NCBI GenBank assembly: GCA_014859655.1
Contig: JACUTT010000016.1
Coordinates: 1 to 43,622 of the forward strand
Length of the DNA stretch: 43,622 nt
Source: Campylobacterales bacterium
Lineage (GTDB): Bacteria; Campylobacterota; Campylobacteria; Campylobacterales; Sulfurimonadaceae
Reading direction: 5' to 3'
The notes beneath the pieces are model-generated. The model was given only the letters and a program-made list of their open reading frames with translations, had not been told where the DNA came from and made no database searches. Position 1 is the first letter of the stretch; every line of letters begins with the position of its first letter. The position numbers were made by a program, and so were the translations under genes. Positions 1 to 43,622 of the stretch are shown piece by piece.

Positions 1-49
1 CTCCTCTCACCGCCCTCCCGATAGAAATTCTAAACTATTCGTAAAAGTA

Positions 50-72
50 ATATAGTGTTTTTTATACTATAT
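50..72 (+). promoter_or_regulatory. Putative soxX promoter/operator
   Basis: The AT-rich stretch upstream of soxX holds a TATACT hexamer (63-68) that could serve as a -10 box. It overlaps a 7-bp inverted repeat (50-56 with 66-72) that could bind a regulator. A Shine-Dalgarno AAGGAG lies at about 112-117. The promoter assignment is inference from composition and position only. Confidence 0.3.
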
Positions 73-121
73 TTACACAAGGTCGTTAAGATGCCCTCGA
101 AACAATTGAAAAGGAGCTTAT

Positions 122-658
122 ATGAACAAGATACTGACACTTGCAATAACAGCGGCAGCCGTGTTGACCAACACATTTGCTGCTGATGTGCGAAGTGCAA
201 TCGAATCGCCTGACGCAAAAAAGATTCTCAAAAAAGATTATCTGGGTCCGGCTAAAAAATACACAATGCCTGCAGGGTGTATAAGCAATGATCCTGATGC
301 TATAGCACGGGGAAAGTTTATATTTCATAACCTAAACGGCGGCGCCGCAGAAGGCCATTTTCCAAAAGGACTGGCGAAAAAACTGCCTAACGGTGAGGTA
401 AAGCAGTATGGAAACTGTGTCGCCTGCCATAATATCGAAGATGCTCAGGGCGGAGGCAATATCGGTCCGGACCTGACAAACTACAAGGCGTATTTTATGG
501 ATACGAACACACGCGACAATGCGTGGGTATACCAGAAGATCGCAGATCCCCGTATTGACAATGAAAACACACACATGACGATAAATCTCACAACGGGTCT
601 GTTTACAGAAACCGAGATCTGTGAGATGACATCATATATCGTATCTGAAAAAAAATAG
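122..658 (+). CDS. soxX: SoxX, c-type cytochrome subunit of SoxAX
   Basis: Monoheme cytochrome c subunit of the periplasmic SoxAX complex, which attaches thiosulfate oxidatively to the cysteine of SoxY. A Sec signal peptide covers about residues 1-20. One heme-binding motif CVACH is at residues 99-103 and a candidate axial Met is M152 in the NTHMT segment. The length of 178 aa is normal for the family. It is the first gene of soxXYZAB and is followed 10 bp later by soxY. A good AAGGAG ribosome site supports the start. The identification rests on the heme motif, the sequence around GPDLTNY and the operon order. Confidence 0.95.
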   Translation: MNKILTLAITAAAVLTNTFAADVRSAIESPDAKKILKKDYLGPAKKYTMPAGCISNDPDAIARGKFIFHNLNGGAAEGHFPKGLAKKLPNGEVKQYGNCVACHNIEDAQGGGNIGPDLTNYKAYFMDTNTRDNAWVYQKIADPRIDNENTHMTINLTTGLFTETEICEMTSYIVSEKK

Positions 659-668
659 AGGAGAGACA

Positions 669-1145
669 ATGCAAAGAAGATCATTTATAAAAGGTTTCGG
701 TGTCGTACTTGCCGCATCAGCGGTTGTTCCGGTAACGATGATGGCCGAAGAGGCAAAAAAAGCGCCTGTACAGAGTCCAAACAAGATGAATATAGACAGC
801 GCGATAAAAGCGATAACAGGTGGCAAAGCCCTTGTTCCTTCAAGTAAGATAGAGTTTAAAGCACCCGAGATCGCGGAAAACGGAGCGGTTGTACCGGTGA
901 AAATCACGGTAGAGAGCCCAATGACAAAAGATGACTATGTCAAAGCCATCCACATTCTTGCTAAAAAGAATGGAAATGTACGCTGTACGGATATCTTTTT
1001 AACCCCGGCAAACGGCACGGCGCACTTTGCGACACGTATCAAACTCGGAGAGACCCAGGATATTCTTGTTATCGCACAGATGAGTGACGGCACATTTTTA
1101 AGCGCAACTCAAAATGTCAAAGTGACCATCGGCGGATGCGGTTGA
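669..1145 (+). CDS. soxY: SoxY, sulfur carrier subunit
   Basis: Carrier protein that holds sulfur intermediates on a C-terminal cysteine during periplasmic thiosulfate oxidation; it works as a SoxYZ heterodimer. The N-terminus has a Tat-type signal (RRSFIKG followed by a hydrophobic stretch). The protein ends in the hallmark GGCG swinging-arm motif with the carrier cysteine at residue 157 of 158. It lies between soxX and soxZ on the same strand with a GAGGAGAG ribosome site just upstream. SoxZ has no export signal, so SoxYZ is presumably exported together by Tat, as is known for this family. Confidence 0.96.
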   Translation: MQRRSFIKGFGVVLAASAVVPVTMMAEEAKKAPVQSPNKMNIDSAIKAITGGKALVPSSKIEFKAPEIAENGAVVPVKITVESPMTKDDYVKAIHILAKKNGNVRCTDIFLTPANGTAHFATRIKLGETQDILVIAQMSDGTFLSATQNVKVTIGGCG

Positions 1146-1197
1146 TCTTCCGCTCTAAATCAGTAAAAAAAAATAACAATAACAAGAGAGGCTTAAC

Positions 1198-1533
1198 ATG
1201 GGAAAAGTAAAATCGTTGATTAAAATCAAACCGAATAAATACAACACAGGTGATATCGTAAAAGTCGATTTCATGGTAATGCACCCAATGGAAACAGGTA
1301 TGCGAACAGACAAGCAAACAGGCAAATTAGTCCCTGCGGATTATATCAATGAAGTAAAATTCTTCTTTAATGATGCGCTGATTACGAACATGTCCGTTTG
1401 GGAGACCGTGTCGACAAATCCTGTTTTTACGATAAATTTCAAAGTCCCATCTGAGGGAACATTAAAGGTGGTCTTCAAAGATAACAAGGGCAGCACAAAC
1501 GAACAAAGTACGAAAATCAAGCCGAAAGGATAA
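1198..1533 (+). CDS. soxZ: SoxZ, partner of SoxY
   Basis: Immunoglobulin-fold partner of the sulfur carrier SoxY, needed for presenting the carrier arm to SoxAX and SoxB. The protein is 111 aa, has no signal peptide and carries the family-like segment DFMVMHPMETGMR near residue 23. It is preceded by an A-rich gap and a GAGAGG ribosome site, and soxA begins three bases after its stop. Position, size and sequence pattern agree with SoxZ. Confidence 0.95.
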   Translation: MGKVKSLIKIKPNKYNTGDIVKVDFMVMHPMETGMRTDKQTGKLVPADYINEVKFFFNDALITNMSVWETVSTNPVFTINFKVPSEGTLKVVFKDNKGSTNEQSTKIKPKG

Positions 1534-1536
1534 TTG

Positions 1537-2301
1537 ATGAAAAAAACCTTAATTCTATTGGCCGCTTCGGCTGCATTGGCATTTGGAGGCGAGCAGTTTT
1601 CGATGAGTGATGCTGACCGTGCGATGTATGCAGAGATGCTTGAGTCCAACCCAGCAGAGATGTTTGTCGCGGGGGGTGCTGATCTGCTTGAGGAGCATTG
1701 CGGCGGAGATGCCGGCCTTGCAAAATTTCTTGATGTCAGCGAAGAGAAGCTCCCGGAGTATATCGCGGGTTTTCCACGCTATGTGAAGAAACTTGAGGGT
1801 GTCGTAGCGCTTGACCAGGTCCTTCAGGCTCTAATGGCGCAGAACAAGCAGAAGCCATTTGCCCTCAAAAGCGCTGAGATGTTCGCGATGTCTGCTTATG
1901 CGAAGTCAATCGCAAATGATGTCGAAATCAACATAGACGTCACGGCAAACGCGCCGATGAAAAAAGCCTATGCCCTGGGCAAAGAGGTGTATGAAACAAA
2001 ACGCGGCGGACGCGGGCTTGCGTGTTTGAGCTGCCACTCTTCTGACGTGATCGGTTCCATACTTCGTACCCAGCCCCTTCCTGACCTGGGTGATGCCGAG
2101 TCAAACTCCGGCGGAACATGGCCGGCATACCGCATGACAAAGTCATCACTGACAACGATTCAGAAACGTTTTCAGGGATGCATGCAAAACGCGCTTTTGG
2201 CGGTGATCCCTCTTGGTTCAGAAGAGATGGTGGCGCTGGAAGTCTATATTACAAATTTGGGCAAGGGTAACGCAATAGCGATACCCGGTCTTAAACGTTA
2301 A
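1537..2301 (+). CDS. soxA: SoxA, monoheme-type cytochrome subunit of SoxAX
   Basis: Catalytic cytochrome subunit of SoxAX. The start is taken at the ATG at 1537, which sits seven bases after GAAAGGA; a TTG three bases earlier is also possible. A signal peptide covers residues 1-17. Only one CxxCH motif is present (CLSCH, residues 163-167), so this is a monoheme SoxA rather than the diheme form. The cysteine in FQGCM (C215) matches the expected heme-ligand/active-site cysteine. An additional Cys at residue 55 lies in the N-terminal domain. It is translationally close to soxZ and followed 10 bp later by soxB. Confidence 0.94.
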   Translation: MKKTLILLAASAALAFGGEQFSMSDADRAMYAEMLESNPAEMFVAGGADLLEEHCGGDAGLAKFLDVSEEKLPEYIAGFPRYVKKLEGVVALDQVLQALMAQNKQKPFALKSAEMFAMSAYAKSIANDVEINIDVTANAPMKKAYALGKEVYETKRGGRGLACLSCHSSDVIGSILRTQPLPDLGDAESNSGGTWPAYRMTKSSLTTIQKRFQGCMQNALLAVIPLGSEEMVALEVYITNLGKGNAIAIPGLKR

Positions 2302-2311
2302 GGGAAAACAG

Positions 2312-4081
2312 ATGGATATATCACGAAGAGATTTTATGCAGATTGCAACGGCATTGGGTCTGGTAACGGTTGCAGGCGGTTGTGCCCAGGCTGTTCCGGG
2401 CAAAAACCCCGCGAATGTAGGCCTTAAAGATCTGTATGACTTTAATGCAAAAGGGAAGCTGACACTGCTGCACATGTGCGATCTGCATGCGCACATCAAG
2501 CCTCTGTACTGGAGAGAGCCGTCGACGCTGATCTCCGCACCCAACCTAGTGGGAACACCGGGCTTCTTGTGCGGTGAAGCCTTCTCCAAGCATTATGGTC
2601 TGGAGCCTAGCTCTCTGGACGCTTATTTTGATACGCACACGGATTTTGAGGCACTGGCCAATAAGTTCGGTAAAATGGGCGGTGTTGCGCATATGAAGAC
2701 GCTTGTAAATGAGATCAGGCGTCAGCGCGGCGAAGAGAACGTTCTCTTTCTGGACTCGGGCGATACCTGGCAGGGAACGGGCGTTGCGCTCAAAACCGGC
2801 GGTGAGGCGATCGTAAAAGTGCAGAACTACCTCGGTATCGAGGTTATGGTCGGACACTGGGAGTTTACCTACGGCAAAGAGCGGGTCAAAGAGCTTGCAG
2901 AGATGATGGATGCGAAGTTTATCTCGCAAAATGTCGTTGGGAATGATCCTTTTGCCGACGAATATGAAGAGCTGATCTTTGAACCCTACACGATAGAAGA
3001 ACGCGGCGGAGCAAAGATCGGTATTATCGGTCAGTCGTTTCCGTTTACGTCAACGGCAAACCCCAAAGAGTTTACAGAAGGCTGGAGCTTCGGCCTGCGT
3101 CTTGATACACTTCAAGAGTATGTGGACGAGCTTCGAGATGAGCATAAGGTCGACTGTATTGTCGTTCTCTCGCATGATGGCTTCAGCGTGGATCAGGAAG
3201 TTGCACGCCAGGTTAACGGCATCGACTTTATTCTAAGCGGCCATACCCATGACCCTTCGCCGCAGCCGATTGTGATCAATGACACGGTCATTATGATAGC
3301 AGGAAGCCACGGCAAATACATCGGCCGTCTGGATATCGATATTGAAAAGGGGAAGGTCAAGGATTATGAGTACAAGCTGATTCCGATCGCTTCAAACATC
3401 ATCCCGGCAGATCCCGAAGGTGAAAAACTTGTCAATGAGCTCTATGCGCCTTTTGACGCGGAGCTCAACGAGGTCCTGGGCAAAACCAAAGGGCTTCTGT
3501 ATAAGCGCGACACCTTCCACTCGACCTTCGATCAGCTGATCAATGATGCGATCATGGATGAGATGAAGTCTGAGATCTCCTTTACGCCGGGATACCGCTG
3601 GGGAACTACGGTACTTTCGGGCGGCGATATTTTGATGGACAATGTCTACGAGATGTGCGGGATAACCTATCCCAATGTCTACACCTTCGAGCTTAATGGG
3701 GCGAAAATCGCGAGCCTGCTTGAGGATATCGCCGATAATGTTTTCAACGCCAACCCGCTTTATCAGCAGGGCGGCGACATGAGCCGTCTTGGCGGCATGA
3801 CTTATGACATCAAAGTCTCGGGCAAGGCGGGAAAACGCATCAGCAATATTCTTGTCGGCGGCAAGGCGCTTGAGCCTGAGCGTATTTACAGCGTCTCATC
3901 CTGGGGCGGCAATCTTCAAAATGCAGGATCAAATCTGCAAACAGAGAAGATTCGTCCGGTCTATGATGTGACACGCGACTACATCAAACGTCAAAAAGTA
4001 GTCAATGTCAGCAACGAAAGCAATGTCCGCATACTCGATTATGACTGCGGATGTCCGGTAAAAGGGAAGATGAGCTGCTAA
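2312..4081 (+). CDS. soxB: SoxB, thiosulfohydrolase
   Basis: Manganese-dependent hydrolase that releases sulfate from SoxY-bound thiosulfonate. The N-terminus carries a Tat signal (RRDFMQ at residues 5-10). The metallophosphoesterase-type ligands are visible as D57-x-H59, DSGDTWQGTG, the SoxB-typical GHWEFTYG, and GHTHDP with H311 and H313. The C-terminal 5'-nucleotidase-like domain follows. At 589 aa it has the usual family length. It closes the soxXYZAB run and a stem-loop lies about 20 bp after the stop. The last residues are cysteine-rich (DCGC...SC), which is a small oddity. Confidence 0.96.
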   Translation: MDISRRDFMQIATALGLVTVAGGCAQAVPGKNPANVGLKDLYDFNAKGKLTLLHMCDLHAHIKPLYWREPSTLISAPNLVGTPGFLCGEAFSKHYGLEPSSLDAYFDTHTDFEALANKFGKMGGVAHMKTLVNEIRRQRGEENVLFLDSGDTWQGTGVALKTGGEAIVKVQNYLGIEVMVGHWEFTYGKERVKELAEMMDAKFISQNVVGNDPFADEYEELIFEPYTIEERGGAKIGIIGQSFPFTSTANPKEFTEGWSFGLRLDTLQEYVDELRDEHKVDCIVVLSHDGFSVDQEVARQVNGIDFILSGHTHDPSPQPIVINDTVIMIAGSHGKYIGRLDIDIEKGKVKDYEYKLIPIASNIIPADPEGEKLVNELYAPFDAELNEVLGKTKGLLYKRDTFHSTFDQLINDAIMDEMKSEISFTPGYRWGTTVLSGGDILMDNVYEMCGITYPNVYTFELNGAKIASLLEDIADNVFNANPLYQQGGDMSRLGGMTYDIKVSGKAGKRISNILVGGKALEPERIYSVSSWGGNLQNAGSNLQTEKIRPVYDVTRDYIKRQKVVNVSNESNVRILDYDCGCPVKGKMSC

Positions 4082-4099
4082 GAGGCACATCGCCTCTGG

Positions 4100-4141
4100 T
4101 CGGCATCTTCGATAACACAGAGCTGCTATGGAAGATGCCGA
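4100..4141 (+). terminator. Stem-loop after soxB
   Basis: A perfect 11-bp inverted repeat (4100-4110 with 4131-4141, TCGGCATCTTC arms) encloses a 20-base loop directly after soxB; a smaller GAGGC/GCCTC hairpin precedes it at 4082-4096. There is no T-run, so it may be an RNA-stabilising 3' end or an attenuator rather than a classical intrinsic terminator. The rest of 4142-4260 shows nothing recognisable. Confidence 0.45.
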
Positions 4142-4254
4142 TTAGAGAAGTATGCGGCGTTAAAAGCATGTGATGATTTTAGGTTTAGAGTCGTTGATGT
4201 GGTTTGAGGAGAGAACAGTGGGTGCTGCTCTCAGTCCGTAAGTATCTAGATTAT

Positions 4255-4302
4255 AATTCATACTTTATAATTATATATGCTTATCATTGAATTAAGATAA
4301 GG
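4255..4302 (+). promoter_or_regulatory. Porin promoter region with inverted repeat overlapping the ribosome site
   Basis: AT-rich DNA with TATAAT-like hexamers near 4252-4272 precedes the porin gene. A 6-bp inverted repeat CTTATC/GATAAG (4280-4285 and 4296-4301) ends within the Shine-Dalgarno AAGG, so a bound repressor would cover the ribosome-site DNA. The repeat is visible; the regulatory role is inference. Confidence 0.35.
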
Positions 4303-4308
4303 TTATGA

Positions 4309-5814
4309 ATGAAAACGAATAATACTATTAAAATGGCTGCAGCAGCAGCTGCGTGTTTACTGCTTGCAACTTCAGTAAATGCTGATGAGACAAAACCAAA
4401 GAGAAGTTTAAAAAATGACATGAGAGTTGTCTATAACGAGCTTCCACCAAGTGCAGACAACATCACTGATGCGTTCGCAAACGGTATGTTTTACGGACGT
4501 TTAAGAACGAACGCATTTAGATGGGATTGGAAAGACGATGCAAATGGCGACAACAAAGCATTTGGTCTTGGCGGCAGCTTGACTTATAAATCAGCACCGC
4601 TGTATGGTGTAAGCGTGACAACATCACTTTACTACTCAAGCAGCCCATTTTCTGAATTACGCCAAGACAGTGGCGATGTAGGAAGTGTAAAATCAGGAAA
4701 AGATACCTTCAGCCGCTACAACGTAAGTCAGATTGGTGACTGGCAAATGGCTGTACTTGCGGAAGCGTATGTGCAGTATAACTTTTCAAAAACAGATTTT
4801 AAACTTGGTCGCCAGATCTTTGAATCGGCACTTACGGCTTCGAATGATACAAAAATGATCCCGAACACGTTTGAGGGTATCAGTGTTGAATCAAAAGATC
4901 TTCCAAAAACAACACTTAAAGCTGCTTACTTTACAGCACAGAAGCTGCGTGACCACACGACTTTTCATGACGTTTTAACATTTGGAACAGAGATGAACAA
5001 TGACAACAGAGGCGACTGGAACAACAACGATGACTCGGGTGTTCATAGAGGGATTAGCTATGCTAAACTTACAGCCGCAGGAAAAGATGTAGAGAACTCT
5101 TTGATCGTTCTAGCTGTATCAAACGAATCGATTGCAAATTTAAAAGCGGACCTTACGTATACGGCAGTGCCGGACATGATCTCTTCGCTTATCGCAGAGC
5201 TTAACTATAAAATCCCAGTTGGGAACTTGACGGTTACTCCGGGTGTGCGTTATATGAAACAGATGGATGACGGTGCGGGTGCAATCGGCGGAGCGAGTTT
5301 AGCTGGTGATGTTACTGATGCCAATGCTGCAGCAAAAGGTTATACACAAGGTGATTCTTTGGATTCTTCACTTTGGATGGCCCGTTTGGCAGTCGCTTCC
5401 GGAGCGTTTAAGGGGCATGTCGGATACTCAAAAGTAGCAGACGAGGGTGACATCGTCGCGCCATGGAGAGGTTTCCCGACAGGCGGCTATACGCGTGCGA
5501 TGGCACAGGTCAACTGGAAAGCAAATGCAGAGTCTGTAATGGCTGAAGCGCAATATGACTTTGGAAAAGCGAAGATCTTGGAGGGCTTTAGTACAATAGC
5601 CCGTTATGCAATCCAAGATTCAGACGAAGCAAAACAAGCCTCAGGCGGACAAGCGGATTTAACAACGATCCATGTGGACCTCAAACAACAAATCAACCCG
5701 CAGCTTGATGCGAAATTCCGTTTAGGTGTTATCACCGCTGATGCACGTACAACAGATGGCAAAGATCATGACTCATACAATGAGTACCGTTTTGAATTAA
5801 ACTACCTCTTCTAA
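4309..5814 (+). CDS. Outer-membrane porin, OprD-like (Opr family)
   Basis: Beta-barrel channel of about 501 aa. A signal peptide (residues 1-25, ending near VNADE) is followed by alternating amphipathic strands and a C-terminal aromatic strand ending in LNYLF, typical of BAM-inserted barrels. Segments such as GMFYGRLRTN and FKLGRQIFESAL resemble the Opr-family porins common in Campylobacterota. It lies between soxB and a metallo-beta-lactamase-fold gene with a 12-bp gap to the latter, suggesting co-transcription. Its location invites the idea that it admits thiosulfate or a related anion, but nothing in the sequence fixes the substrate. Confidence 0.85.
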   Translation: MKTNNTIKMAAAAAACLLLATSVNADETKPKRSLKNDMRVVYNELPPSADNITDAFANGMFYGRLRTNAFRWDWKDDANGDNKAFGLGGSLTYKSAPLYGVSVTTSLYYSSSPFSELRQDSGDVGSVKSGKDTFSRYNVSQIGDWQMAVLAEAYVQYNFSKTDFKLGRQIFESALTASNDTKMIPNTFEGISVESKDLPKTTLKAAYFTAQKLRDHTTFHDVLTFGTEMNNDNRGDWNNNDDSGVHRGISYAKLTAAGKDVENSLIVLAVSNESIANLKADLTYTAVPDMISSLIAELNYKIPVGNLTVTPGVRYMKQMDDGAGAIGGASLAGDVTDANAAAKGYTQGDSLDSSLWMARLAVASGAFKGHVGYSKVADEGDIVAPWRGFPTGGYTRAMAQVNWKANAESVMAEAQYDFGKAKILEGFSTIARYAIQDSDEAKQASGGQADLTTIHVDLKQQINPQLDAKFRLGVITADARTTDGKDHDSYNEYRFELNYLF

Positions 5815-5826
5815 GAAGGACAACAG

Positions 5827-6726
5827 ATGAAATTACTCGGAGTGTGGCTTGCACTAGCAAGCCTTCTTTTAGCCTTTGACTATCAACTCAAGCCGCAAGA
5901 TGTGGGCGAGGGGATATACTGCTATTTTGGAAAACCCGAGGTAATGGACACGAACAACAACGGCAATATGGTCAACTCCTGTTTTGTCGACATGGGTAAG
6001 GAGTGGCTCGTTATAGACAGCGGACCGACCTACCTCTACGCCAAAGAGGCGTATGCACAGATCTGCCGTATCAAAGAGCTTCCCGTCAAACATGTCATCA
6101 ACACGCATGTGCATGATGACCACTGGCTGGGAAACGGCTATTACAAAGAACTCGGAGCTACCATTTTGGGTTCTTCGGCCTTTGAGGAGATCTCTCCTGA
6201 TGAAGCCACACGAATGCAAAACCGTATCTCTGCGCAAGCCTACGTATTGACATCCCCCAAGATCCCTGATAGGTACATCCAGGGTGAAAAAAAGATTTCA
6301 ATCGCCAATGAAACGCTGATCTTGAAGCATGTTGAGGGCTCTGCCCACAGCCATAGCGACCTCTACCTCTACCTTCCCTCGCGCAAGGCGCTCTTTGCCG
6401 GGGACCTTGTCTTTAATGACCGCATCCCTTCCCTGCGCGACGGCGACATCAGCGGATGGATCTCTGTTTTGGAAGGGATAAAAAATATGGACCTAAATAT
6501 TATTGTCGGCGGACACGGCGTGCGTACTGACAAGCAGGCGGCCGACTTTACCCTGGCCTATCTCAAAGAGATGAAGCAGGGCATAAAAGAGGTGCTTGCA
6601 CGCGGCGGGGATCTCTCCGATGCGGTCAAATCGCTTCGCATGGGCACTTATGAGAATTCCAAGTTTTATGAAGAGGCGCATCGGGCCAATATCAATGCGG
6701 CGTTTCAGATGCTGGAGTGGGAGTGA
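5827..6726 (+). CDS. Periplasmic metallo-beta-lactamase-fold hydrolase, SoxH-like
   Basis: Zinc-type MBL-fold protein of 299 aa with a short signal peptide (residues 1-17). The first metal motif THVHDDHW gives H94, H96, D98 and H99; the later GSAHSHSD and AGDLVF segments supply the third His and bridging Asp, and GGHG near the end supplies the last His. SoxH and related quinoprotein-relay hydrolases have this architecture and occur in sox loci. The spacing of 12 bp after the porin and the overlap with the next gene suggest one operon. The substrate is unknown; a glutathione- or sulfane-type thioester is possible but not shown. Confidence 0.8.
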   Translation: MKLLGVWLALASLLLAFDYQLKPQDVGEGIYCYFGKPEVMDTNNNGNMVNSCFVDMGKEWLVIDSGPTYLYAKEAYAQICRIKELPVKHVINTHVHDDHWLGNGYYKELGATILGSSAFEEISPDEATRMQNRISAQAYVLTSPKIPDRYIQGEKKISIANETLILKHVEGSAHSHSDLYLYLPSRKALFAGDLVFNDRIPSLRDGDISGWISVLEGIKNMDLNIIVGGHGVRTDKQAADFTLAYLKEMKQGIKEVLARGGDLSDAVKSLRMGTYENSKFYEEAHRANINAAFQMLEWE

Positions 6727-7121
6727 GCAGAGTAGTTCGTCTTCTTATAGCGGCCTTTGCTATAACGGCGACCTCTCTTTGCGCCGGGGGAACACAGTGG
6801 CGAAGCTGGGATATGGCGCTTGAAGAGGCCGCATTGACGCAGAAGATCATCATGGTCGACGCGGTCAAAGATGGGTGCCGTTTCTGCACGCGGATGGAGA
6901 AAAATGTTTTTGAGGATGCCCAGATGGCGGCGTATCTTGAAAAACGGTTTATTCCGGTCAAGATCAACCTTTCACACAGCACCATGCCAATGGGGATCAG
7001 CGTGCAGGTAATGCCCAGCTTTTACTTCTTTACGGCAGATAAGAAACTGATAAAAACGATACAGGGTTCATGGAACCAAGAAGATTTTACGGATCTTCTG
7101 GATAATATCAGAGCAGACTAA
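6723..7121 (+). CDS. Thioredoxin-fold periplasmic protein (SoxW-like)
   Basis: Small thioredoxin-like protein of about 132 aa with a signal peptide and a CRFC redox motif around residue 52. A cis-Pro segment (VMPSFYFF) is present, as in thioredoxin folds. The start is uncertain: GTG at 6723 overlaps the upstream stop as GTGA and has GGAG before it, while a GTG at 6717 is in the same frame. Its place after the SoxH-like gene suggests it keeps cysteines of the Sox system, for example SoxY, in the reduced state, as proposed for SoxW. That role is inference; it could equally serve cytochrome c maturation. Confidence 0.8.
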   Translation: MSRVVRLLIAAFAITATSLCAGGTQWRSWDMALEEAALTQKIIMVDAVKDGCRFCTRMEKNVFEDAQMAAYLEKRFIPVKINLSHSTMPMGISVQVMPSFYFFTADKKLIKTIQGSWNQEDFTDLLDNIRAD

Positions 7122-7145
7122 TTCCAGATCCATACGGAGGAAAAG

Positions 7146-7583
7146 ATGAAAACGATACTGCTGTTTATATGCCTTGCAATGGCTTCTGCGCTTCCGGCAG
7201 AAACACTCTTTGCCGAGCCTAAACCCTCGTTTGATAAGCCCCGTCAGATACTTTTTAGTATTTCAGGCGGGAGCGATGAGGAGATCCACCATGTGCTGAG
7301 TACGGCCAATAATATCTTGAAGTTCTACGGACCTGAAAATGTAAATATGCGCATTATAGCCTACTACCACGGCATACGCGGCCTCTTAAAAAAAGAGAAA
7401 GACATCGCTGTGCGTGTGGATGCTCTGATGCAGTATGATGTCGAGTTTATCGCCTGCGGCAATACGATGCGCACGAAAAAGATAGAGGAATCAGAACTTG
7501 TCGAGGGCTCGCAGATGGTCACTGCAGGCATCGCTGAAATCATTGAGCGTGTTAAAGAGGGGTGGATCTACATCAAACTTTAG
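7146..7583 (+). CDS. DsrE/DsrF-like family protein, exported
   Basis: Protein of 145 aa with an N-terminal signal-like segment (residues 1-19) followed by a DsrE-like alpha/beta domain: VLSTANNILKFYG, VNMRIIAYYHGIRGL, and the conserved cysteine region FIACGNTM with C104. DsrE-type proteins carry persulfide sulfur on such a cysteine. It is the last gene of the sox-side block and a small stem-loop follows. An exported DsrE-like protein next to sox genes is a reasonable candidate for a periplasmic sulfur carrier, but no catalytic evidence is visible. Confidence 0.8.
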   Translation: MKTILLFICLAMASALPAETLFAEPKPSFDKPRQILFSISGGSDEEIHHVLSTANNILKFYGPENVNMRIIAYYHGIRGLLKKEKDIAVRVDALMQYDVEFIACGNTMRTKKIEESELVEGSQMVTAGIAEIIERVKEGWIYIKL

Positions 7584-7617
7584 TGTCTTGCTCAGGCCTG
7601 GCAATCTTGCTTAAACC

Positions 7618-7640
7618 AAGCCTCAACGCAGGCTTTTACA
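7618..7640 (+). terminator. Small terminator-like hairpin after the DsrE-like gene
   Basis: AAGCCT/AGGCTT arms (7618-7623, 7630-7635) with a 6-base loop are followed by TTT. It overlaps the end of the convergent prfA gene, so it probably ends the rightward sox-side transcript. Confidence 0.4.
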
Positions 7641-8703
7641 GCCCGGCGTCTTTTATCTTCTCGGCTTGATAGTGGGCCTGTAGAGGTTCGATGATCTCGT
7701 CCATATATCCCGCACCCAGGATCTCATTGAGACGGTAGAGGGTGAGGTTGATGCGGTGGTCTGAGATACGGTTCTGCGGGTAGTTGTAGGTACGGATACG
7801 ACCGCTTCTGTCGCCTGAACCGACCTGCTCTTTACGCGCTGCCCCGTCGGCTTCCATCTTCTCTTGCATCTCAAGGTCATACAGGCGGGCCTTGAGAACC
7901 TTCATCGCCTTCTCCTTGTTCTTGTGCTGGGACTTTTGATCCTGGTTGGTAACGACAAGACCGGTCGGAAGGTGGGTGATGCGCACGGCCGAATCGGTGG
8001 TATTGACCGACTGTCCGCCGCAGCCCGAAGAACGCATAACGTCGATCTTGAGGTCGCTTGGATTGATGTCGATCTCGACGTCATCGACCTCTGGCATGAT
8101 CGCCACGGTAATCGCGGAGGTGTGAACACGCCCCTGTGATTCCGTCGCGGGAACGCGCTGGACGCGGTGAATACCTGATTCGTGTTTCAAGTAGCTGTAG
8201 ACCTTTTCGCCTTTGACCAGGGCAATGATCTCTTTGTGCCCGCCGGCGTCGCCTTCGGAGGCAGACATGATCTCTATCTTCCACCCCTTGAGCTCGGCGT
8301 AGCGAGTGTAGGCGGCAAATAAGTTGCCCACAAAGATAGCCGCTTCATCTCCGCCCGCACCGGCGCGGATCTCAAGATAGATATTTCTGTCATCATTGGG
8401 GTCTTGCGGGACGAGAAGGGCTCTTATCTCATCTTCGAGCACACTGACCTTAGGTTCGAGCTCTCGCAGCTCCTCTTTGGCCAGCTCGGCCATTTCGGGA
8501 TCATTGACCATCTCTCTGTTGTCTTTGATGTCTTGTAGAAGTGTTGAGTATTCGTTTGCTTTGTCTACGATAGGCAGCAGGTGTGACTGTTCTTTGGAGA
8601 GTTCGGTCATCTTTTTAATATCGGAAGAGATGTCGGGAGCGCTGAGTTTTTCGGTCAGTTCATTGTAGCGTTTGATGAAAGTCTGTAGTTTTGATTGTAA
8701 CAT
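7636..8703 (-). CDS. prfA: Peptide chain release factor 1
   Basis: Class I release factor, 355 aa, recognising UAA and UAG. The catalytic GGQ is at residues 229-231 within SGCGGQSVN, and the codon-recognition region and [18 protein letters not shown] segment are typical of RF1. The start is ATG at 8703. It lies downstream of rpsT on the same strand with a 183-base structured spacer; rpsT-prfA linkage is plausible for co-ordinated translation genes. Confidence 0.97.
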
Positions 8704-8886
8704 AGGGGGTAGTCTCCAGCTAATGGAAAATGTGGCCTAGCCCAAAAGGCCGGCACGGTGAGGAGGTAATGTGGAAGTGAAAAATGATTTAGATAATAGG
8801 AACTCTTCCATCATTACCTCAAAGACACGGATGTCTTGTCTATCACCACATCACCAGCGCATTAGCGCTCGGATAGTTATAGGCTA
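8704..8886 (-). other. Structured spacer between rpsT and prfA
   Basis: Three hairpins follow one another on this 183-base stretch: AGCGC/GCGCT (8856-8869), AGACA/TGTCT (8823-8836), and a longer one pairing 8763-8777 with 8805-8820 (GAGGTAATG... arms with one bulge). None has a clean T-run in the leftward direction. They may form an rpsT mRNA 3' end, a processing site or a prfA leader. Confidence 0.45.
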
Positions 8887-9150
8887 TTAAGCGATTGCGT
8901 TGACAGCAGAGTGCAAACGGCTAACTTTGCGTGCAGCAGTCTCTTTTTTCAAGATGCCCTTGCTTACAAACTTGTGAATCTGCTGGTTAGCTACTTTGAA
9001 TGCTGCGGTAGCATCTTCTTTGTTTCCTGCTTCGATCGCAGAACGAACGTCTTTAACAATGTTCTTAAGACGAGTGCGGAAAAAACGGTTGCGCTCAGTC
9101 TTTTTGATTGTTTGACGGATACGTTTTACGGATGATTTATGGTTCGCCAT
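8887..9150 (-). CDS. rpsT: 30S ribosomal protein S20
   Basis: Small basic ribosomal protein, 87 aa, binding 16S rRNA. The N-terminus [13 protein letters not shown] and the helical Lys/Arg-rich pattern are characteristic of S20. It is divergent from glmM and sits upstream of prfA. The leftward ribosome site GAAGG lies about 9 bases before the ATG. Confidence 0.97.
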
Positions 9151-9350
9151 ATCAATGTTTCCTTCTGGTTTTTTTTAAGTCTAGAATTTTACCTGAAATA
9201 GAATTAAATTTAAGTTAAGTCTAATGTGTATATTTGGAGATTGGACCAAGCTGATTCGATAAAAGCACTTTTTCATTATAATCAACCGCAAAAAAGAGAA
9301 GTGATGCTAAAATCTTATTTATATTATATGGATAGTCATTAGGAGAATTT
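9151..9350. promoter_or_regulatory. Divergent promoter region rpsT / glmM
   Basis: 200-base AT-rich gap between divergent genes. A TATAAT hexamer at 9277-9282 is a good -10 candidate for glmM. A ribosome site AGGAG precedes glmM at about 9341-9345. No other structure was recognised. Confidence 0.5.
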
Positions 9351-10688
9351 ATGAAATTATTTGGAACAGATGGCGTACGCGGCCAGGCAGGTGCCTTCTT
9401 AAATGCAACGATGGCGATGCAGGTTGCTATAGCGGCCGGGATCTATTTTAAAAAGCATGCCAAGACAAAAAAGATCCTTGTCGGAAAGGATACGCGCCGA
9501 AGCGGCTACATGATCGAAAATGCGATCGTGAGCGGACTGACGGCGATCGGCTATGATGTGGTGCAGATCGGGCCGATGCCGACACCGGCGATCGCCTTTT
9601 TGACCGAAAATATGCGCTGTGACGCGGGAATCATGATCTCCGCCTCGCACAACCCCTTTGAAGACAACGGGATCAAGTTTTTTGACGCAGAGGGAAACAA
9701 GCTTTCCGAAGAGATAGAAGCAAAGATCGAAGAGATCTACAACAACAAAGAGCTGTTGAGCACCTCCTGCGTAACAGGAAAAGAGATCGGGTATGCACGC
9801 CGCATCGACGATGTGATCGGGCGCTACATCGTCCAGCTCAAAAACTCTTTTCCCCGGGAGCTTTCGCTTCAGGGCCTGCGCATTGTCCTCGACACGGCTA
9901 ACGGCGCGGGGTATCGTGTAGGGCCGACGGTGCTTGAAGAGCTCGGTGCAGAGGTCATTGTGATCCATGACGAGCCGGACGGGTTCAACATCAATGAAGA
10001 CTGTGGGGCGTTGCACACCAAAGACCTTTCCCAGGCGGTGGTAAAGTACAGAGCCGATATCGGTATCGCCCTTGACGGAGATGCGGACCGTCTGGTGGTC
10101 ATAGACGAAAAAGGGAAGGTGGTTGACGGAGACCAGCTCCTTGGCGCCATGGGTGTCTATCTGAACAAACGCAAGATGCTGCGCGGCGGCGGTGTCGTCG
10201 CAACGGTGATGAGCAACCTCGGTCTCGAGGAGTATCTCAAAGAGCACAAACTTCAGCTTTTCCGCTCAAACGTCGGGGACAAGTTCGTACTTGAGATCAT
10301 GAACGAAAAGGGGATAAACTTCGGCGGTGAGCAGAGCGGGCATGTTATCTTGCATGACTTTGCAAAGACAGGCGACGGGCTGATGTCCGCACTTCAGTTG
10401 CTGGCCCTGGTTCTGGAGTCGGGCAAAAAAGCAAGCGAGGTGCTTCGTCCTTTTGCGCTCTATCCGCAACAGCTGCGCAATATAGCGATCAAAGAGAAGA
10501 AGCCTCTGGAGAAGATAGAAGGCTTGAAAGAGCGTTTGGATGAGATAGAAAGCTTGAAGATGCGCCATCTTGTCCGCTACTCGGGCACGGAGAACAAACT
10601 GCGCATTCTGCTTGAGGGCAAGGATGCCAAGGTCTTGAATGCAAAAATGAATGAACTGGTGGCGTTTTTTGAAAAAGAACTGGCTTAG
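9351..10688 (+). CDS. glmM: Phosphoglucosamine mutase
   Basis: Converts glucosamine-6-phosphate to glucosamine-1-phosphate for UDP-GlcNAc, hence peptidoglycan and LPS. 445 aa, the usual length. It begins [11 protein letters not shown] and has the phosphoserine loop [12 protein letters not shown], the metal-binding DGDADR, the sugar-binding GGEQSGH and the C-terminal phosphate-binding [10 protein letters not shown]. The next gene, lspA, overlaps its end in another frame, pointing to translational coupling. Confidence 0.98.
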
Positions 10689-11184
10689 TCTGCTTTGGCC
10701 TATGGCCCTTGCCATAGCAGGAATTTTTATTGTCGATCAGGGGATCAAGGAGTGGGTTGTCCTGACGGCTGTGGATATGTACAAAGTCCCGGTTGAGTCG
10801 CTCAGAGAGGGATTCTATCCATTAGTAGAGGGCAGCTGCATCAATCTCGACCTGGTCTTCAACAAGGGCGTGGCATTTTCGATGTTCGCCTTTTTAGAAG
10901 AGTGGCTCAAATGGATACAGCTTCTGCTTATCTCGGGGGTCGTAGTCTATACGCTATACCTGGGCAAACGGGTCTATATCATGCCTGTGGGGGTCTTGGT
11001 CGGGGCGGGTTTTTCGAACGTCTACGACCGTTTCATCCACGGAGGTGTTGTGGACTATGTCCATTGGCACTGCGGGTTTGATTTTGCCATTTTCAATTTT
11101 GCGGATGTGATGATCGATATTTCGGTGGTCTGGCTGCTGTGGATAAACTGGAAGATAGGCAAGGAAGAAAAAGCAGAAGCGTGA
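10651..11184 (+). CDS. lspA: Lipoprotein signal peptidase II
   Basis: Inner-membrane aspartyl protease that cleaves prolipoprotein signal peptides. About four membrane segments are visible; the catalytic aspartates are in [14 protein letters not shown] and FNFADVMID. The start is uncertain: ATG at 10651 overlaps glmM by 38 bp, while an in-frame TTG at 10669 would give the more usual short N-terminus (KKNWLSLLW). With the first start the protein is 177 aa. It shares an operon with glmM. Confidence 0.92.
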
Positions 11185-11191
11185 AGATAGG

Positions 11192-11208
11192 ATCCGGCAA
11201 GGCCGGAT
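11192..11208 (+). terminator. Hairpin after lspA
   Basis: A 7-bp stem ATCCGGC/GCCGGAT with a 3-base loop lies just after lspA, followed only by TTGTG. It is a weak terminator candidate ending the glmM-lspA transcript before the convergent hypothetical gene. Confidence 0.4.
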
Positions 11209-11226
11209 TTGTGAAGCTAAGACTCC

Positions 11227-11631
11227 CTACTCTTTCTCTTTTTTTCTAAAGAGGTGGTAATTTCCTTCCTCAAGCATCTCTTCGACATACTTTTTGCTCT
11301 GTTTGTTGCAGGCCGTCCATATGCCTGAGGGCAGGCGGACTTCAAGTCTCTTCTTCTCTCTAAACTTGATGATCTTTTTCGGGCTCAAGACCTTCGTGAT
11401 CGCACCAAAATCAAACTCCGTCAGGTCGATGTCTTTCTTGTAGAAAAGCGTCTGCTCTTTGAAGTTGTACCATCCCGGGATACCCTCTTCCGTATAGGGG
11501 ACCTCGTAGCCGTTTTTGAACTTAACCATGATCTTGTAGTGGCTCTCTTCATACACATTGACGATCTCGCCGAGGCCAAAGACCATACCGAAAACTTTTT
11601 CGCCCTCTTTGGCATTTTCAAAATAGCCCAT
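11227..11631 (-). CDS. Hypothetical protein, about 134 aa
   Basis: I do not recognise a named family. The likely start is ATG at 11631 (MGYFENAKEGEKVFG), which has GGGAG upstream; the reading frame extends further but without a better site. The protein is soluble, with a beta-rich segment VFGLGEIVNVYEESHYKIMVKF and a GYEVPYTEEGIPGW stretch resembling a small barrel or Tudor/CarD-like fold, then a basic C-terminus ending in KKEKE. It has no signal peptide or membrane segment. It lies after the aroC terminator and is transcribed separately. Confidence 0.7.
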   Translation of the reverse strand: MGYFENAKEGEKVFGMVFGLGEIVNVYEESHYKIMVKFKNGYEVPYTEEGIPGWYNFKEQTLFYKKDIDLTEFDFGAITKVLSPKKIIKFREKKRLEVRLPSGIWTACNKQSKKYVEEMLEEGNYHLFRKKEKE

Positions 11632-11710
11632 CTTTTTCTCCCGATATTTTATTGTTATTTGTGTGTATATGGTAGCTTGTTTGTGATGTTTTTGCAAGGT
11701 TTTATCTGTA

Positions 11711-11751
11711 ATAAAAGGCAGCAAAAAGCTCGTAATCGAGCCTTTTGCTGC
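11711..11751 (-). terminator. Intrinsic terminator of aroC
   Basis: A 15-bp stem (11718-11732 with 11737-11751, one mismatch, TAAT loop) is followed on the minus strand by CTTTTAT. It lies directly after the aroC stop and is the clearest rho-independent terminator in this part. Confidence 0.75.
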
Positions 11752-11770
11752 TGCGGCGAGGAAGAGGGTA

Positions 11771-12844
11771 TTATTTGTAGTAGTTTAAGAGGCCATCCAT
11801 CTTTCTGCCCATATTGAGCAGGAGCATATCAGCGATAACAAGAGCCGCCATGGACTCGGCAACAACCGAACCGCGGATAGCGACGCAGGGGTCATGACGC
11901 CCCTTGAGAGCAAAGTGCTGCTCTGCATTGTGGATATCGATCGTCTCTTGCTCGATGAAGATAGAAGGGGTCGGCTTGAAGTAGACCGAGACATTGATAT
12001 CTTCGCCGTTGGAGATGCCGCCGAGGATGCCGCCGGCATGGTTTGTGCTGAAGTGCTCAGAGGTGATAGAGTCGTTGTTGGCTGAGCCTGTTGTGCGCGA
12101 AGAGGCCATGCCGTCTCCGATCTCAACGGCTTTTACCGCATTTATCCCCATCATCGCCTCGGCCAAAACGGCGTCAAGTTTATAGTAGAGCGGCTCGCCT
12201 AGTCCGATAGGCGCACCTTTGATCTTCACCAGCACGGCGCCGCCGACAGAGTCATGTCGGTTTTTGGCCTCGAGTATCGCCGCTTTTTGCGCGGCTTCGG
12301 CATTTTTGTCCAGGGTGTAGATCTCGCTGCTGCTGACATAGTCAAAATCATGCGTTTCGCTTCGTATGCCTGCGATTTCGATAATGCCGCTTTGGACCTC
12401 GATACCAAGCCCTTTGATCATCAGCTTGGCAATCGCGCCTGCGGCAACACGGGCCGCTGTTTCACGCGCAGAGGAGCGTCCGCCGCCTCTGTAGTCGCGG
12501 ATACCGTACTTGTGCCAGTAGGTAAAGTCGGCGTGTCCGGGACGGAAGACCTCTTTGATGTTAGTGTAGTCTTTGGATTTTTGGTTGGTGTTGTAGATCA
12601 CCATGGCGATGGGCGTTCCCGTGCTCAGTCCCTCAAAGGTGCCGCTGAGGATCTCTACCCTGTCCTCTTCTTTGCGGGCGGTGGCAAACTCGTTCTGTCC
12701 GGGTTTGCGGCGGTCAAGCTCGGCCTGGATGAAGGCTTCGTCTATAGCAAGACCGGCAGGCACGCCGTCAACAAGACAGCCTATGCCGGCCCCGTGCGAC
12801 TCTCCGAAAGTCGAGAAGGAGAAGCGGATTCCGAAACGGTTCAT
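11771..12844 (-). CDS. aroC: Chorismate synthase
   Basis: Last step of the shikimate pathway: EPSP to chorismate, needing reduced FMN. 357 aa. Signatures include [15 protein letters not shown] near the N-terminus, [14 protein letters not shown], and [20 protein letters not shown], with the C-terminal [12 protein letters not shown]. Its ATG overlaps the rnc stop (ATGA at 12841-12844), so the two are translationally coupled. Chorismate is also the precursor of the futalosine menaquinone pathway, for which mqnD lies elsewhere in this window. Confidence 0.98.
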
Positions 12845-13521
12845 ATGTGCCCCCCTTTGAGTTTTTCCAGTGCGATAAAGGCAGCTTCCTGCTGGGCGAC
12901 TTTTTTGCTCTTGCCGCGCGCCTTGGCATACTCTTTGTCCTGGATATAGACAGCGATCTCGAACTCTTTTTTGTGATCCGGCCCGCTGGTCGCGACAAGA
13001 CGGTAATCCGGAGTGACGCCGAACTCTGCCTGGGTAAGCTCCTGCAGAGTCGTCTTGAAATCTTTGAAGAGGGTGTTCATGTCGATAACGGGATAGACCT
13101 CGTTGAGATAGCGGTGTACCAGTTTTTCAACATGAGAGAGCCCTACCTGTAGATAGATCGCGCCCATGACTGCCTCAAATGCATTCGAAAGCAGGGAGGG
13201 TTTGAAACGGCCGTTGTTGTTCTCTTCGGCATTGGAGAGATAGATATATTTTCCCAGACCGATATGCTCCGCCAGACGGGTAAAGCCCTCTTCGTTAACG
13301 ATAGAAGCGCGCATTTTTGAGAGTTTCCCCTCATCAAAGTTGGGGAACCTCGTAAAGAGGTACTCGCCAACGACCAAGTCCAAAACCGCATCACCGAGAA
13401 ATTCCAATCGCTCATTATTGTAGGGCTGCTTGTAGCTTTTGTGCGTCAGCGCTTCAATAAGGAGCTGTGGATCTTCAAAATGATAATCCAGAGCTTTTTC
13501 CAGTTTATCAAGATTTTTCAC
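12841..13521 (-). CDS. rnc: Ribonuclease III
   Basis: Double-strand-specific endoribonuclease, 226 aa. The RNase III signature [16 protein letters not shown] gives the acidic metal site, and the C-terminal dsRNA-binding domain ends with a [16 protein letters not shown] helix. It lies between rnhA and aroC in a minus-strand run, 9 bp after rnhA. Confidence 0.97.
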
Positions 13522-13530
13522 AATTTTCCT

Positions 13531-13965
13531 TTAATTTTTAAGTTCATCTTTGTATTTTTGCGCCGTGTCACGGGCCAATTGGTCACAGCGTTCATTCTCC
13601 ACATGCCCGACATGTCCTCTCACCCAGACGGCATGGACATGATGCGGCGCGGAGGCCTCTATGTAGGCTTTCCAGAGATCAGGGTTTTTCACCTTTTTAA
13701 AATCTCTTTTGATCCAGCCCTCAAGCCACTCGTTGATCCCTTTGACAACATACGAGGAGTCGGAGTAGATCTCCACCCGGCAGGGCTCTTTCAGTGCACG
13801 CAAACCCTCTATAACCGCCAAAAGCTCCATGCGGTTGTTGGTCGTGTGCACTTCTCCGCCGGTAAGAATCTTTTCGCTCTGCTGATAGCGGATGATGGTG
13901 CCATAGCCTCCAGGACCGGGGTTGCCAAGCGCACTCCCGTCACTGAAAAGAGAGATTTGCTTCAA
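13531..13965 (-). CDS. rnhA: Ribonuclease HI
   Basis: Cleaves RNA in RNA:DNA hybrids. 144 aa. The catalytic acidic residues are in FSDGSALGNPGPGG, the NRMELLAVIEGL segment and the SDSSYV segment, with VRGHVGHVENERCD at the C-terminus, which is the classical type 1 pattern. Its start overlaps the end of the upstream TPR gene by 26 bp. Confidence 0.97.
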   Translation of the reverse strand: MKQISLFSDGSALGNPGPGGYGTIIRYQQSEKILTGGEVHTTNNRMELLAVIEGLRALKEPCRVEIYSDSSYVVKGINEWLEGWIKRDFKKVKNPDLWKAYIEASAPHHVHAVWVRGHVGHVENERCDQLARDTAQKYKDELKN

Positions 13966-14983
13966 AAGCAGCCTTTGTCAACAGCATCTCGTTTCTCAAG
14001 GTATCGATCTGCAGACAGTTTGGACAGCGGTGAAACGAAAAAGGAAAAACCTGTTTGCATGCACCGCAGAGATACTCAAACTGCAGATCGGCACCCTGAT
14101 AATTTGCGGCTCTTAGGTTGATCAGAACGTCAAGCTCAAAAACACTGCTCTGCTGAGCAGTGTTGATAACGCCTTTTGCACTGTACAACTCACGCAAAAA
14201 AGAGTTGGAGGCAATTATATCTAAATCGAGATGACGGGGTTCTAAATCCCACAAGATATCTGCAATGCGCGGGCACAGGGATTGGTCCAGGTTTTTCCAT
14301 GCGAGCTGCGGGGCATGTTTGAAAAGATACTCGAAGATCATGTAGGCCAGCTGATGGTTCGTCTTCTGCCAGGCAATAATCTTTTCTACTTTCTTGTCAG
14401 AGTGCAGGGTCGGGTCAAACTGCATGGAGATGATGGTAAGGTACATCGCATCTTTTGCGATCTCAAGGTCCATCTCGTCAAGCGGCTCCAGTATCTCTTT
14501 TGCCTTGTCAAAATCACGCATCCTTTCATAAATGACCAGCAGAAACTGCAAGGCCGAAGGGGTGCGCGGATGATGTGAGAGTATCTCCAGAAAGAGCTTT
14601 TTTGAACGCTCCAGGAAGCCTGCTTTCAAGTAGGTCTGTCCCAGTAGAAGCATCGTCTCTTTACGCGAATCAACAGAAAGCTTTTTTTCCAGCAGAGCAG
14701 CATAGATCTCGATGCTTTTTTCATAATCTCCATGCTGAAAGTAGGTCGTTGCGAGCAGATGCATCGATTTGTACGAAAGCGCAGGGGTCTGCAAGAGGTT
14801 GTCAAGCTCTTTTTCCGTCGGAAGGGAGTGAAAGCCTTTGATGAACTTGTCGATGCTTTTTTCATCCTCTTTGCTCTTGTAATGTCCCCACCAATAGGAG
14901 AAGAAGGCAACAGTAAAGACCAGGGCAAAAAAAAGAATGATCCCGAAGAGAGGGTCTTTGTACTCTATAAACAAACCTTCCAC
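13940..14983 (-). CDS. TPR protein with C-terminal zinc ribbon, LapB-like
   Basis: 347 aa. An N-terminal membrane segment (about residues 10-28, ILFFALVFTVAFFSYWW) anchors a cytoplasmic array of tetratricopeptide-like helices, and the C-terminus has a rubredoxin-type CGAC...CPNC metal site. This order is that of LapB (YciM), which controls LPS synthesis through LpxC turnover in enterobacteria. Whether it has the same role here is inference. It begins the minus-strand run with rnhA, rnc and aroC. Confidence 0.75.
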   Translation of the reverse strand: MEGLFIEYKDPLFGIILFFALVFTVAFFSYWWGHYKSKEDEKSIDKFIKGFHSLPTEKELDNLLQTPALSYKSMHLLATTYFQHGDYEKSIEIYAALLEKKLSVDSRKETMLLLGQTYLKAGFLERSKKLFLEILSHHPRTPSALQFLLVIYERMRDFDKAKEILEPLDEMDLEIAKDAMYLTIISMQFDPTLHSDKKVEKIIAWQKTNHQLAYMIFEYLFKHAPQLAWKNLDQSLCPRIADILWDLEPRHLDLDIIASNSFLRELYSAKGVINTAQQSSVFELDVLINLRAANYQGADLQFEYLCGACKQVFPFSFHRCPNCLQIDTLRNEMLLTKAAFEANLSFQ

Positions 14984-15092
14984 ATGATTCCTTAGGCAAA
15001 CTGATATGAAAAATTATAGCTAAAATAAATGCAGGCAGAGGTAAGAGATCATGCTGTTGAGCCTCTTTAAGAAATCTAGAGCTAAGTCGTTG

Positions 15093-15098
15093 TATAAT
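15093..15098 (+). promoter_or_regulatory. Candidate -10 box for ccoG
   Basis: A TATAAT hexamer lies about 60 bases before the ccoG start in an AT-rich divergent gap (14984-15160) that also serves the minus-strand LapB-like gene. No -35 box is evident, as is usual for Campylobacterota. Confidence 0.4.
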
Positions 15099-15160
15099 TG
15101 TGATATATAAGTGATTTTATATAATTATAATTACATCAGATTATGCAAGGAGATGTGCAA

Positions 15161-16597
15161 ATGGCAGAAATAAGTAAAAAATTAAAAGTTTCAGAGTATT
15201 TAAAAGGCTGGATAGCCCTGCGGTATATGCGTTATGTGGTGTTCGTCTTTGCAACACTTTTCACCTTGACTATTCCCTGGGTCACCGTCAATGGAAGTCA
15301 TTTCTTTCTATTGAGTTTTGTCGATTTTAAACTGCATCTATTTTTTATTACCTTTGATATGCAGGAGCTTTACCTTCTGCCGTTCTTATTGATGTTGCTG
15401 TTTGTCGGCGTCTTTGGCGTGACGGTCTTGGGCGGGCGCATGTTCTGCGGCTGGTTCTGTCCGCAGACGATCTTCCGCGCGGCCTTTAGGGATCTTATCG
15501 AGACAAAGATCTTCGGTCTGCGCAAAAGCATCAAGAACAAACAGAAAGAGCCGGATTACTCCACGACGATCAACAAAATAAAGCGTGTTACTATTTTGGT
15601 CATCTCTTTTGTTCTGGCTGGCCTGGCTGCAGCAGATGCCTTGTGGTTCTTTATTCCGCCGGAGCAGTTTTTCGATTATGCCGCCAATATCGGCGACCAC
15701 CCTATATTTATGGGAGCGTGGGTCGGTATTACTGTTTTCTTGGTCTACGACATCGTCTTCTTGCAGGAGAACTTCTGTGTCTATGTCTGTCCCTACTCGC
15801 GTATTCAGTCGGTGCTCTATGACGATGACACGATCATGGCGATCTATGACAACAGCCGTGGCGGACGCATCTATGATGATGAGCACAACAAGCTCGTCAC
15901 CAAGCAAAACCAGCTGGCCCCGGATGATCTGTGTACGACCTGCGAGAGCTGTGTGACGGTTTGTCCGACCCATATCGATATCCGCAAGGGACTGCAGCTG
16001 GAGTGCATCAACTGCTTAGAGTGTGTGGATGCCTGTACGAAGGTAATGGCGAAGTTCAATGAACCGAGCCTTGTCAACTGGTCAAGTGTGCGTGAGGTAG
16101 AGAAAAAAGAGGGCAAAACCCGTTTCTTCCGTCCAAAGATCATCGGTTACGGGGTTGTCTTGACGGCGATTCTCGCGATTTTACTGGTGATGGGTGCGGA
16201 AAAAGAGCTGATGCTGATCAACATCAACAAGCAGCCCCGCCTGTATAACATTGAAAATGCACAGGGGAAACCTCTGGTCGAAAACGCCTATACGATCCTG
16301 ATCCAAAATACGCAAAATGAAGACCATCAGTTTTATATCGAGATCCTGAACAACGACAAGGTGACGGTGGCGCAGCCATCACACCCTTTCACGGTCAAGC
16401 CGGGAGAGAAGATCAAAAAGACATTGATTCTCTCCACGACAGAGGTCCTCGCAGACGATGAGCGAAAAGATACGATCCTGGAGCTCAAAGCCAGAGCCTT
16501 TGCCGTCGATGCTAAGGAGACGATCTCCGTAGAGAGAGACATCCGTTTCACCTATCCCCGCGCCGACATCCTCCGCAAAAAGATGGAGCGCAACTAA
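15161..16597 (+). CDS. ccoG: Cytochrome c oxidase accessory protein CcoG (RdxA/FixG family)
   Basis: Membrane protein with iron-sulfur clusters needed for assembly of cbb3-type cytochrome oxidase, probably in copper reduction. The start is set at ATG 15161 because AAGGAG lies about 8 bases upstream; an earlier in-frame ATG at 15143 lacks such a site. Several membrane segments are present, with the GRMFCGWFCPQT motif, two ferredoxin-type clusters (CTTCESCVTVCP and CINCLECVDACT), and a C-terminal Ig-like periplasmic domain. The organism therefore very likely respires with cbb3 oxidase. Confidence 0.95.
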   Translation: MAEISKKLKVSEYLKGWIALRYMRYVVFVFATLFTLTIPWVTVNGSHFFLLSFVDFKLHLFFITFDMQELYLLPFLLMLLFVGVFGVTVLGGRMFCGWFCPQTIFRAAFRDLIETKIFGLRKSIKNKQKEPDYSTTINKIKRVTILVISFVLAGLAAADALWFFIPPEQFFDYAANIGDHPIFMGAWVGITVFLVYDIVFLQENFCVYVCPYSRIQSVLYDDDTIMAIYDNSRGGRIYDDEHNKLVTKQNQLAPDDLCTTCESCVTVCPTHIDIRKGLQLECINCLECVDACTKVMAKFNEPSLVNWSSVREVEKKEGKTRFFRPKIIGYGVVLTAILAILLVMGAEKELMLININKQPRLYNIENAQGKPLVENAYTILIQNTQNEDHQFYIEILNNDKVTVAQPSHPFTVKPGEKIKKTLILSTTEVLADDERKDTILELKARAFAVDAKETISVERDIRFTYPRADILRKKMERN

Positions 16598-16620
16598 AAA
16601 GAGCTCTTTGGCTCTTTTTT
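16596..16620. terminator. Bidirectional terminator between ccoG and the HDOD gene
   Basis: AAAAAGAGC pairs with GCTCTTTTT across a 6-base loop, giving A-run and T-run flanks on both strands. It sits exactly between two convergent genes. Confidence 0.75.
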
Positions 16621-18199
16621 ACCCCTGTACCCGCTTTTTCAGAAGCGTCAGGGCCTCTTCGAGCAGGCTTAGCTCAAGTCCTGCCCTTTTCATCACATAG
16701 ACAACACCTTCCGGAATCCTCTCCAAGAACTCTCCTCTGGGCGTCACCATCTGATAGACCACGGCATTTGCACTAGCAAGGGCGCTTATACGCTCGTTCG
16801 GCGCGTTAAACGGCGAGTCGCTATAGCGGATGGCATCGATCAGTTCGCGCTCCAGAGTCCAAAACTCCAAGATATCGGCACTCACAAAGGCCGTGCTTGT
16901 CCTGAGCAGCTTCACTTCGGCGGCAGAATAGCCCTCTGTTGCCGAAGAACTCTTGAACGCTCCCAGAAGATCTGCGCCCAGAAGCTCTTTGTTGATCAGG
17001 ATCTGCCCCAGGTTTCCAAGGATGGCAGAGCTGCCCAAAATGGAGAGCTCTGCGGCGTTGACGCGGGAGTACCAGCTGTTCATCAGGGCGAGCCGCAGCG
17101 CCGAGGCCTGCTTGAACTGCTCCTCATTGATGTTGTAGGCTTCGAGATGCAGACTTCCCAAAGAGTAGGCAAGGTCGCTCAAAACAAGGACTTTGACCAA
17201 GCGTTTGCCGAAGGCTGCGACGGCTTTTTCCAACGATGAGGTGGTTTCAAGTCCGTAGATGGGAGAGGCGGCCGCATGCAGTATGTTGGCGGTTGTGATC
17301 GCATCGGATTCAATCGTAGAGATGATCTCTTTGATGGAGCTTTCGGGATCCTCGCAGAGGCGGGAGATCTTTTTTACAGAGCTGGGAAGGGGATCAAGCC
17401 CTTGGATGAAGCTGTAGATCTTTTGATGCGAGATCAGCGTATGGACTTTTGAGAAGTGCGAGGTCACGAGATTGTGAAGCTGGCGCTTGAGGTCGCTGGA
17501 TGTGATCGGCGAGGGGATGAGGTGGACCAGTCCCTTCAAAAGAAGACGCGATTTTTGATGCACGCGCAGCTGAGGAACCGCCGTAATAAGGGCGATGTCG
17601 GGTTTTAAGGCAAGCAGCTGCATGGCGACCTCTACGGACTCCTTCTGCAGGTTCAAGATGACGATATCGACAGTGCCGCCAAGAAGAGATGCTTTGAGCG
17701 CATCAAGAGAGCTGGCGGTTTCTACCTTTTTGAAGACATGACTAAGCGGCGCCTTGATCGCCAAAGCCCGGGCGGCATTGTTGTCGACGTAGAGCAGACT
17801 CAGCCCCTGCATCACCTCTGAGGTCTTCGTGTAGTCGTTGAGTATGCTGATCTTTGAAAAAAGCCTTGTATCAGCAGGAGAGAGAGGCATGTTGGCGTAG
17901 AGCTGCTGGCACCATGTGAGCATTTGTGCAAGGCTCGATTGCAGCCATTTCAGGTCGTGCTCGCTGACACAGTCCGGAGTGGTACGCAGGGCATTTAAGA
18001 TGTTTTCACCCGCAGATGCAAGGGCATGAAACTCAGTGAGTTCAAGATAGGAGGAGGATGCTTTGTAGTTGTGGAAGACGCGAAAAAGTTTGGCGGTCGC
18101 CTCGCTCTGTTGTGTCTGAAGCAAGGCAACCTGTTCGCCTATCAAAGTTAGATCCGCGCAAAGCCGCTCAGTAAAAAGCTCTAAAAGTTCACTCTTCAT
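16619..18199 (-). CDS. Hpt-like / pseudo-receiver / HDOD signalling protein
   Basis: Three regions are visible. Residues about 1-100 resemble a histidine phosphotransfer helix bundle, with VFHNYKASSSYLEL (H43) in place of the usual HxLKG-type site. Residues about 140-260 resemble a receiver domain, but the phosphoacceptor region reads DIVILNLQKE, with Asn where Asp is expected. The C-terminal half is an HDOD domain (LPSSVKKISRLCEDPESS, then NILHAAASPIYGL). HDOD proteins regulate signalling and motility but have no known catalysis. The start is taken as ATG 18199; a TTG at 18208 is also in frame. The function is unknown. Confidence 0.75.
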   Translation of the reverse strand: MKSELLELFTERLCADLTLIGEQVALLQTQQSEATAKLFRVFHNYKASSSYLELTEFHALASAGENILNALRTTPDCVSEHDLKWLQSSLAQMLTWCQQLYANMPLSPADTRLFSKISILNDYTKTSEVMQGLSLLYVDNNAARALAIKAPLSHVFKKVETASSLDALKASLLGGTVDIVILNLQKESVEVAMQLLALKPDIALITAVPQLRVHQKSRLLLKGLVHLIPSPITSSDLKRQLHNLVTSHFSKVHTLISHQKIYSFIQGLDPLPSSVKKISRLCEDPESSIKEIISTIESDAITTANILHAAASPIYGLETTSSLEKAVAAFGKRLVKVLVLSDLAYSLGSLHLEAYNINEEQFKQASALRLALMNSWYSRVNAAELSILGSSAILGNLGQILINKELLGADLLGAFKSSSATEGYSAAEVKLLRTSTAFVSADILEFWTLERELIDAIRYSDSPFNAPNERISALASANAVVYQMVTPRGEFLERIPEGVVYVMKRAGLELSLLEEALTLLKKRVQG

Positions 18200-18244
18200 C
18201 TGCCACAACTTTAAATAATATTTTTTGAGAAGGAGAAGCGCACA

Positions 18245-18266
18245 AAAGGCTCCTCTCGCGGAGGCG
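18245..18266 (-). terminator. Terminator of purM
   Basis: On the minus strand a GCCTCC...GGAGCC-type stem with a short loop is followed by TTTTGTG, just after the purM stop and before the HDOD gene. Confidence 0.55.
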
Positions 18267-18277
18267 TTTTCTGTGAT

Positions 18278-19273
18278 TTAGGAGAGCTTAACGCACTTTT
18301 CGCCGGTTTTGACTGTTCCGATAAGGTAGCCGTCGCTTCCCTTTAGGACCGCATCTACATTTTCAGGACGTACGACAAGCACCATGCCCACACCCATGTT
18401 GAAGGCGCGGTACATCTCTGTTTCGCCAACATGCTCTTTTAAAAGCTCGAAGATCGGCAGCGGACGGATGGAGGCTTTTTGCACATCCGCATAGAGATGA
18501 TCGGGAAGGACGCGCGGAAGGTTCTCGACGATACCGCCGCCGGTGATGTGGGCCATAGCGACGATGTTCTCTTTGAGCGCCTTGAAGAGTTTGACATAGA
18601 TGCGTGTGGGCTCAAGAAGGACATCGATCAGCGGACGGCCCTTGAAATCATCATCAAACTTCATCCCCAGTTTCTCGAAAAGCACCTTGCGCACAAGCGA
18701 AAATCCGTTGGAGTGAAAGCCGCTGCTCGGAAGGGCGATCAAAACATCGCCCTCTTTGACCAAAGAGACACGGTCAAGTTCGCTCTTCTCTGCTACGCCG
18801 ACGGCAAAACCGGCCAGATCGTAATCATCTTCGGAGTACATTCCCGGCATCTCCGCCGTCTCGCCGCCGATAAGTGAGCATTCCGCCTGCTTGCACCCCT
18901 CTGCAATGCCCGCCACAACGCTTGTGGCTGCCGCTACGTCAAGCTTTCCTGTTGCGTAGTAGTCCAGGAAAAACGAAGGGGTTCCGAAGTTGCAGATGAG
19001 GTCATTGACGCACATGGCGACAAGGTCGATGCCTACGGTGGAGTGGTTTCCGCTGTCGATGGCAAGTTTGAGTTTTGTGCCCACACCGTCGGTTGCTGCG
19101 AGCATTACAGGCTCTTTGTAGCCCGCAGGGAGTTCATACGCACCGGCAAATGATCCGATCCCGCCTAAAACATGCGGGGTGAATGTTGCTTTTACAAGAG
19201 GTTTGATATTTTCAACGAAACTGTTGCCTGCATCAATATCAACACCGGCGTCTTTGTATGAGATCTGGCTCAT
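18278..19273 (-). CDS. purM: Phosphoribosylformylglycinamidine cyclo-ligase
   Basis: AIR synthetase of purine biosynthesis, 331 aa from the ATG at 19273 ([17 protein letters not shown]), which has AGGAGA upstream; the frame continues further upstream but without a comparable site. Family signatures seen are [45 protein letters not shown] and [16 protein letters not shown]. It is divergent from cdsA. Confidence 0.97.
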
Positions 19274-19398
19274 CGGCTCTCCTAAAGGGCTAAAAAAAAT
19301 AATGCGCAATTATAGCAGAAGGAGTTTGTGAACTTTCTAAAGGGCAGTTCTAAAAATTAGATTTTGAGTGTATCAGGTTAGTAGGCTTTGGTATTAGC

Positions 19399-19404
19399 TA
19401 TAAT
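19399..19404 (+). promoter_or_regulatory. Candidate -10 box for cdsA
   Basis: A TATAAT hexamer preceded by AGC lies 30 bases before the cdsA start in the divergent gap with purM. It is the likely promoter of the cdsA-dxr-hydrolase-tsaD operon. Confidence 0.5.
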
Positions 19405-19433
19405 GTGCGAATTATATTTTCAGAAGGATTGTG

Positions 19434-20198
19434 ATGCAGTGGCTTGAGGACAAGGGGATAGACCCGCAGCGGATAACAACAGGCTTGGCGCTGCTTGCGG
19501 CGGTTGTCGTGATCGGTTGGATTGATAATTTTTTTCTGATGTGGTTGGTCTTTGGGGGGCTCTATCTGCTCGCATTTTATGAGGCAAACAAACTTTTTGG
19601 TATCGAAAACAACACCCTCTATGCCTATGCGGCGATTTTGTGGTTGGTGGCAGGTTTTTATCCCTACCCGGATGACCTCTTCTTTATCGCGGCGCTTGTC
19701 TTTGCCTCGGTTCTGGCCTATACCAAAGAGCTGAAGTTCAAGTACTTCTACCCTTTTATCTACCCGACAGCAGGGTTTTTGTTTATGCTGACCCTTTACA
19801 ACGAGTACGGCGTGATCGCACTCTTCTGGCTCCTTGTCATCGTAGCGGGGACGGATGTGGGCGCGTATGTCGTCGGCAAAAGCATAGGCAAGACAAGGTT
19901 CAGTGAGACATCACCGAACAAGACACTCGAAGGGGTTATCGGAGGAGTCGTTATTGCTACGCTTTTGGGATTTTTGATCGGCGTCAATTTTGTCGATATC
20001 GACAAAGCGATCGTCATCTCTCTTCTTTCTGCTATAGCGGCAGTATTTGGTGACCTCTTTGAGTCTTATCTCAAGCGAAGAGCCAATGTCAAAGACAGCG
20101 GCGACATCCTTCCCGGACACGGCGGTATACTCGACCGTGTGGACGGCTATCTCTTTTCGGTGATCATCATGCTGGTCTTGCTGCGGGGGCTTGTCTAA
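19434..20198 (+). CDS. cdsA: Phosphatidate cytidylyltransferase
   Basis: Makes CDP-diacylglycerol from phosphatidate and CTP. About 254 aa with several membrane segments. The C-terminal family signature is present: YLKRRANVKDSGD followed by LPGHGGILDRVDG. The start is the ATG at 19434; a GTG immediately before it (19431) is also possible, and AAGGA is upstream. dxr begins at the base after its stop. Confidence 0.96.
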   Translation: MQWLEDKGIDPQRITTGLALLAAVVVIGWIDNFFLMWLVFGGLYLLAFYEANKLFGIENNTLYAYAAILWLVAGFYPYPDDLFFIAALVFASVLAYTKELKFKYFYPFIYPTAGFLFMLTLYNEYGVIALFWLLVIVAGTDVGAYVVGKSIGKTRFSETSPNKTLEGVIGGVVIATLLGFLIGVNFVDIDKAIVISLLSAIAAVFGDLFESYLKRRANVKDSGDILPGHGGILDRVDGYLFSVIIMLVLLRGLV

Positions 20199-21278
20199 TT
20201 GATACTTCTTGGTTCAACAGGCTCCATAGGCGTTAATGCCCTGGAAATCGCACGACGTTTTGATCTCAACATAGACGTGCTCGTTGCCGGCAGAAGCATA
20301 GATCTTCTCAACCAGCAGATCAAAGCGTTCTCCCCGCGCCTTGTCGTGATAGAGCGCAAAGAAGACCTTGCCCGCGTGAAGCATCCCAAAGTGCTCTGGG
20401 GCGAAGAGGGGATACTCGAAGCGATAGAGAGTTCGCCAAGCCTTCTCGTCATTAACGCCCTTGTCGGCTTTCTGGGTCTGCGCCCGACGCTCAAGGCGAT
20501 TGAGTGCGGAAAACGCGTTTCTCTGGCCAACAAAGAGTCTCTGGTCGCCGCCGGAGCCTTTATCGACACGACAAAGATCCAGCCCATCGACAGCGAACAC
20601 TTCGGTCTTTGGTACCTTCTGAATGAAAACCGTCCCCATTCCAAGATGACGATCACCGCCAGCGGCGGCGCTTTTAGAGACTGGGATCTGCAGAAGCTTC
20701 AGCATGCGCGTCTTGAGGATGCCCTGAAACATCCCAACTGGTCTATGGGTCAGAAGATCACGATCGACTCGGCCACGATGGTCAACAAGATGTTTGAACT
20801 CCTTGAGGCCCGATGGCTTTTCGGCGAGGGGGAGTATGACGCGGTTATCGAGACAAGGTCGATCATTCACGCCCTCATCGATTTCAAAGACGGCTCCACG
20901 ACGGCCCACTTCGCCCATGCCGACATGAAGCTGCCCATCGCCTATGCGCTGCTGGGCAAGGTAGAGGAGCAGATCTTAAAGCCTGTCAATCTCATCGAAG
21001 TCGGCTCGCTCGAGTTCAGGGAGATAAAAACAGAACGCTACCCGATCTGGGAGATCAAAGAGGAGCTGCTGCGCCACCCCAAACGCGGCCTTGTCGTCAA
21101 TGCTGCCAATGAGGCGGCTATAGGGCTTTTTATCGAGGGGAGGATCGGCTTTATGGAGATCTCAAAAAAGATCATTTCTGCCTTTGAACACTTCGATGAA
21201 GAGGCTGCGAGTCTTGATGAACTCTTCGCGATGGACAAGGAAGTTCGCCGCTATATCAGTACAGAGGCTAAGAGATGA
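20199..21278 (+). CDS. dxr: 1-deoxy-D-xylulose 5-phosphate reductoisomerase
   Basis: Second step of the MEP isoprenoid pathway. 359 aa, beginning with TTG directly after the cdsA stop, giving ILLGSTGSIG, the NADPH-binding GxTGxIG loop. ANKESLVAAG, IDSEHFGLW and ITASGGAFRDW are the catalytic and metal-binding parts. Its last bases overlap the next gene (ATGA at 21275-21278), consistent with a coupled operon. Confidence 0.97.
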   Translation: MILLGSTGSIGVNALEIARRFDLNIDVLVAGRSIDLLNQQIKAFSPRLVVIERKEDLARVKHPKVLWGEEGILEAIESSPSLLVINALVGFLGLRPTLKAIECGKRVSLANKESLVAAGAFIDTTKIQPIDSEHFGLWYLLNENRPHSKMTITASGGAFRDWDLQKLQHARLEDALKHPNWSMGQKITIDSATMVNKMFELLEARWLFGEGEYDAVIETRSIIHALIDFKDGSTTAHFAHADMKLPIAYALLGKVEEQILKPVNLIEVGSLEFREIKTERYPIWEIKEELLRHPKRGLVVNAANEAAIGLFIEGRIGFMEISKKIISAFEHFDEEAASLDELFAMDKEVRRYISTEAKR

Positions 21279-21826
21279 GAGAGAAGGTCTTGATCCTGCA
21301 CGGCTGGGGCGGAAGTGACTATCCGCACTGGCAGTCCTGGCTGGCGGGAGAGATAGCCAAAGACTACGGACAGGTCTGTTTCCCGCTTCTGGACAATCCC
21401 CATTTTCCGAGCAAAAACCGATGGATGAAACAGGCGAGGGAGATTCTGAAGGATTTTCGACCCGACACCGTCATCTGCCACTCCATGGCTAACACCCTCT
21501 GGTTGCATCTGTGCGAAGAGGGGGAGATCGCTGAGCTAGGGCGTCTGCTGATGGTCTCACCTCCGCGGCTGAACTTGAAACTCGACACGATCAAAACATT
21601 TTTTCCCGCACCGATACCCCAAAAGCTCTTTGCAAAGGAGGTCTTGATGGTCACCTCGACGGATGATCCTTATCTTACCCAAGATGAGGCCTCGGCTTTG
21701 CAACAGGCGCTGGAAGTACCGATGAAAGTACTGAAAAATGCAGGCCATATCAATGCCGATAGCGGCTATGGGGAGTGGCCCTGGGTGCTTGAGTGGGTAA
21801 AAAATGAGGGCAGGGGGAAAAGATGA
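21275..21826 (+). CDS. RBBP9/YdeN-type alpha/beta hydrolase
   Basis: Small serine hydrolase of 183 aa. The N-terminus reads [18 protein letters not shown]; the nucleophile elbow is in CHSMANTL, the acid in TSTDDPYL, and the His in [16 protein letters not shown], which is the RBBP9/YdeN layout. The substrate is unknown. It overlaps dxr and tsaD by ATGA on both sides, so its production is tied to these essential genes. Confidence 0.85.
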
Positions 21827-22800
21827 TCCTTTCTATAGAGAGCAGCTGCGATGACAGCTCCATCGCGATTACGGAGATAGAGAGCAAAAAACTGCTTTAT
21901 CATAAGAAGATCTCCCAGGAGCTTGAGCATTCGGTCTATGGCGGGGTTGTCCCCGAGCTGGCTTCGCGTCTTCATGCCGAGGCGCTTCCTCGGATACTCG
22001 AGGAGTGTACGCCCTATTTTGCGGATCTCAAGGCGATAGCGGTGACGACGGCTCCGGGGCTGAATGTGACTCTGGTCGAAGGGGTAACGATGGCGAAGGC
22101 ACTCTCGATTTCGCTGCGTCTTCCGCTGATAGCCGTCAACCATCTCAAGGGGCACATCTATTCACTCTTTATCGAAAAGCAGACGCGCTTTCCCCTGACG
22201 GTGCTGCTGGTCTCGGGCGGGCACACACAGGTGATAGAGGTGGGCTCTTTTGAAGAGATGACGATGGTGGCTACGACGATGGATGACAGTTTCGGAGAGA
22301 GCTTCGACAAGGTCTCGAAGATGATGAACCTGGGCTACCCGGGCGGGCCGGTGATCGAGAAGATGGCGCAGAGCGGGGATGAAAACCGCTACGCTATGCC
22401 TCTGCCGCTTTCGCAGTCGCCGCTCTTTGCCTTCTCCTACTCGGGGCTGAAAAATGCGGTGCGGCTGGTGAGTCTGGAGGCGAAAGAGGAGGAGTATCCC
22501 GACATTGCCGCCTCTTTTCAAAAAGCAGCGGTCGCGCACCTGACGCACAAGCTCAAGAAGTATTTTAAGAGCACACCGCCTAAGCATTTTGCTATAGTAG
22601 GCGGGGCCAGCGCGAACCTCTATCTGCGCCAGGCCATAGAGCTGATACTAAAACCCTATGATGCCACGCTCTGCTTGGCGAAGATGGAGTACTGCTCCGA
22701 CAATGCCGCCATGATAGGGCGTGTCGCCGTTGAGATGTATGAGAGAGAGCTCTTTACGCCGCTTGCCGAGCTGGTCACCGAACCGCGCACATCATTATAA
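21823..22800 (+). CDS. tsaD: tRNA N6-threonylcarbamoyladenosine transferase
   Basis: Catalytic subunit for t6A37 tRNA modification (older name Gcp, O-sialoglycoprotein endopeptidase family). 325 aa, starting [16 protein letters not shown]. Metal-binding HLKGHIYS and the VSGGHTQ loop are present, as is [14 protein letters not shown]. It is the last gene of the cdsA-dxr-hydrolase-tsaD run. Confidence 0.97.
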
Positions 22801-22912
22801 GAAAAACGTATTCTTTAATACCGCTTAATCAAAAACAAGTGCTTTTTAATTAAGAGTCTTATTATCGGATTTAAGTAAACTTCGGGCATAAATTTTAAAA
22901 CAGGAGCCCAGT

Positions 22913-23416
22913 ATGGCAACGACTAAATTCAAAGGTACAGACGTAGAACTTCTAGGAAATGAAGTAAATGTAGGCGACAAAGCTCCAGAGGTTACAGTTG
23001 TAAACTCAGACGGTCTTGGCGATGTAAAAGTGGGCGGCGCTCAGGGTAAAAAACAACTGATCATCGTTGTTCCTTCACTAGACACAGGTGTATGTGCTAC
23101 TGAAACTCGTAACTTCAACGCAAAAGCGGCTGATATGAAAGACGTTATCACTACTATCGTTTCTCTTGACCTTCCATTTGCTGCAGGACGTTTTTGTCAA
23201 GCAGAGGGAATCAACAACCTTACAGTAACATCTGACTTCCGTAACAAAGACTTCGCAAACGCATATGGCGTACTTCTTGGCGGTTCAGTTCTTGCCGGTG
23301 TAACATGTCGTGCTATCTTCGCCGTAAACGAAGAGGGTGTGGTAACATACAAAGAGATCGTTCCAGAGATCACAGAAGAGCCTAACTATGATGCAGCGCT
23401 TGCAGCAGTTAAATAA
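22913..23416 (+). CDS. tpx: Thiol peroxidase (Tpx, atypical 2-Cys peroxiredoxin)
   Basis: Periplasm- or cytosol-located lipid and hydrogen peroxide reductase; 167 aa, no signal peptide. The peroxidatic cysteine is in PSLDTGVCATETRNFN and the resolving cysteine in GRFCQAEG, which is the Tpx pattern. Codon use is notably smooth, suggesting high expression. An independent promoter in the 112-base gap upstream is likely, and a terminator follows. Confidence 0.96.
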   Translation: MATTKFKGTDVELLGNEVNVGDKAPEVTVVNSDGLGDVKVGGAQGKKQLIIVVPSLDTGVCATETRNFNAKAADMKDVITTIVSLDLPFAAGRFCQAEGINNLTVTSDFRNKDFANAYGVLLGGSVLAGVTCRAIFAVNEEGVVTYKEIVPEITEEPNYDAALAAVK

Positions 23417-23440
23417 GCTTTAGACTTAGCTGACTTCTTC

Positions 23441-23460
23441 GGGGCTTCGGCCCCATTTCT
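23441..23460 (+). terminator. Terminator of tpx
   Basis: GGGGC and GCCCC arms around a TTCG tetraloop (23441-23454) are followed by ATTTCT, ending the tpx transcript. Confidence 0.6.
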
Positions 23461-23573
23461 CCCCTTCTATTTTCACCCATGTATCAAATAAAATCAAAAA
23501 AACTTTTTCAAAAAACAGTTTCGGTATATCTTTTTGTGATAATATAGCCCTTATTATTTATCAAGGAGCGTAT

Positions 23574-24332
23574 ATGAAGAAGGTTTTATCGGGGCTGCTG
23601 TTGGCCGGAGTATTGGGTGTGACAGTACAAGCGGATATTGTCCGTGTAGAGATGGGCGGCGGTGTTTGGAACAATGAGCTTTCGGGGGATATAACAAGTG
23701 ATACGCCGGCAACAAGCTTTGACTCCGATATTTTGGACTATGACAAAGCGAGCAAGGGGTATATCTGGGCTTTCATCAAGCACCCGATACCTGTTCTTCC
23801 GAACCTGCGTTTAGAGTATGCGGCCATTGACTATGCCGGTACGTCGACACAATCTTTTACGTACAAGGGAACATCATACGCTGCCAGCGCGAAAACCGAC
23901 CTGACACTTGACCAGTTTGACATCATTATGTACTACAACCTGCTTGACAACACGGCATGGATGACCTTTGATCTCGGTCTTGACGTCAAGGTGATCCAGG
24001 CGGAGTTTAATGCAGTAAATGAAGCAAGCGCGGAGCAGTTGAAAGAGACCATTCCTCTTCCGATGGCCTACGGACGTCTTCGTTTTGAGATCCCGGGCAC
24101 GGATATCGGGCTTGAGGGAAGCGCAAAGTACACTGCCTACAAGAACTCCAAGGTCTCCGACTATTCCGTAAAAGCGGACTATACCCTGGTGGATATCCTG
24201 CCGGTAGATGTCGGCTTGGAAGTCGGTTACCGGGTAATGCAGATCGACCTTGACGGTACGGATTTCGATGTCGACACGACACTCGACATCAAAGTCAAGG
24301 GTCTTTTCGCCGGAGCGGTTATCAGGTTCTAG
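23574..24332 (+). CDS. Outer-membrane beta-barrel protein (TIGR04219-like)
   Basis: 252 aa with a signal peptide (residues 1-20, ending VQADI). The mature part starts RVEMGGGVWNNELSG and consists of short amphipathic strands, ending in a Phe (GAVIRF), as expected for BAM substrates. The pattern of GYIWAFIKHPIPVLPNLRLEY resembles the TIGR04219 family of proteobacterial outer-membrane proteins. No function is known. Its 3' end overlaps the convergent murB gene by 11 bp. Confidence 0.8.
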   Translation: MKKVLSGLLLAGVLGVTVQADIVRVEMGGGVWNNELSGDITSDTPATSFDSDILDYDKASKGYIWAFIKHPIPVLPNLRLEYAAIDYAGTSTQSFTYKGTSYAASAKTDLTLDQFDIIMYYNLLDNTAWMTFDLGLDVKVIQAEFNAVNEASAEQLKETIPLPMAYGRLRFEIPGTDIGLEGSAKYTAYKNSKVSDYSVKADYTLVDILPVDVGLEVGYRVMQIDLDGTDFDVDTTLDIKVKGLFAGAVIRF

Positions 24333-25140
24333 GCTTGTGCAAAGGAGAGTTATCTCCTTTATGCCTCTCGTCCACAACAATCACCTCATTTTCCAGCCAC
24401 ACACCAAATTTTTCAAAGACCTTTTCCTGCGCAAGCTCTATCAGTTCTATCGCCTGCTCAAATGTCCCGCCGCCCAGATTGATAAGGAAGTTCGCGTGCT
24501 TTGGACTGAAGGCCATATTGCCGATGCTATGGCCCCTCAGTCCGACGGCCTCGATAAGCCTTCCCGCCGAGTCGCCCGGGGGGTTTTTGAAGCAGCTTCC
24601 AGCGCTGGGGTCGTTTGGCTGATTGTCGCGCATCTTTTTGAAGAGCTCCAGCTGCGCCTCACTGAAGCCCTTGTGTATCTCGAAACGCGCCTCAAAAACC
24701 ACTCCCTCAAACGCCGTCCAGCGGTAGCCGTGGGGGATTTTTTCCTTAGGCACTACGCCATTTTCGGTCACGATGGAGTGCAGATGGTTGAAGATCTCCC
24801 ACTCTTTAAGTCCCGCGTTCATCTTGATCATCCCGCCGAGCGAGCCGGGGAGCTTGGGCAGAAGCTCAAAATGGGCAATGTCGTGTTTCTTGCAAAAAGA
24901 GAGAAGCTTCCCGCCCGGAGTAGCGGCCCCGACACACAAAAGATCGTTCTCTGTCTTGATATAGTCGAAGTTTTTGCCCAGCATCATCAGCGGCGGATGC
25001 TGCGGGCCGATGAGGACGTTATTGCAGTGGCCGAGCAGATAGAGCTCTTTAGGGTAATTGAAATCTTCGATAATAAAAACATCGGCAAGCGGACCGACTT
25101 TGATGGAGGAATATTTTGAAAAGTCTACCGTTTTAAGCAT
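24322..25140 (-). CDS. murB: UDP-N-acetylenolpyruvoylglucosamine reductase
   Basis: Flavoprotein of peptidoglycan precursor synthesis, reducing UDP-GlcNAc-enolpyruvate to UDP-MurNAc. 272 aa, a compact form. Recognisable parts are SSIKVGPLADV, LGHCNNVLI, LPGSLGGMIKMNAG and the GSCFKNPPGDSAGRLIEAVGL segment. Its ATG is coupled to the fliQ stop at 25140-25142. Confidence 0.96.
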   Translation of the reverse strand: MLKTVDFSKYSSIKVGPLADVFIIEDFNYPKELYLLGHCNNVLIGPQHPPLMMLGKNFDYIKTENDLLCVGAATPGGKLLSFCKKHDIAHFELLPKLPGSLGGMIKMNAGLKEWEIFNHLHSIVTENGVVPKEKIPHGYRWTAFEGVVFEARFEIHKGFSEAQLELFKKMRDNQPNDPSAGSCFKNPPGDSAGRLIEAVGLRGHSIGNMAFSPKHANFLINLGGGTFEQAIELIELAQEKVFEKFGVWLENEVIVVDERHKGDNSPLHKPRT

Positions 25141-25406
25141 CAGCTCACAAACTCAGGGATCATATTGATAATGCGCGTCGTAAATTCGGTCATCATGTTG
25201 AGCATCCAGGGCATGGTGACGATGATGACGATGACAACGCCGATGATCTTGGGGATAAAACTCAAGGTCATCTCATTGATCTGCGTCGTGGCCTGGAAGA
25301 TACTGACCGCAAGTCCAAGAAACATCCCGGTTAAAAGACCCGGAAGTGCCAGGTAAAGGGCTATTTTGAAGGTTTCAACACCGAGTGCAACGAGTTGTGA
25401 GTCCAT
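25140..25406 (-). CDS. fliQ: Flagellar export protein FliQ
   Basis: Small membrane component of the flagellar type III export gate, 88 aa with two long hydrophobic helices (LPGLLTGMFLGLAVSIFQ and IIGVVIVIIVTMPWML) around the QATTQINEMTLSFIPK loop that is typical of FliQ. It stands alone among non-flagellar genes, between mqnD (2-bp gap) and murB (1-bp overlap). Confidence 0.96.
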   Translation of the reverse strand: MDSQLVALGVETFKIALYLALPGLLTGMFLGLAVSIFQATTQINEMTLSFIPKIIGVVIVIIVTMPWMLNMMTEFTTRIINMIPEFVS

Positions 25407-25408
25407 TC

Positions 25409-26281
25409 TCAGCCCTTTCTAAGCTCAGTGTATTCGGTAGGGATAGTGTACTCTTCGGCCCGGATCAGCTCGTTGTAGTAGCCATGTCTGTAGCCAAGTT
25501 CAAAGAGGGTATCGATCGCCTTGTACTGAAGTTTTGAAAGGCTTACGGAGTCGTCATTGGCGTAGAGTTCGAGGTATTTGTCAAGCGTCTCTCCCTCGAT
25601 GCGTACCAGCTTCTCTTTTACCAGAAGCGCGCAGAGCTCCTCTTTTCGCTCCCGGGCGACTTCCACCGCCCGAGTCAGCGTCTGCTCATAGGCAATCGCC
25701 TTTGTCAGCGGAAGCGAACGACGAATCGCCATGCCGCCCAGAGGCAGAGGAAGTGATTTGTCACCGCAGAGTTCCTGCCAGATGTCCCACATTTCACGCT
25801 CGACCTCGAGCTCGTCGCTGAAGGTGAGGATGCTCTCATGGATCAAGACGCCCGCATGCACCTCTCCTGAACGCACGGCCTCTTCGATGTCTAAAAAGTT
25901 CATATAGGTAATCCGTGCCTGGGGATAGGCAATGCGAAAGAGAAGGGCATTGGTGGTGTACTTACCGCTGAGGGCGACTCTAAAATTGCGCTTGAGTTTT
26001 TCGCCCTTGCGTTTGATGAGTTTCGGCCCATACCCCTCGCCAAAACTCACCGCAGTGCGCAAAAGAGCATACTCTTCTTTAATCAGGGGGTAGAGGGCAA
26101 AGCTGATGGCGGTAATGTCATAGCTTCCGGCCAGCGCTTCGACGTTGAGGGTCTCGATGTCGAGCGCGATGTTCTCAAAGGCCACGTTATCCTGGCCTAC
26201 CCAGCCGAATTTGATCGCATAATACATAAAAATATCATCAGCGTCCGGGGAGTGGGCGATTTTCATTTTTCTAAAGTCCAT
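25409..26281 (-). CDS. mqnD: 1,4-dihydroxy-6-naphthoate synthase, futalosine menaquinone pathway
   Basis: 290 aa periplasmic-binding-protein-like fold enzyme converting cyclic dehypoxanthine futalosine to dihydroxynaphthoate. The start region IAHSPDADDIFMYYAI, the GYGPKLIK segment and the PLPLGGMAIRRSL segment fit MqnD rather than the related chorismate dehydratase MqnA. Menaquinone is the expected respiratory quinone of Campylobacterota. An alternative start six codons in (MKIAHS) exists. It leads the mqnD-fliQ-murB run. Confidence 0.82.
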   Translation of the reverse strand: MDFRKMKIAHSPDADDIFMYYAIKFGWVGQDNVAFENIALDIETLNVEALAGSYDITAISFALYPLIKEEYALLRTAVSFGEGYGPKLIKRKGEKLKRNFRVALSGKYTTNALLFRIAYPQARITYMNFLDIEEAVRSGEVHAGVLIHESILTFSDELEVEREMWDIWQELCGDKSLPLPLGGMAIRRSLPLTKAIAYEQTLTRAVEVARERKEELCALLVKEKLVRIEGETLDKYLELYANDDSVSLSKLQYKAIDTLFELGYRHGYYNELIRAEEYTIPTEYTELRKG

Positions 26282-26522
26282 TTCATTTCTGTCAAAATAT
26301 ATCCTAAATTATTCTATGCAGAGCGCGCGAACAGAGCATTATAAAAAGTTTACGCGCAAAAAAGCATTTATCAATTTGATTTTAACCAAAGAACGCTAAA
26401 ATTACACATTATTTTATCGGGTAGAAAAAAATATTGCATATTGCATATTGCAATAAGAAATATACAATATTTCAATTTGTCATATAATTTTCCAACATAT
26501 TTATGATAACAAGGAACATTTA
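26282..26522. promoter_or_regulatory. Divergent promoter region mqnD / recA with triple 7-bp repeat
   Basis: This 241-base AT-rich gap contains three exact tandem copies of ATATTGC (26431-26451), 32 bases before a TATAAT hexamer (26483-26488) that is a good -10 box for recA. A ribosome site AAGGAAC precedes the recA ATG. The repeats may be an operator, but no LexA-type box was recognised. Confidence 0.5.
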
Positions 26523-27560
26523 ATGGATGCAAACAAACAAAAATCACTGGACTTGGCACTGAAGCATATCGACAAGGCTTTCGGAAAGGGCGCGTTGATG
26601 CGTCTTGGAGACAAAGAGGTCGAGCCGATAGAAGCGATCAGTACGGGTTCGATCGGACTTGATCTTGCCTTGGGTATCGGTGGTGTTCCTCGTGGCCGTG
26701 TTATCGAGATCTACGGGCCGGAAAGTTCAGGAAAGACGACCCTGACCCTTCAGATCACAGCGGAGTGCCAAAAACTCGGCGGTGTTTGTGCCTTTATCGA
26801 TGCGGAACATGCGCTGGACGTGAAGTACGCTAAAAACCTCGGCGTAGATGTTGAAAACCTTTTGGTCTCTCAGCCTGACTACGGCGAGCAGGCACTGGAC
26901 ATTGTCGAGACCCTCGCACGCTCTGGCGCGGTGGATCTTATCATCATCGACTCCGTTGCAGCACTGACACCGAAGGTAGAGCTTGAGGGTGAGATGACGG
27001 ACCAGCAGGTCGGCGTTCAGGCACGTTTGATGTCCAAAGCACTTCGCAAATTGACAGGTGTCTTGCACAAGATGAATACCACGGTTATCTTCATCAACCA
27101 GATCCGTATGAAGATCGGTATGATGGGTTACGGTTCGCCGGAGACGACAACCGGCGGGAATGCCTTGAAGTTTTACGCCTCGGTGCGCATAGACATCCGC
27201 CGTATCGCAACACTAAAGCAGGCAGAGACCTCTATCGGTAACCGCACAAAGGCGAAGGTAGTTAAAAACAAGGTGGCACCTCCGTTCAAGCAAGCAGAGT
27301 TCGACATTATGTTTGGCGAGGGTATCTCCAAGGTCGGTGAGCTTGTGGACTATGGGGTCAAGCTCGACATCATCGACAAAAGCGGCGCCTGGTTCTCGTA
27401 CGAGGACAGGAAGCTCGGACAGGGAAGAGAGAAGGTCAAAGACGCACTCAAAGAAGATCCGATATTAGCCCTGGAGATCGAAACAAAGATCAAAGCGGCG
27501 ATGGGCATAAACAGCCTTATGGACATGGACGTATCTGAAATAAACGAGGATGATGAATGA
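26523..27560 (+). CDS. recA: Recombinase A
   Basis: DNA-dependent ATPase for homologous recombination, 345 aa. Walker A is [10 protein letters not shown], and the [24 protein letters not shown] and [12 protein letters not shown] segments are typical. It overlaps eno by ATGA (27557-27560), so the two are translationally coupled. Confidence 0.98.
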
Positions 27561-28825
27561 TTTTTATAGACAATGTAAATGCAGTCGAAGTGATGGATTC
27601 ACGAGGGAATCCGACGGTAAAGGCGTATGTGACGCTAAGCGATGGAACGCAGGCGGAGGCGATCGTGCCCTCAGGCGCAAGTACGGGCAAGCGCGAAGCG
27701 CTAGAGCTTCGTGACGGCGGTGCGCGTTACCTGGGCAAAGGCGTGCTTAAGGCCGTTGAAAATGTCAATTCACTGATTGCAGATGCACTTATCGGTCTTA
27801 GCCCCTTTAATCAGGCGGTGGTCGATGCGACGATGAAAGAGGTAGACGGGACGGAAAACTACGCAAACATGGGAGCAAATGCTGTTCTGGGTGTCTCTAT
27901 GGCAGTGGCGAGAGCGGCGGCAAAAAGCCTTAATATTCCGCTTTACCGCTACCTTGGCGGCGCAAACGCGATGGTCGTTCCGGTGCCGATGCTCAACATC
28001 ATCAACGGAGGCTCGCACGCCGACAACTCCGTCGACTTTCAAGAGTATATGATCATGCCGGTGGGCTTTGCGGACTTTGCCGAGTCACTTCGCGCTTCCG
28101 CAGAGGTCTACCACACCCTCAAAACAATCCTCAAAGAGAACAAGCACAACACAGCCCTGGGTGATGAGGGCGGTTTTGCTCCAGACCTTAGCTCAAACGA
28201 AGAGCCGATCCAGGTGATCATGCAGGCGATCGAAAAAGCAGGCTATCTTCCGGGCAAGCAGATTGCTATAGCACTCGATGTAGCGGCGAGCGAGCTTGTT
28301 GTCGATGGGGGCTACCGTTTGGAGTCAGAAAACCGTACGGTGAGCTCTGCTGAACTTGTGGCCTACTATGAGGATCTCTGCTCAAAGTATCCAATCGTCT
28401 CTATCGAAGACGGCCTGAGCGAAGATGACTGGGACGGCTGGAAGCTTATGAGCGAAAAACTGGCCGACAGGATTCAGCTTGTCGGTGACGATCTTTTTGT
28501 GACCAATGCCAACATCCTGGCTGAAGGGATCGAAAAAGGGATTGCCAACTCTATCCTTATCAAACCGAACCAGATCGGCTCTGTCTCTGAGACGATGCTG
28601 ACGGTACGTCTTGCACAGCGAAACGGCTACAAATGCGTCATGTCTCACCGTTCAGGTGAGAGTGAAGATGCCTTTATCGCAGACTTCGCGGTTGCGCTTA
28701 ACTGCGGCGAGATCAAAACAGGCTCCACGGCCCGCGGCGAACGTACGGCCAAGTACAACCGTCTTTTGGAGATCGAAAACGAGATCGTCTACGGCGAATA
28801 TCTCGGAGAGTCTCTTTTTAACTGA
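27557..28825 (+). CDS. eno: Enolase
   Basis: Glycolytic and gluconeogenic enzyme interconverting 2-phosphoglycerate and phosphoenolpyruvate. 422 aa. Signatures include [43 protein letters not shown], the metal-binding [14 protein letters not shown] and [17 protein letters not shown]. Coupled to recA at its start and followed by a short leader-like frame and the FtsB-like gene. Confidence 0.98.
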
Positions 28826-28858
28826 TCTGGCAAGGCTAAGTTGAGAGGAGCTGACACT

Positions 28859-28927
28859 ATGCAAAAAATCATGCCTGGCTATGCCTCTTTCTCTCTTCTG
28901 TGCTTAAACGGAGGCTTTGGTGTCTGA
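28859..28927 (+). CDS. Possible 22-codon leader frame before the FtsB-like gene
   Basis: A short frame starts at ATG 28859 with AGAGGAG eight bases upstream, encodes 22 residues (MQKIMPGYASFSLLC...), and stops with TGA at 28925-28927, eight bases into the FtsB-like gene. It could couple translation of the downstream gene, whose GTG start has its own GGAGG. No homology is known, so this may be accidental. Confidence 0.25.
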   Translation: MQKIMPGYASFSLLCLNGGFGV

Positions 28928-29198
28928 TCTTCTTGACGAGATCGAGGCGGAACAGAGCTTTCCGAAACGTTATCTCGGTCTTAGCTGGCAGAAGCTGGGT
29001 CTTTTGGCGCTTATCGTCATCTTTTCGGGCATCTATATCGGAATCATTCTCTTTGGAGAGAACTCGCTGCAGGTGTTGATCAATCTCGAAGAGTATGAGA
29101 CCTTTCTCAAAGAAGAGGTAGCTAAGCTCAAGAGTGAAAATGCGGCCTTGCAAAAAGAGATTTTTGAACTCAAAGAGCTAGATCCGGACATCAACTAA
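28920..29198 (+). CDS. FtsB/DivIC-like septum-formation protein
   Basis: Small bitopic protein of about 92 aa: a cytoplasmic head, one membrane helix (LGLLALIVIFSGIYIGIIL) and a short periplasmic coiled coil (LKEEVAKLKSENAALQKEIFELKEL). This is the FtsB/DivIC layout; these proteins link FtsL and FtsQ in the divisome. GTG 28920 is chosen because GGAGG lies five bases upstream; a TTG at 28917 is in the same frame. Sequence identity outside the topology is weak. Confidence 0.75.
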   Translation: MSDLLDEIEAEQSFPKRYLGLSWQKLGLLALIVIFSGIYIGIILFGENSLQVLINLEEYETFLKEEVAKLKSENAALQKEIFELKELDPDIN

Positions 29199-29208
29199 CT
29201 TTCTTTAC

Positions 29209-29380
29209 AATAGAGTTCCTGCAGAACACTATTAACACGCAAAATGAGCAAAACAAGGGTAGCGTTCGCAAAGCGATGTTTCTTTAGTAAAGCCCATCTT
29301 TGCTGCGCTGGCCGCTTGGGCACTAAAGCTAGTCTCTTGCGAGCCAGAGGACTAATTGCAGTTTTGCAAGAACTCTATTA
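29209..29380. repeat. Inverted-repeat element 1 (MITE-like, about 172 bp)
   Basis: Arms at 29209-29227 and 29362-29380 are complementary at 17 of 19 positions (left arm AATAGAGTTCCTGCAGAAC). Inside, CTTTAGT...GCCCA pairs with TGGGC...ACTAAAG (about 29282-29327), and GCGTTCGCAAAGCG forms a small hairpin. There is no transposase frame and no clear target duplication. It is probably a non-autonomous mobile element or a remnant of one. Confidence 0.55.
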
Positions 29381-29427
29381 TCTTTATTCTGATCCCCAAG
29401 CGGTGCAAGAAGTTTTAAAGAAGTCTT

Positions 29428-29720
29428 CAGGGCACCTCTAGAAACCCTGCACACGCTCAGCGTTAAGAGCGCTTTGCTATTGCGAGGCAGATGTACGCAG
29501 GAGCTACAAGTAGCTTGCGCGTAGCCTGCCCTTGGGGTGCAAGTATATCTAACGAAGCAAGAGTGAAGCTCTCTTAACGCCCTGCGGGAGGCACAAAGAA
29601 GCACAATCTTTCCTCCTTTTTCCTCTCACCTTAGCTACGGCTAGGGTTTCGAGAAAAAAAGAGAAAATCTTCCGCTTCTTTGTGCCTCTGAGAGTGTTCA
29701 GGGTTTATAGAGGTGCCCTT
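29428..29720. repeat. Inverted-repeat element 2 with three-way-junction fold (about 293 bp)
   Basis: Terminal arms 29428-29460 and 29688-29720 pair at 29 of 33 positions. Within, arms 29461-29474 and 29566-29579 pair at 13 of 14, and 29588-29602 pairs perfectly over 15 bases with 29674-29688. Nearly all of the element is therefore accounted for by one closing stem and two branches. No protein frame is convincing. It ends 40 bases before the AMIN gene. It is either a MITE-like element or a structured RNA. Confidence 0.65.
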
Positions 29721-29760
29721 AAGTACAATGTTGCCAACTGACAGTATAGATAGGTAGATT

Positions 29761-30375
29761 ATGCGTTTACTCTTTTTCTTTTTTTTGACCTGCGCCCTGC
29801 TTTATGGCCGAGACAACCCTTTTTTCCCGGCTGATCCCAATGAGAAGCAGATGCCCACAAGCAACAAGATAGAAAACCTCAAACCCTTTAGCACGCAGCA
29901 GATATCCCTTCCTAGTTCGGCGCGGGCGATAAAAGGGCTTGTGATCCACTATCAAAACATGGACGGTTCCATTGCCAGTGAGACGCTGGAGCTAAACAAC
30001 AAGATAGACTGGCATACGCCTCTGGTTCTCTCGCATGGGGCAGTTTCCTCCGAGAAGAGCAGCACAGAGAAGAGCAAAAGCAAAAGTGTTGAGACAAAGC
30101 ACATCACTTTTGTCTCCTCAGGCAAGACGCTGAAGCTGATCACAAAAGACAAGATGCTGCGCAACTTCATGCTCACTTCACCGCACCGTATCGTTATGGA
30201 TTTCGCCCGCGATACCAGTTTCAAGCCCCAAAATTATACGCTGAACACCCCGCCCTTTAAACGCATACGCCTGGGAAATCATGACAAATATTACCGCGTC
30301 GTTGTCGAACTCGACGGGCAGTACGGCTATGCTCTCAACGTCAGCGCAAATGACTACACCATTGTCTGCCGCTAA
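29761..30375 (+). CDS. AMIN-domain periplasmic protein
   Basis: 204 aa with a signal peptide (residues 1-16, LLFFFFLTCALLYG). The C-terminal half has AMIN-like features: LKLITKDKMLRNFML, HRIVMDFARDTSF, FKRIRLGNHDKYYRVVVELDG. AMIN domains bind peptidoglycan in the cell envelope and target amidases or secretins. A Ser/Lys-rich linker lies around residues 98-113. Its 3' end overlaps aroK by 26 bp. The upstream region is the structured element at 29428-29720. Confidence 0.8.
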   Translation: MRLLFFFFLTCALLYGRDNPFFPADPNEKQMPTSNKIENLKPFSTQQISLPSSARAIKGLVIHYQNMDGSIASETLELNNKIDWHTPLVLSHGAVSSEKSSTEKSKSKSVETKHITFVSSGKTLKLITKDKMLRNFMLTSPHRIVMDFARDTSFKPQNYTLNTPPFKRIRLGNHDKYYRVVVELDGQYGYALNVSANDYTIVCR

Positions 30376-30871
30376 TCTTGTTCTTATAGGCTTTATGGGT
30401 TCAGGCAAGAGTTCTGCAGGACGGCTGCTTGCCAAAGCAAGAGGGCTCTACTTCCTCGACACAGACAGCATGATCGAAAGTCTCGAGGGCAAAGATATTT
30501 CGAAGATCTTTGCGGACGAGGGGGAAGAGCATTTTCGTCTTTTGGAGCTGAAAACAGTGCAGTGGCTCAAAAACAGTGTTAAAAACGCCGTAATTTCCAC
30601 CGGAGGCGGCATGGTAACGCACTGCGAAGGACTCAAAGAGGTCGGCAGAATCATCTACCTGAACCTGCCTTTTGAGGCGATACTTTCACGCCTGGATGCG
30701 TTTGAACTTGCCAAAAGACCCCTCTTTTCAGACGTGAAAAAAGCGGAGCAGATGTATAGGGAGCGCCATGCGATCTACACGAAAAAAGCAGATATTATTA
30801 TCGACGCGGAAGCCGACATACAGAGTGTGCTTACTCGGGTTTGCGCTGAAATAGACGCAGCAGACCTTTAG
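30350..30871 (+). CDS. aroK: Shikimate kinase
   Basis: Phosphorylates shikimate; 173 aa from ATG 30350 (MTTPLSAANLVLIGFMGSGKSS), the length usual for the family. The P-loop is GFMGSGKSS, with the shikimate-binding DTDSMIE and the STGGGMV loop. The frame is open 23 codons further upstream within the AMIN gene, which is unlikely to be used. Its last 41 bases overlap the end of the convergent antiporter gene. Confidence 0.94.
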   Translation: MTTPLSAANLVLIGFMGSGKSSAGRLLAKARGLYFLDTDSMIESLEGKDISKIFADEGEEHFRLLELKTVQWLKNSVKNAVISTGGGMVTHCEGLKEVGRIIYLNLPFEAILSRLDAFELAKRPLFSDVKKAEQMYRERHAIYTKKADIIIDAEADIQSVLTRVCAEIDAADL

Positions 30872-32009
30872 GCGGATAGACGATCACCTTGATCGCCAGC
30901 ATAACGATGATCACCTCAAACAGACTCGCCAAAATAAATGCATAGTAGTGAAACTTGTCAATGCTGTGCTGATTATAGGCCAGGGTCGCTATAGCGATCA
31001 GAAGGGTCAGGGGCATGGAGTGCGACAGTCCCAGCAGAACAGAGTTTTTGAACGAAACGCTGCGGTTGAAGACCATGGCAGAGACGATGCGGATGCCTAT
31101 CATCAGGGCCGTAACCAGCAGGGCCATGGAGATCAAGCCGTCCACATGAAGTGCCGCAAGCTTGAACGAGCTGCCGACATGCACAAAAAATATAGGCACT
31201 AAAAACCCGAACCCGAAAGATTCGAGTTTGCGCGGCAGCTGGTATTTGTGCTCAAAAAAGGTGGGGATAAACATCCCTGCGATAAAGGCACCGAAGGCAA
31301 GCTCAAGGCCAAGATACATCATCAGCGCAAGAAAAGAGAAGAGAATTGCCAGGGAGATTCTCAGGTCCTGATCCTTGTTGTCCAGGTGCGGCATAAGCAG
31401 GGGCACGATCTCGGGAAACCACCAAAAAAGAACCCGAAGCGCATGAAAAAGAAGGATGAACAAGGCGATAAAGATCACAAGCGTAGAGACTGTCTTGAAG
31501 AGCCCCAGGCTTATTCCGGTAATAAAGGCCTCTGATGCCACCGTCAAGACAGCGATGGAGATGATCTCCCCGACGGAGCCGACGACCATGGCCAGCGGGA
31601 GCCAGGCGGTGTTTTTGCCATACTCTTTTTTAAGAGTCGCGATCAGACCGACAGAGATAAGCGGCAAGATCACGATAAAGATATTGCTCAAGTTCAGATA
31701 GAGAGTGGATATCGCGGAGAGAAGGTAAAGCAGGGCAAGGTAGACAAGTGCACGGTTGAGTATGCTCTTGTCTATCTTGAGGATCTTTTTGATGTTTATC
31801 TCCATTCCGGCTATAAACATCAGATACAAAAATCCGAACTCGGCAACAAGCTCGAAAAGTTCATGGCTGTGAAGGAAGCCCGCCGCGGCAAAAAGTGAAC
31901 CGAAAATGATCTCAACCGGCGTCGTCGGGATCTTGAAGATCTTGGCAAAAAAAGGCGAAAAGGTGAGAATGGCGCAGAGTGTCAGGAGAAGACTGATATT
32001 TTCATTCAC
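30831..32009 (-). CDS. Cation:proton antiporter, CPA2/Kef type
   Basis: 392 aa polytopic membrane protein with about 12 hydrophobic segments and the Na/H exchanger pattern (for example TPVEIIFGSLFAAAGFL, LELAFGAFIAGMFIPTFF). There is no C-terminal RCK (TrkA-N) regulatory domain, so it is not a full Kef channel. The transported ion, Na+ or K+, cannot be told. Its 3' end overlaps aroK tail-to-tail by 41 bp, and bioB ends at the base after its start. Confidence 0.85.
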   Translation of the reverse strand: MNENISLLLTLCAILTFSPFFAKIFKIPTTPVEIIFGSLFAAAGFLHSHELFELVAEFGFLYLMFIAGMEINIKKILKIDKSILNRALVYLALLYLLSAISTLYLNLSNIFIVILPLISVGLIATLKKEYGKNTAWLPLAMVVGSVGEIISIAVLTVASEAFITGISLGLFKTVSTLVIFIALFILLFHALRVLFWWFPEIVPLLMPHLDNKDQDLRISLAILFSFLALMMYLGLELAFGAFIAGMFIPTFFEHKYQLPRKLESFGFGFLVPIFFVHVGSSFKLAALHVDGLISMALLVTALMIGIRIVSAMVFNRSVSFKNSVLLGLSHSMPLTLLIAIATLAYNQHSIDKFHYYAFILASLFEVIIVMLAIKVIVYPPKGLLRLFQRKPE

Positions 32010-32861
32010 CTACTTCTCCTCGGGACTTTGCGCGATCTCGTAGCCTAGGGAGAGGAGCATATCGAGATCCTTTGCGCGTTCTCTTCCTGAGGTGGTGAGA
32101 TAGTTGCCGATGACGATGGCATTTGCCCCCGCCTCAAATATCTCGCCTTGACGCTCTTTGAACATCATCTCCCGTCCGCCCGCGACCATGATCCGCTCCG
32201 CGTCTTTGAGTATCTTGCGCGTCAGACGGATAAGATCAAGCGCCTCATCCGTGCTCAAAGGGTTCGGCTTGAGAGGAAGGGCGGGGTTGTGGTGGTAGAA
32301 GTTGATCGGCACGGAGGTCGGCTTGAGCGAGGCCAGTGCGTGGAGCATGGAGATGCGGTCCTGCTGTGTCTCGCCCATTCCGAAGATCCCGCCCGTGATC
32401 AGCACCATGCCCGCGGCATTGACGTTTTCGCAGGTCTCGTAGCGCTCCTGCCAGCTGTGGGTGGTGCAGATCTCTTCATAATACTTCTCTGAGCTCTCCA
32501 GGTTGTGGTTGTAAGCTGCGACGCCTGCGGATTTGAGGGTCAAAAGCTGCTCGAGTGTCGCCGTGCCGTTGCAGGCGATAAGGCGCAGTCGGGGAGCTTC
32601 AACCTTGACGGCCTTGGCCACATCGCAGACGAACTTCAGGCTCTTTTCGGTCAGTCCTTTTTGCGCGGTGACCAGACAGAAGCCGAGTGCGCCCGAGGCT
32701 TCGGCCGCTTTGGCCTCGGCTATGATCTCGTCCAGAGGTTTTTGCTTATAGCGCTCGATGTCGGCGCTGTACTTGACACTTTGGGAGCAGAACTTGCAGT
32801 CTTCGTTGCAGGTGCCGCTGTTGATGTTGCAGATGGCACATAAAAATATCTTCTTAGGCAT
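32010..32861 (-). CDS. bioB: Biotin synthase
   Basis: Radical-SAM enzyme inserting sulfur into dethiobiotin; 283 aa from ATG 32861 (MPKKIFLCAICN). The cluster motif is CNEDCKFC (CxxxCxxC), followed by AYNHNLESSEKYYEEICTTH and the FGMGETQQDR segment. The form is shorter than the E. coli enzyme at the C-terminus, as is common in Campylobacterota. A TTG at 32876 is an alternative start. It overlaps the phosphoesterase gene by 8 bp. Confidence 0.94.
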   Translation of the reverse strand: MPKKIFLCAICNINSGTCNEDCKFCSQSVKYSADIERYKQKPLDEIIAEAKAAEASGALGFCLVTAQKGLTEKSLKFVCDVAKAVKVEAPRLRLIACNGTATLEQLLTLKSAGVAAYNHNLESSEKYYEEICTTHSWQERYETCENVNAAGMVLITGGIFGMGETQQDRISMLHALASLKPTSVPINFYHHNPALPLKPNPLSTDEALDLIRLTRKILKDAERIMVAGGREMMFKERQGEIFEAGANAIVIGNYLTTSGRERAKDLDMLLSLGYEIAQSPEEK

Positions 32862-33378
32862 GCGTGTTTCTTTCAAAATTTATATGTTGTGCTTTCCACT
32901 CTTTTGTCTTGAGCGCGCGGGAGTAGGCATCCACCTCGAAGGCTTCGGGGGAAATGGTGAGCATGGCGCACTCGCTTACGCTCTTGTTGCGCGCACAGGC
33001 CTCTCCGGGGTTTAAAAAGAGGGTGCCGTTTTTGTAGTCGCACTCGAAGGTGTGGGTATGGCCGAAGATAATGATCGGCGCGTCGGGGTTCATGTAGTAG
33101 GGCAGGTGCATCAGCTTGAAACGCTGCCCTTTGATCGTGAAGAGGTGCGGCTCCTGGACCAGGTTGTAGCTACGGTGATGTTCCACCATGTGTGCGTCAT
33201 TGTTGCCATAGACCGCGATATAGGGGAGACGGCTTGCTTTCATGTACGCCAACACTTCCACCTCGCAGATATCGCCGGCGTGGATAAGGTACTCGGCCCC
33301 GTTTTCTATGAGGTGGTCGATGACTTTTTTGGCGCGGCCGAGCTTGGTGTGCGTGTCGGAGAGGATACCTATCTTCAT
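32854..33378 (-). CDS. YfcE/MJ0936-type metallophosphoesterase
   Basis: 174 aa calcineurin-like phosphodiesterase: GILSDTHTK, IHAGDICE, YGNNDAH, LMHLPYY and IFGHTHTFE give the dinuclear metal site in order. The physiological substrate of the family is uncertain. It lies 24 bases after topA and overlaps bioB, so it is probably part of the topA-side transcript. Confidence 0.9.
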   Translation of the reverse strand: MKIGILSDTHTKLGRAKKVIDHLIENGAEYLIHAGDICEVEVLAYMKASRLPYIAVYGNNDAHMVEHHRSYNLVQEPHLFTIKGQRFKLMHLPYYMNPDAPIIIFGHTHTFECDYKNGTLFLNPGEACARNKSVSECAMLTISPEAFEVDAYSRALKTKEWKAQHINFERNTHA

Positions 33379-33402
33379 GTTAAGCCCTCTGCCTTTTCAC
33401 GT

Positions 33403-35625
33403 CTACTCTTCTTCTCTTGGGGTGCGGTTTTTGCATTTGACACACTCGTAGACTTCGGCGTTTCGGTAGGTGCGCGCGGCCAGTGCTCCGCCGCAGCCCT
33501 CCTGCTCGCATTTTTTCAGCGTCGGTACAAACTTGGAGATGAACTTGCAGTCGGGATAGTTCTCGCATCCCCAGAAGGCGCCGCGGCGCGATTTTCTGAA
33601 GAGGAGTTTTCCGCCGCAGTCGGGGCAGGGAACGTCTGTCGTCTGATCCGGCTCGTTCAGAGGCTTGGTGTTTTTGCACTCAGGGTAGGCGGAACAGGCA
33701 AGGAACTTCCCGTTACGGCCATTTTTGACAACCATGTCGGCCCCGCATTTTTCGCATTTCTGACCAACAGCCTCATCTTCACTTAGGACTTTTTCCTCGC
33801 CCTCTTCGCTCTCGACCTGCTCGGTGTACTTGCATTTTGGAAAACCGCTGCAGGCGATGAAGTTGCCATAGCGCCCGCCGCGAAGCAGAAGCTCCTCGCC
33901 GCATTTAGGACAGTTTCTGCCCAGGGGTTTTGCCAGCTTCTGGCTGATGATCTTCTCTTTTCCCTCGGCGATCTTCTCCATAAAAGGAAAATAGAACTCA
34001 TGCAGGACCTTCTGCCAGTCCTTTCCCTCTTCGGCGATCTCATCGAGGATCTCCTCCATGTTGGAGGTGAACTCCGCGTCGACGATCTCGGCAAAGTGCT
34101 TCTCGAGAAGTTCGGTCACCTTGAAGGCGATCTCGGTCGGAACGATCTGGCGTTTTTTGAGGTCGATGTACATACGTGCCTGAAGCGTCGAGATAGTCGG
34201 CGCGTAGGTAGACGGGCGTCCTATCCCCTCTGCTTCGAGTTTTTTGATCAGGCTTGCCTCGGAGTAGCGAGATGGCGGCTCGGTGAAGTGCTGCTGCGTT
34301 GCTATGGAGCTGAGTTCGGCCTTCTCCCCCTCTTTGAGCGTCGGAAGAAGCTTGTCCTTGTCCTCGGCACCGACAACACGGTAGAAACCATCAAAGATCA
34401 GCTTGCGCCCGTTGGCTTTGAAGGCGGAACTCTCGCTTTTAAAGAGGATGCTCTGCTGCTCAAAGAGCGCGTCGTTCATCTGACAGGCGAGAAAACGGTT
34501 GTAGATAAGGGTGTAGAGCTTCAGCTCGTCCGCTTTGAGGTACTTTTCCGCGATCTGAGGGGTAAAGTCCAGCAGGGTCGGACGGATGGCCTCGTGAGCC
34601 TCCTGCGCGCCCTTGGACTTTTTCGCGTAGACCTTTGCTTCTTTGGGCAGATACTCTTTTCCGTAGCGTTCCAGGATAAGGGTTCTTGCCCCTTCTACGG
34701 CCTCGGCTGCCATGTTCAGGCTGTCCGTACGCATGTAGGTGATGACACCGGAGGTGCCTTCGGGTGTTTTTACCCCCTCATAAAGCGTCTGTGCCAGCAT
34801 CATCGTCTTTTTGGGCGAGAGGCCGAGTTTTGAGGAGGCCGTCTGTTGCAGGGTAGAGGTCATAAAAGGCGGCGGTGTGGAGGTCTTGCGCTGTTTGGTC
34901 TCGATGGAAGAAACGGTGAAATCCTCTTTTTTCAGGGTCTCGACGATCTCCTTGGCATCCTTGGCGTTGGTGATGGAGAGCTTGTCCATCTTCTGCTCTT
35001 TGTAGCTTTGCAGGGCGGCTTCGATGTTTTTGTTGAAGAGGGTGTCGATGGACCAGTACTCTTGGGGAACAAAGGCTTTGATCTCGCGCTCTTTGTCGAC
35101 GATGATCTTCAGTGTCGAGGACTGCACCCGTCCACCGGAGAGCCCTTTTTGGATCTTGGAGCTCAGCAGCGGAGAGAGCTTGTAGCCCACGATGCGGTCC
35201 AGAAGCCGGCGGGTCTGCTGGGCGTTGACCATGTCCATGTTGACCGTGCGCGCGCTCTCCAGGGCGTGCTGTATCGCCGTCTTGGTGATCTCGTGAAAGA
35301 CGATGCGCGGCAGGGTCTCGGGGTCTTTTTTCATCGCATGGGCGATGTGCCAGCCGATGGCCTCACCCTCGCGATCCTCATCGGTCGCGATATAGATTGT
35401 GTCCGCTTTTTTGGCCAGCTCTTTGATCTGCTTGACCGTGGCGGCGTTCTCTTTGGCAACGGAGTACTCGGGAGTGAGCACATTGTTCTCGTCGATCTTG
35501 ATGCCGAAACGCGACTTGGGAAGGTCTCGGATGTGTCCCTTGGAGGCGATGACCTCGTACTCTTTGCCTAAAAAGTTTTTGATCGTCTTTGCTTTTGCCG
35601 GGGACTCTACTATTATTAATTTCAA
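33403..35625 (-). CDS. topA: DNA topoisomerase I
   Basis: Type IA topoisomerase, about 740 aa. TTG at 35625 gives the standard N-terminus KLIIVESPAKAKTI of the Toprim domain; the frame is open upstream to 35679 but without family residues. The catalytic Tyr is in VITYMRTDS. The C-terminus has three CxxC...C zinc-ribbon repeats (from CPKCGEELL, CEKCGADM, CPDCGGKL) and a fourth partial one (CEQEGCGG). A possible ribosome site AAAGG precedes the TTG. Confidence 0.95.
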   Translation of the reverse strand: MKLIIVESPAKAKTIKNFLGKEYEVIASKGHIRDLPKSRFGIKIDENNVLTPEYSVAKENAATVKQIKELAKKADTIYIATDEDREGEAIGWHIAHAMKKDPETLPRIVFHEITKTAIQHALESARTVNMDMVNAQQTRRLLDRIVGYKLSPLLSSKIQKGLSGGRVQSSTLKIIVDKEREIKAFVPQEYWSIDTLFNKNIEAALQSYKEQKMDKLSITNAKDAKEIVETLKKEDFTVSSIETKQRKTSTPPPFMTSTLQQTASSKLGLSPKKTMMLAQTLYEGVKTPEGTSGVITYMRTDSLNMAAEAVEGARTLILERYGKEYLPKEAKVYAKKSKGAQEAHEAIRPTLLDFTPQIAEKYLKADELKLYTLIYNRFLACQMNDALFEQQSILFKSESSAFKANGRKLIFDGFYRVVGAEDKDKLLPTLKEGEKAELSSIATQQHFTEPPSRYSEASLIKKLEAEGIGRPSTYAPTISTLQARMYIDLKKRQIVPTEIAFKVTELLEKHFAEIVDAEFTSNMEEILDEIAEEGKDWQKVLHEFYFPFMEKIAEGKEKIISQKLAKPLGRNCPKCGEELLLRGGRYGNFIACSGFPKCKYTEQVESEEGEEKVLSEDEAVGQKCEKCGADMVVKNGRNGKFLACSAYPECKNTKPLNEPDQTTDVPCPDCGGKLLFRKSRRGAFWGCENYPDCKFISKFVPTLKKCEQEGCGGALAARTYRNAEVYECVKCKNRTPREEE

Positions 35626-35714
35626 TGCGGACCTTTTTATGTCGGGGGTTCTATCTATATATATGAGATTTTCAATCAATTGCGAAAGTGTAACAAAAAA
35701 AAGAGCTATTTGTC

Positions 35715-35741
35715 TAAATCTTTTTTTTTATGTGCCGATAC
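35715..35741 (+). promoter_or_regulatory. Sigma-28 (FliA) type promoter of flagellin 1
   Basis: TAAATCTT (35715-35722), 11 bases, then GCCGATAC (35734-35741) matches the sigma-28 consensus TAAA-N15-GCCGATA with the exact spacing. A T9 tract (35721-35729) forms most of the spacer. The match is direct; activity is inference. Confidence 0.8.
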
Positions 35742-35775
35742 TAGTCTTAACAGCAAGGACGCTGAAAATTAAACG

Positions 35776-35800
35776 GAAGCTTCGGCTTCAGATAAAAGGA
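35776..35800 (+). promoter_or_regulatory. UUCG-tetraloop hairpin in the flagellin 1 leader
   Basis: GAAGC-TTCG-GCTTC (35776-35789) forms a 5-bp stem with a stable C(UUCG)G loop, just before the AAAAGGA ribosome site. It may stabilise the leader or affect translation. Confidence 0.5.
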
Positions 35801-35806
35801 TTTATC

Positions 35807-36640
35807 ATGGGTTTCAGAATTAACACAAATGTCGGTGCAATGACTGCACACAGAAATGCTACTATGAACAACATCGGGTTGGACAAAAGTCTTAACTCAT
35901 TAAGTTCAGGTCTTCGTATCAACAGAGCGGCTGACGATTCAGCAGGTTTGGCAATCGCAAACAACCTTTCTGCGCAGGCTTCGGGTCTTGGCCAGGCTAT
36001 AGCGAACTCAAACGACGGTATTGGTCTTATCCAGACCGCTGACGGTGCATTGGAAGAGTATGGAAATATTCTTAAAAGAGCGCGTACGCTAGCCGTACAA
36101 GCAGCCAATGATACGCAGAGTACCACTACACGCGGTTATATCTCCGGTGAGATCACGGCGCTATTGGCACAAGCAAGCTCTATTGTAATGACCACAAAGT
36201 TCAACGGTGTTCAACTGCTTGACGGAAGCGGCGGTGCTGCTGGTGATGGAACATTCATATTCCATACCGGTGCATACACTGGTGAGTCGACATCAGTTAT
36301 CATTGGTAGTGCCGATCTAGGTACAATTGTAACCGGCGCTACTATAGTAACAACTCAGTCAGATGCCAATGCCGCGATCGAGACATTTGATGATGGTATT
36401 AAAGCCCTTGACGGCCTAAGAGCTACACTGGGTGCTTCACAGAACCAGCTTGAGTCAAATGTCAGAAACATCTCTGTAACTCAGGTAAATGTCAAAGCGG
36501 CAGAGTCTAACATCCGTGATGTCGACTTTGCAGCAGAGTCTGCTAACTTTGCAAAACACAACATTCTCGCTCAATCGGGTTCATACGCGATGAGTCAGGC
36601 AAATGCTGTCCAGCAAAACGTGTTGAGATTGTTACAGTAG
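35807..36640 (+). CDS. flaA: Flagellin 1
   Basis: Filament subunit, 277 aa, short because the central domain is small. The start ATG 35807 follows AAAAGGA, and the N-terminus is MGFRINTNVGAMTAH. The D0/D1 signatures LNSLSSGLRINRAADDSAG and the C-terminal NAVQQNVLRLLQ are intact. The frame is open upstream to about 35399, but that is antisense to topA and not part of the gene. A sigma-28 type promoter precedes it. It shares 209 bp of exact identity with flagellin 2. The name flaA is by analogy with the sigma-28 flagellin of Campylobacter. Confidence 0.95.
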   Translation: MGFRINTNVGAMTAHRNATMNNIGLDKSLNSLSSGLRINRAADDSAGLAIANNLSAQASGLGQAIANSNDGIGLIQTADGALEEYGNILKRARTLAVQAANDTQSTTTRGYISGEITALLAQASSIVMTTKFNGVQLLDGSGGAAGDGTFIFHTGAYTGESTSVIIGSADLGTIVTGATIVTTQSDANAAIETFDDGIKALDGLRATLGASQNQLESNVRNISVTQVNVKAAESNIRDVDFAAESANFAKHNILAQSGSYAMSQANAVQQNVLRLLQ

Positions 36641-36686
36641 TAATAATCGTTAAAGTTGCGCAGCAACGATGCACGTTTCTTTAGAA

Positions 36687-36710
36687 AATGTACTTAGACT
36701 GCTTCAGTAG
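36687..36710 (+). pseudogene. Possible remnant of a flagellin 3' end
   Basis: In the gap between the flagellins, eight codons read N V L R L L Q stop, exactly the C-terminus of flagellin 1, but with synonymous differences (17 of 24 bases identical to flagellin 1, 20 of 24 to flagellin 2). Upstream codons do not align. It overlaps a 7-bp hairpin (36694-36715), so chance or a structural role is also possible. Confidence 0.35.
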
Positions 36711-36755
36711 TCTAAATAAAGCAGCCTAGGCTGTAAGCACGTCCTTTTTAAAAAA

Positions 36756-36822
36756 CTCCAAGATTATAATAATCTTGGAGCGCTTACTGAAGAGAGCCTC
36801 AACAGAGGCTCTCTTCCTCTTT
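36756..36822 (+). terminator. Two stem-loops after flagellin 1
   Basis: CTCCAAGATTA pairs perfectly over 11 bp (36756-36766 with 36770-36780). A second 10-bp stem AGAGAGCCTC/GAGGCTCTCT (36791-36800, 36805-36814) is followed by TCCTCTTTT and looks like the real terminator. The remainder of this 328-base gap holds the possible flagellin remnant and the promoter of flagellin 2. Confidence 0.6.
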
Positions 36823-36890
36823 TAAAACCCCTTCCTTCTTCTCTTTTTTCTTAAGCCCAGAAAAACTCTATAATCTTCTTAATATTAAAT

Positions 36891-36905
36891 TGGAACGCCT
36901 ATTGC
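36891..36905 (+). promoter_or_regulatory. Sigma-54 (RpoN) type promoter of flagellin 2
   Basis: TGGAAC-N5-TTGC (36891-36896 and 36902-36905) matches the -24/-12 consensus TGGCAC-N5-TTGC, with the GG and GC pairs separated by exactly 10 bases. It lies 64 bases before the flagellin 2 start. Confidence 0.8.
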
Positions 36906-36968
36906 TTATTTTTCGCATAGAAAAGACACTAATACGTCTTTTGACCTATTGGAAAAAAAGGAGTTACT

Positions 36969-37799
36969 ATGGGTTTTAGAATCAACACAAACATCGGGGC
37001 CATGACGGCACACAGAAATGCTACGCAAAACAATGTCGGATTGGACAAAAGTCTTAACTCATTAAGTTCAGGTCTTCGTATCAACAGAGCGGCTGACGAT
37101 TCAGCAGGTTTGGCAATCGCAAACAACCTTTCTGCGCAGGCTTCGGGTCTTGGCCAGGCTATAGCGAACTCAAACGACGGTATTGGTCTTATCCAGACCG
37201 CTGACGGTGCATTGGAAGAGTATGGAAATATTCTTAAAAGAGCGCGTACACTGGCAATTCAGGCAGCCAATGACACGCAGAGTACTACTACGCGCGCTTA
37301 TATCTCCGGTGAGATCACGGCCTTAATGAACCAAGCAAGCGCCATTGTAACGACTACCAAGTTTAACGGGATAACCCTGCTTGACGGGAGTAATAATGCC
37401 GGCGTCTATGTGTTCCATACCGGCGCATATACTGATGAGTCGACAACAGTTACTATTGGTACTGCCAGTCCAGTAACAATAGTAGGCTCTGCCGCTAGTT
37501 ATGCAGTAACTACTCAGGCAGAGGCTAATGCCGCGATCGCGACATTTGATGGTGGAATTTCAGCCCTTGATACTCAAAGGGCCAAACTGGGTGCTGCGCA
37601 GAACCAGCTTGAGTCAAATGTCAGAAACATCTCCGTAACGCAGGTAAATGTCAAAGCGGCAGAGTCTAACATCCGCGATGTTGACTTTGCGGCAGAGTCT
37701 GCGAACTTTTCAAAACACAACATCCTTGCCCAGTCGGGGTCATACGCGATGAGTCAGGCCAATGCTGTCCAGCAGAACGTTCTTGCACTGCTTCAGTAG
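36969..37799 (+). CDS. flaB: Flagellin 2
   Basis: Second filament subunit, 276 aa, start ATG 36969 after AAAGGAG. The D0/D1 ends are nearly the same as in flagellin 1, while the central region (about residues 125-200) differs in sequence and length. It ends NAVQQNVLALLQ. Its promoter is of sigma-54 type, as with flaB of Campylobacter jejuni; the gene name is by that analogy. A bidirectional terminator separates it from the convergent maf cluster. Confidence 0.95.
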   Translation: MGFRINTNIGAMTAHRNATQNNVGLDKSLNSLSSGLRINRAADDSAGLAIANNLSAQASGLGQAIANSNDGIGLIQTADGALEEYGNILKRARTLAIQAANDTQSTTTRAYISGEITALMNQASAIVTTTKFNGITLLDGSNNAGVYVFHTGAYTDESTTVTIGTASPVTIVGSAASYAVTTQAEANAAIATFDGGISALDTQRAKLGAAQNQLESNVRNISVTQVNVKAAESNIRDVDFAAESANFSKHNILAQSGSYAMSQANAVQQNVLALLQ

Positions 37800-37839
37800 T
37801 AAAAGAATGCCGCTTGGCGACTCGCCTCAAGAGCATTTC

Positions 37840-37870
37840 AGCCCAAAAAGAGATATCTCCTTTTTGGGCT
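37840..37870. terminator. Bidirectional terminator between flagellin 2 and the maf cluster
   Basis: AGCCCAAAAAG (37840-37850) pairs with CTTTTTGGGCT (37860-37870) across a 9-base loop; A- and T-runs lie within the stem on both strands, between convergent genes. Confidence 0.6.
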
Positions 37871-39875
37871 AACACCTTTTCTCAATAAAACTTTTCAATG
37901 CCTTCTCGTAAACCTCTTCTATAACAAAGAGTTCATTTTGTATGATTTTGTCGATCTTTTTGATGTGTATTTTTTCATTTTTCAGCTCTTTAGTGTTAAA
38001 AAAGTCCATTGCAAGAGGTAGGACATACTTGAAAAAATGGTAGTAGATATGGACCAGACTCTTTGCTGCGCCTTGGCGGCCCTGTTTCAATAGCGTTGAA
38101 GCAAGCTCCAGGAGGTCAGAGAAGTATTTGTCGGGATGGCTGTGTCTGACACTATCGCGGTATGCAGTCAGATGCTCTTTTATCTTTTGCGCGGCTACGA
38201 GCTGCTGTTTTAAAGAGGTAATGTCATCCGAACTCAACTGCTTTGTCGAGTGCCCGGTCAATTCGGCATGAATGGCAGAAAAGAGTTCTCTCTTGTCGAG
38301 AGTTTTGTAGGCATCGACATTTACATCGTTGATATTTTGGGCAATAGCCTGATGTATCTTTGCCCCGTCATTAAGGTTGTAAATACGCTGATTTTCGTGC
38401 TTTATCCTCGGTATGTTTAGGTAAAGAGATTGGACAGAGAGGTGAAATCCAGAAGTGGTGTAAACATTCTTCTGAAAGTTCCCCTGGACGGGGAAAAGAT
38501 TGTCTCGAAATGAGATGGTGCTGCTCAGCGTCTCTTTTTTATCCATGTCTTTTTGCTGCATATAGATATGCTCATCTGAATGGCTACTACCCGTCTCCTG
38601 GTCAACCGCCAGATCCAGACCCAAGAGGTAGAGCTCGTGCGTGTCCAGCATCAGGGCCAAAAGAAGGGAAAAAGAGCCTATGCATGGGGCTGTGATCGAG
38701 CCGAAGCCTTCGAAATAGTTCGAGCTTCCTTCACAATAAAAGATCTGCTCCTTGGAAAACATAGTGCGCACTTTTGCAGGAGAAAAGGCACCCAGGACAA
38801 TAATGCTGTGTTTTAAAAAATCTTTTGCGGGTAGTGCATCATAGTGCGCCAGCGAGGTCTCAAATCCATCGATATGGGTGACGATGTCGGGCGTGATGTC
38901 ATATTTATAGAGCGTATTCAGCGTTGCCGAGACAGCAATAAGGATGAATCTTTGGTGGTTTTCCTTCAGCCATTGCAAATTCTTTTTTAAAGAGGGGCCT
39001 GCCGTGATAAGAAGTACCGGTTTTTTGGAAAATATGGAGTTGGTAAAATGGGTGCTTAGATTTAAAACATTGTAACCGTCGTTGATGTACTCAAGAGGAC
39101 GCAAAAGCTTCTGCAGATCTGTTTTATAGGGAAAAATAGTAAAGGACTGCGTTGCAAGGGCATTTTGGATCTGCTTGATCTTGTTGTCCGAATGTGCCGG
39201 AAAATAAGAGTACTTCAAATAGCGATTGTTGAAAAAAGTGTTGCTTAAAAAAAGATCCATCGTCTGCAAAAAGAGATTCTCATCCTCAGCAATGCAGAAG
39301 AAAAGTTCGCACTCTCCGCCCAGCTCATAATAGGGCGTCGTGAAGAGCGATAAGCGAAACAGTTCAAGGTCGTCTTCAATAACCAGGTACTCGTTTGCCT
39401 GAACCTTTTTATGTATCAAAGGAATGTGAAGGCCCAGTCCGACTCCGATAAAAATGAACTTTGCGATCACCTTCATCTCATCAGACTGTCTCGCGTGTTG
39501 AGAATAGTAGTTCATCAGAGGATAGACCCCTTCAAGGCACTGATTTTTATCATCCAAGTTCGCCAGAGCCTCGTCTGAAAAGTTGTAAATCTGGAAGCCT
39601 TCAAAGGTGTTGGAATGCTTTTTGAAGTTTGTCATTTTTGTCAATTTTTTAGAAATCTCTTTGCTGTTTTCACTATAGAGGTAGTGGCCTGTTTTAAGCT
39701 GTTTGACATCAAAGTACTCTTTTAGATATTCCAGATCATAGTGCGGGGCATAGCTTCCGTTTTCAAGTGCAATATCGAAAGTGGCGAGCTTTTTCATCAA
39801 CTCCGGGTGTTTGTCTGTAAAATAACTCACGTTGTTTTGGTACGTCTCAATCGCTAATGTTTCAATCTTTTCCAT
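37869..39875 (-). CDS. Motility accessory factor (Maf), DUF115/MptE-like; copy A
   Basis: 668 aa. The central domain begins near residue 290 with LLITAGPSLKKN and continues with VSATLNTLYKYDITPDIVTHIDG, the MptE-like (DUF115) pattern, then a GLDLAVDQETGSSHSDEH segment. Maf proteins in Campylobacter, Helicobacter and Aeromonas are needed for flagellin glycosylation with nonulosonic acids such as pseudaminic acid. It is the gene nearest to the flagellins and the last of a tandem run, 12 bases after copy B. The exact sugar is not visible. Confidence 0.88.
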   Translation of the reverse strand: MEKIETLAIETYQNNVSYFTDKHPELMKKLATFDIALENGSYAPHYDLEYLKEYFDVKQLKTGHYLYSENSKEISKKLTKMTNFKKHSNTFEGFQIYNFSDEALANLDDKNQCLEGVYPLMNYYSQHARQSDEMKVIAKFIFIGVGLGLHIPLIHKKVQANEYLVIEDDLELFRLSLFTTPYYELGGECELFFCIAEDENLFLQTMDLFLSNTFFNNRYLKYSYFPAHSDNKIKQIQNALATQSFTIFPYKTDLQKLLRPLEYINDGYNVLNLSTHFTNSIFSKKPVLLITAGPSLKKNLQWLKENHQRFILIAVSATLNTLYKYDITPDIVTHIDGFETSLAHYDALPAKDFLKHSIIVLGAFSPAKVRTMFSKEQIFYCEGSSNYFEGFGSITAPCIGSFSLLLALMLDTHELYLLGLDLAVDQETGSSHSDEHIYMQQKDMDKKETLSSTISFRDNLFPVQGNFQKNVYTTSGFHLSVQSLYLNIPRIKHENQRIYNLNDGAKIHQAIAQNINDVNVDAYKTLDKRELFSAIHAELTGHSTKQLSSDDITSLKQQLVAAQKIKEHLTAYRDSVRHSHPDKYFSDLLELASTLLKQGRQGAAKSLVHIYYHFFKYVLPLAMDFFNTKELKNEKIHIKKIDKIIQNELFVIEEVYEKALKSFIEKRC

Positions 39876-39887
39876 AAGTGGGCCTTT

Positions 39888-41897
39888 TTACTTTTTTGTT
39901 TTCTGTGCAAAGCTTAATCCTTGCACATACGCACTTGCTATCCGAAGCAGCTGTTCACAGAGCAGTTGATTGATGCGTGCTGTATGGTCTTTGCTATAGC
40001 TCAAGCCCTGCGTGTTGAAAAAATCAAAAATGAAGGGGTAGATAAACCGAAAATATTCCTGATAGACAAGCGCCAGGTCATGTTCAATAGTTGATGAACT
40101 TGAAGTCAGTCTGCCAAAGAGAGAAATGAGTGAATCTAAAAAAGCATCGGAGGAGTCAAATGCCTCGTTTTGCTGCGTGAGAATAAGGCTTTTTACCTTT
40201 AAGGCATGTTCAAACCGAGACCGCAAGTCTTGCAGTTCATCCTGTGTTGCCTGGTTTGAACTATTTTTTATGAAGAGTTGAGAAATCTCGCGGCGAAGCA
40301 GGCTTTTATCTAGCGCAGGGAGGGTCTGTGTTTTGAGATCGCTTATATTTTGCGCAATTGTATTTGTAAAATGAGCACCATCGTTTAGATTGTAGACAAG
40401 CTGATCACTCTTTTTAAAGCCCGTTGAAGAGGCGTTGACGGAGTCGATGGAGAGCTTGTATTCGGGAGTGGTATATACGCTCTCTTTGAAGTTTCCTTTT
40501 GTCATGATAACGCTGTCTTTAAACATTAGGACGTCTTTGTGCTCTTGGGCGCTGCCTAAATCCAGTTTTTTTGCATATTCATGCCCCTCTGAGTGGCTGG
40601 AGCCGCTCTCGCTGTCCAGGGCCAGATCGAGACCCAGCAGGTAGAGCTCTTTTATATCCAAAGCGAGCAGAAGAAGATAGCTGGTTGAGCCTACGCAAGA
40701 AGCAGAGAGGTTCCCGAAATCTTTTTTGTAAGAGGTGCCGTTTTCAAATAAGAAGATATTCTTTTTTGCAAGCTGATTGATAATCTCCGTCGGCGTTCTT
40801 GCCGACATCAAAAATAGAGTCTCTTTTAAAAAATCAAGAGAGTTCAGTTTTGTAAAGTGGACCACGCTTGTGTCAAAACCATCAAGATGGGTGACTACAT
40901 CAGGCGAAATCTCTTCTTTTTCCAGTATGGAGAGTGTGGCAGAGAGGGCGACAATAATGAATTTTGAATGATTTTCTTTTAGCCATTTGATGTTTTTTTG
41001 CAAAGAGGGTCCGGCTGCAAGCAAGAGTACGGGTTTGGACAAAACAGAAGAAGAAAAGCGTGTTTTCAAGATATTTAAGAAGTTGAACCCCCCTTTTAAA
41101 TACTCCAAGGGTTTTAGATACTGTTCCAATATGCTGCTGTAAAAAAAGAGGTTATGTGATTGTGAGGCAACCTTGAGATGAAACTCTTTTAGTTTTTCTT
41201 CATTATGGCTGAGCATGTGAAAATACTTGATATAGTGGTTGTAATAAAACTGCGTGTGCAGAAACTCCAAGGCAGGGCGTGTAAACTCTTCTTTGCAATC
41301 AAATACGGAAAAGAAAAGCTGACTTTTTGCGGCCAATTCATAATAGGGGGCTGTAAATAAGGAGAGTTTGAAGAGCTCCAGGTCGTCTTCTATGATGAGG
41401 TACGCTTTCGCATTTATCTTTTTGTCTATGCTGATGATATGCGTGCCTAAACCTGTCCCAAAAAATATAAACTTTTCTATCCTTTTCAAATCAGAGGAGC
41501 AGGGTCTGTTTTTGTTTATGTAGTGCAAGAGCGGGGCAAATCCGCTTAAGTTGTTTTCTGTAATATCAACCTGCTCAAACTTCACAAGCTCCTCTTCTTT
41601 GATATCTACGTGCATAAATGTCTCAAAAGCATTGCTCTCTTTTTTAAGATCAATGCTGTCGCTGGCACTGCTCGCGTATGCATCGCTGCTGCTGGAGTAG
41701 AGATAGTTCCCCGTGCCAAGCTCGACAACATCAAAGTAATCCTCTTTAAAAACCAGATCGTATTTGAGCTGATAAAGGTTTTGCTCCAGTGCCGAGTCAA
41801 ACGCTGCAAGTTTGGCGTAAACCGGCTTTTGGTGTTTCTCAAAATAGAGCAGGTTTTTTTTGTATGTTTCAACAGCTTTTGTTTCAATCTTGTTCAA
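39888..41897 (-). CDS. Motility accessory factor (Maf), DUF115/MptE-like; copy B
   Basis: 669 aa, starting with TTG at 41897 (NKIETKAVETYKKN), which has a GAGAAG site before it. The layout is the same as copy A: an N-terminal region with YFDVVELGTGNYLYSS, IFFGTGLGTHI near residue 150, then LLLAAGPSLQKN and GLDLALDSESGSSHSEGH. It is clearly a paralog, yet diverged throughout. A six-G run on the coding strand (41088-41093) is too short to suggest phase variation. Confidence 0.88.
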   Translation of the reverse strand: MNKIETKAVETYKKNLLYFEKHQKPVYAKLAAFDSALEQNLYQLKYDLVFKEDYFDVVELGTGNYLYSSSSDAYASSASDSIDLKKESNAFETFMHVDIKEEELVKFEQVDITENNLSGFAPLLHYINKNRPCSSDLKRIEKFIFFGTGLGTHIISIDKKINAKAYLIIEDDLELFKLSLFTAPYYELAAKSQLFFSVFDCKEEFTRPALEFLHTQFYYNHYIKYFHMLSHNEEKLKEFHLKVASQSHNLFFYSSILEQYLKPLEYLKGGFNFLNILKTRFSSSVLSKPVLLLAAGPSLQKNIKWLKENHSKFIIVALSATLSILEKEEISPDVVTHLDGFDTSVVHFTKLNSLDFLKETLFLMSARTPTEIINQLAKKNIFLFENGTSYKKDFGNLSASCVGSTSYLLLLALDIKELYLLGLDLALDSESGSSHSEGHEYAKKLDLGSAQEHKDVLMFKDSVIMTKGNFKESVYTTPEYKLSIDSVNASSTGFKKSDQLVYNLNDGAHFTNTIAQNISDLKTQTLPALDKSLLRREISQLFIKNSSNQATQDELQDLRSRFEHALKVKSLILTQQNEAFDSSDAFLDSLISLFGRLTSSSSTIEHDLALVYQEYFRFIYPFIFDFFNTQGLSYSKDHTARINQLLCEQLLRIASAYVQGLSFAQKTKK

Positions 41898-41941
41898 TGC
41901 TTCTCTTTTTTAGTTTATGTAGCAAAATCTATTCCTTAGGG

Positions 41942-43622
41942 TCAGTTTCGTTTTGATGAGACACTCTCGTGATAAAAATCTATGATTTGAAGCAGATGTT
42001 CTGTCAATAGTTCATCGATTTTTCTAAAGTGCCTCTTTTCTTCCTGAAGCGCAGCAGTATTGAAAAAATCAAATATGTAGCTTAGAATGTATTTTAAATA
42101 GGTGTCGATCACCCGGCTCAGCTCGTATTTTTTTATCTCCTTCTCATCCGTCAGCATTGAACAGAGCCTTTGCAGGTTTAAAAGGTACTCTTGAGCAGAA
42201 CTTCTTTCTGTTTCCCGGTGCTCAATGACTGCTTTGCGTATTTCTTTGGCATGGAGCAGTTTTTTATTGAGATCATCGATCTCAATAGTGCTCAATCCTG
42301 CCGCAGAGTTGGCCAGACAGAGATCATAAAGGTGCTGTCTGATCTTTGGTGCAGGCGAGCCCTCCGGCACAATGAGCTCATCGACTCTTTTTGCTATAGC
42401 AGCGATAAACTTTGCACCCTCATTCAGGTTGAAAACACGCTGATGCTCTTGTTTTAAAAGTTTTGTAGAGAGGTTGATAGCATCTATGGAAATCTGAAAA
42501 TTCGGCGTAGTCAGAACTGTTTCGCTTAAATTCCCTTCAATAGTGTAGACGCTTTCTTTGTATTTCATTACGGAGTCCTCAAAGGCACTCTCTTTTGTAT
42601 CCAGGGTCTGTGCGTACTCGTGTGAATCTGAGTGTGTCTTTCCCGTCGTCTTGTCGATAGCCAGATCGAGCCCTAACAGGTACACGGTTTTTGCTTTAAG
42701 GACGAGAAGAAGCTGATAGGTTAATGAGCCTATGCAGGGCGCCGACGGTTTTAGAGAGGCATGTTGGTATTGCGTGCCGGTTTCAAACAAGAAGATCTGT
42801 TTAGGGTTGAATTTTGAGAGTATCTGAAGGGGTGTCCTTGATGAAAAGATACAGAGCGAATCCTTGGCAAACTCAAGCGAGTCGAGTTTGTCAAAATGTT
42901 GTATGGCAGCATCAAAGGCATCGAGGTGTGTAATGATGTCGGGGGAGATCCCCTCTTTTTCTAAAAAAGAGAGTGTTGCCGAAATCGCAACGGTAATAAA
43001 TCTGTGATGGTTCTGCTTGAGCCACTCTCTGTTCTTTTGGAGCGACGGTCCTGCTGCAATAAGCAAGAAGGGTTTATCGTTCAGTACATTGTCTGAAAAG
43101 TCAAGCGTTTTGGAGATGAATCTGTAACCCCCAAACATATACTCAAGCGGTTTAAGGTACTGGATCAAAAGGTCATTGTAGAAAAAAAGAAGATGGGCCT
43201 GAGTCGCAGTGGCAATGTGAAATTGGTTTCTTTTCTTTTCACTATGGCTTAATATGTGGAAATATTTAAGATAATGGTTATAGTAATGCTCTGTTTCTAA
43301 AAACTTCGCGGCACTTTGAGAAAAATCGTTATTATTCTCAAAGACTGAAAAGACAAGGGTGGCGTCTGCTGCTATCTTCTTGTAGTTGGTAGTGAAAAGA
43401 GAGAGTCTGAAGAGCTCCAGGTCATCTTCGATGACAAAGTAAACCCTGGCGCGTATCTTGCGATGAATCGAGTCACCATGCAAACCAAGACCGGTGCCAA
43501 AAAAGATAAACTTGTTGATTTCTTTTAAGGATTTATTCTTTGGCAGATGTGTCTGACAATAGTGCATAATCGGAGCAAATCCGCTCATCTGATGCTCTAA
43601 TGGTTTGGCCTGTCCGTATCGT
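41942..43622 (-). CDS. Motility accessory factor (Maf), copy C, 5' end beyond the window
   Basis: Partial: the frame is open to the right edge, and by comparison with copies A and B about 110 N-terminal residues are missing. The segments GFAPIMHYCQ, KFIFFGTGLGLHGDS, LLIAAGPSLQKN, VSFLEKEGISPDIITHLDA-like core and GLDLAIDKTTGKTHSDSH match the paralogs. An ATG at 43588 is internal to the conserved region and is not the true start. The gap to copy B is 44 bases. Confidence 0.85.
   Translation of the reverse strand, partial: RYGQAKPLEHQMSGFAPIMHYCQTHLPKNKSLKEINKFIFFGTGLGLHGDSIHRKIRARVYFVIEDDLELFRLSLFTTNYKKIAADATLVFSVFENNNDFSQSAAKFLETEHYYNHYLKYFHILSHSEKKRNQFHIATATQAHLLFFYNDLLIQYLKPLEYMFGGYRFISKTLDFSDNVLNDKPFLLIAAGPSLQKNREWLKQNHHRFITVAISATLSFLEKEGISPDIITHLDAFDAAIQHFDKLDSLEFAKDSLCIFSSRTPLQILSKFNPKQIFLFETGTQYQHASLKPSAPCIGSLTYQLLLVLKAKTVYLLGLDLAIDKTTGKTHSDSHEYAQTLDTKESAFEDSVMKYKESVYTIEGNLSETVLTTPNFQISIDAINLSTKLLKQEHQRVFNLNEGAKFIAAIAKRVDELIVPEGSPAPKIRQHLYDLCLANSAAGLSTIEIDDLNKKLLHAKEIRKAVIEHRETERSSAQEYLLNLQRLCSMLTDEKEIKKYELSRVIDTYLKYILSYIFDFFNTAALQEEKRHFRKIDELLTEHLLQIIDFYHESVSSKRN

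What the first reader, a model, noticed from the sequence alone, without database searches (positions are those of the whole stretch)
29428..29720. A 293-bp element that folds almost completely into a three-way junction
The terminal arms pair over 33 bases (29 matches). Directly inside, a second pair of arms (13 of 14) begins at the next base, and a third pair (15 of 15) closes against the end of the outer stem. This leaves only about 8 bases unpaired at the junction. Such a complete nested design is more than a simple MITE needs and suggests either a mobile element moving as structured DNA or a structured RNA. No transposase is in the window and I do not recognise the family.
Basis: partly seen in the sequence, partly recalled or inferred. 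Interest (0 to 1): 0.65.

Follow-up and report, generated by a model that had tools for sequence, protein, structure and literature searches.

The report
Mobile folded element with exchangeable ends
This is one copy of a small gene-less jumping DNA element, found across the order Campylobacterales, whose middle folds into a four-armed shape that evolution has preserved while the ends used for jumping were swapped, which suggests the folded part has a job of its own.

Summary
The fold is real: MFE -150.6 kcal/mol, z -11. It is a fully paired four-way junction; the "8 unpaired bases" form a small hairpin, CCCnnnGGG. The element is mobile: about 266 bp, TIR GGGCACCTCTAAAAACCC, and exactly 4-bp target duplications in 52 of 100 relatives (9 expected). 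IS5-family elements (DUF772 + DDE_Tnp_1) share these TIRs, but only the outer 16-38 bp; the interior is not IS-derived. In 38 diverse copies, 77 of 94 pairs show two-sided compensatory changes. A covariance model of the core hits 124 of 399 genomes of the order, in 35 genera. In several families the same core carries different, near-perfect TIRs, several kinds within one genome. The element is two inverted copies of one module. G-U wobbles are favoured on the + strand of one arm and the - strand of the other, as expected if each arm is selected as RNA read from outside inwards. No Rfam family and no precedent was found. Verdict: a MITE-like non-autonomous transposon with a conserved structured core and exchangeable ends; what the core does is inferred, not shown.

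The parts
29430..29718 (+). Whole mobile element, 289 bp (266 bp in most relatives; this copy has about 23 extra bases in the apex of the second arm)
   Evidence: boundaries from the 4-bp target duplications of relatives; alignment A1
29426..29429 (.). Left target-site position, TTCA
   Evidence: sequence; identical 4-bp repeats at this position in 52 of 100 relatives, not in this copy
29719..29722 (.). Right target-site position, TTAA
   Evidence: sequence; differs from the left flank by one base, so this copy looks old
29430..29459 (+). P1 5' strand; the outer 18 nt, GGGCACCTCTAGAAACCC, are the left terminal inverted repeat
29689..29718 (-). P1 3' strand; right terminal inverted repeat, read GGGCACCTCTATAAACCC on the - strand
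29460..29580 (+). Arm P2: basal stem, conserved internal loop, middle stem and apical hairpin (sense copy of the module)
   Evidence: covariance model R1, built without this copy, matches 29456-29592 + at E 4.8e-14
29484..29488 (+). GAGGC, 5' side of the conserved internal loop (consensus AAGGC)
   Evidence: nearly invariant columns
29551..29554 (+). AACG, 3' side of the conserved internal loop
   Evidence: invariant
29580..29588 (+).
29588..29688 (-). Arm P4: second large hairpin, the antisense (inverted) copy of the module
   Evidence: model R1 matches 29576-29692 on the - strand at E 1.6e-12

Best explanation
It is a non-autonomous transposon (MITE-like) of a family spread through the order Campylobacterales. 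Shown: it inserts with terminal inverted repeats and 4-bp target duplications. Shown: its TIR is the TIR of IS5-family insertion sequences. Inferred: it is cut and pasted in trans by their DDE transposases. Shown: its interior is not IS sequence but two inverted copies of one structured module (P2 on +, P4 on -) around a tiny hairpin, together forming a paired four-way junction. Shown: the fold is kept by compensatory change over many genera, and the same core is found with many other TIRs. Inferred: copies that keep the fold are the ones that propagate, and the core can be moved onto the ends recognised by whichever transposase is present. Inferred from strand-specific G-U tolerance: each arm is selected as RNA when read from outside inwards, so a read-through transcript entering from either side meets a sense copy first. 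My best guess at the benefit is a cis effect on read-through transcripts (folding, stabilisation or protection from termination) that makes insertion beside genes tolerable in either orientation. That last step is not shown.
For: Mobility: 52/100 copies with perfect 4-bp duplications, none longer, against 9 in shuffles; modal length 266 bp. Complete genome G368 has nine near-identical copies, eight with perfect 4-bp duplications as I read them in the printed flanks. TIR shared with IS5-family IS encoding DUF772 + DDE_Tnp_1, three of them flanked by TTAA on both sides, only over the outer 16-38 bp. Fold: 94 pairs, 93.5% of cells paired, 673 double-changed cells against 185 in shuffles and at most 172 in slid structures. 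Range: 124/399 genomes of the order at E<=1e-4, 35 of 88 genera. Exchanged ends: many distinct near-perfect TIRs on the same core, several in genome G434; core motif AGGC..AACG..CCCnnnGGG in 24/32 such copies, 0/6400 shuffles. Inverted duplication. Strand bias: G-U-making changes 64 v 20 in P2 (p 1.6e-6, both C>T and A>G in excess), 43 v 82 in P4 (p 6e-4), 63 v 60 in P1; same direction in two separate data sets. Copies >=97% identical differ by one-sided changes only (19 v 0), so compensation is stepwise. Orientation to neighbouring genes is even (23 v 20) and 76/86 copies are intergenic.
Against: No transcript data. The own genome and several complete genomes with many copies have no DDE_Tnp_1 gene by HMM search; the own genome has only a decayed IS5-type fragment, so the helper is absent or lost there. 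Helpers for the other TIRs were not identified. P4 lacks the AAGGC/AACG loop of P2, so the two copies cannot act identically. G-T is also better tolerated than A-C in single-stranded DNA. The changes were counted by parsimony on trees of repeats that may recombine, so p values are approximate, and the P4 bias in the second data set alone is weak (22 v 33).
Confidence: 0.55

Rival explanations
1. Ordinary IS5-type MITE: the arms are a fold-back with no function, and pairing is kept by DNA template switching or palindrome correction rather than selection.
For: TIRs and target duplications are those of an IS5-family MITE. One copy (G000:C69, L227) appears to have the inside of P4 inverted, the kind of change template switching makes. 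Correction would also explain how both ends of a new TIR come to match.
Against: Correction should give two-sided changes between near-identical copies, but copies >=97% identical show 19 one-sided and 0 two-sided changes, and two-sided changes build up only with divergence. It does not explain the invariant loop bases AAGGC/AACG, the invariant P3, the fixed length over many families or the arm-specific G-U bias.
Confidence: 0.17
2. The fold works as DNA: a cruciform or single strand is needed by the transposase or a host junction enzyme during transposition or target choice.
For: The four-way junction is fully paired like a Holliday junction; the whole element including both TIRs folds; mobility is shown; copies that spread are the paired ones.
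Against: A cruciform extrudes both strands, so no G-T versus A-C bias is expected; one folded single strand would bias both arms the same way. The observed bias is opposite in the two arms and absent in P1. IS5-type helpers with the same TIRs lack the fold.
Confidence: 0.18
3. A host non-coding RNA or cis-regulatory RNA that has secondarily been spread by transposition, kept because hosts use it.
For: RNA-like covariation and G-U bias; 27 divergent against 5 convergent insertion sites, so mostly near gene starts.
Against: Copy number and sites vary widely, copies decay (unequal flanks, truncated copies), the two orientations are equally frequent, and many relatives have none at the threshold used. 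No fixed-locus copy was identified.
Confidence: 0.08

Closest known systems
MITEs of IS5-family insertion sequences (bacterial MITEs in general)
   Same: Short, no gene, TIRs shared with IS5-family elements, 4-bp target duplications, AT-rich intergenic targets, multicopy.
   Different: Interior is unrelated to the IS, is conserved across an order with compensatory changes, and is found with many different TIRs. The 2024 review of prokaryotic MITEs (PMC10969869) says transcripts form stable stem-loops but the passages I read mention no such conservation or end exchange.
QMITE2 of Coxiella burnetii (shown in PMC10969869)
   Same: A MITE of similar size whose transcript is predicted to fold almost completely (reported dG about -113).
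   Different: Reported in one species; direct repeats of 7-9 bp and TIRs of 23-29 bp according to the review.
Repeated stem-loops of Borrelia plasmids (PMC2674063)
   Same: Repeats with compensatory changes read as conserved RNA structure.
   Different: From the abstract: plasmid intergenic repeats, some tied to protein genes; no transposon ends or target duplications described there.
REP/REPIN elements and integron attC sites (own knowledge)
   Same: Palindromic elements conserved in shape more than in sequence.
   Different: Those move through Y1 transposases (REP) or integrases acting on single strands; here there are TIRs with 4-bp target duplications.

Membership tests
MITE (non-autonomous TIR transposon) | Terminal inverted repeats | tested here: met
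   18-bp TIR, outer arms 89% complementary
MITE (non-autonomous TIR transposon) | Target-site duplication of fixed length | tested here: met
   52/100 relatives with exactly 4 bp, chance 9; the window copy itself has TTCA/TTAA
MITE (non-autonomous TIR transposon) | Short, no transposase gene, multicopy | tested here: met
   266 bp; 17 full or partial matches in the own genome; nine copies in complete genome G368
MITE (non-autonomous TIR transposon) | Autonomous partner with the same TIRs | tested here: met
   IS5-family IS in relatives; not found intact in the own genome
MITE as internal deletion derivative of its IS | Subterminal interior shared with the IS | tested here: not met
   profile of the element matches IS loci only at the outer 16-38 bp, plus one low-scoring 52-bp terminal match; core model finds nothing in them
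IS5-family autonomous insertion sequence | Encodes a DDE transposase | tested here: not met
   no transposase-like ORF in the element
IS200/IS605-type single-strand transposon | No TIRs, no target duplication | tested here: not met
   TIRs and 4-bp duplications present
Any Rfam family | Score above the curated cut-off | tested here: not met
   no hit in the window or five relative loci; permissive search gave only chance-level hits
REP/REPIN | RAYT (Y1) transposase partner | not tested
   no RAYT search was run

The most novel reading that the evidence does not exclude
A mobile structured RNA module that is inherited across an order independently of any one transposase: two inverted RNA modules that exchange terminal repeats between transposase families, so that ends are disposable and the RNA is the conserved replicator. 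This would be a bacterial counterpart, in DNA-transposon form, of SINE-like parasites that change helpers.
Probability: 0.35. Interest if true: 0.88.

Novelty: new variant of a known kind. Interest (0 to 1): 0.74.

Why it matters
Bacterial MITEs are generally treated as short-lived deletion remnants of one IS. Here a gene-less element has kept a folded core over many genera and families while its ends vary, which implies selection on the core itself. It offers hundreds of natural variants for testing whether and how an RNA fold helps a DNA transposon to spread or be tolerated. It also gives a covariance model that could annotate repeats which split assemblies in Campylobacterales.

Tried and rejected
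Three-way junction: replaced by a four-way junction because the 'unpaired' bases are an invariant hairpin. Known RNA family: no Rfam match. Phage or plasmid origin: no blastn hit in phage or plasmid records and no exact core pattern in viral contigs. Deletion derivative of the IS: rejected. An IS carrying the module: in G505 a DDE gene lies about 0.4 kb from a core hit, but it encodes a 573-aa protein outside the 266-bp unit and looks like a neighbour. Mutational C>T bias as the cause of the G-U asymmetry: rejected for P2, where A>G is in excess too. First test of arm homology with sequence profiles was only suggestive; the covariance-model test settled it. Searching the TIR letters in papers gave primer matches only. 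Target duplications for the non-main TIRs could not be assigned with confidence (CTAG and TATA seen in two copies each, others ambiguous).

Full report
WHAT IS THERE. Window 29430-29718 is a 289-bp element that folds almost completely (MFE -150.6 kcal/mol, z -11.1). The aligned family shows a fourth, tiny arm, CCCnnnGGG, so the consensus is a four-way junction with P1 (the TIR stem), P2, P3 and P4.

IT IS A MOBILE ELEMENT. The own genome holds two more full-length copies found by this query and many partial ones; its TIR occurs 112 times at up to 2 mismatches against 1 for the reversed control. Many contigs of the assembly begin or end just inside an end of this kind, and the ends I read carry the family's own subterminal sequence, as expected if young copies broke the assembly. 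From 103 full-length copies, mostly in the window's family of genomes (called f1; contigs with matching lengths carry Sulfurimonas and other Campylobacterales titles) plus one genome of another family, the modal length is 266 bp; 52 of 100 have perfect 4-bp target duplications, none has 5 or more, and 9 are expected by shuffling. In complete genome G368, nine copies are near-identical and eight have perfect 4-bp duplications by inspection of the printed flanks. The window copy (TTCA/TTAA) is older.

THE LIKELY HELPER. Elements of about 1.25-1.35 kb in relatives have the same TIRs, and three have TTAA on both sides (L191, L277, L280). They encode a 343-347 aa protein with DUF772 and DDE_Tnp_1, i.e. 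IS5-family transposases. A profile of the element matches these loci only at the outer 16-38 bp, apart from one low-scoring 52-bp terminal match, and the core model matches none of the eight loci searched, so the element is not an internally deleted IS. The own genome has only a decayed fragment and no DDE_Tnp_1 hit; several complete genomes with many copies also have none. Trans-mobilisation is therefore inferred from ends and duplications.

THE FOLD IS CONSERVED. In 38 diverse copies, 94 pairs are 93.5% paired; 77 pairs have two-sided changes; 673 double-changed cells compare with 185 in shuffles and at most 172 when partners are slid. All of P1, P2 and P4 covary; P3 is invariant. The shuffle control does not keep relatedness, but the slid control does. 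Conserved bases outside regular stems include AAGGC and AACG in P2.

STEPWISE COMPENSATION. Nearest-neighbour copies at >=97% identity differ by 19 one-sided and 0 two-sided pair changes; two-sided changes rise with divergence. This fits selection among spreading copies better than instant palindrome correction. The number of close pairs is small (10).

STRAND-SPECIFIC G-U BIAS. Using only pairs predicted on both strands, changes from a Watson-Crick pair to G-U outnumber those to A-C in P2 (64 v 20, p 1.6e-6), the reverse holds in P4 (43 v 82, p 6e-4), and P1 is even (63 v 60). Both C>T and A>G are in excess in P2, so it is not simply C deamination. The direction is the same in the window's family and in other families. 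A cruciform would give no bias and a single strand the same bias in both arms, so each arm seems to be selected as a single strand, most simply RNA, read from the outside in.

TWO INVERTED COPIES OF ONE MODULE. A covariance model of P2+P3, built without the window copy, matches the window at 29456-29592 on + (E 4.8e-14) and, overlapping P3, at 29576-29692 on - (E 1.6e-12). The same is seen in most other loci; the same hairpins on their other strands are not reported, which argues against a generic hairpin match. P4 keeps the shape and the apical sequence but not the AAGGC/AACG loop.

RANGE AND EXCHANGED ENDS. The model hits 124 of 399 genomes of the order at E<=1e-4 (35 of 88 genera), and 60 of 397 in a phylum draw at E<=1e-6, all listed hits lying in the same order. 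In other families many copies keep GGGCACCTC-type ends, but others have different, near-perfect inverted ends on the same core: for example GGCGACTCCAAGGGAATAAAC, AACCATCCTAAATCATATTAACG, GAGACCACTGCACAGTAAC, AAGCACCTAACCAAAAGTAA, ATTACTCCACCGACTAAATAC, AACTGACCTTACGCACTAA, GACTTCTTGCGAAACCATAG and CTAGTACCGTTCCCACTAAG. G434 alone has many of these. In 24 of 32 such copies the ordered motif AGGC..AACG..CCCnnnGGG is intact, against 0 of 6400 shuffles. So the core is homologous and the ends are not. Whether this is exchange or deep divergence of the ends together with their transposases is not settled; several kinds in one genome favour exchange.

SETTING. By a simple ORF-based call, 76 of 86 copies are intergenic; 23 and 20 lie in tandem gene pairs in the two orientations, 27 between divergent and 5 between convergent genes. 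The even orientation fits a symmetrical element. The excess of divergent sites may reflect longer, AT-rich intergenic regions; no background was computed.

MECHANISM. Shown: TIR/TSD mobility, shared IS5-type ends, non-IS interior, conserved fold, inverted duplication, different ends on the same core. Inferred: trans-mobilisation, RNA-level selection, and a cis effect on read-through transcripts that makes insertion tolerable. Rivals (no function plus palindrome correction; DNA-level fold; host RNA) are scored separately.

NOVELTY. No Rfam family and no paper describing such an element was found in the open-access library; subscription papers and ISfinder were not available, so absence of precedent is provisional. 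I file it as a new variant of a known kind: it meets the working definition of a MITE but not the usual origin by internal deletion.

Noticed in passing
window 29207-29381: A second, unrelated-looking inverted-repeat element (arms 29209-29227 / 29361-29379, AATAGAGTTCCTGCAGAAC / GTTTTGCAAGAACTCTATT, about 171 bp, RNA z -4.1) lies 48 bp upstream; its ends resemble the AGACTTCTTGCGAAACC ends seen on the core in G495. The core model does not match it.
   Followed up: partly
L227 (G000:C69:9231-9495): The inside of arm P4 appears inverted relative to the other copies, as if by template switching across the hairpin.
   Followed up: no
G000: C23:26306-26357, C72:65111-65162, C82:7170-7221, C41:7625-7679, C54:38292-38347: Pairs of the same TIR only about 52-56 bp apart, i.e. 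mini-elements that look like P1 without the arms; 161- and 197-bp forms (L026, L015) also occur.
   Followed up: no
L192 (G043:C31): A GGGAACCTCTAAAAACCC end repeats seven times at exact 800-bp spacing, a tandem array or an assembly artefact.
   Followed up: no
Genome-contig hits (Spirochaeta LUC14_002_19_P3, Ruminococcus, Tannerellaceae, Clostridia): The same 18-bp TIR is frequent in unrelated phyla without the 266-bp core in the loci extracted, pointing to a widespread IS group and other MITEs.
   Followed up: partly
complete genomes G039, G249, G014, G265, G368: Many copies of the core but no DDE_Tnp_1 transposase detected, so the helper is absent, lost or of another type.
   Followed up: partly
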